Shown here: positions 1 through 64,000 of the stretch, piece by piece
How the letters are laid out: each line of letters begins with the position of its first letter
Numbering within the stretch: the first letter of the stretch is position 1
Assembly: GCF_010748935.1 (NCBI RefSeq)
Contig: NZ_CP048796.1
Span: 3,909,001-3,973,000, forward strand
Direction of reading: 5' to 3'
Source of the DNA: Providencia vermicola
GTDB taxonomy: Bacteria > Pseudomonadota > Gammaproteobacteria > Enterobacterales > Enterobacteriaceae
Length of the DNA stretch: 64,000 nucleotides
Program-made: the position numbers and the translations under genes
Notes under the pieces: model-generated
Told to the model about the DNA's origin: nothing
Databases searched by the model: none
Seen by the model: the letters and a program-made list of their open reading frames with translations, nothing else

Positions 1-624
1 TGTGCTAACGCTATTGAAGCGATAAGTGTTATTCATAAAAAGAAGCCCGATGTCGTCTTTCTTGATATCCAAATGCCTCGTATCACAGGCCTTGAGATGG
101 TTCGCATGCTTGACCCTGAGGATAGGCCGTATATCGTCTTTTTAACGGCCTTTAATCAGTTTGCTATACAAGCTTTTGAAGAACATGCCTTTGATTATTT
201 ATTAAAGCCATTAGAAAGCGAAAGGCTGAATAAAACCCTGAATCGACTACGTCAAGGTAAGCAGAAGCAAGACCTTGACGTTCTTAGCGATCATGAACCT
301 CTAAAGTTTATTCCATGTACAGGACATAGCCGTATTTGGCTGATGAAATTAGATGAAGTTCAATATGTCACTTCACGCATGAGTGGCGTTTATGTGATGA
401 GCACCCAAGGACAAGAAGGCTTTACTGAACTCACCTTAAGAACCTTAGAATTACGCACACCATTAGTTCGTTGTCATCGTCAATATTTAGTCAACATGAC
501 GCAGTTAAGTGAAATTTTGTTTGGTGATAATGGTCAAGCAGAGCTAGTCTTAAGCTCAGGGGAGCACATTCCTGTAAGCCGCCGCTATTTAAAGCCGTTA
601 AAAGAAGCACTTGGATTAATTTAA
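1..624 (+). CDS. btsR: LytTR response regulator BtsR/YehT, 5' end outside window
   Basis: The frame is open from base 1, so about 207 residues are visible; family members have about 239, so roughly 30 residues are missing at the left edge. The receiver-domain phosphorylation site is in [13 protein letters not shown] (visible residues about 21-33), followed by the LTAF switch region and the YLLKP lysine. The C-terminal half is a LytTR DNA-binding domain with [16 protein letters not shown] and CHRQYLVN, and it ends in [14 protein letters not shown]. This matches E. coli BtsR closely. BtsR is the regulator partner of the pyruvate-sensing kinase BtsS and controls the transporter gene btsT. A btsS gene would be expected upstream, outside the window. 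Family assignment is strong; partner and target are known for the E. coli family only. Confidence 0.9.
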
Positions 625-634
625 TGACTTTAAA

Positions 635-712
635 TGATACCAATTGCAGCTAGGCTGATTAATGCGAGTAAGCCTAGCCATTAACGCTGTAACCTGAAAT
701 ATGACGAATATA
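635..712. repeat. Short palindromic repeat, ERIC-type terminal sequence
   Basis: A 78-bp element lies between the btsR stop codon and the ribosome binding site of the next gene. It carries internal inverted arms (GCAGCTAGGCT near 645-656 and AGCCTAGC near 671-678). Its right end, read on the minus strand, matches about 24 of 28 bases of the end of the repeat at 6835-6958 (TATA-TCGTCATATTTC then GTT-CAGCG). It looks like a shortened member of the same family. Confidence 0.6.
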
Positions 713-726
713 TAGGGAGATCACAC

Positions 727-1101
727 ATGGCTGACTTCTACTTACAGCTTCGAACCAACTCAATGACCTTAAAAAACTTAGAGACTCATGAGGAATACAC
801 CGCTGAAGGGGAATTCTCATCGTCTCGGTTAATTATTGGGGATTTCTACGTTGCACAAAGCCTTCTAGTACAACTTATTGATGCCATGAAACTCAATGTT
901 CGGCTTCCTTTAACGACTCATCACCGTATTGTGATACAGGCCTTAGAAAAAAATGAAGGTGGACTCAGTCCCGTTGAAGTCAGGCTATTAGAAGAAATTA
1001 CGGTTGCAGCGTTTAATCATAAACTCAAAAAAGTGATTGTCAGCCATGACGAGTTACCCATGCCACAAAGGCAAGCGGAAGAGTTATTAGAAAACAACTA
1101 G
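727..1101 (+). CDS. Uncharacterised 124-residue protein, weak MreB-like pattern
   Basis: The ATG follows a good ribosome binding site (GGGAG at 715-719). The product is a small soluble protein with no signal peptide, membrane segment or cysteine. I do not recognise it with certainty. Residues about 33-107 (RLIIGDFYVAQSLL, HHRIVI, SPVEVRLLEE, KKVIVSHDELPM) follow the order and spacing of a segment of actin-like MreB (IADFFVTEKML, RVLVCVP, VERRAIRE, REVFLIEEPM). The nucleotide-binding motifs that flank this segment in MreB are absent. It may be a degenerate or domesticated subdomain, or the likeness may be chance. It ends about 150 bp before a two-way terminator shared with deaD and seems to be a single-gene unit. 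Confidence 0.7.
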   Translation: MADFYLQLRTNSMTLKNLETHEEYTAEGEFSSSRLIIGDFYVAQSLLVQLIDAMKLNVRLPLTTHHRIVIQALEKNEGGLSPVEVRLLEEITVAAFNHKLKKVIVSHDELPMPQRQAEELLENN

Positions 1102-1251
1102 TAGTAAAACCTATTGTTATCCACTTACTGCGTATACCCATTCACGCATAAGCACCAAAGTAGCCATCCACAAGGAAGAGTGACCGCTTGGCTGTGTCTT
1201 AATCCGCAACACAATATAGAAAGCGATTGTTGCGACGATAGATTGAAATAA

Positions 1252-1290
1252 TAAAAAAACCCGCAATCCAATGGAAAGCGGGTTTTTAGA
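1252..1290. terminator. Bidirectional terminator between the 124-aa gene and deaD
   Basis: Arms AACCCGC (1258-1264) and GCGGGTT (1278-1284) are flanked by an A-run on the left and a T-run on the right, so it can act on both convergent transcripts. Confidence 0.85.
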
Positions 1291-1338
1291 TCTTACCGAT
1301 AACGTTTTACACTAAGAACTCGGTAAATGCGTGACTAA

Positions 1339-3270
1339 TTACGCATTATGGCTAGCGCTACGACGACGCGGTGAGGCGGTATTGTGGTCTTCATTGCGAC
1401 CACGTGGACCGTTGCTATTACCGCGATCACGGTTACCACCACGGCGGTTACCCCCCGCATTATCACGATCACCACCACGGCGGTTTCCACCATCACGATC
1501 GTGACGACGACCCGCACCGAAACCACCTTCATTGCCACCATCACGACGTGGACCACCACGACGCTCACGGCGCTCAAATGGTTGTGCATCACCAATCAAT
1601 TGCATTTGTGTTGGTTTGTTCAGAATGCGCGCACGGCTTAAATGCGTTAATACGTCAGTCGGCATGCCTTTTGGTAATTCAATCGTCGAGTGAGTCCCGT
1701 ACAACTTGATATTACCGATATAACGGCTGCTGATATCGGCTTCGTTAGCAATCGCACCAACGATGTGACGAACTTCCACACCATCATCGCGACCCACTTC
1801 GATACGATACATTTCCATATCACCAACATCACGGCGTTCACGACGACCGCCGCGATCACCACGTTCTGCACGCTCGAAACCATTACCATTACGGTCACGA
1901 CGACGGTCATCACGGTCATTGAATTCACGACGTGGACGACGTGGTGCATCAGGTGGCAGGATCAGCGCACGCTCACCTTGTGCCATTTTCAGTAGTGCTG
2001 CTGCTAATGTTTCCATATCAACATCTTCTGACGGTGACAGTTTTTTCAGCAGTGCACGGTATTGATCTAAGTCGCTGCTTTCAAATTGCTGTTGAATTTT
2101 CTCAGCAAATTTCGCCTGACGACGTTCACTCAGCAATTGAGAATCTGGCAGCTCAACTTCTGGGATCGTCAGTTTCATCGTACGTTCAACGTTACGCAGC
2201 AAGCGGCGTTCACGGTTCTCAACGAACAGTAATGCGCGACCAGCACGGCCTGCACGACCTGTACGACCGATACGGTGAACATAAGATTCTGCATCCATAG
2301 GGATGTCGTAGTTAACAACTAAACTAATACGATCAACGTCAAGGCCACGCGCCGCAACATCTGTTGCGATCAGAATATCTAAACGACCGTCTTTTAAACG
2401 TTCCAGAGTCTGCTCACGCAGTGCTTGGTTCATATCACCATTCAGTGCCGCACTGTTATAGCCATTACGCTCAAGGGCTTCAGCCACTTCTAGCGTTGCG
2501 TTCTTAGTACGAACAAAGATGATTGCCGCATCAAAGTCTTCTGCTTCCAAGAAACGAACCAACGCTTCATTTTTACGCATACCGTAAACAGTCCAATAAC
2601 TTTGAGCAATATCTGGACGTGTTGTAATACTAGCCTGAATGCGAATTTCTTTAGGCTCTTTCATGAAACGACGTGTAATACGACGAATCGGTTCTGGCAT
2701 CGTTGCAGAGAACAGTGCTGTTTGATGTTCTGCTGGGATTTGGCTCATGATGTTTTCTACATCTTCAATAAAGCCCATACGCAGCATTTCATCAGCTTCA
2801 TCCAATACTAAACCTTTCAGTTTAGACAGGTCTAAAGTACCACGCTTCAGGTGGTCAAGTAGACGACCTGGTGTACCAACAACCACTTGTGGTCCTTGGC
2901 GTAGAGCACGCAACTGAACGTCATAACGTTGACCGCCATACAGGGCAACAACGTTAACGCGGCTCATGTGTTTAGAAAAATCGCTCATCGCTTCAGCAAC
3001 CTGCACCGCCAACTCACGCGTTGGTGCTAGGACTAAAATTTGCGGAGCTTTTAAATCAGGGTCAATGTTATGGAGCAGTGGCAGACTGAATGCAGCGGTT
3101 TTACCACTACCCGTCTGAGCCATACCCAGCACATCATTACCATCCATCAACAATGGGATACATTGTTTTTGGATTGGCGAAGGTTTTTCATATCCCAGGT
3201 CGTTTAGTGCAGTCAAAATAGACGCTGATAAACCTAAATCAGCGAAAGAGATATCAGTCTCGGTGGTCAT
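1339..3270 (-). CDS. deaD: ATP-dependent RNA helicase DeaD (CsdA)
   Basis: DEAD-box helicase that unwinds RNA during 50S assembly and cold-shock mRNA decay. From the chosen start MTTETDIS (643 residues; the frame is open five codons further) the Q-motif is near residues 30-35, motif I AQTGSGKT at 51-58, DEAD near 160, SAT near 190 and [11 protein letters not shown] near 335. A DbpA-type RNA-binding domain ([19 protein letters not shown]) follows near 485-560. The tail is an Arg/Gly/Asn-rich low-complexity stretch that differs from E. coli while keeping the charge pattern. It sits downstream of nlpI and pnp on the same strand, the usual enterobacterial order. Confidence 0.97.
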
Positions 3271-3439
3271 GTAAAGGTGCCTCATACTTAATGGCGGCCA
3301 GTTTACATAACCGTGCGAAATTCATTTCGGTCATTTTCATTTAAAATGTGAACTGGCTCAAATTGTGTTATTAAACGAACAAATAGGCCGTCACCCCGAA
3401 GGATGATGACTCAAAAAATAATCATGAAATGTTCGTCAG

Positions 3440-4357
3440 CTATTGCTGGCCCGATTCTAAAAGGTCGTCTTGTTCTTGGCCTAACAGCGCCAATTCCAAC
3501 AATGCATAGCGGTGTTCAACAAAGCTGTGGGCGTTGTTAGCCACCGTCAGTTTGAATAACGCAGTTGCGCTATCCTTATCCCCCAGACTTAGGTAATGCT
3601 TACCTAAATAGAAGTTAGTTTCACTGAGATGCTCAGCGAGCGAAGTGTTATCCGCAGAAGTTTCTTTCAAACGCGCCATCAATGTGTTCTCACTGATATT
3701 GCCTAGATAAAACTCTACGATATTCCAGCCCCATAGCCCTTTCTCCGCGCTGTTATAACGAGCAGCCAGGTTATCCTGTGCTACACGCGGGTCTATGTCT
3801 TTCTCTACTAGATAAAGCCATAGTGTACGAAAAGGATCATTTGGATCTATCTGATAATACGCCAGCAGATCATCCTGCGCTAATTTGTATCGGCCACCGT
3901 AATATAATGCGATGCCACGATTCATACGCGCGAAATTGTAAGTTGGATCAAGCTCTAATACAGAATCAAACGCTTCATAGGCGGCATCATAGTTGCCAGC
4001 CTGCGTAAAATATATTCCTAAAAAGTTAAAGATTTCAGGAATATCGGGACGAATAGCTAACGCTGTTGAAAAATCATTGCGCGCTAACGCCCTCAAACCG
4101 AGACTATCATACAACACTCCGCGCTCATATAAAAGCTGGGCGTATTCATCATCGGTCAAAGATCGGCTCGCAAGGATTTGTTCCATACGAGCCAATATTA
4201 CTTCTTGTTGTAGTGAAGGTTGCAGAGGAACAGCAAATACCTCGTTTTTACGCCAATCTTTGTTACTGCATCCAAGGAGCACAAAAAAGATAAGCGCAGA
4301 GACCCCGCGAGTTAACGCGTTTAAGCCCCTAAACCGAAGACAGATACTGTTCAGCAT
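3440..4357 (-). CDS. nlpI: Lipoprotein NlpI, TPR adaptor
   Basis: Outer-membrane lipoprotein of 305 residues that acts as a scaffold for the protease Prc and peptidoglycan hydrolases. The signal peptide ends in FFVLLGC, giving lipidated Cys30; the leader is about 11 residues longer than in E. coli (Cys19), but the ATG has an AAGGA site nine bases upstream and no later start fits. Tetratricopeptide repeats run through the body ([17 protein letters not shown]-like blocks, [37 protein letters not shown]). It lies 78 bp after pnp on the same strand, as in E. coli, and is probably co-transcribed with it. Confidence 0.96.
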
Positions 4358-4400
4358 ACTCCGTCCTTACATTACCACTGTGTCAGCAAATTATGGCTAT

Positions 4401-4421
4401 GCGCCCTAAAACATAGGGCGC
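4401..4421. other. Perfect hairpin between pnp and nlpI
   Basis: GCGCCCTA (4401-4408) and TAGGGCGC (4414-4421) pair perfectly around a 5-base loop. There is no T-run on the minus side, so it is more likely an mRNA-processing or stabilising structure in the pnp-nlpI transcript than a terminator. Confidence 0.6.
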
Positions 4422-4435
4422 TGTTCAGATTCAGC

Positions 4436-6559
4436 CTATTCTGCTGAGTCCTGCTGCTGTGCTGGAGTTTCTTCAGTCGCGACAGCTTCTTTCATGCTCA
4501 GGCGGATACGGCCTTGACGGTCGATTTCCAATACCTTAACAGGAACTTCTTGACCCATTTGCAGATAGTCAGTCACTTTCTCAACACGCTTGTCCGCGAT
4601 TTGAGAAATGTGAACCAAACCTTCTTTACCGCCACCGATAGCAACAAATGCTCCGAAATCAACAATACGAGTCACTTTACCTTGGTAAATACGACCCACT
4701 TCAACTTCAGCGGTAATTTCTTCAATACGACGAATAGCTTCTTTCGCTTTTAGACCGTCGGTCGCGGCGATCTTCACTGTACCGTCATCTTCGATTTCGA
4801 TGGTTGTCCCCGTTTCTTCTGTCAGTGCACGGATCACAGAACCACCTTTACCGATAACATCTTTAATCTTGTCCGGATTAATACGAATAGTATAAATACG
4901 CGGAGCAAATTCAGAGATCTCTTCGCGAGGACTGTTAATCGCTTGTTCCATTGTCCCTAAAATATGCAGACGAGCACCTTTTGCTTGGTTCAATGCCACT
5001 TGCATGATTTCGCGAGTGATACCTTCAATTTTGATGTCCATTTGCAGTGCGCTGATACCATCACGGCTACCCGCCACTTTAAAGTCCATATCACCCAAGT
5101 GGTCTTCATCACCTAGGATATCGGACAGAACAACAAAATCATCACCTTCTTTCACGAGACCCATTGCAATACCAGCAACAGCCGCTTTAATTGGTACGCC
5201 AGCATCCATCAGAGCCAACGAAGCACCACAAACTGACGCCATTGATGATGAACCATTTGATTCAGTGATTTCTGATACCACACGAACAGTATATGGGAAG
5301 TCAGCATGGTCAGGCATAACAGCCAATACACCACGTTTTGCTAAACGACCATGACCAATTTCACGGCGCTTAGGTGAACCTACCATGCCCGTTTCACCGA
5401 CAGAATATGGAGGGAAATTATAATGGAACAAGAAACGATCAGTATATTCGCCCATTAACTGGTCAATAACCTGTGCATCACGCTCAGTACCCAATGTTGC
5501 GGTAACCAGAGCCTGAGTTTCACCACGTGTAAACAGGGCGGAACCATGGGTACGAGGTAGAACACCCGTACGCACGTCGAGAGCACGCACCATGTCTTTC
5601 TCACGACCATCGATACGTGGCTCACCACGAATAACACGGCTACGAACAACTTGTTTTTCTAAGTTAGCCAAAATTTCAGCAACTTCAGCGACATCAACGT
5701 TTTCGTCTTCAGCAACGATAGCAGCGGTCACTTCTTCTTTAATCAAGTCAACTTGCGCATAACGCTCTTGTTTTTCAGTAATGCGGTATGCGTCGCCCAT
5801 ACGGCTTTCAGCCAGTGCAGCCACTTTATCACGCAGAGCTTGGTTAACTGGCTCTGGTTGCCAATCCCATTTTTCTTTGCCTGCTTCTTTAACTAATTCG
5901 TTAATCTCTTTAATGACAACTTGTTGTTGGTCATGACCAAAAACAACAGCACCTAGCATTTGCTCTTCGCTTAACAGCTCTGCTTCTGATTCAACCATCA
6001 GAACAGCACCTTCAGTGCCCGCAACAACTAAGTCGAGACGGCTTGATTTCAGCTCATCTGCTGTTGGGTTCAGAACATATTGATCATTAATGAAACCAAC
6101 ACGTGCCGCACCAATTGGACCATTGAAAGGAACGCCGGACAAGGCCAGTGCAGCTGAAGCACCAATCATAGCGACGATATCAGGGTTAACTTGAGGGTTA
6201 ACTGAAACAACCGTTGCAATGATTTGGATTTCGTTGAGGAAACCTTCTGGGAACAGAGGACGTAGAGGACGGTCAATCAAACGAGCGATCAGTGTTTCGC
6301 CTTCGCCTGGGCGACCTTCACGACGGAAAAAGCTACCCGGGATACGACCTGCCGCATAAGAGCGCTCTTGATAGTTAACCGTCAGAGGGAAGAAATCCTG
6401 ACCTTCTTTAACTTTTTTCTGAGCAACCGCAGTAACAAATACTGCTGTATCATCCATATTTACCATCACAGCCGCCGTCGCTTGACGCGCGATCATGCCA
6501 GTTTCGATGGATACAGTATGCTGACCGTATTGAAATTTACGAACAATAGGATTTAACAA
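4436..6559 (-). CDS. pnp: Polynucleotide phosphorylase (PNPase)
   Basis: Phosphorolytic 3'-5' exoribonuclease and degradosome component, 707 residues (E. coli 711). It has two RNase PH-type cores: the first with [11 protein letters not shown] and [10 protein letters not shown], the second with GEDE-like [17 protein letters not shown] ([11 protein letters not shown], near 560) and S1 ([13 protein letters not shown], near 620) domains follow. I place the start at a TTG giving MLNPIVRKF, with AAAGGGTGAT eight bases upstream. The frame is open 15 codons further, but those residues have no family match; my recollection is that E. coli pnp also uses UUG. A folded leader upstream fits the known RNase III/PNPase autoregulation. 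Confidence 0.97.
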
Positions 6560-6634
6560 AATATCACCCTTTATTTTAGGCCACCTGAGCTTCTCTAGTG
6601 GCATTGGCTTTCTCTTCCTACTACAGCCTCGCGA

Positions 6635-6677
6635 CTAATGAGAACACTGATGTTCATATAATCAATGTTCTCATTAG
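6635..6677 (-). promoter_or_regulatory. pnp leader stem-loop, likely RNase III site
   Basis: A perfect 12-bp inverted repeat (CTAATGAGAACA at 6635-6646, TGTTCTCATTAG at 6666-6677), extended by CGCG on both sides, lies about 75 bp upstream of the pnp start. In E. coli a long leader hairpin at this place is cut by RNase III, after which PNPase represses its own mRNA. Position and shape support the same role; the cut site itself is inferred. Confidence 0.8.
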
Positions 6678-6790
6678 CCGCGCGAATCGGTGTAGCTGAA
6701 GAGGCGTTAATAAAACAATTAATTAGGAACTATAGCTTAGCATTTAAGTTAAGTATAATTCGAGTACTACTTCAACTTTATGTATAACTT

Positions 6791-6820
6791 TTAGAAGAAA
6801 AGGGGCCATTTGGCCCCTTT
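6791..6820 (-). terminator. rpsO terminator
   Basis: GGGGCC (6802-6807) and GGCCCC (6812-6817) form a stem. Read on the minus strand it is followed by TTTTCTTCT. It lies 140 bp after the rpsO stop codon because a repeat element intervenes. Confidence 0.85.
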
Positions 6821-6834
6821 CCACTGAAACTGAC

Positions 6835-6958
6835 TATAGTCGTCATATTTCGAGTTGCAGCGATGTTAACTAGGCTAATTTAAGCTAGCCACATAACTCT
6901 GCGCCTAGCCTTTCAATTCACTTATTGACTAGCTGCACCTAGAATTATTTAGAGTATA
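6835..6958. repeat. Palindromic ERIC-like element after rpsO
   Basis: A 124-bp element whose ends are inverted copies of the type TATA...TTC-AG-TGCAGC: TCGAGTTGCAGCG near 6850-6862 on the left, and TATACTC-TAAATAATTC read from the right end. The central part lacks the classical ERIC core but holds TAGGCTAA/CTAGCC arms. It starts two bases after the rpsO stop codon and ends before the rpsO terminator, so it is transcribed with rpsO. Confidence 0.7.
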
Positions 6959-6960
6959 GA

Positions 6961-7230
6961 TTAGCGACGCAGACCCAGACGCTCGATCAGAGCTGTGTAA
7001 CGTGCGATATCTTTACCTTTCAGGTAAGCTTGCAATCTACGACGCTGAGCAACCATACGCAGCAGACCACGACGGCTGTGGTGATCTTTTTTGTGCTCTG
7101 AAAAGTGGCTTTGCAGGTGGTTGATTTGCGCAGTTAACAGTGCGATTTGCACTTCACTTGAACCAGTGTCGTTAGCATCGCGGCCGAATTCAGCAACGAT
7201 TTTTGCTTTCGCTTCAGTACTTAGAGACAT
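6961..7230 (-). CDS. rpsO: 30S ribosomal protein uS15
   Basis: Primary 16S rRNA-binding protein of the 30S platform, 89 residues from [12 protein letters not shown], the same length as in E. coli. [15 protein letters not shown] and the C-terminal IERLGLRR are diagnostic. The frame is open four codons further, but the GGAG site at 7236-7239 decides the later ATG. The ribosome-binding region (GGAGTTTATTATG followed by TCTCTAAG) closely resembles the E. coli rpsO operator, where S15 traps the ribosome on a pseudoknot, so autoregulation is likely. Order truB-rpsO-pnp is conserved. Confidence 0.98.
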
Positions 7231-7294
7231 AATAAACTCCAAATGTATAAATGTATGTAATGAGACCCAATCTCTAATTTAGTATCTCACAGAT

Positions 7295-7347
7295 TAAGCG
7301 CCGCTATTCTACGCTGCTTGTAGCAGCAAAGCAATAAGCGCCGCTAT
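7295..7347 (-). promoter_or_regulatory. truB-rpsO leader with direct repeat and hairpin
   Basis: The 13-mer TAAGCGCCGCTAT occurs at 7295-7307 and again at 7335-7347. Between them is a short hairpin, GCTGCT-TGT-AGCAGC (7313-7327). The block sits just after the truB stop codon and ahead of rpsO. It may be an RNA-processing or attenuation structure; its role is not known. Confidence 0.45.
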
Positions 7348-7352
7348 GCAGA

Positions 7353-8297
7353 TTATTCATTTTCGACAACTAAACGCCGTGGGGCAATTCGTAGGTCTTC
7401 ACTGATTAATGCGATACCAATAAAACGCTGCGCTGCACCACAAGTAATACGTACCATTGTACCTTCGGCAAGTTGACCGATATCCGCCCTGACCGGCTGG
7501 CCTTGCTTGAAATAAGCGGCCGTTTCGTCGGTCAAATTAATGACTGGAAAATGAATAACCGCGGTATCCATTGGTAGCAATAAAGGATCAAGTAACGACT
7601 CGAAAGTGCCTTCACCCTCATCAACCTTCGCTCTTAGTTCGGCGAGTTGCTCCAATGTAACCATACGTTCGTATGGATAATTGGCGACTTGAACTCGACG
7701 CAAATAAATCACATGAGCACCACAGCCTAACATTTCACCTAAATCATCTATAATTGTCCGAATATAGGTGCCTTTAGAGCAGTGAATTTCCAGCTCAAGT
7801 TCATTATTCTCTAAACGAAGAAATTGCAACTCATAAACCGTTATCGGACGGGCTTCTCGTTCAACAGTGATCCCTTTTCGTGCATATTCATACAATGGAC
7901 GCCCCTGATGTTTCAATGCCGAGTACATAGAGGGCACTTGTAAGGTATCACCACGATAATGCGCTAATGCAGCGTCCAGCTGAGCCTGTGTAAACTCAAC
8001 ATCGCGCTCACTAATAATTTCACCATGAGAATCAGACGTATCCGTACGTTGACCCAACCGTGCAATCACACGATAGCGCTTATCTGAATCGAGTAAAAAT
8101 TGAGAAAATTTGGTTGCTTCACCGAGACAAACAGGGAGCATCCCTGTTGCAAGTGGATCTAACGCACCCGTGTGACCCGCTTTATTTGCATTGAAGAAGC
8201 GCCGCACTTTTTGCAGCGCATCATTTGAAGAAATATCCGTGGGTTTATCCAGCAGCAAAACGCCATGTATATCACGGCCGCTACGACGACGCCCCAT
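7353..8297 (-). CDS. truB: tRNA pseudouridine-55 synthase TruB
   Basis: Makes pseudouridine 55 in the T-loop of all tRNAs and also acts as a tRNA chaperone. The product has 314 residues, exactly the E. coli length. Motif [15 protein letters not shown] is near residue 18, the catalytic Asp is in [14 protein letters not shown] near 48, and the KGTYIRTI motif is near 175. A PUA-like C-terminal domain ends the protein. The ATG overlaps the last base of the rbfA stop codon (TAATG), so translation of the two is probably coupled. Confidence 0.98.
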
Positions 8298-8707
8298 TAT
8301 TTTTCCTCTTTACTATCCGCATCCGCACGACGCATTTCATCATTGCGAATCACATTCGAAACTAAGTTAGACATACGCATACCATCAACCAGTGAGCTAT
8401 CGTAAGAAAACGTTAACTCAGGAATAACACGTAAGCGCATCGCTTTACCTAGCAAAGAACGAATAAAACCTGAGGCTTCATTCAGAGCTTTAATGCCATC
8501 TTGCACCATTTGAGATTCATGCTCTTCATGAGAGATATTAAGGAAGGTAACAAACACCTTGCCATACGCTAAATCTCTTGAGAGCTCAACACCTGAAACC
8601 GTTGCCATTCCAATGCGGGGATCTTTAACTTCACGCTGCAAGATAATCGCAATTTCTTTTTGCATTTCTTGTGCTACGCGCTGAGAACGACTAAATTCTC
8701 TTGCCAT
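8297..8707 (-). CDS. rbfA: Ribosome-binding factor A
   Basis: A small KH-like protein that matures the 16S rRNA 5' end on the 30S subunit and matters most in the cold. It has 136 residues from [18 protein letters not shown] (E. coli 133). The frame is open 17 codons further, but those residues have no family match and AGGAGATATAACG precedes the chosen [24 protein letters not shown] and the MRVIPELTF strand are the family signatures. It lies in the nusA-infB-rbfA-truB series and its stop overlaps the truB start. Confidence 0.97.
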
Positions 8708-8756
8708 CGTTATATCTCCTGACATTAAGGGGGGCATAAGCCCCCCAAATATACTC

Positions 8757-8878
8757 ATCCTACTTTTAAGATGCCGTGTTGTTGACTACGCTGATTCGTC
8801 CTAATCACATACCGATGTATCTTCTTAAGCACTCATTCACTTGTCGCCTAACGGCATCCTAAATGATTTAGAATAAAT
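8757..8878. repeat. Diverged ERIC element between infB and rbfA
   Basis: Terminal inverted copies TAAGATGCCGT (8767-8777) and ACGGCATCCTA (8851-8861) enclose a core (TCACATACCGATGTATC, then CACTCATTCACTTGTCGCC) that follows the ERIC consensus around the CATAC/GTATG palindrome. It lies in the transcribed gap of the operon and would fold as RNA. Confidence 0.75.
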
Positions 8879-8909
8879 ATTAATCTGTAATTACAGTATA
8901 TCAAAGAAA

Positions 8910-11642
8910 TTAACCGTCAATAGAACGCTTAACTTCAATCACTTCAAAGACTTCAATCATATCGCCAACACGGACGTCATTGTAGTTCTTAACACCGATA
9001 CCACATTCCATACCGTTACGTACTTCGTTGACGTCATCTTTAAAGCGACGTAATGACTCCAGCTCACCTTCGTAAATAACAACGTTATCACGTAGGACGC
9101 GGATTGGGTTATTACGCTTGATAGTACCTTCTGTCACCATACAACCTGCGATTGCACCAAATTTTGGTGACTTAAATACATCACGGACTTCGGCAAGCCC
9201 CATGATTTGCTGTTTGTATTCAGGCGCCAGCATACCGCTCATCGCTTGTTTGATCTCATCAATCAAGCTATAGATGACGGAATAGTAACGTAAGTCAACA
9301 CTTTCACTCTCGATAACACGACGAGCAGATGCATCCGCACGAACGTTAAAGCCAAGAATAATCGCATTTGACGCAGCTGCCAATGTCGCGTCAGTTTCTG
9401 TGATACCACCCACGCCAGAACCGATGATTTTGATTTTCACTTCATCAGTAGACAGTTTCATCAGTGAGTCAGTAATGGCTTCACAAGTACCTTGAACATC
9501 GGTTTTCAGAACAATGTTCAATTCAGACACTTTACCGTCTTCCATGTTAGCAAACATGTTTTCCAGTTTAGATTTCTGCTGGCGAGCCAGTTTCACATCA
9601 CGGAATTTACCTTGGCGATACAATGCAACTTCACGTGCTTTTTTCTCGTCACGAACAACCGTTGCTTCATCACCGGCTGACGGTACATTTGATAGGCCGA
9701 GGATTTCAACAGGCATGGATGGACCCGCAGATTGCACCTCTTTACCTAATTCGTTACGCATTGCACGAATACGGCCGTATTCAAAGCCACACAGAACGAT
9801 ATCGCCTTTGTTAAGGGTCCCTTCTTGAACAAGGATAGTCGCAACTGGACCACGTCCTTTATCAAGATAAGACTCAACAACCACACCGCTTGCCATACCT
9901 GCATAAACCGCTTTCAGTTCTAATACTTCAGCTTGCAGCAAGATAGCATCGAGCAGGTCATCAATACCCGTTCCTTTTTTCGCTGATACACTGATAAATT
10001 GTGTATCACCACCCCAATCTTCAGAAATAACGCCGTATTGTGACAGCTCATTTCTAACGCGATCTGGGTCAGCTTCTGGTTTATCAATTTTGTTCACAGC
10101 AACAACAATTGGCACACCCGCCGCTTTCGCGTGTTGGATGGCTTCAATCGTTTGTGGCATCACGCCATCATCTGCTGCAACAACCAGAACAACGATATCC
10201 GTTGCCTGTGCACCACGAGCACGCATTGACGTAAACGCAGCGTGACCTGGGGTGTCTAAGAAGGTAATCATACCTTTGTCTGTCTGCACATGGTAAGCAC
10301 CAATGTGCTGGGTGATACCACCCGCTTCACCAGAAGCAACTTTGGTCGAACGAATATAGTCAAGTAGCGACGTTTTACCATGGTCAACGTGCCCCATGAT
10401 AGTGACGACAGGTGCACGAGGTTCTTCACCCGCTGAACCTGTATCACGATCGTTCATTACCGCTTCTTCTAGCTCGTTTTCACGGCGAAGGATAACTTTG
10501 TGTCCCATTTCTTCTGCAACCAGTTGTGCAGTTTCTTGGTCAATGACTTGGTTGATAGTCGCCATCGCGCCCATCTTCATCATTGTTTTAATCACTTGTG
10601 AGCCTTTAACGGCCATTTTATTCGCCAGTTCACCGACAGTGATCGTTTCGCCGATAACAACATCACGGTTAACTGCTGCGGCTGGCTTATTAAAGCTTTG
10701 TTGCAGTGAGCTACCTTTACGTTGTTTACCTTTGACACGATTAGAGCGACCCACAGCGCGTTCTTCTTCGCGATCAGCCTTCTCCGAAAGTTTATTCCCT
10801 TTCTTCTGGCGAGGCGCTTTAGCGCTACGGTTACGAGAACGACGGCCTTCTTCTTTCTCGTCGTTTTCATCTTCCGCGGCACGAGCATGACGAGAAGTTG
10901 TCGTGTGATAATCACTATCATCGTCGACTTTGGAATCATTATTCCACTTATCGTTATTTTCTTCTGCCATTTTGCGGGCTTCTTCAGCTACACGTCTCGC
11001 TTCAGCTTCAACTTTACGCTGGGTTTCTTCTTCAACTTTACGTTTCAGAGCCGCAGCTTCAGCTTCACGGCGCTGTTTTTCAGAGTTGTTTTCACCGGCT
11101 TTGCCAGCTTTTTGATGATTTTCGCTTGGTTTCACTTTTTCTCTTTCCGCTACTTCGCGCGTAGCTTTTTCAGCTGCTTCACGTTTTGCTTTCTCTTCGG
11201 CCTCGCGCTTTGCTTCTGCTTCACGTTTCGCATTTTCTTCTGCAATACGTTTTGCTTCTGCTTCGCGTTTGGCCAGTTCTTCAGCTTCGCGCCGTGCTTG
11301 CTCTTCCGCTTCACGCTTCGCCTGCTCTTCCGCTTGCGCTTGCTCAGCGTCGCGGTTCACATAAGTGCGTTTTTTGCGGACTTCTACATTTACCGATTTG
11401 CTCTTACCACCGGTGACTGGAACACTCAACGTACTACGCGTTTTACGTTGTAGTGTTAACTTACTTGGCTGACCCGCAGAACCGCCTTGTTCACGATTCA
11501 AATGGCCCAGCAATGTCTCTTTTTCTGACTGACTAACAGAGTCATTCTCACCTTTTTTGATCCCTGCTTCAGCAAATTGCTGTATCAGGCGTTCAACTGT
11601 GGTTTGAATTTCTGCTGCCAATGATTTTACAGTTTCTGTCAT
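8910..11642 (-). CDS. infB: Translation initiation factor IF2
   Basis: GTPase that brings initiator fMet-tRNA to the 30S subunit and promotes subunit joining. It has 910 residues (E. coli 890). An IF2-N domain opens the protein (1-50). Residues about 101-228 are a charged helical region made of [19 protein letters not shown]-type repeats. A second IF2-N-like domain ([17 protein letters not shown]) begins near 331. The G domain has GHVDHGKT at 417-424, DTPGHAAF and NKID. The tRNA-binding C2 domain ends the protein. It follows nusA by 23 bp in the rimP-nusA-infB operon. As in other enterics, shorter forms from internal starts are possible but are not proved by the sequence. Confidence 0.98.
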
Positions 11643-11665
11643 GCCGTTCCTTCCTGCTACAGTGT

Positions 11666-13650
<1,985 letters not shown>

Positions 13651-13663
13651 GCCCACCCCCAGA

Positions 13664-13688
13664 CATAAAAAAAGGGCTATAAAAGCCC
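13664..13688 (-). terminator. rimP leader, proximal terminator-like hairpin
   Basis: GGGCT (13674-13678) and AGCCC (13684-13688) form a stem which on the minus strand is followed by seven T. It ends 14 bases before the rimP TTG codon. With the hairpin just upstream it resembles the known gammaproteobacterial rimP-leader, thought to be an attenuator. Confidence 0.75.
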
Positions 13689-13711
13689 AGTTAATTCGAT
13701 TGTCAAATAAC

Positions 13712-13738
13712 AAAAAACCCCGAAATTTCGGGGCTTTA
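13712..13738 (-). terminator. rimP leader, distal terminator
   Basis: CCCCGAAA/TTTCGGGG (13718-13733) followed on the minus strand by TTTTTT, between the initiator tRNA gene and rimP. It should separate tRNA-only transcripts from the full nusA operon transcript. Confidence 0.85.
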
Positions 13739-13857
13739 TGAAACTGGACCCTGTAGTGCCAACGGGTTCTACCATGTTCTTAGTATATCTTTAAAATCTA
13801 GATAAATCGATGAGAAATTCCGATAAATACATCTGACAAGATATGCTGACTAAGAAT

Positions 13858-13934
<77 letters not shown>

Positions 13935-13992
13935 TTCGAAAACGTGACATATTCTACACAAATAACTCGTATAGCACAAGTTATCTAAATAA

Positions 13993-14082
13993 TGGTGCCG
14001 AGGACGGGACTTGAACCCGTACGCCCGTTTTGTAGGCACTACCACCTCAAGGTAGCGTGTATACCAATTTCACCACCTCGGC
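13993..14082 (-). tRNA. leuU: tRNA-Leu (GAG)
   Basis: A 90-nt class II tRNA. Acceptor GCCGAGG pairs with CCTCGGC, the anticodon arm CTACCTTGAGGTGGTAG reads GAG, the variable arm is long, the T-loop is GGTTCAAGTCC and CCA is encoded. It lies next to secG as in E. coli leuU. Confidence 0.95.
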
Positions 14083-14175
14083 ACTGAGGCGAGGTTATTC
14101 ATTTATTAATAAACAATAACCTCAAATTCTTTATTTTGATGATGGCTAAAGGCCTTCATCCGGAATCTTTAACAC

Positions 14176-14514
14176 TTAACGAGGAATATCACTCGTTGGT
14201 GTAGCTGGTGCTGCCGGAACGTCTGTTGGTTGCTCGACTTTTGCCGGTTCACTGATGTTTTCCCACTTACTACCAGTTCCATATTTGTTGGCAGTCATGT
14301 TGCCAAGAATCAAACTGATAATGAAAAACGCAGCAGCCAAGATTCCAGTCATACGAGTCATGAAGTTACCAGAACCCGATGAACCAAACAGTGTTGCAGA
14401 TGCACCCGCACCGAATGACGCACCCATGTCAGCACCTTTACCTTGTTGCAACATGATCAGACCAATAAGGCCGATAGCTACCAACAAGAAAACAATTAAA
14501 AGAGCTATGTACAT
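14176..14514 (-). CDS. secG: Preprotein translocase subunit SecG
   Basis: Small inner-membrane subunit of SecYEG that eases SecA-driven export, 112 residues (E. coli 110). The first transmembrane helix is YIALLIVFLLVAIGLIGLIM (residues 2-21) and the conserved LQQGKGADMGASFGAGASAT loop follows. The second helix is near 52-72. The tail is rich in Pro and Thr and ends in TSDIPR, like the E. coli TSDIPN. It is followed by tRNA-Leu on the same strand. The 260-bp gap to glmM carries no visible gene. Confidence 0.97.
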   Translation of the reverse strand: MYIALLIVFLLVAIGLIGLIMLQQGKGADMGASFGAGASATLFGSSGSGNFMTRMTGILAAAFFIISLILGNMTANKYGTGSKWENISEPAKVEQPTDVPAAPATPTSDIPR

Positions 14515-14775
14515 TCGAGTTACCTATTCAGTTGCGGCACATAGTGTTACCACTATGACCTAAAGTACTGCACACCTACTCATTTTACCTTTCAGGAAGA
14601 CCTTTACAGGATTGAGCAGGTGCGAATACTAACCAAAGCTGAGCAGACAAGCAAGCCAAATTTTATTTCTGCGGTTTATTTGCGGAAAAAAACAGCAAAT
14701 AAGTCAAACGGCTTGCCACTTTGTCATGCTTTCAGCGAGTCCCTTATTTTTAAACAGCATATATGCTGAATGTGA

Positions 14776-16113
14776 TTAACCTTCAGCTTTGACAGCGTCA
14801 GCAATACGATTTGCCATGGCTAAAACTTCAGCTTCATTTTCGCCTTCCACCATAACACGAATCAGTGGTTCAGTTCCTGATTTTCTCAGTAACACACGGC
14901 CTTTACCTGCCAATTCCTTCTCCACTTGCTCATTTGCCGCCAATACCGCTTCACTTTGCAGTGGATCATGGGAACCAGAAAAACGCACGTTGACCAAGAC
15001 TTGAGGAAGTAATTTCATTCCACTACAGAGATCATGCAGGCTCATTTGGTTACGTACCATCGCACTCAATACTTGCAAACCAGCAACAATGCCATCTCCT
15101 GTTGTCGTCTTATCTAATAAGATAATATGACCTGAGTTTTCAGCTCCCATACGCCAGCCTTTTTCTTGAAGCTTCTCAAGGACATAACGGTCACCTACTT
15201 TTGCACGTTCAAACGGAATACCGAGCTGTTTCAGCGCAATCTCTAACCCCATATTACTCATTAGTGTGCCAACAACGCCACCTTTTAGCTGACCTTGACG
15301 TAAGGCTTCACGTGCGATGATATACAGGATTTGGTCACCATCGACTTTGTTACCTTCATGGTCAACCATAATTAAACGGTCACCATCACCATCAAACGCC
15401 AAGCCAACATCCGCTTTTTCTGCTAAAACACGCTCTTGCAGCATGCGTACGTCGGTAGCACCGCATTTTTCATTAATGTTAATGCCATTAGGCTCGCAGC
15501 CAATTGCGATCACTTCCGCGCCTAATTCACGAAAAACATTCGGTGCAATGTGATAAGTGGCACCATTCGCGCAATCAATAACCACTTTTAAGCTAGATAG
15601 ACTTTGCTCACTTGGGAAGGTGCCCTTACAAAATTCAATGTAACGCCCTGCCGCATCAACGATACGATTTGCACGACCTAATTCAGCTGACTCGACACAA
15701 GTGATCGGCTTTTCCATTTCTGCTTCTATCGCTTCTTCGACTTCATCAGGTAATTTTGTACCATCAATAGAGAAGAATTTAATGCCATTGTCATCATATG
15801 GGTTATGAGAAGCGGAGATAACGATACCTGCTTCAGCACGGAAAGTTCGAGTAAGGTAAGCAACGGCAGGGGTTGGCATTGGACCTGTGAATGAAGCAGA
15901 TAATCCTGCCGCCGCCAAGCCAGCCTCTAAAGATGACTCCAACATATAACCAGAGATACGCGTATCTTTACCAATAATAATTTTCCGTGAACCATGGCGC
16001 GCAAGGACTTTTCCTGCTGCCCAACCTAATTTTAAGACAAAATCAGGCGTGATTGGGCTATCACCCACTTTGCCACGAATACCATCGGTACCAAAAAATT
16101 TACGGTTACTCAT
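14776..16113 (-). CDS. glmM: Phosphoglucosamine mutase GlmM
   Basis: Converts glucosamine-6-phosphate to glucosamine-1-phosphate for UDP-GlcNAc, and so for peptidoglycan and LPS. It has 445 residues, the E. coli length. The catalytic phosphoserine is Ser102 in [15 protein letters not shown], the Mg-binding loop DGDGDR is near 240, and the substrate phosphate-binding [15 protein letters not shown] is near 408. The start overlaps the end of folP by 8 bp, the same pairing as in E. coli, so the two are translated together. Confidence 0.98.
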
Positions 16114-16954
16114 ACGCTAACTTTTCCTTTTCTGACAGAGTCATCTGAACGATCTGCATTGCTTGAACGGTTTCTTTGACATCATGCACACGAATAATTT
16201 GTGCACCTTTCATTGCGGCAATTGTCGCGCAAGCAACACTTCCCACAAGCCGTTCTTGTGGTGGAACATTCAATAAGTTTCCAATCATAGATTTACGAGA
16301 CATGCCTGCCAATAGCGGTAGTCCGAAATCATGAAACTGATCCAAATTTGCCAATAGCTGGTAATTATGCTGCAAATTTTTGCCAAAACCAAAACCTGGA
16401 TCGAGTATTATCTGTTGCCTATCAATTCCTGCCGCGACACAGCGCTCAATTTCAGTATTAAAATATTCTTTAACTTCTCTTACCACATTTTCATAATTAG
16501 GCGCGTCCTGCATGGTTCGTGGTTGACCTTGCATATGCATAATACACACAGGTAAACCACTTTGAGCCGCAACTTCGAGGCTACCCTCTTCATGTAATGA
16601 GCGGATATCATTGATTAAGTGCATGCCTGCTTTTGCCGCCTCTGACATGACTTCTGCTTTTGAGGTATCAACAGAAATCCAGACATCAAATCGTTTTGCG
16701 ATTGCTTCAACAATAGGAATGACTCTATCGAGTTCTTCGTTAATCGAAACATCGGCAGCACCGGGACGGGTCGATTCACCGCCGATATCGATAATCGATG
16801 CTCCTTCATTAACCATTTTAGCGGCATGCTCGAGTGCATCATGATAACGATTATGAGTGCCACCGTCTGAAAATGAGTCAGGAGTAACATTCAAAATCCC
16901 CATCACCTTGGGAGCCGACAAATCAAGTTCACAACCTTTCGCTCTGATTTTCAT
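16106..16954 (-). CDS. folP: Dihydropteroate synthase
   Basis: Joins p-aminobenzoate to dihydropterin pyrophosphate in folate synthesis and is the target of sulfonamides. It has 282 residues (the E. coli enzyme has the same length). The pterin-site motifs are [15 protein letters not shown] (18-32), [12 protein letters not shown] (near 55-66) and [11 protein letters not shown] (near 183-193). GMSRKSMIG carries the conserved Arg/Lys near 217-225. No insertion typical of sulfonamide-resistant forms is visible. First gene of a folP-glmM pair, separated from ftsH by a terminator. Confidence 0.97.
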
Positions 16955-16974
16955 TCGTTATCTCACCTTAACGT

Positions 16975-17001
16975 AAAAAACCCCAGAGACCTGGGGTTTT
17001 T
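16975..17001 (-). terminator. Terminator between ftsH and folP
   Basis: CCCCAG (16981-16986) and CTGGGG (16991-16996) with A- and T-runs on either side. On the minus strand it ends the rlmE-ftsH transcript before folP. Confidence 0.88.
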
Positions 17002-17022
17002 CTATATAGACTTCACGATAGC

Positions 17023-19008
17023 TTACTGAGGTTTGTTATCGTTTGTATTATCTGGTGAATGCGATCCACCTTCACTGTCTTTTGGTTCTTCAGATTGTTG
17101 AGGTTTTTCCGTATTGATTTCAGGCTTTGATGCGCTTGCACCAGTACCAAAGGAACCCGTTACGTTACTTACCTTTTTATCTTCATCCCAACCTGCTGGC
17201 TCACGCACTGGACGTCGATTCATCAGATCATCAATCTGAGGCATATCGATAGTTTCATATTTCAACAATGCATCTTTAGTTGCATGCAAAATATCAATAT
17301 TGTCTGTTAACGTTTTATAAGCCAACTGATAACAGTGGTCTAAGATAATTTTAATTTCTTCATCGACAATGCGAGCGGTTTCATCAGAAATGCCAGAACC
17401 ATTACCAGAAGAACGACCTAAGAACGCTGGACCTTCCTCTTTAGAATACTGCATTGGACCTAAACGATCTGAGAAGCCCCATTGTGTGACCATGTTACGT
17501 GCTAAGTTTGTCGCAAACTGAATATCAGATGACGCACCGGTTGTGACTTTTTCACGACCATAAATCAACTCTTCTGCGATACGACCCGCATATGCCGTTG
17601 CAATCATCCCTTCCAGTTTTAGGCGGCTACGGCTGACTTCATCCCCTTCAGGTAAGAAGAAGGCCACACCGAGCGCTTGTCCACGAGGAACAATAGTCAC
17701 CTTATGAACAGGGTCATGTTCAGGCATTAAGTGACCAACAATCATATGCCCACCTTCATGATAGGCGGTTGATTCTTTTTGTTCTTCCGTCATCATCAGA
17801 GAACGACGCTCAGCACCCATCCAAATTTTGTCACGCGCTTTTTCAAACTCAACCATCGAAACAACACGTTTATTTGCACGAGCGGCGAATAAAGCGGCTT
17901 CGTTAACTAAGTTTGCTAACTCAGCACCCGAGAAACCCGGTGTCGCACGAGCTAAGATAAAGGTATCAACACTTGGGTCGATAGGAACACGACGAATATG
18001 AACTTTTAAAATTTGTTCACGACCACGAACATCCGGTAGTCCAACAACAACCTGACGGTCGAAACGGCCTGGACGCAATAATGCAGGGTCAAGAACATCA
18101 GCACGGTTGGTCGCAGCAATAACGATAATCCCTTCATTGCCTTCGAAACCATCCATTTCAACCAACATTTGGTTCAATGTCTGTTCACGCTCATCGTGAC
18201 CACCACCTAAACCGGCACCACGTTGACGACCTACAGCATCGATTTCATCGATGAAAATAATACAAGGCGCGGCTTTTTTCGCTTGTTCAAACATATCACG
18301 AACACGAGATGCACCAACACCCACAAACATTTCAACGAAATCAGAGCCTGAGATGGTAAAGAAGGGGACTTTTGCTTCACCAGCAATGGCTTTAGCAAGC
18401 AACGTCTTACCCGTACCTGGAGGGCCTACCATCAAAACGCCTTTAGGAATTTTACCACCCAGCTTTTGGAAACGAGCAGGTTCACGGAGGAAATCAACGA
18501 TTTCACCGACTTCTTCTTTTGCTTCATCACAACCTGCAACATCCGCAAAAGTTGTTTTGATTTGATCTTCCGTCAGCATTCTAGCTTTGCTTTTACCGAA
18601 TGACATCGCTCCCTTACCGCCACCACCTTGCATTTGGCGCATAAAGAAGATCCAGACACCGATTAGCAGAAGCATTGGGAACCAGGAAATAAAGATAGTT
18701 TGCAGAAAGCTAGGTTCTTCTGGTGGCTCACCAACGACAGTTACGTGCTTATTTAGTAGCGTGTCTAACAGCTTCTCGTCCTGCATAGGAAGATAAGTTG
18801 TATAGCGGCTATTATCAGCTTTTCTGACGTTTAATTCACGACCTGTGATACGAACTTCACGTACCTGATCCTGGGCTAACTCATTGATAAACGTAGAATA
18901 ATCAACTCTGCGATTATTCGAATCGCTTGGGCCAAAACTCTGGAACAAGGACATCAGAACAACTGCGATGACTAACCAGAGAATCAGGTTTTTCGCCATG
19001 TCACTCAA
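17023..19008 (-). CDS. ftsH: ATP-dependent zinc metalloprotease FtsH
   Basis: Membrane-anchored AAA protease that degrades sigma-32, LpxC and misassembled membrane proteins. It has 661 residues (E. coli 644-647). Transmembrane helices are near 8-23 and 104-123, with a periplasmic domain between. Walker A GPPGTGKT is at 195-202, Walker [12 protein letters not shown] near 253, [23 protein letters not shown] near 300-320. The zinc site is HEGGH (E. coli HEAGH), still a valid HExxH. The C-terminal tail is longer and Ser/Pro/Asn-rich. Its modulators HflK and HflC are encoded at 61119-63331. It lies 48 bp after rlmE, the conserved rlmE-ftsH operon. Confidence 0.98.
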
Positions 19009-19056
19009 GGGATTAACCTCATATTACAACTGTGTTAACAAATAACGTTCAGGGTA

Positions 19057-19686
19057 CTACAGTTTTAGCCCTGTCGCTACAATGTATACTTCACGCGATC
19101 GTGCCCGCGAAGATTCGGGTTTACGAACTTTTACCTTCGTAAATAGGGAGCGGATATCCCTGAGGTACTCGTCAAAGCCTTCTCCCTGAAACACTTTAAC
19201 AATAAAACTTCCCCCAGGTGCCAGCACAGCACGGCACATATCCAATGCTAACTCAACCAGATACATCGATCGAGGTATATCGACCGCGGGAGTCCCACTC
19301 ATATTGGGAGCCATGTCAGACATGACTACCTGGACTTTTTTATCACCAACCCGCTCTAACAATGCTGCCAACACTGCTTCTTCACGAAAATCCCCTTGAA
19401 GGAAATCAACGCCGACAATCGGGTCCATAGGTAAAATATCACAAGCAATCACCCGGCCATTATTGCCTATTTGGCTGACAACATACTGTGACCAACCTCC
19501 GGGTGCTGCCCCCAAATCAACAACGGTCATGCCTGGTTTAAAAATTTTATCACCTTGCTGGATTTCATCCAGTTTAAACCATGCACGTGAGCGAAGCCCT
19601 TTCTTTTGTGCTTGCTGAACATATTTATCACTAAAATGTTCTTGCAACCAGCGACTTGAGCTTGCCGAACGTTTTTTATTGGCCAT
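19057..19686 (-). CDS. rlmE: 23S rRNA 2'-O-ribose U2552 methyltransferase RlmE
   Basis: Methylates the A-loop uridine U2552 of 23S rRNA during late 50S assembly. It has 209 residues from [18 protein letters not shown], the E. coli length; four further in-frame codons upstream are not conserved. The SAM motif [15 protein letters not shown] is near 52-66. The K-D-K-E tetrad is represented by the Lys in the [12 protein letters not shown] region, the Asp in [12 protein letters not shown], the Lys in [11 protein letters not shown] and the Glu near the C-terminus. Divergent from yhbY, co-directional with ftsH, and in E. coli part of a heat-shock operon. I could not find a convincing sigma-32 site. 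Confidence 0.97.
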
Positions 19687-19893
19687 TGCATTTTCCAACT
19701 ATACTAATAGAACACATCTATCCCCACTATTTTTCAAACTACATGACTATTCATCACTTCACAGACATGTAACACGAATTATTTTGGGTATTCATTGTTA
19801 CTTCTTTACCATCCGACAGAGATTAATTGATGGTGATAGATATCAGATGGCGGTAGAATAAGCCATTTTCAATACTAACGAAGTAAAAAATCG

Positions 19894-20187
19894 ATGAATC
19901 TTAACAAAAAACAAATCCAGCACCTGAAAAGCCTTGCTCATCACTTAAACCCAGTTGTTATGATTGGCAACAATGGATTAACTGAAGGCGTATTAGCAGA
20001 GATTGAACTTTCATTAGCTCATCATGAGCTTATCAAAGTCAAAATCGCAGGCGAAGATCGCGAAACTAAAAATTTGATCGCGGCGGCAATCGTTCGCGAA
20101 ACGGGTGCTGCTAATGTACAAATTATAGGCAAGATACTTGTTCTCTACCGTCCATCGGCTGAGCGCAAAATTATTTTACCTAAATAA
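19894..20187 (+). CDS. yhbY: RNA-binding protein YhbY (CRM domain)
   Basis: A 97-residue protein, the same length as E. coli YhbY, made of one CRM domain. The family signature HLNPVVMIGNNGLTEGVLAEI is at about residues 17-37, and a second conserved stretch (ELIKVKIAGEDRETKN) follows. The domain binds pre-50S ribosomal particles. Divergent from rlmE-ftsH and convergent with greA, with a shared terminator at 20238-20262. Confidence 0.95.
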   Translation: MNLNKKQIQHLKSLAHHLNPVVMIGNNGLTEGVLAEIELSLAHHELIKVKIAGEDRETKNLIAAAIVRETGAANVQIIGKILVLYRPSAERKIILPK

Positions 20188-20237
20188 TCACCCTTAATTT
20201 ATATAAAAATGCCATTGAAGGCAGCTTTTATATGAAG

Positions 20238-20262
20238 AAAAAGGCCGCTAGCGGCCTTTTTC
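20238..20262. terminator. Bidirectional terminator, yhbY and greA
   Basis: GGCCGCTAGCGGCC (20243-20256) is a full palindrome with A-run and T-run flanks; it can end both convergent transcripts. Confidence 0.88.
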
Positions 20263-20305
20263 GCTAATACAGTAAAATAATATAACCAATTCAGTGAAAT
20301 AGGAA

Positions 20306-20782
20306 TCAGATATACTCAACTTTAAGAATTTCGAACTCAACATCACCGCCTGGGGTTTTAATCACAACCACATCATCGAGTTCTTTACCTATCAACCCGC
20401 GTGCAATCGGTGAATTGACAGAGATTAGATTAATTTTAATATCTGCTTCATCATCACCCACAATACGGTAAGTCAGTTCTTCATCTGTATCAACATTCAG
20501 AACAGTTACTGTTGCACCAAAGATCACACGACCATTATTTGCCATTTTAGTGACATCAATCACCTGAGCATGGGAAAGCTTTGATTCGATTTCTTGAATT
20601 CGACCTTCACAGAAACCCTGTTGTTCGCGCGCAGCATGATATTCTGCGTTTTCTTTCAAGTCACCGTGTTCACGAGCTTCGGCAATTGCTGCAATAATTT
20701 CCGGGCGGCGGACAGATTTAAGATGATCGAGCTCTTCTCGTAATTTATCTGCACCCAATACCGTCATTGGAATCTGTTTCAT
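20306..20782 (-). CDS. greA: Transcript cleavage factor GreA
   Basis: Enters the RNA polymerase secondary channel and stimulates cleavage of backtracked RNA. It has 158 residues from [18 protein letters not shown], the E. coli length; seven more in-frame codons upstream are not conserved. The coiled-coil tip carries the acidic pair in [17 protein letters not shown] (near 38-54). The globular C-domain ends in [14 protein letters not shown]. The leader has two hairpins that fit the known attenuated greA leader of gammaproteobacteria. Confidence 0.98.
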
Positions 20783-20853
20783 TGATAAATACCTCTGTTT
20801 CAATCCTATCTAAAAATAAGTATCTTCCTGATTTTTGTAACAACAGCACACTA

Positions 20854-20923
20854 CCCCCCGTAAGAAAAAAGGGGGCGTTCGAACAATACACAGGCCGTGA
20901 ATGACTCTTTAGTAACCATTCAC
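20854..20923 (-). promoter_or_regulatory. Structured greA leader
   Basis: Two hairpins precede greA. On the minus strand the first is GTGAATG/CATTCAC (20897-20923). The second pairs CCCCC with GGGGG (20871-20875 with 20854-20859) around a T-rich loop. In E. coli the greA leader makes the short RNA GraL through attenuation; these structures are candidates for the same function, by position only. Confidence 0.5.
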
Positions 20924-21033
20924 ACACTTATCTTATCACAATGCTTGCCATTCTAACGTAGAGTTAATAGCGGGTCATCGTTTACTTTTTCAGGCATTAC
21001 ACTTTAGTATGTACAGTATGTCTACCCTAATGC

Positions 21034-22491
21034 GTGAAATTTATGCCGTTATTAACACTCACCAGAAAATGGATCATCACTTTAGGACTTGTTTTGGCGA
21101 CAGGACAAGCAGTTGCTATTCCGATTGATGATTATAAACAATATTTACCCGATGGTACTAACCTCGCTCTGGTTGCGCAAAAAGTCGGTAGCGATACGCC
21201 TATTATTGATTACAACGCACAGCAAATGGCACTGCCTGCTAGTACTCAAAAAGTCGTTACTGCTCTCGCTGCACTTTTACAGCTTGGCCCTGATTACCGT
21301 TTTGTGACCAACTTTGAAACGGACGCCAAATTAAGTGGTAATACATTAACGGGCGATCTTGTTATCCGCTTTAGTGGCGATCCAACGCTCACTCGCCAAC
21401 AGATTCGCAATATGGTGAATGCATTAAGGCAGTTGGGGATCCACAAAATAGAGGGGGATCTCATTGTCGATATTTCGGCATTTACCAGCCATGATAAAGC
21501 GCCAGGCTGGGTGTGGAACGATATGACACAATGCTTCAGTGCGCCCCCTGCTGCGGCTATTATCGATAGAAACTGTTTTTCGGTCTCACTTTACCCCGCC
21601 CAGAAAGCGGGTGATATGGCCTATATCAAGGCTGCGAGTTTCTACCCCGTTAATATGTTTAGTGAAGTCAAAACATTAGCCCCAGGCGCTCCTGAAGGTC
21701 GCTATTGTGAACTTGACGTCGTGCCGGGCGAGTTAAATCGTTATACCTTAACAGGGTGCCTAGCTCAACGCAGTGAACCTCTACCACTCGCGTTTGCTGT
21801 ACAAAATGGGGCTAGCTATTCTGGCGCTATTGTTAAAAATGAACTACAAAATGCAGACATTGAATTAACCGGTCATGTGAAAAAACGCACGCTACCAACG
21901 GCGCCATCACAGGTTTTAGTCAAAACGGAATCACAGCCACTGCATGATCTGCTCAAAGTCATGCTGAAAAAATCTGACAACATGATTGCTGATACCGTAT
22001 TTCGTACTATCGGGCGTGACTATTATGGTGTCCCCGGAACATGGCGTTCCGGCTCCGATGCGGTTAGACAGATTTTAAAGCAGAAGGCAGGCATTGATTT
22101 AGGAAACACCGTAATGGTCGATGGCTCAGGCTTATCACGCCATAACCTAATTACGCCTGCAACTATGATGGAAATTTTACAGTTTATTGCCAAAAATGAT
22201 CAGCAACTTGATTTTATTTCGATGCTGCCTCTTGCAGGACACGATGGCACGTTACGCTATCGTGGTGGGTTAGATGAAGCGGGCGTCAATGGCAAAGTTT
22301 CAGCAAAAACAGGTGCGTTACAAGGAGTCTATAACCTTGCTGGCTTTATAACTACTGCCAGTGGTCAACGAGTCGCCTTTGTACAATTTATTTCTGCCTA
22401 TGCAGTACCACAGAATCAACAACGTAGTCGACGTGTTCCTTTGGTGCGTTTTGAAAGCAGACTCTATAAAGATCTTTTCCAAAAAAATTGA
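21034..22491 (+). CDS. dacB: D-alanyl-D-alanine carboxypeptidase/endopeptidase PBP4
   Basis: Periplasmic class C penicillin-binding protein that cuts crosslinks and terminal D-Ala in peptidoglycan, 485 residues (E. coli 477). A signal peptide ends at about residue 28 (GLVLATGQAVA). Active-site motifs are SxxK at 70-73 (ASTQKV), SxN in KKSDNMIADTVFR near 313, and KTG in SAKTGALQGV near 430. The frame starts at GTG 21034; an ATG nine bases later is an equally good start. Convergent with obgE, separated by a terminator, and divergent from greA as in E. coli. Confidence 0.96.
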   Translation: MKFMPLLTLTRKWIITLGLVLATGQAVAIPIDDYKQYLPDGTNLALVAQKVGSDTPIIDYNAQQMALPASTQKVVTALAALLQLGPDYRFVTNFETDAKLSGNTLTGDLVIRFSGDPTLTRQQIRNMVNALRQLGIHKIEGDLIVDISAFTSHDKAPGWVWNDMTQCFSAPPAAAIIDRNCFSVSLYPAQKAGDMAYIKAASFYPVNMFSEVKTLAPGAPEGRYCELDVVPGELNRYTLTGCLAQRSEPLPLAFAVQNGASYSGAIVKNELQNADIELTGHVKKRTLPTAPSQVLVKTESQPLHDLLKVMLKKSDNMIADTVFRTIGRDYYGVPGTWRSGSDAVRQILKQKAGIDLGNTVMVDGSGLSRHNLITPATMMEILQFIAKNDQQLDFISMLPLAGHDGTLRYRGGLDEAGVNGKVSAKTGALQGVYNLAGFITTASGQRVAFVQFISAYAVPQNQQRSRRVPLVRFESRLYKDLFQKN

Positions 22492-22515
22492 TCACCTAAC
22501 ATGATCAAGACAAAT

Positions 22516-22549
22516 AAAAAGGCGCGGTAATAAGCATCCGCGCCTTTTT
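22516..22549. terminator. Bidirectional terminator, dacB and obgE
   Basis: GGCGCGG (22521-22527) and CCGCGCC (22538-22544) with AAAAA before and TTTTT after. Confidence 0.88.
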
Positions 22550-22566
22550 CATATCAGTCGATTGAC

Positions 22567-23763
<1,197 letters not shown>

Positions 23764-23812
23764 TTATAGTGCTGGATGGCCGCGTTACCCAGAGATGGCG
23801 TATTTTGAATAT

Positions 23813-23846
23813 AAAAAGCCCCGCAAAAAGTTTTTGCAGGGCTTTA
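23813..23846 (-). terminator. rplU-rpmA terminator
   Basis: AGCCCCGCAAAAA pairs with TTTTTGCAGGGCT. Read on the minus strand it is preceded by AATTAA and followed by TTTTTAT, 25 bp after the rpmA stop codon. Confidence 0.85.
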
Positions 23847-23869
23847 ATTCGAATTAAAAGTCAGAAAAC

Positions 23870-24139
<270 letters not shown>

Positions 24140-24146
24140 CTAAATC

Positions 24147-24455
24147 TTAAGCGATGCCAGTGATCTTAACATCAGTGAACCACTGACGGTGACCCTGTTG
24201 TTTACGGCTGTGTTTACGACGACGGAATTTGACGATCTTAACTTTATCGCCACGACCGTGTGCAACCACTTCCGCTTTCACTTTTACGCCTTCAACGACA
24301 GGAGCGCCAATTTTGATATCGTCGCCATTAGCAACCATCAGAACGTGATCAAATTCAACAGTTTCACCTGTTGCGATGTCCAGCTTTTCTAGGCGGACAG
24401 TTTGACCTTCGCTAACTCGGTGTTGTTTACCACCACTTTGGAAAACCGCGTACAT
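24147..24455 (-). CDS. rplU: 50S ribosomal protein bL21
   Basis: A 23S rRNA-binding protein, 102 residues from [14 protein letters not shown] (E. coli 103). The frame is open 37 codons further, but those residues have no counterpart and the GGAGTTAAT site precedes this ATG. The C-terminal [19 protein letters not shown] stretch is diagnostic. First gene of the rplU-rpmA operon and divergent from ispB. Confidence 0.98.
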
Positions 24456-24790
24456 ATTAACTCCGCTTTCCGCGTACTCGCTAAATAATTTAATTCCAGA
24501 GTACGCTATAAAATATTCACAATAGGGCGCGAATTCTACGCAAAAAAGCGTCAGAACACAAGCCAATAATGCAGTTAGATCACAAAAAAACCGACTTTTT
24601 TATTCCATGCACAGGTTAGCCGCTAAATTATGATGAATAACTCGAATTGTTACTTATTTAAACATTTTTTGCATTACAACTAATTATCTTAGAAATATTA
24701 ATGTTATGCTTACAGGATAACTGTTTTATTGGCGGCACCTTTTTTTAGCAACAGGTGACGGCTAAAATCTTATAATATGAATAAATTACG
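24456..24790. other. rplU-ispB divergent intergenic region
   Basis: 335 bp without a gene, A+T-rich. It must hold the promoters of the rplU and ispB transcripts. The only structure I see is CACCT (24736-24740) paired with AGGTG (24753-24757) in the ispB leader. Confidence 0.5.
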
Positions 24791-25762
24791 ATGAATTTAG
24801 AATCTATTGTTGAACTAACTACAGAGGATATGTCAGCGGTTAACGAGGCAATCCTCAGTCAATTGAATTCAGACGTTGCGCTCATTAACCAGCTTGGTTA
24901 TTACATTGTTAGCGGTGGTGGGAAAAGGATCCGTCCAATGATCGCAGTGCTGGCAGGACGATCTCTTGGCTATTCCGGGCATAAACATATTCAAGTTGCT
25001 GCCCTGATCGAGTTTATCCATACAGCCACTTTATTACATGATGATGTGGTCGACGAATCGGATATGCGCCGTGGCAAACAAACTGCCAATGCTGTTTTCG
25101 GCAATGCGGCAAGCGTACTGGTAGGAGACTTTATTTATACTCGATCCTTCCAGATGATGACGGATCTTGACTCTATGCGCGTATTGAAGTTGATGTCAGA
25201 AGCCACAAACGTCATCGCAGAAGGTGAAGTTTTACAGCTAATGAACTGTAACGATCCGAACATTACTGAAGAAAACTATATGCAAGTGATCTACAGTAAA
25301 ACAGCCCGCTTATTTGAAGCTGCTGCACATGCTTCGGCGATTTTAGCCTCTGCAACTCCCGAGCAAGAGAAAGCCTTACAGGACTATGGCCGTTATTTAG
25401 GTACAGCCTTTCAATTGATTGATGATCTGTTAGATTATGATGCCGATAATACGCAACTCGGTAAAAATACGGGTGATGATCTTGATGAAGGGAAACCAAC
25501 GCTTCCTCTTCTGCATGCAATGAATCATGGCACTGAAGAAGAAGCTAAATTGATCCGCCAAGCGATCGAGCAAGGTAATGGTCGTCATCTGCTAGAGACA
25601 GTACTCGCTACCATGAAACGTTGTGGCTCGCTCGAGTATACTTATACCCGCGCACAGGAAGAGTCGCAAAAAGCCATTGATGCCTTAAGTGTTCTCGATG
25701 ATTCAATATACAAAGAAGCGCTTATTGGTCTTGCTAACGTCGCGATTTCACGTCATTCATAG
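24791..25762 (+). CDS. ispB: Octaprenyl diphosphate synthase
   Basis: Makes the C40 side chain of ubiquinone and menaquinone from farnesyl diphosphate and IPP. The product has 323 residues, the E. coli length. The first Asp-rich motif is LLHDDVVDESDMRRG near 82-96 and the second is QLIDDLLDYDAD near 208-219. The GGKRIRPM substrate-binding stretch is near 43-50. Divergent from rplU as in E. coli, where the next gene is also the Ner-like sfsB; here two extra regulator genes lie between. Confidence 0.98.
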   Translation: MNLESIVELTTEDMSAVNEAILSQLNSDVALINQLGYYIVSGGGKRIRPMIAVLAGRSLGYSGHKHIQVAALIEFIHTATLLHDDVVDESDMRRGKQTANAVFGNAASVLVGDFIYTRSFQMMTDLDSMRVLKLMSEATNVIAEGEVLQLMNCNDPNITEENYMQVIYSKTARLFEAAAHASAILASATPEQEKALQDYGRYLGTAFQLIDDLLDYDADNTQLGKNTGDDLDEGKPTLPLLHAMNHGTEEEAKLIRQAIEQGNGRHLLETVLATMKRCGSLEYTYTRAQEESQKAIDALSVLDDSIYKEALIGLANVAISRHS

Positions 25763-25776
25763 TTCTCTATGCCATT

Positions 25777-25807
25777 AGGGGATGAAATTATTCTTCCCCT
25801 TTTTCTT
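25777..25807 (+). terminator. ispB terminator overlapping the next gene's end
   Basis: AGGGGA (25777-25782) and TCCCCT (25795-25800) followed by TTTTCTT. The right arm lies inside the 3' coding end of the convergent regulator gene at 25788. Confidence 0.65.
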
Positions 25808-26150
25808 CTTGTTCTATTCGAGCGAGCAATGATGATAAACCATAGCGCAAAATATATTTAACGATTTTATTGCGCTCAGCCTCTGTCAGTTGGTAATACG
25901 CGCCCGTCCATATTTGTAAAGCATCCATCCTTTGGCTTTGATACCCCACAGAAGGTTCCGCAAGACTCAGTTGACCCTGTATTTCTCCAGGCAAGCTATC
26001 TAAATGATATTCTACAGCTTTACCTTGAACACCACGCTTACGACGATTTTTCCATCCTTCCCTTCTCGCCATTAAATTAACGCCTTGGGGGGAAGTTGGT
26101 AAGCCTTCTAAACCTGCTAATTCTTTCGCAGTGAACCACATTTTTTTCAT
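25788..26150 (-). CDS. Mu repressor-type DNA-binding protein, copy 1
   Basis: 120 residues. The first 52 (MWFTAKELAGLEGLPTSPQG, ARREGWKNRRKRG, AVEYHLDSLP) have the winged-helix DNA-binding fold shared by phage Mu repressor C and the N-terminus of MuA transposase. A linker follows, then a short helical region (YYQLTEAERNKIVKYIL, near 85-101) ending in an acidic tail. It is a clear paralogue of the next gene upstream. No transposase, integrase or phage structural gene is near, so it appears to be a free-standing regulator. It runs on the strand opposite to sfsB. Target genes cannot be told from the sequence. Confidence 0.8.
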   Translation of the reverse strand: MKKMWFTAKELAGLEGLPTSPQGVNLMARREGWKNRRKRGVQGKAVEYHLDSLPGEIQGQLSLAEPSVGYQSQRMDALQIWTGAYYQLTEAERNKIVKYILRYGLSSLLARIEQEEKGEE

Positions 26151-26296
26151 ATTATCTCTTTCGAATTTATATGATGAAATCTGCCGTTGAGGCTATATCT
26201 AGAACTATATCTCTACCTTGTTAACAAAGAATTAATTGAGCTTAAATATAAGTATTCTTCATTAATTAATTACATCAGACCTCTTTTTAAGGTAGG

Positions 26297-26644
26297 TCAT
26301 TTTTTATTTATTAAATCCACTAATGCTATTACCCCTTCGCGCATAATAAATGCCAAAATGGCGCTGCGCTCTTCCGGTGAAAGCTGGTAATATATTTCCT
26401 GCCAAATAAATGCATTATCATTATGTTTTACTTGATATAATGCAGGCGTCTCATAAACAGAAAAGGAATCAAATAAACCTTCAGGTAAACTATGAATATG
26501 ATATTCCAACGCCTTTCCTTGAATACCTCGCCGTTTGCGGCATAGCCAGTTTTCCCGACGAGCCATCGCATTTATCCCCTGAGTTGTCATTGGCAGTCCC
26601 TTTAAACCAACTAACTCTTTCGCTGTTAACCACTCTTTTTGCAT
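26297..26644 (-). CDS. Mu repressor-type DNA-binding protein, copy 2
   Basis: 115 residues, with the same architecture as its neighbour: EWLTAKELVGLKGLPMTTQG, ARRENWLCRKRRGIQGKALE and YHIHSLP, then YYQLSPEERSAILAFIM. Identity between the two is high in the winged-helix part and lower in the linker. The ATG has an AGGAGG site eight bases upstream, which sits in the loop of a TGACC/GGTCA inverted repeat (26649-26663), so ribosome access might depend on that hairpin. It is separated from copy 1 by a 146-bp A+T-rich gap and from the divergent Ner-like gene by 517 bp. Confidence 0.8.
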   Translation of the reverse strand: MQKEWLTAKELVGLKGLPMTTQGINAMARRENWLCRKRRGIQGKALEYHIHSLPEGLFDSFSVYETPALYQVKHNDNAFIWQEIYYQLSPEERSAILAFIMREGVIALVDLINKK

Positions 26645-27161
26645 ACTTGACCCTCCTGGTCATTATTTACAATTCAATAATAATTGCTGAAAAATGTGCT
26701 TATTTTCTCAATAACCTTATTCTCATTTGTTTTTATTAAAACTTATTATTAATTAATATATGAGTTATACATGTAAAGTGTATTTTAATTTCTTTTAATA
26801 ACAACAAATTGAGTTGAAATCAGCATACAATTCTCTTTTTTTGCTGAATAATATTTATATATTATTAGTAGTTATAACTATAATCATTAATATGCCATTT
26901 CCCTCAGATAACTATAAGTAGTTAGTTTTTATTTTCAATATGTTAGATGCACCCACAAATATATTTGCTAACGCTTTCTAATATTTCACAAAAATAGAAT
27001 CCCTTTCATAAAACTGAATTTTTAGAAAAAATTAGAAATATTTTTGGGAAATTTCTGTTATTTTATTTCCAATAACAGGACGATTGCAGTGAATGTATCA
27101 CAAAGTCCTGTTAGATGTACTACTAACTCTACATGATTCTGAGTAAAAAAAGGACTAAAAA
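26645..27161. promoter_or_regulatory. A+T-rich control region between C-like and Ner-like genes
   Basis: 517 bp with no credible gene and very high A+T. It contains several inverted repeats: a 12-bp palindrome TAGTTATAACTA (26869-26880), AACTA-N4-TAGTT (26910-26923) built of the same half-site, and an 8-bp pair AACAGGAC (27074-27081)/GTCCTGTT (27105-27112). By analogy with phage Mu, the divergent repressor and ner promoters should lie here. The sites are seen; the binding proteins are inferred. Confidence 0.55.
27074..27112. promoter_or_regulatory. Inverted-repeat candidate operator upstream of sfsB
   Basis: AACAGGAC (27074-27081) and its exact complement GTCCTGTT (27105-27112) are 31 bp apart centre to centre, about three helical turns, and 50 bp before the sfsB ATG. 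The spacing would put two protein units on one DNA face. Confidence 0.5.
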
Positions 27162-27434
27162 ATGATCTTACGGAAATCGGATTGGCATCCAGCAGATATA
27201 ATTGCCGCATTACGTAAACGCGGAACAACTCTAGCAGCAATATCTCGACATGCGGGTTTAAGCTCTTCCACACTGGCGAACGCTTTATCTCGCCCTTGGC
27301 CAAAAGGAGAATGGATTATTGCAAATTTTCTTGAAATCCACCCATCAGAAATATGGCCAAGCCGCTATTTTAATCCCATTACAGGTGAATTATTAGAAAG
27401 AAAGATAAGAGAAAAAGTATCAACATCACGCTAA
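27162..27434 (+). CDS. sfsB: Ner-like transcriptional regulator SfsB (Nlp)
   Basis: 90 residues with one helix-turn-helix of the phage Mu Ner family. WHPADIIAALRKRGTTLAAI, GLSSSTLANALSRPWPKGE and IWPSRYF match E. coli SfsB (Nlp) nearly residue for residue. Mu Ner represses early and repressor transcription; E. coli SfsB was linked to maltose metabolism. The ATG follows AAGGAC by seven bases. In E. coli the gene sits directly after ispB; here it faces two Mu C-like genes across a long control region. Confidence 0.93.
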   Translation: MILRKSDWHPADIIAALRKRGTTLAAISRHAGLSSSTLANALSRPWPKGEWIIANFLEIHPSEIWPSRYFNPITGELLERKIREKVSTSR

Positions 27435-27442
27435 AAACCAAT

Positions 27443-27486
27443 AAAAAAAACCGCTGACCCAATTCGTTAGGAGCAGCGGTTTTCTT
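27443..27486. terminator. Bidirectional terminator, sfsB and mdh
   Basis: CCGCTG (27451-27456) and CAGCGG (27474-27479) with eight A before and TTTTCTT after. Confidence 0.85.
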
Positions 27487-27513
27487 AAAATTCAGTAAAA
27501 AACTGAGCGACAA

Positions 27514-28452
27514 TTAGCCGTTAATGAATTTTTCGCCTAGTTCGATATCTTTTTTCAGTACATCTAGCATATCTTTCAGTGCTTTTTGTTCAAAATCACT
27601 TAATTTACCGTAAGAGATGTGCTCTTCAATCCCGTTTTTGCCTAAACGAACGGGTTGAGCAAAGAAACGGGCATGTTCACCTTCGCCTTCAGTATAAACA
27701 CACTCGATCACGTTAGGTTCACCTTGCAGACCGCGGATCAGAGAGAGGCCGAGACGTGCAGCTGCTTGACCCATAGACAGGGTTGCAGATCCACCACCTG
27801 CTTTTGCTTCAACAACTTCAGTACCTGCGTTTTGAATACGCTTAGTCAGTGCAGCAATTTCCTCTTCGGTGAACTCAACACCTGGAACTTGAGATAATAA
27901 AGGTAGGATCGTGACGCCTGAGTGACCACCAATGACAGGCACTTCGATTTCATGAGGTTTCTTACCTTTCAGTTCTGCAACGAAAGTATTCGAACGGATA
28001 ATATCCAGCGTTGTCACACCAAACAGACGGTTTTTATCATACACACCTGCTTTTTTCAGTACTTCAGCAGCAATAGCCACTGTCGTGTTAACAGGGTTAG
28101 TAATGATACCGATCAAAGCTTTTGGACAGGTTGTCGCAATTTGTTGAGTCAAATTACGAATAATACCAGCGTTAACATTAAACAGGTCTGAACGATCCAT
28201 ACCTGGTTTACGAGCAACACCAGCTGAGATCAGTACAACATCGGCACCTTTCAGTGCAGGGGTCGCATCTTCACCTGAAAAACCAACTACTTTCACATCA
28301 GTTGGGATATGGCTAAGGTCTGCAGCAACACCCGGAGTTACTGGTGCGATATCGTATAGAGAGAGTTCTGAACCTGCTGGAAGCTGGTTTTTAAGAAGAA
28401 GGGCCAGAGCTTGACCAATACCACCTGCTGCGCCTAGAACTGCAACTTTCAT
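27514..28452 (-). CDS. mdh: NAD-dependent malate dehydrogenase
   Basis: TCA-cycle enzyme, malate to oxaloacetate with NAD, 312 residues as in E. coli. The dinucleotide-binding GAAGGIGQ is at 7-14, and Asp34 of LYDIAP selects NAD. The mobile-loop RKPGMDRSD is near 81-89, NPVNTTV near 119 and the catalytic His in [10 protein letters not shown] near 177. Divergent from argR, as in E. coli. The window also encodes the quinone-linked malate oxidase Mqo, so both routes exist. Confidence 0.98.
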
Positions 28453-28605
28453 TCTGAAACTCCTTTATTTGTACTTTAAAAAGTATATGGATTCATCTTG
28501 TTATGCATTAAACACATTACTGATAAAAAACAATTCATTAACAGATGTTGAAGCATATTAAAGTTAATACGCTTACGTACTCATTTTATCTATTCTAAAC
28601 AAAAT

Positions 28606-28628
28606 CCTTATCTGTTAATGAGATAAGG
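28606..28628. promoter_or_regulatory. Perfect 8-bp inverted repeat between mdh and argR
   Basis: CCTTATCT (28606-28613) and AGATAAGG (28621-28628) around a 7-bp spacer, 154 bp upstream of the mdh start. On the plus strand it is followed by GGCACTTTTTT, so it could be an operator or a terminator-like hairpin. The rest of this 439-bp gap holds the divergent promoters and an ARG box. Confidence 0.45.
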
Positions 28629-28827
28629 GGCACTTTTTTAACAAATAGTTTTTATCACTATTGACCTTTACATAATAAATAGTTTTTACGGATTTGTTAC
28701 AAATAATACATTAGCGCATTTTTTTCTGTGCGAATTGAGTGTTTCACGCTAAAACCATCTCCGCGTTGAGTGCTCGATTCATAAAGGCAGATCGTTCCTG
28801 TATACGAAACCATCATAACGCAATTTT

Positions 28828-28845
28828 GTTGCATAAAAATTCACA
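28828..28845 (+). promoter_or_regulatory. ARG box upstream of argR
   Basis: TTGCATAAAAATTCAC matches the arginine repressor operator (TGAAT-N4-ATTCA) at 9 of the 10 half-site positions. It lies 46 bp before the argR ATG. E. coli argR is autorepressed through two adjacent boxes; a second good box 3 bp away is not evident here. Confidence 0.7.
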
Positions 28846-28891
28846 TTTACGGATAATACAACTTAATTTATTGTCATAGGATGGGTTAATT

Positions 28892-29362
28892 ATGCGTACA
28901 CCGTCTAAACAAGAAGACTTGGTTAAAGCTTTTAAAGCTCTACTTAAAGAAGAAAAATTTAGCTCTCAGGCTGAAATTGTGATCGCACTGCAAGAGCAAG
29001 GCTTTGAAAATATCAACCAATCAAAAATTTCCAGAATGTTAACTAAGTTCGGTGCCGTTCGTACTCGTAACGCTAAAATGGAAATGGTTTACTGTTTACC
29101 TACTGAACCCGGTGTTCCTACTGCCACCAGCCCACTAAAAAACCTTGTACTTGATATTGATTACAATCACTCTGTTGTTGTGATTAGAACCAGCCCAGGT
29201 GCAGCGCAGCTGATCGCACGTTTACTGGATTCTTTGGGGAAAGCGGAGGGTATTTTAGGTAGCATAGCGGGTGACGATACTATTTTTTCTACGCCAGCGA
29301 ATAATTTCACCACTAAAGAGCTTTATGAAGCGATCCTTGCGCTTTTTGATCAAGAACTCTAA
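28892..29362 (+). CDS. argR: Arginine repressor ArgR
   Basis: Arginine-dependent hexameric repressor of arginine synthesis genes and cofactor in Xer recombination; 156 residues, the E. coli length. The N-terminal winged helix (1-75) includes [20 protein letters not shown] and [16 protein letters not shown]. The C-terminal arginine-binding and oligomerisation domain has [16 protein letters not shown] near 110 and the GDDTIF motif near 128. An ARG box lies in its own promoter region, supporting autoregulation. Confidence 0.98.
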
Positions 29363-29471
29363 GACTGTTATCACTCAGGCGGGAAGCCTCTCGCCCCTTC
29401 TTTCACATCGATGCGGTCACTGTAGTCGTCAATTCTGACCTTATCTCATGACCGCCCGATGATCATCTGCA

Positions 29472-29535
29472 ATAAAAAAGCAGCTTCAGAAGTGACTCAA
29501 CCAATGAAACACTTTCGTTAAGCTGCCTTTTTTAT
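29472..29535. terminator. Bidirectional terminator, argR and mpl
   Basis: GCAGCTT (29480-29486) and AAGCTGC (29520-29526), with AATAAAAAA before and CTTTTTTATT after. Confidence 0.8.
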
Positions 29536-29546
29536 TAAGGCTTATT

Positions 29547-30926
29547 TTAATTTTCGCCTTCGGCTTCGGATTTCTTTTTAAGTCCCGCAAGCAATTTACC
29601 GTGGATATCACCAAAACCACCATTACTCATGACCAAAATATGATCACCTGGCTGTGCGGTCTCAATCACCATGTTCGCTAACGCTTCAATATCAGAACTC
29701 CAACGTGCAGGTTGCACACAATTTTCAGCGATTTCTGTCACCATCCAAGGAATATTCGCAGGTTGGAAGAGAAACACTTCATCAGCACGGCCTAATGATG
29801 GTGCAATATCGTTTTTACTGATCCCCATCTTCATGGTATTTGAGCGAGGCTCAAGTACCGCAATAATCCGTGAAGTACCGCCAACTTTACTGCGTAACGC
29901 TTCTAAGGTCGCTAAGATTGCCGTTGGGTGATGAGCAAAATCATCGTAAACACTCACGCCATATTCAACACCCCGTAACTCTAAACGACGACGCGCGTTA
30001 ATAAACTTATGTAATGCTCGACACGCTTCTGCTGCGGGAACACCAACATGATGTGCAGCTGCAATCGCCATTAACGCATTATGGATGTTATGGTTGCCGA
30101 CTTGTGACCAAATAACGTCGCCCACTTTTTCTTGTTGGTAGAAAACTTCAAAATGGCTTCCATCATGGTTTAATTTATTAGCTTGCCACTCTCCATGTTC
30201 ACCAATAAATTCTTGTTCACTCCAGCACCCCATTCCAATAACCTGTTTCAGATTTGAGTCATTATCGGGCATAAAAATTTTGCCGTTACTCGGCACAATG
30301 CGGACGAGATGGTGGAATTGCTTTTGGATAGCTTCAAGGTTGTCGAAAATATCAGCGTGATCAAATTCGAGATTATTCAACACTAAGGTTCTTGGGCTGT
30401 AATGAACGAATTTCGAGCGTTTATCAAAAAATGCACAATCGTATTCATCCGCTTCAATCACAAAGAAAGGACTTTCTCCAATTTGAGCAGAGGCCTCAAA
30501 GTTTCCGGGTACACCGCCGATCAGAAAGCCAGGCTTATAACCACAATCTTCTAATATCCATGTTAACATGCCCGCTGTGGTTGTTTTACCGTGTGTTCCT
30601 GCTACGGCAAGCACCCAGCGCTCGGGTAAAACATGGTCATGTAACCACTGAGGGCCCGATGTGTAAGTTAGGCCTTTTTCTAATACCGCTTCTACACAAG
30701 GGTTACCGCGTGTCATCGCATTACCGATAACAACCATATCCGGTGCAGGTTCAAGCTGGCTAGGGTCATAGCCCTGAATGAGTTCAATGCCTTGTTTTTC
30801 TAGCAATGTACTCATCGGAGGGTACACGTTTGCATCGGAGCCTGTCACTTTATGCCCGAGCGAACGAGCCAGTATTGCCAAACTACCCATAAACGTACCG
30901 CAGATACCCAGAATATGTATGTGCAT
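29547..30926 (-). CDS. mpl: Murein tripeptide ligase Mpl
   Basis: Recycling enzyme that joins the murein tripeptide L-Ala-D-Glu-mDAP to UDP-MurNAc; 459 residues (E. coli 457). It has the Mur-ligase P-loop AGTHGKTTTAG near 110-120, the N-terminal ILGICGTFMGSLA motif, the central EADEYDCAFFDKRSKF near 175-190 and the C-terminal YDDFAHHPTA near 335. Divergent from fbp, as in E. coli. Its other neighbour is argR, which in E. coli lies far away, so the 29363-29546 gap is a junction between two E. coli chromosome regions. Confidence 0.97.
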   Translation of the reverse strand: MHIHILGICGTFMGSLAILARSLGHKVTGSDANVYPPMSTLLEKQGIELIQGYDPSQLEPAPDMVVIGNAMTRGNPCVEAVLEKGLTYTSGPQWLHDHVLPERWVLAVAGTHGKTTTAGMLTWILEDCGYKPGFLIGGVPGNFEASAQIGESPFFVIEADEYDCAFFDKRSKFVHYSPRTLVLNNLEFDHADIFDNLEAIQKQFHHLVRIVPSNGKIFMPDNDSNLKQVIGMGCWSEQEFIGEHGEWQANKLNHDGSHFEVFYQQEKVGDVIWSQVGNHNIHNALMAIAAAHHVGVPAAEACRALHKFINARRRLELRGVEYGVSVYDDFAHHPTAILATLEALRSKVGGTSRIIAVLEPRSNTMKMGISKNDIAPSLGRADEVFLFQPANIPWMVTEIAENCVQPARWSSDIEALANMVIETAQPGDHILVMSNGGFGDIHGKLLAGLKKKSEAEGEN

Positions 30927-31029
30927 TATTTTCCATCCAATAGCATGAGGTTTATCATTATTCTACCCATCAATGTTAGGTTTATATAGACCAAAAATTC
31001 GAATTCTTACCACAACAAAAAATGCAGAG

Positions 31030-31157
31030 TATTCCCAAAATCATTCAAGCGACAACACGCGGCAAGCAACAACAATTTTAAGGGGGCATACGCAAGTATG
31101 TGACTCAGGTAACAAAACTCAGCCCATAACGCTGCGATAGCAAGTATGAAGGGTATA
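31030..31157. repeat. ERIC element between mpl and fbp
   Basis: A 128-bp element, the standard ERIC size. The ends are inverted (TATTCCC at 31030-31036, GGGTATA at 31151-31157), and the centre holds CATAC-GCAA-GTATG (31087-31100) followed by TGACTCAGGT, the ERIC core. It lies in the divergent promoter region, about 70 bp before the fbp start. Confidence 0.8.
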
Positions 31158-31227
31158 GATAAACTCCCCGCGCAAGGGTACAATTCCCCCCTGCAAACCT
31201 CTGTCAATTATATTCAGGACCTTCGTC

Positions 31228-32235
31228 ATGAAAACATTAGGCGAATTCATCGTCGATAAGCAACAAGATTTTCCTCATGCAACAGGAGAGCTGACCGCAC
31301 TACTGTCAGCAATTAAACTGGGCGCTAAAATTATCCATCGTGATATTAACAAAGCTGGACTGGTCGACATTCTAGGCACAAGTGGTGTTTCGAATGTACA
31401 AGGTGAAGTCCAGATGAAGCTTGACCTGTATGCAAATGAAAAATTAAAAGCAGCTTTGAAAGCTCGCGGGGAAGTTGCCGGTATTGCCTCTGAAGAAGAA
31501 GATGAAATCGTCATTTTCGAAGGTGATCGTGCAGAAAACGCGAAATATGTCGTATTAATGGATCCATTAGATGGTTCTTCTAATATCGATGTAAACGTTT
31601 CCGTCGGAACAATCTTCTCTATTTACCATCGTATTACCCCAATTGGTCAGCCTGTGACTGAAGCCGACTTCTTGCAACCAGGCCATCGCCAAGTGGCTGC
31701 TGGCTACGTCGTTTATGGCTCATCCACTATGTTGGTTTATACGACTGGTTGTGGTGTTCATGCCTTTACCTATGATCCATCACTTGGCGTATTCTGCCTG
31801 TCTCACGAAAAAGTGATGTATCCAGCGGAAGGCAAAATGTATTCAATCAACGAGGGTAACTACATTAAGTTCCCTATGGGGGTTAAGAAATACATTAAGT
31901 ACTGCCAAGAACAAGACGAAGCAACAGGTCGTCCATACACGACGCGCTATATTGGTTCACTCGTTGCGGACTTCCACCGTAACTTGCTCAAGGGAGGTAT
32001 TTATATCTACCCAAGCACAGCGAGCCACCCAAATGGTAAATTGCGTTTACTATACGAATGCAACCCAATTGCCTTCCTTGCTGAACAAGCAGGTGGTAAG
32101 GCTAGCAATGGTCGTGACCGTATTTTAGATATCGAACCAAGTGAGCTTCACCAACGCGTACCCTTTTTTGTCGGTACCGCATCGATGGTGGAAAAAGCAG
32201 AATCATTCATGCGTGAGTTCCCTGACGCTGAATAA
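31228..32235 (+). CDS. fbp: Fructose-1,6-bisphosphatase class 1
   Basis: Gluconeogenic enzyme, 335 residues (E. coli 332). The metal-binding [21 protein letters not shown] begins near 112. [18 protein letters not shown] opens the protein, and the AMP-site and substrate regions ([39 protein letters not shown]) are intact. [19 protein letters not shown] is near the end. Single-gene unit with its own terminator at 32252-32278. Confidence 0.98.
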
Positions 32236-32251
32236 CTTGATTTCTTACGCT

Positions 32252-32278
32252 AAGGCGGGGGTTATCCCGCCTTTTTTG
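32252..32278 (+). terminator. fbp terminator
   Basis: AAGGCGGG (32252-32259) and CCCGCC (32266-32271) followed by TTTTTTGTT. Confidence 0.9.
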
Positions 32279-32446
32279 TTCTCTTTATTCAGCTTTTTTT
32301 TATGAATAGCTTACCAACTAGTGAGTTTTGTCCCTCTTTACGGCTATAATACCCCCCACGCTATGGACCAAAATAGGTTAGATTGTTTAGATATGATCTA
32401 ATATATTGATGGACATATTAGTTTTTAACATAAAGGATACTTTTTC

Positions 32447-32977
32447 ATGGGCCTGAACAATGTACCGGCAGGTAAAGATCTGCCAGAAGATATCTACGTT
32501 ATCATCGAAATCCCTGCTAATGCAGATCCTATCAAATATGAAGTTGATAAAGACTCTGGCGCTCTGTTTGTAGATCGTTTTATGTCTACAGCGATGTTCT
32601 ATCCATGTAACTATGGTTACATCAATCACACGCTGTCTTTAGATGGTGATCCTGTTGATGTGTTGGTACCAACACCTTATCCATTACAACCAGGTTCCGT
32701 TATTCGCTGCCGTCCAGTTGGTGTGCTGAAAATGACAGATGAGTCTGGTGAAGATGCTAAATTAGTGGCAGTACCGCACACTAAACTAAGCAAAGAATAC
32801 GATCACATTAAAGACGTAAACGACCTGCCTGAATTGCTACGTGCACAGATCACCCATTTCTTTGAACACTACAAAGATCTCGAAAAAGGCAAATGGGTTA
32901 AAGTTGATGGTTGGGATAATGCTGAAGCGGCTAAAGCTGAAATTATCTCTTCTTTCGAACGCGCAGCTAAAAAATAA
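32447..32977 (+). CDS. ppa: Inorganic pyrophosphatase
   Basis: Hydrolyses pyrophosphate and drives biosynthetic reactions; 176 residues, the E. coli length. Active-site stretches are [23 protein letters not shown] (near 43-65), the signature DGDPVDVLV (near 66-74) and [14 protein letters not shown] (near 98-111). [17 protein letters not shown] is the conserved C-terminal part. The ATG follows AAAGGATAC. A terminator follows 20 bp after the stop codon. Confidence 0.98.
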
Positions 32978-32997
32978 TTCCCTTTTCTGGGGAAATG

Positions 32998-33030
32998 AAA
33001 GGTGCTAACGGTAACGTGAGCACCTTTTTT
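32998..33030 (+). terminator. ppa terminator
   Basis: AAAGGTGCT (32998-33006) and AGCACCTTT (33019-33027) with a T-run to 33030. Confidence 0.9.
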
Positions 33031-33043
33031 GTGGATATGAACA

Positions 33044-33082
33044 AACAAAAATGCCGGCAACGATGACGTATACCGGCATTTA
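33044..33082 (-). terminator. tamA-tamB-ytfP terminator
   Basis: ATGCCGG (33051-33057) and CCGGCAT (33073-33079). On the minus strand it is followed by TTTTTGTTTGT, directly after the ytfP stop codon. Confidence 0.87.
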
Positions 33083-33083
33083 A

Positions 33084-33434
33084 CTACTCTTCTTCTTCGT
33101 GGCGCTTGAGCCAATCACCAGACTTAATTTTGCGTAAGCCTTCAACAGAATGCCGATACAGGTAAATCCAAGCATTACCATATGGCGTAGGGATTAACTC
33201 ACGGACATAGTCTTGCGAATTTTTCTTTAATTCGTCTAATTCAGTCAGAATAGACGGATTGATGCGATAAACTTCGCATTCAATCACACCTTCACCTTTA
33301 ATAACCGCTGGATAATAGCCAAGGTCATAAAGCTCATAACCTTCTAAGCTATGCTCTCCTAGCAACTGAGCATAAGTCATCCAGTGATGATTCCCTTGCT
33401 TGCGCCTTAAACTGCCATAAACAATTACACGCAT
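33084..33434 (-). CDS. ytfP: YtfP, gamma-glutamylcyclotransferase-like protein
   Basis: 116 residues (E. coli 113). The start MRVIVYGSLRRKQGNHHWM has the VYGSLR glycine-rich loop of the AIG2/GGCT fold, and the conserved acidic residue lies in EVYRINPSILTELDELKKN. No enzymatic activity is established for this family branch. It is the last gene of tamA-tamB-ytfP, 3 bp after tamB, as in E. coli; whether it serves the TAM complex is unknown. Confidence 0.93.
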   Translation of the reverse strand: MRVIVYGSLRRKQGNHHWMTYAQLLGEHSLEGYELYDLGYYPAVIKGEGVIECEVYRINPSILTELDELKKNSQDYVRELIPTPYGNAWIYLYRHSVEGLRKIKSGDWLKRHEEEE

Positions 33435-33437
33435 ATT

Positions 33438-36400
33438 TTAAAACTCAAATTGATAAAGAAGATCCAAGGCCTGATTGACACCAGACACTGCTTCCAAATA
33501 TAACTTCGGCATTAATCGATAACGTAACGTTAACGTTGCCAATGAATCAAATATACCAACACCATACTTAATTTGTAGGTCGTTAGTAATTTTTCCACTC
33601 ACCACGACTTGAGATTTATCACCAACCCCTTGCGTATCGAGTGCCAAATCAGAGACTCCAAATGTTTCGCCAATTTTACCGACAAGTTGGCCACTTTGCG
33701 CAACGCCGAGTCCAATTAGCATCGATGTCATTTGTGAACCATTAGCATCTCCGCTTTCTAATCCTTCCCCGCGTAGCAGATAGGATAAAGCTTCTTGCTG
33801 TGTTTTGGCTGGCTCAGAGAATATCTCGACTTTTGGCTTGTCTGCAAGTCCTGTGACCTTAACACCTGCAATAACATTATCGGCAGTGTTATCTGGATTA
33901 CGAATTGCTTCTAAGTTCAAGAATGGTTGATCCGCAGGTCCCGAGAACTGTATCTGACCTTTACGTACGATCAGATCCTGTCCATAAGCGCGGAAACGCC
34001 CCGATGGAATATCGATCTGTCCATTAAGGCTCAGACCTTGTTTGTTTTGTAATACCTTTAACATCCCCGTCAAACGGGCTTTCAGGCCAAAAGCATCCAA
34101 CTGAACATCATTACCAATCTTAATATCCAAGTTAGTTTGAATTGGAATTGGCGTGCTGGTTTTATCGATAGGTTTCAAGTCGCTATCTAACATGACCACA
34201 TCTGAAGATGCACCAACGGCAGATTCTGGTAGCTCTTGTACCGTAATCCTCGCCCATGGAATTGTCACGCTACCATTTAATGTCAGTAACGTCGGTGACG
34301 CTTCAAACACAATATCAGGCTGTACATCAACTTTAACCATTGGAGGCATGGAAACACGTAAGTTATTACCGACTGCCATCACTTTCGCTCGCCATGCATC
34401 AACTTTACGCCAATCTGCATCACCGCTGATATTGAGATAACCTTCTGGCGTATTGATTTGCCCTGTCATTACGGAACTCGTGCCATTAAAGGCAATCCCT
34501 AAGTTACCGCTTTTAATATCAAACGGAATCAATGATGATTTGATTTCCAAACCGGAAAGCGCCAAGTTACCGTTGAGCAATGGATTATTTGCCGTTCCCC
34601 CAAGGCGTAAGTTGGCATTTAAATCCCCATTTGCGACTTCTTTTTCACCTAATAATGGCTTAATCAGCGCTAATGTAATGCGATTGATCTCAACATTACC
34701 TGAAAGCTGACGTCTCTTTTCTAGATCCGCAATTTGTACACTGCCTTTCAATTGACCATTATTGGCGATTTTGAATAACCAATCCAAATTGGCTTTACCA
34801 TTTTTCAACGCCGCACTTAACGTCAAGGTATCAAACTCTAGCGGTATCCAAGTACCATCAACTAACTGAACGGCTTTAACACCATCGCCTTTTAGATCCA
34901 CTTTCGCTTGTGGCAAGCTACCATCATCTTTCCAAATAACATTCGCCTTACCACTAAACACACCGCGAACACGTGTTTCATCCGTGAGGAAGGGTTTCAA
35001 CATTGCAAGATCAAAACGTTCTAGCACAATATCCGCGCTACCGTTTTTACCTGCTTTAATTGGTTTTGGCACACAAAGGCGCGCATTGATATTCACCCAG
35101 CAATGGGTACCAATCGTCACTTCTTGAGTTTGATTTGCATAATCAAGAGCCATGGCCTTGCTGAGTTTCCATTCACCAACGGGGGTTTCAAACAAGGTAT
35201 TACTCAGGTTGCCTTTCCAAACCTCAGTTTGGCGATCAAACCCACCTGCTAATGTTAGATGGCCAGAGACGGGTTCCCCACTCACATCCAGCTTTAAGGT
35301 ATGTTGCTTTTCGCTACCTTTCGCATCCAAAGTTAAGCGACTGATGACGAGGTCAGCTTGTTTTAACTGGCGAACAACGACGGATAAGTCACCTTTGATC
35401 TGTTCACCTGAAGCCACTTTACCTTTGATAACAACATTATCGACAGACAGCTCTTTTTGCCATCTTACGCCACGAGCTGTTAAATCCGCCAATATTTCAG
35501 GCGCTTGCAGGTCACCTCGTAATTTAACATCACCGATAATCACCCCACCAAGGCCCGGCAATATGCCATCTAATCCCGGCGCATTGATTTTCGTGTCTAA
35601 ATTCCATTTATCTGATAGGTTTCCTTTAACATCAAGGTGGTTTTTTCCGAGTGAAAGTTTCAGCGCTGGAATATTCCACTGTCCAGCAGCATTACCAGTC
35701 GCCTCACCTCGCGCTTTCAGTAAGTTATTCTTAACATTACCATCTAACGTAATTTCAGGTATTTGTAACTGCCAGCTGCCACCATAAAGGCTACCCCGGG
35801 TCGCAATCTTACCATCGACTTTTGCAGGCCATTCCGGCCATTGCTTAGCCGTATTGATACCTGATAAGGTCAATACGGCATTCCAACTGATTGCTTTGCT
35901 CCAATCAGCGACACCCGTAATATCAGCATTACCCTGTAAAGCCGCTAATCGCAGACGAGTAATATTGACTTGCTCTTCATTCCCTTTCGCATCCAACATC
36001 AATGTGGATGGTGGAATTTCCTGCCCAGTTATCGCTGAGCGAAGAGATAAATCATAAGCAGAAGGTCGGCCATTCAAACGTAAACGTGTACCATCAAGTT
36101 GATATTGAGCATCACCCACTAATGGCCAACTCAGTTTCTGGCTTTCTAACGTTAACTGAATAGGCAAGTCAGCTTGGGCAAGGTCGGCTTGAGCCGCTAA
36201 GGTTGCGTTCACCGGTCCACTTAAGTTCAGTGCGAGTTTTAGCTCCTCAAGTAACCCACCTTTGAGTGATAAATCGACTTTTTGACCATCAAGGTCTTCT
36301 AGACGGCTTTCCCCAGTAATCGACAGAGAAACAGGCCATTTATCGGCTAATGTTGCTGTTCCCGATAAGGCAAGGTGACCTTGGGGCGAATCAACCGTAA

Positions 36401-37208
36401 ATTTCTTCAGTAGGACATTTTGCCCATCATTTGAAAGCGTTAAATTCAAGCTATTGATCACAACGTCCGTCGCGCCCGTTAGCTGTAAATTCGAACCGTT
36501 GATCCCTTCAACATTTAAATCGACAGGAAGGATCACTTCCGGTAATTCCGCCAGTAATGGTTTAGCGAACAGTTCCTTCAGCGTTTCGCCAATCGATTTT
36601 TCTTCTCCAACAGGAACTTCTGTCACGGGTTCATCTGGCTGCGGTTCTTCGCTTACTGGCAGATTAATCGCTAAATTAATCACATCCGTGGGTGCTAATA
36701 TCAGTGCTTTTTGCTGCCAGTGAATACCTGTCTTAAACTTTTCGAGGTCAATCGCCATCCCATCAACATTAACTTTGGTTGATGTTAATTGTAATTGATT
36801 GAGATTAATCGTGAGTGGCGCATTCAATTCGGTTAATGGCTCAGAAGGAGGCGTTTCTTCTGAAGGAGGCATTTTTGAGGTATCAACATTGACGATAACA
36901 TTTTCAGTCGAAAGATCATCAATGCAAAGCTCGCGACTAGTCAAACAGCCTAAACGTAATGCAAGATGCAGTTTTTCTGCATCAACATCGACGCCCGGCA
37001 TTTGGTATTTTACCCCAGCCAAGGTCAAATTATTGATATCCCCATCAATAGAGCGGATCTCTAGCCCAGGTACAAAACGTGTCGCACTATTAAGTGCAAA
37101 ATGGAGGCCTGATTGCGTACCCAATACCCAACTTAGTGCGGCAACAATCAAGATCAATACAAGTAAAACGGCAAGAGCTGTCCATTTTAACCACTTCATC
37201 CATTTCAT
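33438..37208 (-). CDS. tamB: Translocation and assembly module subunit TamB
   Basis: Giant AsmA-like periplasm-spanning protein, 1256 residues (E. coli 1259). An N-terminal signal anchor ([21 protein letters not shown], near 9-29) is followed by long beta-rich repeats that form a lipid-transporting groove. The conserved TamB domain fills the C-terminus: [48 protein letters not shown], and the end [18 protein letters not shown]. TamB works with TamA in outer-membrane protein insertion and phospholipid transport. Start and tamA stop overlap in an ATGA, so translation is coupled. Confidence 0.97.
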
Positions 37209-38947
37209 AGTTCAGTCCCCAAGCCGATATAAAATTGTATTTTATTATTATCAGGATCCCCGATCGGAGTCGCTAGGTCGAATTTTATCGGTCCTACCGG
37301 AGAAACCCAGCGGACACCAACACCAGCCCCCGTTTTAAAATCACTTTTCTTAATATCGTTAACGGCTTCACCACTATCAATAAACACAGCACCCCACCAG
37401 TTACCCGTGAAGTTATAATCGTACTCAATGGAACCCACGACCAGTTTAGATGCCCCTGTTAGTTTACCTTTGCTATCCTCTGGTGAGATTTTTTGGTAAC
37501 CATAACCACGTACACTGCCATCACCACCGGCAAAGAAACGTAAGTCTGGTGGCACCTTGTCAAAATTATTCGTTTCAATCCACCCTAAATTTCCTCTGAA
37601 TACAAAACGATGGCCTTCCCATGGGGAGCGGATCCACACTTGCTTAGTTTGCAATACAAGAAAATCGATATCGGAGCCCCAAATTTCATTCGAATAATCA
37701 ATAGAGTAACGCTGACTGTCCCCCCAACTTGGCATCACACCACCACGTTGGCGAATTCGGCTAACATTAGCCCCAGGATAAAGCAACATCGTGGTATTCG
37801 TGACATCCGCTTGGGTAAAGTGGCTCAACATCCAACGCATGTTCACGCCATATTGCCAGCCGCTGGAATAATCCCAATTACGTGACACGTTTAGGGTCGT
37901 CGTATCGGACTCTGTATCGTTTAAGTCAGTACGTTTATACCCCCCTTGAACCGCATAATATTGTTCTAAAGGATTGGCTTTAAGGGGGATCTTATAGCTA
38001 GCATCAATAATCTGTTCAGGCTGCGATAAACTGATATTTGAGGTAATACTTTGCCCTCGCGAGTTTACCCAAGGCCTATTCCATGTTGCTTTAACACGAG
38101 GACCAACGTCAGTGGCATAACCACCACCTAATTCAACGAAGTTTTTTGCACGAGGAACCATCACCCCTTCCATCGGCAACAGGTCAGTGTGCTCTTCCCG
38201 AGCTTTAGCGATATTGGGAGTCACAATGGCGGAAGTAAACCAACCCGTTTCCACTAATCGGCGGTTAAATTCGGCCAGTTGTTCTGAAGTGTAATATTCA
38301 CCTTCTTTAAAAGGCGCGAGGTTGTTCAGATAATCAGTGCGGATTTGAGAACCTTCATAGGAAATGTCACCAAATCGGTAACGCTCTCCACTATTAAAGT
38401 CAAAGTCCCAATAAGAGGCATGGTGATCAAGTGATATGCCTAGTTGGCTTTTTTCCATGATCGCATCAAAATAACCTTTACGGATCGCAAGCCCACTAAA
38501 TTTACCTTTAAAGCTTTCATATTCGCCATCATTCTGGATCGTACCGATCTTAGGTGTGTTATTTTTTATCATTTTTGCATAGTCAGGGTCGTTTTTCGCT
38601 CCCCCTTCTAATGTAATATTAACACCTTGTACTCGAACAGGTTCGCCCAGTGTGACTTTCGCCGTTAATACGGAACGTGCTGGTGGCTTATTTTCTTGAT
38701 AAGTGAACTCAATTTTAGGCTGATAGTATCCAAGTGGTTTCAGACCTTCCTCGATTGCTTTTGTGACACGAGCACGAAAGCGACCATTAGGCACCACTTC
38801 ATCCTGAGAAATATTAGAAAGCTGAACACGGACGTTCTGATTAGGTTGCCCTTCAAGTCCTTCAATATTAAGGCGTAGATTTGCGCTATACGCAGCAGGA
38901 ACTGTCGCCATTAAGGTTAGAAAACAGATGATAGGGTATTTTGACAC
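37205..38947 (-). CDS. tamA: Translocation and assembly module subunit TamA
   Basis: Omp85-family outer-membrane barrel with three POTRA domains, 580 residues (E. coli 577). I place the start at a GTG ([12 protein letters not shown]) with AGGAG seven bases upstream; this gives a normal 22-residue signal peptide ending AAYSA. The frame is open 14 codons further but lacks a ribosome site. POTRA region about 25-270. The barrel carries [17 protein letters not shown], a VRGYGY motif of Omp85 proteins, and ends in [10 protein letters not shown] with a C-terminal barrel strand. First gene of tamA-tamB-ytfP and divergent from msrA. Confidence 0.96.
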
Positions 38948-39080
38948 GCCCGCTCCTAAGATCATTGATAATTTGACTAAACACTTCATATCAATTTATT
39001 TTGAGTAAAATAAACTCTAGATACAAGTTTTTATCCTAATTTTTACCGAAAATGCACATTACCACACATAGGAATCTGTT

Positions 39081-39722
39081 ATGTCTTCTAATAAATTACA
39101 ACCCGTGAGTATTTCGCAAGCGCTACCCGGTAGAGAAACCGCCATTCCCCATTCACCATACCATGCGGTGAACCAGTATTCGATTGATAATATTCCGAAG
39201 AATGCTGAAGTTGCCTATTTTGCGATGGGTTGTTTTTGGGGCGCTGAGCGCTTGTTTTGGCAGCAGTCCGGCGTTTATTCCACCTCTGTTGGCTATAGTG
39301 GAGGGATTACCCCAAACCCAACCTATGAAGAAGTTTGCACAGGACTGACAGGCCATACCGAGATTGTTAGAGTGGTCTTTGATCCACAGACTATCCGCTA
39401 TACTGATCTATTAACTCTGTTTTGGGAAAACCATGATCCAGCCCAAGGCATGCGTCAAGGCGGTGATATTGGCACGCAATATCGTTCAGCCCTCTATACC
39501 GTTTCTGATTCACAATTACAGCAAGCACAAGAGACACGAGCGGCTTATCAACAAGCGATGGTTGCTCAAAATGATACTCGCCAAATCACCACAGAAATCG
39601 CACCATTAGAAACCTTTTATTTTGCGGAAGATTACCACCAACAATACCTCCATAAAAATCCAGCAGGCTATTGTGGATTAGGAGGAACTGGAATTTGTTT
39701 ACCGCCACAGAACATAAACTAG
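39081..39722 (+). CDS. msrA: Peptide methionine (S)-S-oxide reductase MsrA
   Basis: Repairs S-methionine sulfoxide in proteins, 213 residues (E. coli 212). The catalytic Cys is in [14 protein letters not shown] near residue 52. Conserved [22 protein letters not shown] and [24 protein letters not shown] follow. The resolving cysteines lie near the C-terminus in [14 protein letters not shown]. Divergent from tamA and upstream of ytfL, as in E. coli. Confidence 0.98.
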
Positions 39723-39811
39723 GCAGAAAATTTAACCTAATGCTATAATAACGTCACTAACCCAATTTTGCGCACCTCCGCGCTATTTTATCTCTGTAGT
39801 AGAAAGAGTTG

Positions 39812-39853
39812 CCTTCAGGGGATCCTCCATAAAGGGTCAGAGGTTCCTGAAGG
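39812..39853 (+). promoter_or_regulatory. Long hairpin in the ytfL leader
   Basis: CCTTCAGG (39812-39819) pairs with CCTGAAGG (39846-39853), and the stem continues inward through G:T pairs to CCTC/GAGG, about 14 pairs in all with a short loop. It ends 17 bases before the ytfL ATG, whose own ribosome site is poor. A leader switch is possible; I see no T-run for termination. Confidence 0.55.
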
Positions 39854-39870
39854 TAATATTTGGATAATTT

Positions 39871-41238
39871 ATGCTTAATAGTTTACTGATCGTTCTTTTA
39901 TTATGTGCAATTAGCGCATTTTTTTCGTTGTCAGAAATTTCACTGGCAGCTTCTCGTCGTATCAAACTCAAGTTAATGGCCGATGAGGGCAACATTAATG
40001 CGGCACGAGTCCTGAAATTACAGGAAATGCCCGGTATGTTTTTTACTGTGGTTCAAATCGGCCTAAATGCGGTCGCCATCTTGGCGGGGATTGTCGGTGA
40101 ATCTGCCTTTTCACCTGCATTACAAGACATTTTTATTAATTTCCTTTCTCCCGAGTGGGCACAACAAACTGCATCTATTCTGTCATTTACCATTGTCACC
40201 AGCCTATTTATTTTAGTGGCAGACTTAACCCCTAAACGTATTGGAATGGTAAAACCCGAAGCTATCGCTGTACGGATTGTTAACCCAATGCGTTTGTGTT
40301 TAACCCTACTCAGCCCACTGGTTTGGTTCTTCAATGGCCTTGCTAACTTGATTTTCAAAATTTTCAAGTTACCCACTGCGCGTAATGAAGATATCACTTC
40401 AGATGATATTTTTGCTGTTGTTGAAGCAGGTGCTGTTGCTGGCGTATTGCGTAAACAAGAGCATGAGTTGATTGAAAATGTCTTTGAACTGGAATCTCGC
40501 ACGGTTCCATCGGCAATGACCCCGCGTGAAAGTATTATTTACTTTGATAAAGATGAATCCGAAGAGAGCATCAAACACAAAATTTCAACCGAGCCACACT
40601 CCAAATTTTTAGTGTGTAGCGGTGATATTGATCATGTCATTGGTTATGTTGACTCGAAGGTCCTATTAAACCGTGTATTGAATGGCCAAAGTCTTAATTT
40701 ACAAGATGGTGTTCATATTCAAAATGCCTTAATGATCCCTGATACGCTCTCTTTGTCTGACACTCTTGAGGCCTTTAAAGCTAATGGCGTTGACTTTGCG
40801 GTGATCCTCAATGAATACGCTCTCGTTATGGGGCTGATCACAATTAATGATGTGATGATCACGTTAATGGGGGATCTTATCGGGCCAGGCCAAGAAGAGC
40901 AGATCATCTCACGAGATGAAAACTCATGGTTAGTTGAAGGCGGAACCCCTATTGAAGATGTGCAACGTATTTTGGATATTGATGAATTTCCTGACGTTAG
41001 CAACTATGAGACCATTGCTGGTTTTATGATGTATCGCTTAAGAAAAATGCCAAAGCGTACTGATTATGTCAAATATGCGGGGTATAAATTTGAAGTGGTT
41101 GATATTGATAACTACAAGATCGATCAATTACTTGTTACCCGAGTCACAACACCGCCAGCAGCCGTCGTGGTTCAAGCAGGAAAAAGTAACGTGGAAACGG
41201 CTAACGCAGAACAACCAACACAACAAACTAAGCATTAA
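39871..41238 (+). CDS. ytfL: YtfL/PaeA, CNNM (DUF21)-CBS membrane protein
   Basis: 455 residues (E. coli 447). An N-terminal CNNM/DUF21 domain has membrane segments near 2-22, 58-80, 96-118 and 135-160 and the motif FFSLSEISLAASRR. A CBS pair follows (MTPRESIIYFDKDESEE, near 217, to about 340). The C-terminal CorC/HlyC domain has LVEGGTPIEDVQRIL. The Salmonella and E. coli homologue was reported as PaeA, an exporter of cadaverine and putrescine. The start follows a stable leader hairpin and a terminator ends the unit. Confidence 0.94.
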   Translation: MLNSLLIVLLLCAISAFFSLSEISLAASRRIKLKLMADEGNINAARVLKLQEMPGMFFTVVQIGLNAVAILAGIVGESAFSPALQDIFINFLSPEWAQQTASILSFTIVTSLFILVADLTPKRIGMVKPEAIAVRIVNPMRLCLTLLSPLVWFFNGLANLIFKIFKLPTARNEDITSDDIFAVVEAGAVAGVLRKQEHELIENVFELESRTVPSAMTPRESIIYFDKDESEESIKHKISTEPHSKFLVCSGDIDHVIGYVDSKVLLNRVLNGQSLNLQDGVHIQNALMIPDTLSLSDTLEAFKANGVDFAVILNEYALVMGLITINDVMITLMGDLIGPGQEEQIISRDENSWLVEGGTPIEDVQRILDIDEFPDVSNYETIAGFMMYRLRKMPKRTDYVKYAGYKFEVVDIDNYKIDQLLVTRVTTPPAAVVVQAGKSNVETANAEQPTQQTKH

Positions 41239-41267
41239 TGCTTTACAGCGAAGCCGTTTCGCTTAAC

Positions 41268-41293
41268 GCGCCACTCTATGTGGCGCTGTTTTT
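41268..41293 (+). terminator. ytfL terminator
   Basis: GCGCCAC (41268-41274) and GTGGCGC (41280-41286) followed by TGTTTTT. A second small hairpin AGCGAA/TTTCGCT lies just upstream. Confidence 0.87.
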
Positions 41294-41329
41294 AGCTCAA
41301 TAGCAATTTGCTATTTAGGCTAACAGCAA

Positions 41330-41536
41330 CTACCCCAACTCAGACTGTAGTACCAATACTTGTTTGTTCACCTCACTCATCACATTGTAGTGGCGCTTGT
41401 CGCCCACCTTTGGTGGTAAGATTTTGCCATAATTAAACTCAAAAGCCCCAAAGCCTTTGATGTAGATACGACCACGGAATAGCGTTTTAACGTAGAGTGC
41501 AATTTTGGATGGGTTATAACGGTTAAATATTTTCAT
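41330..41536 (-). CDS. ytfK: YtfK, stringent-response modulator
   Basis: 68 residues, the E. coli length. [32 protein letters not shown] and [13 protein letters not shown] align along the whole protein. In E. coli YtfK binds SpoT and shifts it towards (p)ppGpp synthesis under phosphate or fatty-acid limitation. The start has AAGGAAAAG upstream. It stands alone on the minus strand between ytfL and ytfJ, as in E. coli. Confidence 0.94.
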
Positions 41537-41839
41537 TAGAACTTTTCCTTTCCTTTTGTCTTACGATACTCTTCACTCATACCGCTCGTTAATAATAGAC
41601 CAGGAATATTTACTTTGGTTCGATTATTGCAGTTTTATTCAATTCATTTACAGAAAATGACACTACAAACATTCTGTCAATAACCTCAAAAACTTTGTAG
41701 TTATGCTAAATTTTGCAAAAATGTTAATTTTGGTTTCACAACTCATCGGATGAGCTATGCTATAACTGTAAGCACAACACATTTTTGTGATGGTTCATTT
41801 CTCGTTGATGCATCAAAATATAACAAAAGAGGTAATATA
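41537..41839. other. ytfK-ytfJ divergent intergenic region
   Basis: 303 bp with no gene; the ytfJ frame is open through part of it but is not used. It must contain both promoters. I see no clear operator. Confidence 0.5.
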
Positions 41840-42400
41840 ATGATTAAGAAGAGTTTTTTATTTGCTTGCCTACTAACCCTCTCCTCTACCGCCTTGGCAA
41901 GCCAAATCCAACTTAACCAATCCGTTCCCCCTGTTTCAGTGACTGATAAAGGTGAAATGCAATTAAGTCCTGATGGAAAATTTTCTTATCAAGAATGGAA
42001 AAGCCAACAGCTACCTGGAAAAGTTCGGACAATTCAACATATTGCGGGGCGCTCTTCAGCTAAAGAACTCAATGCACCACTGATTGAAGCGATCAAAAAA
42101 GCCCGCTTTCCTCATGATACCTATCAAACAACCTCAATTATTAATGCCGATGATGCCATTTTCGGCACCGGTGTTTTTGTGAGTAATAGCGTTGAGGATA
42201 GCAAGAAAGAGTTTCCTTACTCACAATTTATTGTTGATAGTGATGGTGTCGTTAAAAAAGCATGGAGCCTCGCCCCTGAAAGCTCAGCGATTATCCTATT
42301 GAATAAAGAAGGAAAAGTACTGTATTTCAAAGATGGGGCACTGACTGAACCTGAAATTAATAAAGTGATAACCCTGATAAAAGCAGAACTAGGACAATAA
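41840..42400 (+). CDS. ytfJ: YtfJ, exported thioredoxin-fold protein
   Basis: 186 residues from MIKKSFLFACLL (E. coli 184), preceded by AGAGGTAATATA. The frame is open 30 codons further, but only this start gives a proper signal peptide, cleaved near STALAS. The mature part has the YtfJ-family thioredoxin-like fold (LPGKVRTIQHIAGR, FGTGVFVSNSVEDSKKEFPYSQ, FIVDSDGVVKKAWSL) and no redox CxxC. Role unknown; a periplasmic location is inferred. In E. coli cpdB and cysQ are next; here qseBC and others intervene. Confidence 0.93.
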   Translation: MIKKSFLFACLLTLSSTALASQIQLNQSVPPVSVTDKGEMQLSPDGKFSYQEWKSQQLPGKVRTIQHIAGRSSAKELNAPLIEAIKKARFPHDTYQTTSIINADDAIFGTGVFVSNSVEDSKKEFPYSQFIVDSDGVVKKAWSLAPESSAIILLNKEGKVLYFKDGALTEPEINKVITLIKAELGQ

Positions 42401-42415
42401 ATTTCACCCTCTCTA

Positions 42416-42442
42416 GTGCACGGAAATATTGCTGTCGTGCAC
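42416..42442. other. Inverted repeat between ytfJ and qseC
   Basis: GTGCACG (42416-42422) and CGTGCAC (42436-42442) between convergent genes, without a T-run. It may be a weak two-way terminator or a barrier to 3' exonucleases. Confidence 0.5.
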
Positions 42443-42567
42443 ATAGAGAATGGCATCGTATCGAGAGGCACAGATTTCCATACCAAGAGAGCGTTATTCT
42501 AAAGAAAGCGTATTACCTTTAAATTTACACGGTGAATAATTATTTGAAATATATTAATAACCAATCA

Positions 42568-43917
42568 TTATGACCAATGTATTTTCACACAAAAACCGCC
42601 ATTTTCACCATTCGTAAACGCTAATTTAAAATGATGTAATTCAGCGATACGTTTAACAATCGATAATCCTAATCCACTGCCCGTTTTTTCTTGCCCTGCT
42701 GGACGATAAAAACGTTCACCTAATCGCTTCAGCACCTCTAGCGGAACTCCCGCCCCATCATCCTTAATCGTTAGGTCATTATTATTTAATTCTATTTCAA
42801 CTTTCCCACCCGTCTTCCCATAACGGATCGCATTATGCAGTATATTTCTCAGTAAGATAGCTAATAACAAACGTTGTCCTGTAAATGATGATGGTTCACT
42901 GAGCACACTGACATCAATGGTAACTTGTGCCGCCTTAGCCTCTAACTCAATGTCTTTAATTGATGACTGAATTAATGCAAGCCATGATAGCTGCTCAATA
43001 TCGTCCAGTTGTGACAGTGATTCTAAGCGCGAAAGTGTCAGGAGTTGGTCAACAAGGCGTGTTGCTCTATCGATACCTTCGGATAAATTGGCCACCGCAT
43101 GTTCGCGGATTGCCGAGTCTTGCCCTGCAATTTGCACGACTTCAGCCTGAACTTTAAGGGCGGCTAATGGGCTACGTAACTCATGTGCCGCATCGGAGGT
43201 AAATTGCCGTTCGCGGGCAAACATCGTCTGGATCCGTTCAAATAAGTGGTTAAGCGCATCTAACATAGGCTTAACTTCTGACGGCAAGCGTTCGACCTGA
43301 ACCGACGTTAATTCATCTGGCCGCCGTTGATAGAGCTGAGTAGCCACTTGATGTAAGGGGCGCAATGCTCGGGTTAATAACCATAAAAATACAATCAACA
43401 GCGTCGGTAAAGCGATTAACCAAGGCAAAAACTGGGCAACCATAATGTCCATTGCCAGATCTTGCCGATACTCCCACTCTTGCCCTACTGCAATAATATA
43501 TTGCCCTTCCGAGGACTTTAACCAGACAAAACGCCATTCATCATCACTCCCTTTAATTTTGCCTTCAGTAAAACCTTCCCGAGAAAAACTGAAGGGAATT
43601 TTACGCCCATTATCACCATCGTTGAGGACCATTTCGCCTTGAGGTGTAAAAATAGCGAATGCCAGTGCATCATCATCTTGATGGCCCCGATTTTTACGTA
43701 AGATTTTTTTCGTTTTTGCTAATGACGTATTATTAAAGTCAAGGTCAGAAGGTAATACGGATAAGCGTTTGGCGAAAACCATTTGCTGGGTATCAAATAA
43801 TTCATTAATGGTTTTATAGGTTTGATGCCATGCGAGTAAACTCGCGATACCCCATGTCATTAAGGCAAGTAACAGCAGTATCAGCGTTAGCTTTAAACGT
43901 AAACTAAAGGTTTTCAT
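42568..43917 (-). CDS. qseC: Sensor histidine kinase QseC
   Basis: Membrane sensor kinase, 449 residues, the E. coli length. Transmembrane helices lie near 10-30 and 160-182, with a periplasmic domain between ([57 protein letters not shown]). The H-box with the phosphorylated His is [15 protein letters not shown] near 242-256. The N-box is [13 protein letters not shown] and the G-box [16 protein letters not shown]. QseC is reported to respond to AI-3 and catecholamines in enteric pathogens; that signal is family knowledge. The start overlaps the qseB stop by ATGA. Confidence 0.94.
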
Positions 43918-44576
43918 ACCGCTTCACCTAAACGGTAACCAACACCATGAACCGTCCGGATAAAACCCGATCCTAATTTGCGGCGTAAATGATGAATATG
44001 CACCTCAACAGCATTGCTCGATACTTCTTCATCCCAGTTATATAATTTTTCCTCTATCATCGTTCGGGACAAGACCTTATTTGGATTATGTAGAAATAGC
44101 GATAACAAGGATAACTCTTTGCTTTTTAATTCGATAAATTTACCATGACAAGTTACCGTCATCGCCACAGGATCCATTTCTACATCACCATGTTTGAGTA
44201 TGGGTGATAACTGCCCGCTTCGCCGACGAATTAAAGCCTGTAACCGCGCGGCAACCTCAGCGAGGGCAAAAGGTTTACAGAGATAATCATCGGCACCTTG
44301 CTGTAACCCCTGAACACGCTGATCCAATGCATCTCTGGCAGTCAGTATGAGAACAGGCTCATCGCGCCCTTCTTGACGCCAATATTTCAAAATATCCATG
44401 CCGTCTAAACTCGGTAGAGAAAGATCGAGGATCACGGCATCGTATGGTGCATCAAGTAGCGCAACTTGCCCCTGTTTTCCATCAGTAAACCAATCAATGG
44501 TAAAGCCTAACTGGCTTAAGCCCACTTTTAAACCATCACCAATTAATCGGTCATCTTCTATCAGCAAAATACGCAT
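43914..44576 (-). CDS. qseB: Response regulator QseB
   Basis: OmpR-family regulator of 220 residues from [22 protein letters not shown] four bases upstream decides this start over one seven codons earlier. Acidic pocket D9/D10, phospho-Asp near 51 in [14 protein letters not shown], switch Thr in LILTARDA and Lys in YLCKPFAL. The C-terminal winged helix has [15 protein letters not shown] and ends [11 protein letters not shown]. Close to E. coli QseB along its length. Divergent from ygiW, the same arrangement as E. coli ygiW/qseBC, where QseB controls ygiW. Confidence 0.95.
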
Positions 44577-44754
44577 GCTTCTCTCCTGTGTTAGCATATT
44601 ATTATATTTATCCGATTCGTTTAGCGATGACCAGCTGTTATCGGCTAAATTTAAAATATATTTTTTTATGGGATTCCCTTAAGATCCTGTTAAGAATTTT
44701 TTGTTTTAATAGCTCCCGTAAACAAATTTTGGTAACCAAATGGAGAGGACCACT

Positions 44755-45159
44755 ATGAAAACATTACCTTTAATTACCTTGATTGCGGCATTAGCTTCTG
44801 CACCAGTACTGGCTGTAAATGGTGGCTTTGATGGACCAGGTGCAACCCAAAATACCACCGCTCAAACTTCCCAATCAGGTGGTTTCACGGGACCAAGTAG
44901 TGGCGAAACCACTGTCGCTAAAGCATTAGATCTCTCTGATGATAGCTGGGTAATTCTGCGTGGTAATATCGTTAAACAGTTGGATCAGAAACATTATGAA
45001 TTTACCGATGGTACAGGCACCATCAATCTTGAAATTAGTCCAAAAAGATGGAATGGCCTTAACGTAACGCCAAAAGATAAAGTGGAGATCCGCGGTAAAA
45101 TTGACAAAGATTGGAACTCACGAGAAGTGGAAGTGAAACAGATCCAACTGATTAAATAA
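44755..45159 (+). CDS. ygiW: YgiW/VisP, periplasmic OB-fold (BOF) protein
   Basis: 134 residues from MKTLPLITLIAALASAPVLA, a signal peptide cleaved after LA. GGAGAGG seven bases upstream fixes this start rather than the one five codons earlier. The N-terminal mature part repeats GGFDGPG and GGFTGPS. The OB-fold then has SWVILRGNIVKQL, YEFTDGTGTINLEI and VEIRGKID. The Salmonella homologue VisP is involved in stress resistance and virulence downstream of QseC. Divergent from qseBC. Confidence 0.94.
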   Translation: MKTLPLITLIAALASAPVLAVNGGFDGPGATQNTTAQTSQSGGFTGPSSGETTVAKALDLSDDSWVILRGNIVKQLDQKHYEFTDGTGTINLEISPKRWNGLNVTPKDKVEIRGKIDKDWNSREVEVKQIQLIK

Positions 45160-45168
45160 CGTTGATTT

Positions 45169-45201
45169 GATAAGGTGGCTTGGCATCCAAGCTGCCTTAT
45201 C
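45169..45201 (+). terminator. Hairpin after ygiW
   Basis: ATAAGG-GGCTTGG pairs with CCAAGC-GCCTTAT around CAT, a 12-14 bp stem. The following CTATCCTTTATT is only weakly T-rich, so termination is probable, not certain. Confidence 0.6.
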
Positions 45202-45305
45202 TATCCTTTATTCCCTTCAATAGGGTGCAACTAGCATGATTTCCTATTTCGAGATATTGATGACAATGCTAGATTAACAGCTATCATCATTACGAAGGTC
45301 ATATC

Positions 45306-45896
45306 ATGTCGACTAAAATCCCTCAAGTTCGTAATATTCAAGAAACTTTGCTCTCTGATAATTGGTATACACTGAAGAAATACACTTATGAACTTCAGCG
45401 CCGTGATGGCAGTTGGCAACAACAAACCCGCGAATCCTATGATAGAGGAAATGGTGCGGTGATTTTGCTATACAATCGAGTGAAAAATACGATTGTACTG
45501 ATCCGCCAGTTTCGTTTTCCTTTATATATTAATGGATACCAGCATTTACTCATCGAAGCCGCCGCTGGATTACTGGATAACGCCTCACCAGAACAACGTA
45601 TACGTGCTGAAGCGGAAGAAGAAACCGGATTTCGTATTGAAAAAATTGAAAAAATTTTTGAAGCTTATATGAGCCCAGGCTCTGTAACTGAAAAACTGTA
45701 TTTTTATATCGCAGAATATCATGACCAAGATCGAATTAGCTCAGGTGGTGGCCTTGCTGAAGAAGGTGAAGATATTGAGGTATTAGAGTGGCCATTTCCT
45801 AAAGCATTGGCCGCCATAAAAACGGGCGAAATTGTCGATGGTAAAACCATCATGCTTATTCAGCATCTTGCCTTAAATAATATTTTAACTCATTAA
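45306..45896 (+). CDS. nudK: Nudix hydrolase NudK (GDP-mannose pyrophosphatase)
   Basis: 196 residues (E. coli 191). [14 protein letters not shown] and the conserved [13 protein letters not shown] precede the Nudix core, [10 protein letters not shown] followed by EAEEETGF near 98-105, which carries the metal-binding Glu residues. [18 protein letters not shown] and [13 protein letters not shown] are also shared with E. coli NudK, which hydrolyses GDP-mannose to GMP and mannose-1-phosphate. The start has GAAGGT seven bases upstream. It seems to be a single-gene unit followed by a hairpin. Confidence 0.88.
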
Positions 45897-45921
45897 AAAT
45901 AATGCTATTTATATTATTCTA

Positions 45922-45953
45922 TTTTCCTTCTTGATTAGAATTAGGAAGGAAAA
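45922..45953 (+). terminator. Hairpin after nudK
   Basis: TTTTCCTTC (45922-45930) and GAAGGAAAA (45945-45953) form a 9-bp stem 26 bp after the nudK stop codon; the T-run is missing, so confidence is moderate. Confidence 0.55.
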
Positions 45954-46315
45954 TTAAATCGTGTTTATTTCTATTTATATTTTTTTATTTATTACGTTAA
46001 TTTTCTATTTATTGATGTGTTGTTTGACCCATAATAAACAAAATAAATAGTTTATTTATTATCAATAAGTTACGTCACCATTTATTTTATTTTTTGTCAT
46101 TCAAATAAATATCATCGGAAAACATCCTACCAATTCCTACAGTATTTATTTTAAATAGAATAGGATACAATAGTTGAATAGAATATTTATTCTAAAAGTA
46201 CACTTATTTAGAGTTATCTTAATATGACTATTTGACAATATCTTTTGTTAAAAGTGCTTCATGTTTACCTATTAGCTTGTTTGTTCATCCATACAAAACT
46301 TAAGAGGTTAATAAT
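45954..46315. other. A+T-rich region upstream of the cupin-mqo pair
   Basis: 362 bp, extremely A+T-rich, with no gene. It contains the palindromic GAATA-N7-TATTC (46176-46192) and a second GAATAGGATACAAT motif just before it, which could be a -10 region. A promoter for cupin-mqo must lie here; its exact place is not clear. Confidence 0.5.
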
Positions 46316-46705
46316 ATGATACGTTGTGTTCGTATGTGGACCGGTGAAGATGGTAATTCTCTGTTTGAAGAAGGCACGATTGAATTAAGTGGAGAAGCGA
46401 GAGGAGATAGCGAAACTCCTGCTATTGCCGTTAGTGAATTATCCTTCCGCGAAACCTCTTCAGGCGGGTCATGGGATTGGCACAAAGATCCTGTTCCACG
46501 TTATGTCATCACACTTACTGGTACTTTAGAGTTTGAAACCAAAGATGGTTCAACGTTTATTATTAAACCGGGTGATATTTTACTCGCCCAAGATAACACG
46601 GGAACCGGCCATAAATGGCGTTTAATCGGCGATGAACCATGGCGTCGCGCGTATGTTGTCTATCAAGAAGGCACTGAGCTGTGTTTTAAACCCTCTAAGT
46701 CTTAG
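46316..46705 (+). CDS. Cupin-domain protein upstream of mqo
   Basis: 129 residues, soluble, single cupin barrel. The first motif region is GGSWDWHKDPVPRYVITLTG near 49-68, with one His (about 56) and a Tyr where the classical second His/Glu would be. The second region is KPGDILLAQDNTGTGHKWRL near 83-102, with a conserved His. GTLEFE and PGDILLA are typical of small cupins. Substrate and metal cannot be told. Its stop codon is 9 bp before the mqo ATG, so both are surely one operon. I know of no assigned function. Confidence 0.85.
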   Translation: MIRCVRMWTGEDGNSLFEEGTIELSGEARGDSETPAIAVSELSFRETSSGGSWDWHKDPVPRYVITLTGTLEFETKDGSTFIIKPGDILLAQDNTGTGHKWRLIGDEPWRRAYVVYQEGTELCFKPSKS

Positions 46706-46714
46706 GAGTTTTTA

Positions 46715-48208
46715 ATGAGTAAGCCTATTTCAGAACAAGTAGATATCGCGCTCATCGGTGCAGGTATCATGAGTACTACCCTCGGCACTTTTTTAAAAGA
46801 ACTTGAACCATCACTGAATATTGCGGTTTTTGAAAGACTGAATGACTGTGCGCAAGAAAGTTCTCATCCTTGGAACAACGCCGGTACAGGTCATGCTGCA
46901 AACTGTGAAATGAACTATACGCCACCGAATCCAGATGGCACGGTTGATATCAGTAAAGCCCTTGAAGTGAATACCGAGTTTGATCTGTCTCGCCAACTCT
47001 GGTCTTACTTAGTCACGAAAGGCAAAATCAAAGATCCCCGTGATTTCATCCATCCTTGCCCACATATGAGCTTTGTTTGGGGTGAAGATAACGTCAAGTT
47101 TTTGAAACAGCGCTATACCCAGATGTCAGCTCACCACTGTTATCAGAACATGGAATACACTGAGGATCCGCAAAAGATCAATGAGTGGGCACCACTGATC
47201 ATGGAAGGCCGTGATCCAAAAGAAACCATCGCGATGACACGGGTTGCAACCGGTGCCGATGTGGATTACGGCGCGCTGACGCATCTATTAATGGAACAAT
47301 TGAGCCAGCAGTCAGGTTTTGCTGTTCACTACAAACATGAAGTTATCGATATTAAAAGAGCCGCTGACGGCAGATGGAATATCGAAGTCAAAAACCTGCT
47401 CACTCATGAAAAAACCATTACGACTGCTAAATTTGTCTTTATCGGTGCAGGCGGACGAGCTATCGAATTACTCCAAAAATCAGGTATTCCTGAAGGTAAA
47501 GGCTATGGTGGCTTCCCTGTTAGCGGTATCTGGCTACGTTGTGATAATGAAGAAATTGCAGCTCGCCATCATGCAAAAGTGTATGGCAAAGCAGACAAAG
47601 GCTCCCCACCTATGTCCGTTCCACACTTAGATACACGTATCATTGATGGTAAACGCTCATTATTGTTTGGTCCTTATGCTGGATTTTCTAGCAAATTCCT
47701 CAAACACGGCTCTTATTTAGATTTATTTGAATCGGTTAAATTAAATAACATAGAGCCAATGCTTGCCGTTGCTAAAGATAACTGGGCGCTAGCTGAGTAC
47801 TTAGTTGGGCAAGTGCTCCAAACTTCAGCCCACCAATTTGCTATGCTGCAACAATTCTACCCAGAAGCACAGCGTGAAGACTGGAAAGAAGTGGTTGCGG
47901 GACAACGTGTTCAGATCATAAAACCAGATCACGATAAAAAAGGTATCCTAGAATTTGGTACTGAATTGATTACCAGCGCAGATAAGTCACTGACTGTCTT
48001 GATGGGCGCATCACCGGGTGCTTCTACCGCTGCGTTTATTGCATTGAATGTCTTGAAGACTTGCTTTGCGGATCAGCTTAATTCAGATGGCTGGGAAGCG
48101 CGTTTAAAAGAGATCATTCCAACTTATGGAATTGATTTAAAAGTCGACGCAAAAGCTTGCTTAGATATTCGCGCTGCAACGGCAAAAGTACTCAAACTCG
48201 ATAACTAA
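46715..48208 (+). CDS. mqo: Malate:quinone oxidoreductase
   Basis: FAD-dependent peripheral membrane enzyme that oxidises malate to oxaloacetate and passes electrons to quinone. It has 497 residues, shorter than E. coli Mqo (548) and within the range of the family. The FAD-binding LIGAGIMSTTLGTFLKEL is at about 13-30. The conserved SSHPWNNAGTGHAANCEMNY is near 50-69 and FIGAGGRAIELLQKSGIPEG near 245. LLMGASPGASTAAFIAL lies near the C-terminus. The ATG is preceded by TAGGAG. It follows the cupin gene, and the window also holds mdh. Confidence 0.96.
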   Translation: MSKPISEQVDIALIGAGIMSTTLGTFLKELEPSLNIAVFERLNDCAQESSHPWNNAGTGHAANCEMNYTPPNPDGTVDISKALEVNTEFDLSRQLWSYLVTKGKIKDPRDFIHPCPHMSFVWGEDNVKFLKQRYTQMSAHHCYQNMEYTEDPQKINEWAPLIMEGRDPKETIAMTRVATGADVDYGALTHLLMEQLSQQSGFAVHYKHEVIDIKRAADGRWNIEVKNLLTHEKTITTAKFVFIGAGGRAIELLQKSGIPEGKGYGGFPVSGIWLRCDNEEIAARHHAKVYGKADKGSPPMSVPHLDTRIIDGKRSLLFGPYAGFSSKFLKHGSYLDLFESVKLNNIEPMLAVAKDNWALAEYLVGQVLQTSAHQFAMLQQFYPEAQREDWKEVVAGQRVQIIKPDHDKKGILEFGTELITSADKSLTVLMGASPGASTAAFIALNVLKTCFADQLNSDGWEARLKEIIPTYGIDLKVDAKACLDIRAATAKVLKLDN

Positions 48209-48216
48209 TCGCGTTT

Positions 48217-48246
48217 TGTCGGGTAAATATACCAATTTACCCGACA
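48217..48246. terminator. 12-bp perfect inverted repeat between mqo and cysQ
   Basis: TGTCGGGTAAAT (48217-48228) and ATTTACCCGACA (48235-48246) with a 6-base loop, between convergent genes. T-runs are weak on both sides, so it is a probable but atypical two-way terminator. Confidence 0.6.
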
Positions 48247-48261
48247 TGTTCTCATTTCCAG

Positions 48262-49002
48262 TCAGAACAAAGTTACACGGAAACCAGGGTTTAAAAAAGA
48301 CTCTCGTGGGGTGTAATCTAGCGTTTTACCGTTCCAATCTAAAACCTTAGCACCGGATGCGATTGCCACAGCATGCCCTGCTGCCGTATCCCAAATATTG
48401 GTTGGCCCGAAACGCGGGTACAGTTGCGCTTTGCCTTCTGCCACTAAACAAAACTTTAATGAAGAACCAATTTCAACCGTTTCATGGCTTCCCATTTGAG
48501 CAAGATAATCGCGCAATTCACCATCTTGATGAGAGCGGCTGATCACTATGATAGGTGGCATTGAATCTTTAACATGAATCGGTTGCTTGTGCCCACCTTC
48601 TTCTTTCCACGCTTGATTACCTTCAGCGTAATAGAGTAACCCTTTGGCGGGCGCATAAACAACGCCCATAATCGGTATACCCTTTTCAATCAACGCAATA
48701 TTGACTGTAAAATCACCATTGCGATGAATAAATTCTTTTGTTCCATCCAGAGGGTCAATCAACCAATAACGCTGCCAATTTTTACGTTCATCCCATGACG
48801 GTGGCGCTTCTTCAGATAATTGAGGAATATCGGGTGCAATACGTGTTAAACCGGCAGTAATAATGTTATGAGCAGCAATATCAGCCTCTGTCACAGGAGA
48901 TTGATCGCTTTTATGATCAATATGTAACGGCTCTTGGCTGGTATAAATAGCCATAATGGCGGAGCCTGCATCGATAGCCAATTCGCAAATTTGTTTTAGC
49001 AT
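48262..49002 (-). CDS. cysQ: 3'(2'),5'-bisphosphate nucleotidase CysQ
   Basis: Removes 3'-phosphate from PAP formed in sulfate assimilation; 246 residues, the E. coli length. Metal-binding motifs of the inositol-phosphatase family are [11 protein letters not shown] near 35-45, LSEEAP near 63, [13 protein letters not shown] near 79-91 and [12 protein letters not shown] near 205. In E. coli the next genes are cpdB and ytfJ; here mqo is next and cpdB is absent. Confidence 0.97.
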
Positions 49003-49573
49003 GATTCACCTCTTTTCCATCACTCTGTACCTTTAGCTTAACAGCCATAGATCATTGGAACCACAGAAACCGTTCACACTTACCTTATCAATTTACATTA
49101 TTTTCTTTCCAAGTAGTTTCAATTAATGAAAAGAATAGTGTTCTTGGGGAAATATTGCGTTATATCAGAAACAGCGCTTTATATTATGCTTTAGGTTTGA
49201 TTTATCACTCGACATTTGCAATAGTAATATTGTTTAATCCATTGTTTTGTATCCATAAGAAACAAATAAGAGAGAGCGGTGAGCTTCTTTTAAAGAAAGG
49301 CAATTATAGATTGTGAATATATAAGAAGTGACTTTAGGTTTTTAGCGCTAATGCCGCTAAGAAAAATGCCTATATTTAGGCTCGATGACAACATTAAGGT
49401 AGCAAACTTTATACCCCATTCTCGAGTTGCAACAACGCATTATGATTTAATGCTATACAGAACAATAAGTAAAAATGACAATAAGCTTAATCGCATTTTT
49501 GAATAGGAATCTAACCTGCTATTTATATATCACCACTATCAATGATGTGATTCTCTAAAATTTAGGAATAAAA
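49003..49573. other. Long A+T-rich intergenic region with repeat remnant
   Basis: 571 bp with no credible gene, between divergent cysQ and the unknown membrane protein. A single ERIC-type end (49410-49438) is the only recognisable sequence. A small hairpin TTAGCG/CGCTAA lies near 49340. Confidence 0.5.
49410..49438. repeat. Solo ERIC-type terminal repeat
   Basis: TATACCCCATTCTCGAGTTG followed by CAACAACGC resembles the terminal sequence of the family's elements (TATACCC...CTTCAAGTTGCAGCG). No partner end is found nearby, so it is a remnant. Confidence 0.5.
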
Positions 49574-50542
49574 ATGAGTCAATCAAATACAGCCAAGCTC
49601 TCTTTTTTTAGATTACCCGCCATATTTGTGAGTGTTTGGATCCTCACGGAGTACTTTTGGTTTTATAGCGTGACAATTCAACCATTATTATACGTACCGC
49701 CTCATTATTTAAATGCGATTATATATAGCCTAAGGGTAGAGTGGTTCATTAAGATTTTTATCTTCCTATTTTCCACTTGCCTTATCTTTTACTACACCAA
49801 ATTGAACCAAGCTAACCTTAAAAATATCCTTATTGTTGCGGGTATTGCCATCGTCTACTTTTTTATTCTCAAATTTACGCAATACGTAAATGAGATAGCC
49901 ATGCATAAGATGTTTGGAGAGGTACAGTTATATCATCGCCCTAGCTTAATATATACCTATAGCTTTTCCATTATATTTAACATTATCAACGTCTTGATAC
50001 TTATTTTACTATTTATACCAAGAATATTTTTTTGTAAAAAAGCCCGTCATGATTTCGTATTAACAGAAAAAAATCATGGGTTAATTTACAATGCACTCTA
50101 TACCATAACCATGCTATGTTTTACGCTTGTTATCGCCTCTCTCACGATATATTGCATTGCGTTACTCAAGGAAAATCAACTGATATTAAAAATTTTTTTG
50201 CTTCTGAGTTACCAAGCATCTGACATGTTATTTCCTGCAACAGCCGCTGCTATCGTTATATTGCTTTTAAGTATATATAGGTCAATTCCTTTCCAAGGAA
50301 ATCAACTCAAGATAAAACGTTTAATGCTTCTTTCGTTCATTAATACCATCATACTACTGGCAATAATGAGCCTATTAGCTTTCTTACTGTATTTATCAAT
50401 AGAGGTCTCTCAACAAATCACCACTTTAGATGAGTTATTTGTCATCGTTGGTTTTGTAATTTTTATTATCATTGCACGTCTTGTAAATAAACGGGTGTTT
50501 AGAACTAAAAAAGATTCCCCTTCAATAACACCTACAGCTTAA
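49574..50542 (+). CDS. Unrecognised polytopic inner-membrane protein
   Basis: 322 residues, A+T-rich codons, Ile/Leu/Phe-rich. I count about eight hydrophobic segments: near 12-32, 50-70, 84-103, 130-149, 168-195, 205-232, 244-270 and 284-300. A short polar N-terminus (MSQSNTAKLS) and a Lys/Arg-rich C-terminus (VNKRVFRTKKDS) would lie in the cytoplasm. No enzyme motif, nucleotide-binding loop or catalytic His/Asp pattern is visible; YHRP and EVQLYH near 113-120 fall in a loop. I do not recognise the family. The ATG is preceded by AGGAATAAAA. Neighbours cysQ and fklB give no functional hint. Confidence 0.8.
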   Translation: MSQSNTAKLSFFRLPAIFVSVWILTEYFWFYSVTIQPLLYVPPHYLNAIIYSLRVEWFIKIFIFLFSTCLIFYYTKLNQANLKNILIVAGIAIVYFFILKFTQYVNEIAMHKMFGEVQLYHRPSLIYTYSFSIIFNIINVLILILLFIPRIFFCKKARHDFVLTEKNHGLIYNALYTITMLCFTLVIASLTIYCIALLKENQLILKIFLLLSYQASDMLFPATAAAIVILLLSIYRSIPFQGNQLKIKRLMLLSFINTIILLAIMSLLAFLLYLSIEVSQQITTLDELFVIVGFVIFIIIARLVNKRVFRTKKDSPSITPTA

Positions 50543-50545
50543 AAC

Positions 50546-50604
50546 ATAAAAAGGGCTTTGCGACCTTGCCTTCATCATAAAAAGGCAGGCCTGCAACGCC
50601 CTGA
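50546..50604. terminator. Long hairpin between the membrane-protein gene and fklB
   Basis: AGGGCTTTGCG (50552-50562) pairs with TGCAACGCCCT (50592-50602), and an inner arm CCTTGCCT/AGGCAGG extends the stem. On the minus strand TTTTTATG follows, so it ends fklB; it may also serve the plus gene. Confidence 0.7.
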
Positions 50605-50637
50605 TATTGGCTTAGTCAGTTATACTGACCGCCAAGA

Positions 50638-51258
50638 TTACAGAATTTCGAGTAATTCGACTTCAAAGACTAGCGTACTGAATGGCGGGATAGATGCGCC
50701 TGCACCACGCTCACCATAAGCCAGCTCAGAAGGGATGTACAGTTCCCACTTAGAACCGACAGGCATCAGAGTCAGAGCCTCTATCCAACCTTGGATAACG
50801 CCACTCACAGGGAATTCTGCGGGTTGGCCACGTTGAACTGAGCTATCAAAAACAGTACCGTCAATGAGACGACCTGTATAATGGACGCGAACACGGTCAG
50901 TACGTGCAGGGATCGCACCTTCACCTTGGTTAATCACAGAGAATTGCAAACCAGAATCAGTGGTTGATACACCTTCACGCTTTTGGTTTTCTTCAAGGAA
51001 TGCACGACCTTCAGCCGCCATGGCTTCTTGGCGAGAAGCACGGACTGCATCTGCACGCTCATGAATTTCACGTAGCGCTTTATGAAGTGCTTCAACAGGA
51101 ACTGAAGGCATATTACCTTCTAACGCATCAGTGAGGCCTGCTAAAATAGCAGCAGGTTCTAGGCCTTCTAAACCAGACTCTAATAATTGCTGACCGATTT
51201 GTAAGCCAATACCATAGCTTGCTTGAGCTTCTACTGAATCAAAATTTGGGTTTGCCAT
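50638..51258 (-). CDS. fklB: FKBP-type peptidyl-prolyl isomerase FklB (FKBP22)
   Basis: 206 residues, the E. coli length. The N-terminal dimerisation domain ([23 protein letters not shown], near 13-35) is followed by a long helix and the FKBP domain from about 115. [36 protein letters not shown] and [11 protein letters not shown] carry the active-site residues. Cytoplasmic, no signal peptide. Divergent from ytfB, as in E. coli. Confidence 0.97.
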
Positions 51259-51489
51259 GAAAATACCTGTATGGTTTTTGATAAAAAAGCAAGAATAACA
51301 GCCCCTACCTTATGGGTAAACCTAAACCATACCTCTGTGCGTTAAAAGTAAGCTATTTTGTATGATTCAGCTCAGTGTTCTCTGAAAAATAACCTAGGGT
51401 AATCAAATTACTAAAAATCAGTGCTACTATTCCTATCATCACAAATGAATTTAGTTCGTCACCGTTCGTTCCTCAATCAAGGAGGAGTC

Positions 51490-52140
51490 ATGCTTAAATT
51501 TTCAAGATTTCATCGCATTGGTATCACTATCTTAGCGATTATCGTTATTGCAGCCCTTTTCTGGCCTACTGGTGATGAAAACCAAGGTAATAAAACACCT
51601 CAAAGTCAGCCACAGCCTATTGTTGTACCGCCACCAACGACTCCCGAGATAGTGACTCCCACACCATCAGAAGAACCAATAGATAACGGTCAAACGGAAG
51701 GTGCGCCCGCAGGCGTGCCTGCTGAACCAGAGATCATCCAAGAACCGCCAGTGGAGCAGACTCCACCTGAGGTTACATCACCACCAACGACCACCACACC
51801 ACCAACGACCACCACACCACCAACGACCACCACACCACCAAAGCAGACACAACAGCCTGCAACTCGCCCTACAACCAATGAATGGCAAAACTATCAGATA
51901 CAAAAGGGCAAAACATTGGCACAACTGTTTCGTGATAACCACCTGCAAGCCAATGATGCATTTGTTATGGCCCGTGTTGAGGGAGCGGAAAAACCTCTCA
52001 GTAGTTTACGGCAGGGTCAGAAAATACGTTTGAAGGCAAATGCAAAAGGGGAAGTACAGCTATTGGAGATTACGACCGCTGAAGGTAAAACATTTAGCTT
52101 TGCGCGTCTAAGTGATGGTAGTTACTACCGAACACCGTAG
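51490..52140 (+). CDS. ytfB: Cell-division protein YtfB / opacity-associated OapA family
   Basis: 216 residues from MLKFSRFHRIG (E. coli 212); AAGGAGGAG just before the ATG fixes this start over one 23 codons earlier. Short cytoplasmic N-terminus, one membrane helix (ITILAIIVIAALFWP, near 11-25), then a periplasmic Pro/Thr/Gln-rich linker and a C-terminal LysM-like OapA domain (WQNYQIQKGKTLAQLFRDN, near 130-148). The E. coli protein binds glycan and localises to the septum. The linker contains three exact PPTTTT repeats. Confidence 0.92.
   Translation: MLKFSRFHRIGITILAIIVIAALFWPTGDENQGNKTPQSQPQPIVVPPPTTPEIVTPTPSEEPIDNGQTEGAPAGVPAEPEIIQEPPVEQTPPEVTSPPTTTTPPTTTTPPTTTTPPKQTQQPATRPTTNEWQNYQIQKGKTLAQLFRDNHLQANDAFVMARVEGAEKPLSSLRQGQKIRLKANAKGEVQLLEITTAEGKTFSFARLSDGSYYRTP
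51781..51834 (+). repeat. Three exact 18-bp tandem repeats inside ytfB
   Basis: CCACCAACGACCACCACA is repeated without change at 51781-51798, 51799-51816 and 51817-51834, then begins a fourth time. In frame it encodes PPTTTT units, so gain or loss of units keeps the frame. Confidence 0.95.
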
Positions 52141-52171
52141 TTTGACTTGAACAAGCGCGATTACAGGCAAT

Positions 52172-52202
52172 AAAAAACACCGGACTAGCCGGTGTTTTTT
52201 TT
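52172..52202. terminator. Bidirectional terminator, ytfB and rplI
   Basis: ACACCGGACTAGCCGGTGT with AAAAAA before and eight T after. Confidence 0.9.
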
Positions 52203-52241
52203 GTGCTATCGGAAAACCGATGGCACTACCATCATTTTTGA

Positions 52242-52691
52242 TTACTCAGCAACGATGATAACGTTCAGCTCAGCAAAAACATCGCTGTGTAACTGGAAGT
52301 GAACTTCGTGGTCACCAGTAGTACGCAGAACGCCATTTGGTAGGCGAACTTCGCTTTTCGCGATTGCAACGCCAGCAGCAGTTACTGCATCAGCGATGTC
52401 ACGAGTACCGATAGAACCAAACAGTTTACCTTCGTCACCCGCTTTAGAAGCTAGAGTAACAGAACCCAGCGCAGTAACAGCTGCTGCACGAGCCTGAGCT
52501 GCTGCCAGAACGTCAGCTAATTTAGCTTCCAGTTCAGCGCGGCGAGCTTCGAAGAATTCGATGTTTTTCTTAGTTGCAGGAACAGCTTTGCCCTGTGGAA
52601 CTAAGTAGTTACGAGCATAGCCCGATTTAACGTTAACCTGATCACCCAGGCTACCTAGGTTAGCTACTTTATCAAGCAGAATAACTTGCAT
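52242..52691 (-). CDS. rplI: 50S ribosomal protein bL9
   Basis: 149 residues, the E. coli length. The N-terminal domain [19 protein letters not shown], with [12 protein letters not shown], binds 23S rRNA. A long connecting helix ([12 protein letters not shown]) links it to the C-terminal domain ([21 protein letters not shown]). Last gene of rpsF-priB-rpsR-rplI, 38 bp after rpsR. Confidence 0.98.
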
Positions 52692-52729
52692 TACCTTATC
52701 CTCTTAAAGTCGTTAATGGACTGTACCAA

Positions 52730-53279
<550 letters not shown>

Positions 53280-53287
53280 CTGCGCAA

Positions 53288-53683
53288 TTACTCTTCAGAA
53301 TCCCCAGCTTCTTCAGCTTCTTCATCCTGATATTCATCAGCCAGGTCACGGCTACGACGTTCGTCTTTAGCTTTAACCATTGGAGAAGCTTCTGTTACTG
53401 CGTGTTTTAAGCGCATAACCATGCTGCGGATAACGGCATCGTTGAAGCGGAAGTTAGTTTCCAGCTCATCAATCGCTTCCTGTGGAGCTTCTACGTTCAA
53501 CAGAACATAGTGAGCTTTGTGCAGTTTATTGATTGGGTAAGCCAGTTGACGACGGCCCCAGTCTTCCAGACGGTGGATCTGACCTTGTGCGTTAGTGATT
53601 ACAGCACTGTAACGCTCGATCATACCCGGAACCTGTTCGCTTTGGTCAGGATGGACCATAAAAACGATTTCGTAATGACGCAT
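53288..53683 (-). CDS. rpsF: 30S ribosomal protein bS6
   Basis: 131 residues (E. coli 131 before trimming). [21 protein letters not shown] and the [23 protein letters not shown] stretch are diagnostic. The acidic tail ([11 protein letters not shown]) is the region that RimK extends with glutamates in E. coli. First gene of the operon, preceded by a folded leader. Confidence 0.98.
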
Positions 53684-53710
53684 TAGTAGTTGCTCCTTAC
53701 GGATTATTCA

Positions 53711-53745
53711 GCCTCCTGTCAGGGTTAACCGCGGCCCGCGGAGGC
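53711..53745 (-). promoter_or_regulatory. rpsF leader hairpin, candidate bS6:bS18 site
   Basis: On the minus strand GCCTCC (53745-53740) pairs with GGAGGC (53716-53711), with a G+C-rich inner part, 28 bp before the rpsF start. A conserved leader RNA bound by the bS6:bS18 complex is known at this place in many bacteria; I judge by position and shape. Confidence 0.6.
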
Positions 53746-53842
53746 AAGGAACTTGTTGAGTGCGGCTAAAAAATTGACGCGTCACTATACCCATCCCCGA
53801 GAGAAAACTCAAGAGATGGCGACAAATATCACTGAATATTTA

Positions 53843-54589
53843 TTATTCGGGTGACTTATCAGTACGTTGACGCACAGCTTCAAACAGGCAAATACCTGTT
53901 GCAACAGAAACATTTAATGAAGAAACCGTTCCCGCCATTGGGATGCTGATCAACTCATCACAGTGCTCACGGGTTAAACGGCGCATGCCTTCCCCTTCAG
54001 CTCCCATCACGAGTGCCATTGCCCCAGTTAATTTACTTTGATACAAGGTGTGGTCGGCTTCACCCGCGGTACCCACAATCCAGACATTGTACTCTTTCAA
54101 TAAACGCAACGTTCTCGCTAAATTAGTCACGCGAATCAAAGGAACGCTTTCCGCTGCGCCACAAGCAACTTTTTTCGCGGTTGCATTAAGTTGTGCTGAT
54201 TTATCTTTCGGCACAATCACTGCATGAACGCCCGCTGCATCTGCGCTACGCAAACATGCCCCTAAGTTATGAGGGTCTGTAACGCCATCTAACACCAATA
54301 GGAAAGGGGTTTCTGTATTTTCAAGAAAATCAGGCAAATCCCCTTCTTGATACTGCTTACCCGGCAATACTTTTGCAATGATGCCTTGGTGTACCGCACC
54401 TTCTGTTTGTGCATCCATCCATTGACGATTCGCGACTTGCACCACAATGCCAAGCGCTTCGATTTCATGAATAATCGGCATCAGACGGCGATCTTCGCGC
54501 CCTTTTAAAATATAGACTTCTTTGAGTCGTGATGCATCACGATCAAGTAGGGCTTTCACCGCATGAATGCCGTAAATAATTTCGCTCAT
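53843..54589 (-). CDS. rlmB: 23S rRNA 2'-O-methyltransferase RlmB (G2251)
   Basis: 248 residues (E. coli 243). The N-terminal L30e-like RNA-binding domain begins [15 protein letters not shown]. The SPOUT catalytic domain has [23 protein letters not shown] near 102-124, [12 protein letters not shown] and [22 protein letters not shown], which together form the SAM-binding knot. It modifies the P-loop guanosine G2251 of 23S rRNA. It follows rnr with 66 bp between, as in E. coli. Confidence 0.97.
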
Positions 54590-54615
54590 AAATCTCTTTT
54601 TTGTTGATGGAATTC

Positions 54616-54636
54616 AAGGTGGCATGACGCCACCTT
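54616..54636. other. Perfect hairpin between rnr and rlmB
   Basis: AAGGTGGC (54616-54623) and GCCACCTT (54629-54636) around ATGAC. No T-run follows, so it is probably an mRNA-stabilising or processing structure in the rnr-rlmB transcript. Confidence 0.55.
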
Positions 54637-54655
54637 AGTTAACTCAGCGGATCCA

Positions 54656-57121
54656 TTACCCTTCTTGTTTTTGGGCTTTTTTCGCTGCGCGTTTAGCTTT
54701 TAATTTTGCACTAATTTTCTTGGTTTTATCAGAGGCTTTTTTCCCTTTAGCCTTATTATCTGATTTTTTATCTGTTTTCTTGCCTTTCTTCTCTGAACGA
54801 CGAAAAGCTGAATCAGGCTCGAAGTTTTTATCTTTGCTCACATCACCACGTTTACTGCGTGCTGATTTAGTTGCATTTTTAACTTCTTTTTTCATTCTAT
54901 CACGTGCTGTTTTACCGGGATTCTTGGCTTTACGCGTAGTTGAAATCAATGCGAAATCAATGGTACGTTCATCCATATGCACCGCTTCAACGCGAATCTC
55001 CACTTCATCGCCAAGTCGATAAGTGGTTCCGGAAGACTCACCAATCAAGCGTTGTCCCACCGCATCATAACGGTAGTAATCATTATCTAGCGTCGATACA
55101 TGCACTAAGCCATCAATAAACAGGTCATTTAAGCGAACAAAGAAACCAAAACCTGTCACGCTGGTAATTAGCCCTGTAAAGACTTGACCGACTTGGTCTT
55201 GCATAAAGTCACATTTTAACCAATCGGCGACATCGCGTGTCGCTTCATCGGCACGGCGTTCCGTCATGGAACAATGCTCTCCGAGCTGTAACATGCTATC
55301 CATATCAGAATGCCAGCCACCTGTCGGCGTCCAACGATGATCGGAGTGCCCACGTTCTTTCGCAAGTAGGTATTTAATCCCTCTATGCAACGTTAGATCA
55401 GGGTAACGGCGGATAGGTGACGTAAAATGCGCGTAGGATTTTAAAGCCAGCCCAAAGTGACCGCGATTTTCAGGATCATAAATCGCCTGCTTCATTGAAC
55501 GCAAGATCATCGTTTGCAGTAATTCATGGTCAGGACGGTCAGCAACCTCATTCATGACTTGAGCATAATCTTTCGGCTCAGGCTTCATGCCACCTGGTAG
55601 CGTTAAGCCCAATTCACTAAAGACGGAACGTAAGTTCATCACGCTCTCTTCTTTTGGGCGATCATGCACACGATACAGTGCAGGCTCTTCATTTTTCTCA
55701 ACATAGCGAGCCGCTGCGATGTTGGCTAGAATCATACACTCTTCAATCAGTTTATGAGCGTCATTACGCTCTACAGGCTCGATGCGTTCTATACGGCGTT
55801 CAGCGTTAAAGATGAATTTTGCTTCTTCTGATTCAAACGAAATTGCACCACGTTCAATACGTGCATCATCCAGAGCTTTATAAAGCGCATGTAATTGCTC
55901 AATATGCGGAACCAATGCCTTATAGTGTTCACGCAACTCCTCATCACCTTGTAAAATCTTCCATACTTTGGTGTACGTCAGCCTTGCGTGTGAATTCATC
56001 ACGGCTTCATAGAATTTGTAGGAAGATAGGCGACCTGACGCAGATACCGTCATTTCACACACCATACAAAGGCGATCAACACCTGGGTTCAGTGAACAGA
56101 GGCCATTTGAGAGCACTTCTGGCAGCATAGGTACCACTTGCGAAGGAAAATAGACGGAGTTACCCCGACTACGTGCTTCATCATCAAGTGCAGTTTGTGG
56201 ACGAACATAATAACTTACATCAGCAATCGCCACCCATAAACGCCACCCCCCTCCTTTTTTCGGAGCACAATGTACGGCGTCATCAAAGTCACGAGCATCT
56301 TCACCATCAATCGTCACAAGGGGTAAATCACGTAAATCGACACGCCCTTTTTTTGCTGATTCAGGAACCTGCTCACTTAAATCCGCCACCTGTTTTTCGA
56401 CTTGAGGTGGCCATGAATGTGGGATTTCATGAGTACGCAAGGCAATCTCAACTGCCATACCTGTACCCATACTTTCGCCTAATACTTCAATAATATGTCC
56501 AACCGCTTGAGAACGGCGCTGTGGTCTTGTGACCAATTCAACCACCACCACGTTACCCATACGAGCACCGTTGATTTGGTCTTTAGGAATTAAAATATCA
56601 AAACTTAAACGGCTATCATCAGGAACCACAAACCCCATCCCTGATTCAATAAAATAGCGCCCAACAATTTGATTGTTACGAGGTTCAAGTACACGAACAA
56701 CACGCACTTCAGTGCGCCCTTTACGGTCTTGACCATAAGGCTGTGCTAAAATGACATCGCCATGTAATGCACGTTTCATCTCATCTTGTGATAGGTAGTA
56801 GTCTTCTTTTTTACCTTCAACGCGCAAGAAACCATAGCCATCACGGTGGCCTATCACTTTGCCTTTAAGTAAATCTAAACGCTCTGGTAGCGCATAGCAT
56901 TGACGGCGAGTAAACACTAATTGCCCATCACGCTCCATCGCTCGTAAACGGCGGCGTAAGGCTTCTAACTCTTCTTCTGAAGAGAGATTCAATAATTGTG
57001 CTATTTCTTCGCGCTTTGCAGGGGCCGAGCGTTTAGTGAGGAGTTCGAGTATGAATTCTCTGCTAGGAATTGGGGATTCGTATTTTTCTGCTTCTCTTTC
57101 CTGAAAAGGATCTTGTGACAT
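54656..57121 (-). CDS. rnr: Ribonuclease R
   Basis: Processive 3'-5' hydrolytic exoribonuclease that degrades structured RNA, active in the cold and in trans-translation quality control; 821 residues from [15 protein letters not shown] (E. coli 813). GGAGG five bases upstream decides this start over one six codons earlier. Helix-turn-helix, then cold-shock domains, then the RNB catalytic domain with [13 protein letters not shown] near 272-284. The S1 domain ([20 protein letters not shown]) is near 645-665. The tail is a long Lys-rich stretch. It lies between nsrR and rlmB as in E. coli. Confidence 0.98.
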
Positions 57122-57163
57122 CGTTACCTCCGTTGTCATCAGAATTTGCTATTACTGCGTTGT

Positions 57164-57586
57164 CTAATCGAGCAGTAATTGATAAAGCGGACTGTTATCT
57201 TTAACCATGTCAGCTAGCGTATGTTTATCGAGTTCCTTTAAAAACTGTTGTATCGCCTGATGAAGTACACCCTTCAAACGGCAGGCGGGTGTTATATGGC
57301 AAAACTCACCACTGCAATTCACTAACGTGAGGGGCTCTAGTGCTCTGACAACGTCCCCGATCCGGATGGTTTCTGCGGGTTGTCCAAGCGTTATCCCACC
57401 ATTTTTACCACGAGTCGCTTTAACATAGCCAAGATGGCTGAGTTGATTGATAATCTTAACCATATGATTGCGGGAGACACCATAGACGTCAGTGACTTCT
57501 GTGATACTGGTCATTTTCCCTTCAGGGAGTGATGCCAAATAAATCAGAGCACGTAACCCATAATCTGTAAAACTCGTTAGCTGCAC
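57164..57586 (-). CDS. nsrR: Nitric oxide-sensing repressor NsrR
   Basis: Rrf2-family iron-sulfur repressor, 140 residues (E. coli 141). I choose the GTG at 57586 ([16 protein letters not shown]) because GAGG lies five bases before it; a GTG two codons earlier overlaps that site. The winged helix has [16 protein letters not shown] and the wing RGKNGGI. Three cysteines in [17 protein letters not shown] bind the cluster that NO destroys. It heads nsrR-rnr-rlmB. Confidence 0.96.
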
Positions 57587-58228
57587 AATCACCTCAAAAT
57601 TTTTGGCTTAGCCAATGGTTATCTCACCACTTCTCTCTTATTAAACTCAAATTATCACGAAATGGTATCCATATTGTTTGCGCTAGGCCAAAATAACCTA
57701 AGGATATCTTTCAAATAATTCAAGTTATACTCGGCACGGTACATGTTCCGTACCTCATGTTGACCTTGCTTCAAAAGGCAAACAAATTAATGCCAATAGG
57801 CTTCATCAAATCAAGCCGCTCTTCAACGCTCAACAAAGACATTCACGTTAACAACAATAACCTAGACGATAACGAATGCCATTACGTCTGCATTTGACAT
57901 CATCAAATACCGTTTATTCTAGTTTAGCTTACTATGCAGGAAACATGTCGGTTTTCAGAGCGAGATAAACACTCCTACCATCTCCTGTTTTTGCCTATCG
58001 ATGCAAGCCAGATACTGACAAACAAATAATATCAAAGAATAATCGAACACATAATAGCACAGATTCCTTAAGCCACTCGAGATTCCTGACTCACTCCCTA
58101 TTGTCTATACTGTTTGAACAAGAGTGAGTTGAATCGATAGGCTGCTTATCACTTTTAACATCAAATCTTTTTATTTTTTCCGTTTTACAATGAACAGTCG
58201 GCACGCTAAGTAGGTGATATAGGACGTT
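57587..58228. other. 642-bp gap between nsrR and the channel gene
   Basis: No credible gene on either strand. It begins with the nsrR promoter region and ends with that of the channel gene. GGTAC/GTACC arms (near 57739-57755) and an ERIC-end-like stretch CAAATAATTCAAGTT (57712-57726) suggest an old repeat insertion. In E. coli nsrR lies right after purA, so this gap and the channel gene are additions. Confidence 0.5.
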
Positions 58229-59431
58229 ATGGAACAAATTATCGAAATTTATGATTTTATATCAGGGAACACCTTATTAATGACAGCGATCTTAGTCGTC
58301 GTTTTACTGCTGACATGGATCGTTGGCAAAGTCATTTTCTTACGATTTGCCAGAAGGTTATTACCATTATTAACCAATTTAACTGACGATGACTTAATTG
58401 ATGGCGTTGCACGAAAAATTGCATCCATTGTTGCCGTCACTTTTGTGCTTTATCTCAATCAGATGCTGCCTTCATTTTCTGATGAAGTGAATATCACCTT
58501 TAAAACCATCTGTTGGGCGTTGATTATTATTAATGTTGCCGCTCTGATAAACGATGGCTTAGATGTTTTTATTCTGCGCCAAGCCAAAAAGACCCTGCAT
58601 CGCAATAACTCAATAAAAGGCTATATCGAGATCGCAAAAATTATTGTATGGATAATTTCATTTATCTTGATCATCGCCCTAATGACCGACCAATCACCGA
58701 TCATTATTATTTCGAGTTTTGGTGCTATTGCCGCAGTATTAATGTTTGTCTTCCAGCATACATTGCTATCATTTGTTGCCAACATACTTGTATCAAATGG
58801 TAAGGTACTGAAACTTTACGATTGGATTGAATTACCAAGCAGTAATATTAGTGGCGAAGTAATTGATATCGCCTTGCATACGATCACCGTTCGAAATTGG
58901 GATAATACGATTTCACGTATCCCGACAAAGGATTTTTTGACTGAAAAATACACTAACTGGCAACCCATGTTTTCATCGGGAGGTCGTCGCATCAAACGCA
59001 GTTTTTACATTGATCAATCTTCAATTTCATTTGCCACTGAAGCTTTATTTAATGAGCTAAAAAATACAGCGCCCTTACGCCAAAGTATAGAAAATATGCT
59101 AGAAGCACGAAGTGACATCACTAATATCAATGAATGGATGATTAATAATGGTGTAACGAACCTACAACTATTCAGAAAATATATTTTGAATTGGATAAAA
59201 ATGCGTGGTGATGTTAGGACTGATATGTACTTAGTCATAAGAACGATGCCACCAACCCCCAACGGGTTACCCGTCGAAATTTATTGTTTCACTCGCTCAA
59301 CGACTTGGGTTGAGTATGAGGAAGTACAATCTGAAATTTTTGAATATGTTAATGCTTCAGCAAAATACTTTAAGCTAAGAATTTACCAACACCCATCCGG
59401 CAGTGATCTGGCGAATTTAAAACGTGAATAA
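58229..59431 (+). CDS. MscS-family mechanosensitive channel, YbdG-like
   Basis: 400 residues with five hydrophobic segments (about 16-36, 62-80, 92-110, 137-153, 156-178). The MscS pore helix region is near SSFGAIAAVLMFVFQHTLLSFVANI, followed by the beta domain (LYDWIELPS, GEVIDIALHTITVRNWDNTISRIPT). SGGRRIKRSFYID and NGLPVEIYCFTRSTTWVEYE match E. coli YbdG (miniconductance channel, 415 residues), the closest family I know. Identity is moderate, so I give no symbol. Role: release of solutes on osmotic downshock or sensing of membrane tension. It lies alone on the plus strand between nsrR and purA, where E. coli has no such gene. Confidence 0.88.
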   Translation: MEQIIEIYDFISGNTLLMTAILVVVLLLTWIVGKVIFLRFARRLLPLLTNLTDDDLIDGVARKIASIVAVTFVLYLNQMLPSFSDEVNITFKTICWALIIINVAALINDGLDVFILRQAKKTLHRNNSIKGYIEIAKIIVWIISFILIIALMTDQSPIIIISSFGAIAAVLMFVFQHTLLSFVANILVSNGKVLKLYDWIELPSSNISGEVIDIALHTITVRNWDNTISRIPTKDFLTEKYTNWQPMFSSGGRRIKRSFYIDQSSISFATEALFNELKNTAPLRQSIENMLEARSDITNINEWMINNGVTNLQLFRKYILNWIKMRGDVRTDMYLVIRTMPPTPNGLPVEIYCFTRSTTWVEYEEVQSEIFEYVNASAKYFKLRIYQHPSGSDLANLKRE

Positions 59432-59438
59432 CCAATAA

Positions 59439-59468
59439 CAAAAAACACCGAATAAATCGGTGTTTTTA
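59439..59468. terminator. Terminator between the channel gene and purA
   Basis: CACCG (59446-59450) and CGGTG (59458-59462) with AAAAAA before and TTTTTAAT after; it can act both ways. Nearer purA two further weak stems exist (GCCTG/CAGGC, 59481-59499, and AGCAG/CTGCT, 59515-59540). Confidence 0.8.
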
Positions 59469-59549
59469 ATCTGCCTAGACGCCTGTTCAATACACAGGCT
59501 CTCAGCGGATAATGAGCAGCTTCTTATCTAAGAAACTGCTATGGCTGAA

Positions 59550-60881
<1,332 letters not shown>

Positions 60882-61050
60882 CTACCATCTAAAATATTCT
60901 GTTCCAGTAATTTTTGGCACAGCAAAAATTATTTTTCTGGAAAGCAAGCAAAAATGGCATTTTTTATTTCTACCATAACTCCAACTGATAATAGCCAGCT
61001 CGACCAGATTGAATTTTCCCTGAAAAATCCAACACTTAAAATGGTAGGCG

Positions 61051-61080
61051 AAAAAAAAGCCCGCGAAGCGGGCTTTTCTT
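61051..61080 (-). terminator. hflK-hflC terminator
   Basis: AGCCCGC (61059-61065) and GCGGGCT (61069-61075); on the minus strand eight T follow. It lies 40 bp after the hflC stop codon. Confidence 0.9.
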
Positions 61081-61118
61081 TACTAGCTTAACAGTTATTT
61101 TAATCTGTTGCACGTAAC

Positions 61119-62123
61119 TTAATCATCAGTAGAACGCAACTTAGTTGGCGCTTTCATAAAGCGGAAGAAATCTGTGTCAGGACTAAGCACCATCACATCA
61201 TCGCCACCTTTAAAGCTCTGCTCATAGGCACGTAAACTACGGATAAAGGCATAGAACTCAGGATCTTGGTTGAAAGCGTCAGCAAACAGTTTTGTTGCCA
61301 TCGCATCCCCTTCACCGCGTAGTGTCAATGCTGTACGTTCAGCTTCTGCCAACGTTTCTGTTACCGTTTTATCAGCAACCGCACGGATCTTAGTGGCTTC
61401 TTCCTGACCTTGTGAACGATGTTGACGGGCAACCGCTTCACGTTCAGCACGCATACGCGCATAGATAGCCTCAGAAACTTCGTTCGGTAACTCAATACGT
61501 TTGATACGAACGTCAACCACTTCAATCCCTAATGCAGCCATACTGTTTGCATTCACAACCAATGGCGCTAGGTTAGTTTCTTGCTCAACGCGTGCAGCCG
61601 CAGATGCGATAGCAGCATCGGCATCTTTCGTAGCATCATCCGTTGCCGTACCTTTGTTCAATGCATCACGCACATCAATGGTTAAACGGCCACGAGAGTC
61701 CGTAATGATGTCTTTAACGCTTAAACGACCAAACTCAGAACGTAAACGGTCACTGAACTTACGTTTTAACAGTGTTTCGGCTTGATAAGGGTTACCACCT
61801 CCCGTCGCTACATAGTAACGGCTAAAGTCTGTAACACGCCATTTCAGGTAAGAGTCTACCATCAAGTCTTTGTTTTCACTTGTTAAGTAACGGTCAGCTT
61901 GAATTTCCAAAGTCTGGATACGCGCATCAAGCATTTTCACCGTTTCAATAAACGGCACTTTAAAGTGTAAGCCTGGCTCATAAATAATGGGTTTATTTTC
62001 TGAGTCACGCAATACCTTACCAAAACGTAACACAATGCCACGATCGGTTTGAGGAACAATAAAGATGGATGCGTAAGCAACTGCCAAGATGGCAATAACG
62101 ATAACAATTAGCGATTTACGCAT
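61119..62123 (-). CDS. hflC: FtsH-protease modulator HflC
   Basis: 334 residues (E. coli 334). One N-terminal membrane helix (SLIVIVIAILAVAYASIFIV, 4-23), then a periplasmic SPFH/band-7 domain (DRGIVLRFGKVLRDSENKPIIYEPGLHFKVPFI region) and a long helical part rich in Glu/Ala/Arg (RQHRSQGQEEATKIRAVADK). It forms a large cage with HflK around FtsH. Start is 2 bp after the hflK stop codon. E. coli has yjeT between hflC and purA; I find none here. Confidence 0.97.
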   Translation of the reverse strand: MRKSLIVIVIAILAVAYASIFIVPQTDRGIVLRFGKVLRDSENKPIIYEPGLHFKVPFIETVKMLDARIQTLEIQADRYLTSENKDLMVDSYLKWRVTDFSRYYVATGGGNPYQAETLLKRKFSDRLRSEFGRLSVKDIITDSRGRLTIDVRDALNKGTATDDATKDADAAIASAAARVEQETNLAPLVVNANSMAALGIEVVDVRIKRIELPNEVSEAIYARMRAEREAVARQHRSQGQEEATKIRAVADKTVTETLAEAERTALTLRGEGDAMATKLFADAFNQDPEFYAFIRSLRAYEQSFKGGDDVMVLSPDTDFFRFMKAPTKLRSTDD

Positions 62124-62125
62124 GA

Positions 62126-63331
62126 TTATTGTCTCCCTACTCTAACGGCATCACCACGAACACCACTGTTTTGTTGCGCGGGTGCCGAACCATAAGATGA
62201 TGAATTATTGGTATTAGGATTCATCACTTTAGGCGCTAAGCTCGTTTTTGGTGCTGGCGCACTGCTGTTGCCACCACGCATCAATTGCTCTAATGGCAGA
62301 ACTAACATGCTGTTGCTCTTATCATTGGCGATAACTTTACGTGTATTGCTTAAAACACGTTCCATCGTATCAATGTAGAGACGCTCACGCGTAATTTCAG
62401 GTGCTGCACGATACTCAGGCAACATCTTCGCAAAGCTTGCAACCTCACCCTCTGCTTTAAAGACAACACTTGCCTTATAAGCTTCAGCTTCTTCGATTAG
62501 CTTTTGTGCGTTACCTTTTGCCATTGGCAGAACTTCGTTACGGTAAGCATGAGCTTCACGAATGGTTTTTTGTTCTTCTTCCCTTGCAGCGATTACGTCA
62601 TCGAATGCGGCTTTAACATCTTCAGGCGGACGAGCAGCTTGGAAGTTGACATCGAGCAGTGTGATACCCATTTTGTATGGCGCAATTGTTGCTTCTAGCT
62701 CTTTTTGCGTAACATCACGGATAAATGCACGGTTTGTTGTCAACACTTGTTCCATTGCTGACTGACCGATAACGCCACGCACAGCACTATCAAGAGCCTG
62801 ACGTAAACTGTTATCTGGGTTGGTCACACTGAACAGGTATTCAGCAGGATCAGTGACACGATACTGAACGTTCATTTCAACGCGGATCACGTTTTCATCT
62901 GACGTTAGCATCATACCGTTAGTCGCTTGTTCACGAACGGTTTCAACGTTAACAGGGATAACCTTGTCAATAAATGTTGGCTTCCAGTTCAGACCAGGTC
63001 CGACAACACCGCTATACTCGCCAAAGCGTAATATAACACCTCGGTCACTTTCCTTAATGGTATAGAAACCTGATCCAGCCCATACAACTACGATGGCAGC
63101 AAGAGCCAATACACCAAGACGACCGCTGATTTGAGAGGGTTGTTTATTATCACCATCACCACCGCCGCCTTTTTTACCACCAAGCTTACTGCTCAGTTTA
63201 CGAAAGAGATCGTCGAGATCAGAAGCCCCACGTTTTCGACCACCTTTGTTCCCGCCAGAGTTGCCGCCTTTATTGCCGCTTCCCCACGGATCGCGGTCTT
63301 GTCCGTCATTACCGGGCTGATTCCACGCCAT
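62126..63331 (-). CDS. hflK: FtsH-protease modulator HflK
   Basis: 401 residues (E. coli 419). The N-terminal cytoplasmic part is Gly/Asp/Lys-rich (MAWNQPGNDGQDRDPWGSG and following). The membrane helix is LGVLALAAIVVVWAGSGFY near 73-91, then the SPFH domain (ESDRGVILRFGEYSGVVGPGL). The coiled-coil-rich end includes REEEQKTIREAHAYRNEV. The tail (PNTNNSSSYGSAPAQQNSG) is low-complexity. Together with HflC it controls FtsH (17023-19008). 86 bp after hflX. Confidence 0.97.
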   Translation of the reverse strand: MAWNQPGNDGQDRDPWGSGNKGGNSGGNKGGRKRGASDLDDLFRKLSSKLGGKKGGGGDGDNKQPSQISGRLGVLALAAIVVVWAGSGFYTIKESDRGVILRFGEYSGVVGPGLNWKPTFIDKVIPVNVETVREQATNGMMLTSDENVIRVEMNVQYRVTDPAEYLFSVTNPDNSLRQALDSAVRGVIGQSAMEQVLTTNRAFIRDVTQKELEATIAPYKMGITLLDVNFQAARPPEDVKAAFDDVIAAREEEQKTIREAHAYRNEVLPMAKGNAQKLIEEAEAYKASVVFKAEGEVASFAKMLPEYRAAPEITRERLYIDTMERVLSNTRKVIANDKSNSMLVLPLEQLMRGGNSSAPAPKTSLAPKVMNPNTNNSSSYGSAPAQQNSGVRGDAVRVGRQ

Positions 63332-63417
63332 GTTTTAGCTCCATATCTTTATGATTGATTTTTCGGGTTAAGAGCAACAAATAACTCTTAATATCAATTC
63401 CATTTCCTAGCGACATG

Positions 63418-64000
63418 TTAGATAACATAACTAGGTAATTGTTGTTCCTGTTTGCACAAACGCTGCCAATCAACCATTGGCATACGCACCTCAAGGCCAA
63501 TTGAGCCGTCCTCTTCAAGCCATTCACGTTCAATCGCATGAAGTTGATAAAAACGGCTACGTAAGCGGCCTTCACTAGGTGGTAAACGCATTTCAACATG
63601 TGCGATTTCACCTGAAAGGCGTTCCGTCAATGCTTGTAGCAACAAGGGGATACCTTCACCCGTTTGCGCTGATACCCAGACACGAACCGGTTTGTTATCC
63701 TCATTTCTGTCGATACGCGGGATAAATTCTTCCAGCATATCCACTTTATTCATAACTAAAAGTGTCGGAATTTCATCAGCTTCAATTTCTTCCAATACAC
63801 TTTCGACCGCATGAATATTTTCATCCAAACGGCTATCTGCTGCATCAATCACATGAAGCAATAATGTTGCTTCGCGAGTTTCCTGCAGTGTTGCTTTAAA
63901 GGCAGCAACTAAATCATGAGGCAGATGGCGAATGAAACCAACAGTATCTGCAAGCACAACAGTTCCTACATCATCGACATCAATACGTCTTAATGTGGGA
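63418..64000 (-). CDS. hflX: Ribosome-splitting GTPase HflX, 5' part outside window
   Basis: The frame is open to the right edge; 194 C-terminal residues are visible of about 426 in E. coli. They begin at PTLRRIDV, directly after the P-loop region. They include G3 ADTVGFIRHLPHDLVAAF, G4 MNKVDML and G5 SAQTGEG, and the conserved C-terminal domain with EGRLRSRFYQLHAIEREW and VRMPMVDWQRLCKQE. HflX is a heat-shock GTPase that splits stalled ribosomes. It precedes hflK-hflC as in E. coli; hfq would be expected further upstream. Confidence 0.97.
   Translation of the reverse strand, partial: PTLRRIDVDDVGTVVLADTVGFIRHLPHDLVAAFKATLQETREATLLLHVIDAADSRLDENIHAVESVLEEIEADEIPTLLVMNKVDMLEEFIPRIDRNEDNKPVRVWVSAQTGEGIPLLLQALTERLSGEIAHVEMRLPPSEGRLRSRFYQLHAIEREWLEEDGSIGLEVRMPMVDWQRLCKQEQQLPSYVI

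Follow-up and report, generated by a model that had tools for sequence, protein, structure and literature searches.

The 517-bp region that separates the leftward gene C2 from the rightward gene sfsB on the chromosome of Providencia vermicola raises the question of whether a cellular genome carries the control region of a phage-type switch, and which of its inverted repeats would belong to which regulator. We analysed it within a stretch of 64,000 nucleotides, hereafter the window. A reading of the letters alone had singled out three inverted repeats between a C-like and a Ner-like gene, namely a perfect palindrome and a spaced pair of the same AACTA/TAGTT half-site (sites 1 and 2) and a separate 8-bp pair just before sfsB (site 3), and had proposed that two operator types serve two different regulators. 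All three repeats are present in the window at the predicted positions, and PF02316 and HTH_35 matches confirm that the flanking genes are C-like and Ner-like, respectively (Table 1).

Table 1. Genes, repeats and predicted promoter elements of the C2-sfsB region (coordinates in the window).
Feature	Position	Strand	Remarks
C1, Mu-repressor-like regulator, paralog of C2, 120 aa	25788..26150	-	PF02316 58.2 bits; PF07037 YfeC-like 31.8 bits
C2, Mu-repressor-like regulator, 115 aa	26297..26644	-	PF02316 45.4 bits (cut-off 23.3); phrog_7148 transcriptional repressor 2-114
Site 1, perfect palindrome TAGTTATAACTA	26869..26880		Exact in 1/24 Providencia; not conserved
Site 2, TAACT-N6-AGTTA, candidate SfsB/Ner operator	26909..26924		Rank 1 of 324; spacing as in Mu
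Predicted C2 promoter, TTGAAA-N16-TATAGT	26911..26938	-	Overlaps site 2; best of 4 promoter-like matches (10/12)
GAAA/TTTC boxes, candidate C-protein sites	27024-27028, 27034-27038, 27047-27051, 27052-27056, 27066-27070		Flank predicted sfsB promoter
Predicted sfsB extended -10, TGTTATTTT	27056..27064	+	Invariant in 24/24 Providencia
Site 3, stem of 8-9 pairs	27073..27113	+	At predicted 5' end of sfsB transcript
Site A, GTTAG-N8-CTAAC, candidate SfsB/Ner operator	27110..27127		~51-52 bp before sfsB
sfsB, Ner-like regulator, 90 aa	27162..27434	+	PF13693 HTH_35 4.8e-38; solved Mu Ner 1neq E 5.7e-22

C1 and C2 are 47% identical to each other and align over nearly their full length with the phage repressor family (176 positions, of which approximately the last 50 are absent here). 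Against PF07037, the family of E. coli YfeC/YfeD (cut-off 22.9), C1 passes with 31.8, Mu c barely passes and C2 stays below with 20.5. SfsB passes PF13693 with 129.4 bits (cut-off 25), and scores 121.6 bits with the equivalog model NF007670, below its curated cut-off of 150. Among solved structures, SfsB has Mu Ner and EnrR as relatives, and the C proteins have MuA and Mu c. In the window ispB precedes the locus, C1 and C2 read leftward, sfsB rightward, and mdh follows; a PF02316 repressor gene and a Ner-family gene thus diverge from each other, as in a Mu-type C/Ner pair. SfsB/Nlp proteins of Enterobacterales share both the HTH_35 winged HTH and the ispB neighbour with SfsB of the window. The description of the gene (nlp) as a ner homologue dates back to 1989, according to a reference in the accessible part of PMC11960120, and among the literature matches listed (titles and abstract starts, with partial journal coverage) no paper addresses a role of sfsB beside a C-like partner. 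The genome of the window gives three SfsB/Ner-like against two C-like matches, and so contains two more Ner-like genes without a Mu-type C at the threshold used.

Gene families, gene order, positions, conservation and motif counts were read directly from the sequences of two overlapping samples. The genus comparison comprised all 24 Providencia genomes found, each with the C2-sfsB region. The order C1-C2-sfsB is seen in 24/24 loci (C1 being cut by a contig end in L007), ispB is present at 21 of the 24, the other three ending before it, and mdh was seen in 17. In six Providencia loci (L008, L013, L014, L015, L019 and L022) there is no mdh within ~1.2 kb after sfsB and something may intervene, and in L003 the matches to ispB, C1, C2 and sfsB are broken up between reading frames, suggesting sequencing error or decay. 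Among 149 family genomes, 98 had at least one sfsB-like match (E up to 0.001) and 90 a C-like match. In the 30 best of these 98 (L025-L054), a divergent C gene lies upstream of sfsB in 27; the three genomes whose sfsB has no adjacent C have their best C-like match at another place, with 32-35% identity to C2. Loci L055-L084 and one further set were fetched via their C proteins, so that C-sfsB adjacency is not countable from them. Identical sequences were merged in the site A, box and promoter counts, and distinct-row totals differ between tallies (e.g. 21 vs 22 for Providencia) because rows were merged over different lengths. Five loci (L045, L046, L047, L051 and L052) carry an extra C-like gene on the downstream side of sfsB.

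None of the three predicted repeats is beyond chance when taken alone, since shuffled sequences produce such palindromes and pairs often: at least one 12-bp perfect palindrome occurred in 37% of 1000 dinucleotide shuffles of the 517 bp, and a 9-bp pair with a gap of up to 30 in 26%. As a class they are in excess, with three 12-bp perfect palindromes in the region (P=0.009 for that number, 1000 dinucleotide shuffles) and 12 inverted repeats with 6-bp arms and gaps of 0-8 against 4.3 in shuffles (P=0.012). Site 1 had been expected to be conserved in relatives that keep the three genes. It is exact in a single one of the 24 genomes, that of the window, which we put down to chance; its arms rank 183 of 328 placements across the 24 rows, and we rejected it as an operator.

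The spaced pair, AACTA-TAAG-TAGTT at 26910-26923, is real and conserved in the genus, but its conserved core is not the one predicted. The pair extends to TAACTA/TAGTTA at 26909-26924, and TAACT-N6-AGTTA is exact in 17/24 and within one mismatch in 23/24 Providencia, making it the best conserved of 324 placements in the drifting part of the region, whereas AACTA-N4-TAGTT is exact in 4/24 and ranks 4 of 326. A full CTAACT-N6-AGTTAG occurs in 11 of the 24 rows and is absent from the window; no co-variation at site 2 was found among the compared rows. By likeness of sequence, site 2 is a candidate Ner-type repeat, with TAA half-sites and the spacing seen in Mu. A counterpart of this repeat near -238 to -255 occurs in Moellerella and Arsenophonus, as a one-mismatch match at -255, and in three Morganella, as TAAGT-N6-GCTTA; one-mismatch matches are not rare by chance in the AT-rich gaps of these three genera, and were kept because the distance is shared. 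The predicted C2 promoter that overlaps site 2 has a -10 that is poorly conserved in other Providencia, and the promoter scan of the region, with 4 matches against 4.1 in shuffles, is uninformative alone.

The conservation check proposed with the original prediction therefore came out in favour of site 2 within the genus and against site 1, and for site 3 it held as pairing only (see below). Two classes of operator for two regulators are still plausible, but AACTA/TAGTT and AACAGGAC/GTCCTGTT are not those two: the conserved elements are TAAC/GTTA repeats, at site 2 and at 27110-27127, together with GAAA/TTTC boxes that flank the predicted promoter of sfsB.

The repeat at 27110-27127 (site A), which the prediction had missed, is the strongest common element across the compared loci beyond the genus, with matches in the sfsB upstream regions of Providencia, Proteus, Photorhabdus, Serratia, Yersinia and Morganella. 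In 85/101 distinct loci, 7 or all 8 of the arm letters are matched near -52; 70 of these 85 matches stand at -51 or -52, and one (L048, at -58) is probably due to chance. This includes 21/21 distinct Providencia rows, 58/63 other short-gap loci, 6/14 other long-gap loci and 0/3 loci without C (L049, L050 and L054). Weaker forms (6 of 8 letters) occur in Xenorhabdus and L077, and exact forms span C-sfsB gaps of 177 to 585 bp. The pair table of site A was made from the 85 rows that reach the limit of 7 arm letters (16/101 fall below it), so that the invariance of TTA/TAA in it is partly circular; co-variation amounts to a trace in the outer pair (P 0.02), with none in the inner pairs. The polarity of the half-sites is opposite, GTTA..TAAC at site A and TAAC..GTTA at site 2, and one dimer therefore cannot read the two alike. 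A search for a wider regulon in the window's own genome gave no enrichment with either of two patterns (3 sites vs 18 in the control, and 7 vs 7). In L061, L072, L079, L080, L081 and L048, whose gaps measure 529-647 bp, a repeat like site A with one mismatch lies ~136-150 bp from the C start, away from sfsB, as if an insertion had intervened.

For comparison we took the c-ner early control region of phage Mu (NC_000929, 864-1098, 235 bp). The window shares with it the divergent C and Ner-type genes as well as TAA-type repeats before ner, which in Mu lie at -51 and -64. The repeat at -51, CTTAGTTAAATTGCTAAC, stands at the offset of site A and is identical to its common form at 13/18 positions (P 0.0005 for this offset and 0.022 for any position within the 235 bp), and the one at -64, CTAAGT-N6-ACTTAG, has the spacing of site 2. 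The Mu sequence itself was read for this purpose; in Mu, the rightward ner and leftward C promoters face each other. Mu also carries TTTTC boxes on the C side, and the window has GAAA/TTTC boxes around the predicted sfsB promoter. Unlike in Mu, sfsB is followed by mdh and not by a transposase, so that the phage transposition genes are missing from this position; there are two tandem C-like genes of 115-120 aa instead of one of 174 aa, the gap measures 517 bp rather than 235, and the leftward -10 in site A has been lost in Providencia.

The half-site type also follows the recognition helix of Ner in a set of phages, 13 of whose 15 listed ner regions were readable (two Klebsiella records, in which the ner frame was not located, were left out). 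TAAC/GTTA/CTAAG repeats begin at -68 to -38 in the phages with the helix TLANAL (Mu, Shewanella MuM16-2, Vibrio 1.028.O and Vibrio ZX4290), which is also that of SfsB, whereas AGCTAC..GTAGCT dyads occur at ~-50 in 4/5 phages with T[LV]KNAL (D108, SfMu, PhiR68 and martha), SuMu (TLKNAL) being the exception without such a dyad. Operators of the D108 type thus resemble site A in position (~-52 before ner) and differ from it in half-site and helix (GAGCTAC with TLKNAL vs TAAC with TLANAL here). Neither dyad type is found in the four phages with other helices, B23 (TLAHAL) and the Chromohalobacter, Mannheimia and Pasteurella phages, of which the Mannheimia phage has a different dyad. These phages are not independent, as D108 and SfMu are near copies here and so are the Vibrio and Shewanella regions, and independent cases are correspondingly fewer. 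The correspondence between recognition helix and half-site type in phage Ner offers a straightforward way to test which sites SfsB, CdeR and EnrR-like regulators recognise. CdeR of Dickeya is reported to share 64% identity with Nlp and 59% with Ner and to act on T3SS through c-di-GMP (accessible part of PMC11960120), and EnrR of Edwardsiella, a sequence relative of SfsB with a solved structure, is reported to displace H-NS (accessible part of PMC10899749); in the accessible text of these two papers, no paired C-like operator region is mentioned for CdeR or EnrR.

We assign the TAAC/GTTA repeats to Ner/SfsB mainly on the basis of the phage repressors: apart from Mu, whose c protein served as a control and matches PF02316, the TLANAL phages (three in number) encode CI/S24 repressors that give no match to this family. 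That the repeats are instead operators of the C-like proteins, acting in C autorepression, is unlikely in our judgement. Such an assignment fits the overlap of site A with the predicted C promoter in compact loci, as well as the absence of site A from the three loci without an adjacent C gene, but it conflicts with the presence of TAAC/GTTA repeats before ner in those same three phages and with the TTC-rich motif of the related E. coli YfeC (accessible part of PMC8464067). It is more improbable still that site A is nothing but the leftward C promoter with its flanks and that the dyad is accidental. The middle of site A does read as a minus-strand extended -10, TGNTATAA, in 63/65 distinct short-gap loci and in 5/14 other long-gap loci, yet this element is missing from 22/22 distinct Providencia rows, while GTTA-N10-TAAC is kept in 24/24 within a block that is conserved as a whole in the genus. 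Since Providencia lost the leftward -10 and kept the arms, the dyad is separable from the promoter, and Mu carries a similar dyad at the same offset.

The second conserved class lies around the sfsB promoter. A rightward extended -10, TGNTAW, is present at -116..-92 in 90/101 distinct loci with an upstream C gene. The five GAAA/TTTC boxes of the window compare with 1.75 in shuffles (P 0.003), and across the compared loci such boxes reach approximately three times the shuffle number around the rightward extended -10, with P of 0.05 or less in 43/63 short-gap rows and 24/27 rows with gaps of 490-600 (gaps of at least 600 were left out). As the three loci without C retain such boxes (2.67 vs 0.66 in shuffles), a neighbouring C is not necessarily the protein that they serve. 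The E. coli YfeC motif consists of TTC-rich inverted repeats according to the accessible part of PMC8464067, in whose main text the word sfsB does not occur; this motif is in line with GAAA/TTTC boxes as sites for C, given that C1 matches the YfeC family. The window also has two direct copies of TTTCAYAAAA at a distance of 20 bp (26984-27013), on the side of the sfsB promoter that faces C2; nearly all Providencia rows keep them.

Site 3 consists of AACAGGAC at 27074-27081 and GTCCTGTT at 27105-27112, extends to a 9-bp pair at 27073-27113 and overlaps site A with its right arm. As sequence the arms are found in 1/24 Providencia and rank 135 of 140; letter counts missed their conservation because they change together. 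Over 8 pairs in 18 distinct 41-mers (L006, with 42 nt, was left out), 93.1% of cells are paired, against 36-56% when the arms are slid, and 10 cells are changed on both sides, a number reached by 3/500 shuffles; the covariation score is reached by 1/500. Pair 7 is G-C in 10 rows, A-T in 7 and G-T in 1, and pair 8 is A-T in 10, G-T in 4, G-C in 2 and unpaired in 2. The numbers of pairs with a double change (182/500) and of further pair types (254/500) are not above shuffles. As related sequences inflate such counts, we take the co-variation as support and not as proof. The 8-bp pair that had been proposed as an operator type thus survives as a co-varying stem, but not as conserved letters. A CRP-like GTGA..TCAC at 27089-27101 was set aside, its spacing being 5 instead of the 6 of the CRP consensus.

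The dyad formed by the arms of site 3 is conserved and may most simply be read as a 5'-terminal stem of the sfsB transcript. Its 5' arm begins at the transcript start expected, near 27071, from the sfsB extended -10, and in the window the stretch alone folds at -13.4 kcal/mol (z -3.8; whole leader z -1.95). Could this stem, setting the stability or translation of sfsB, be what is conserved in the region, the protein sites being secondary? Its co-variation in the 18 Providencia rows and its place at the predicted start speak for this, but the exceptions in pairs 5-8 are as often A-C as G-U (9 each), so that an RNA stem is not favoured over a DNA dyad, and two of the pair counts given above do not exceed shuffles. 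The stem is, moreover, missing or different in many other genera (a Photorhabdus counterpart is TAACAGGT/ACCTGTTA), has no Rfam match up to E 1, and leaves site 2 unexplained. We regard a mainly RNA-based explanation as rather unlikely.

We therefore favour, with somewhat more confidence than doubt, the view that this is the control region of a chromosomal Mu-type C/Ner switch without phage genes, in which SfsB would act on the TAAC/GTTA repeats and C on the GAAA/TTTC boxes. Our confidence goes no higher because the two repeats have opposite polarity, site A is absent from the C-less and from eight other long-gap loci, and the boxes persist without C. From the conserved motifs we infer the promoters, the protein at each site and the sign of regulation as follows. 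SfsB most likely binds the TAAC/GTTA inverted repeats, at site A wherever it is kept and, in Providencia and some close long-gap relatives, at site 2 as well, and would there repress leftward C-like transcription and damp rightward sfsB. The C-like proteins most likely bind the boxes around the sfsB extended -10 and would repress sfsB. In compact relatives site A contains the predicted leftward C promoter, which would face the sfsB promoter as in Mu; with the -10 in site A gone, C2 transcription in Providencia probably starts near site 2, where there is a weaker candidate at the level of motifs, with a predicted start in the window just left of 26911.

How C control may have come to lie there is suggested by the C genes themselves. 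In a tree that rests on few columns and has long branches, C2 of Providencia and Moellerella groups with the distal C genes, and the proximal C genes of Proteus, Photorhabdus and Xenorhabdus form a separate clade, so that the old proximal C gene seems to be absent from the long-gap Morganellaceae, the group with the second repeat near -238 to -255. We only infer this loss, as no protein relic of a proximal C gene was found in the C2-sfsB gap (best E 0.37), and the idea that the long gap is a decayed proximal C gene was set aside for that reason. A hidden gene in the gap was rejected too, since L001, L013 and L011 have no ORF of at least 40 aa wholly inside it. C control in Providencia may have moved to the position of site 2.

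Repeats placed much as in Mu and kept in several genera suggest that a phage-type switch has taken up permanent residence in the host. Much more tentatively, and with the balance of our judgement against the full scenario, a complete Mu-type switch may have been captured between ispB and mdh in an ancestor of many Enterobacterales and kept as a host circuit, possibly bistable, with proximal C loss in Providencia and its neighbours then moving C control to site 2. If the preferred reading of a chromosomal C/Ner switch is true, a phage decision circuit is resident, together with its operators, in the host across several genera, and natural changes such as the lost leftward -10 in Providencia and the missing proximal C separate the parts of the switch. 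Just before the C2 start, the minus-strand RBS AGGAGG lies inside a small inverted repeat, TGACC-CTCCT-GGTCA at 26648-26662, which has a shorter form in many other Providencia.
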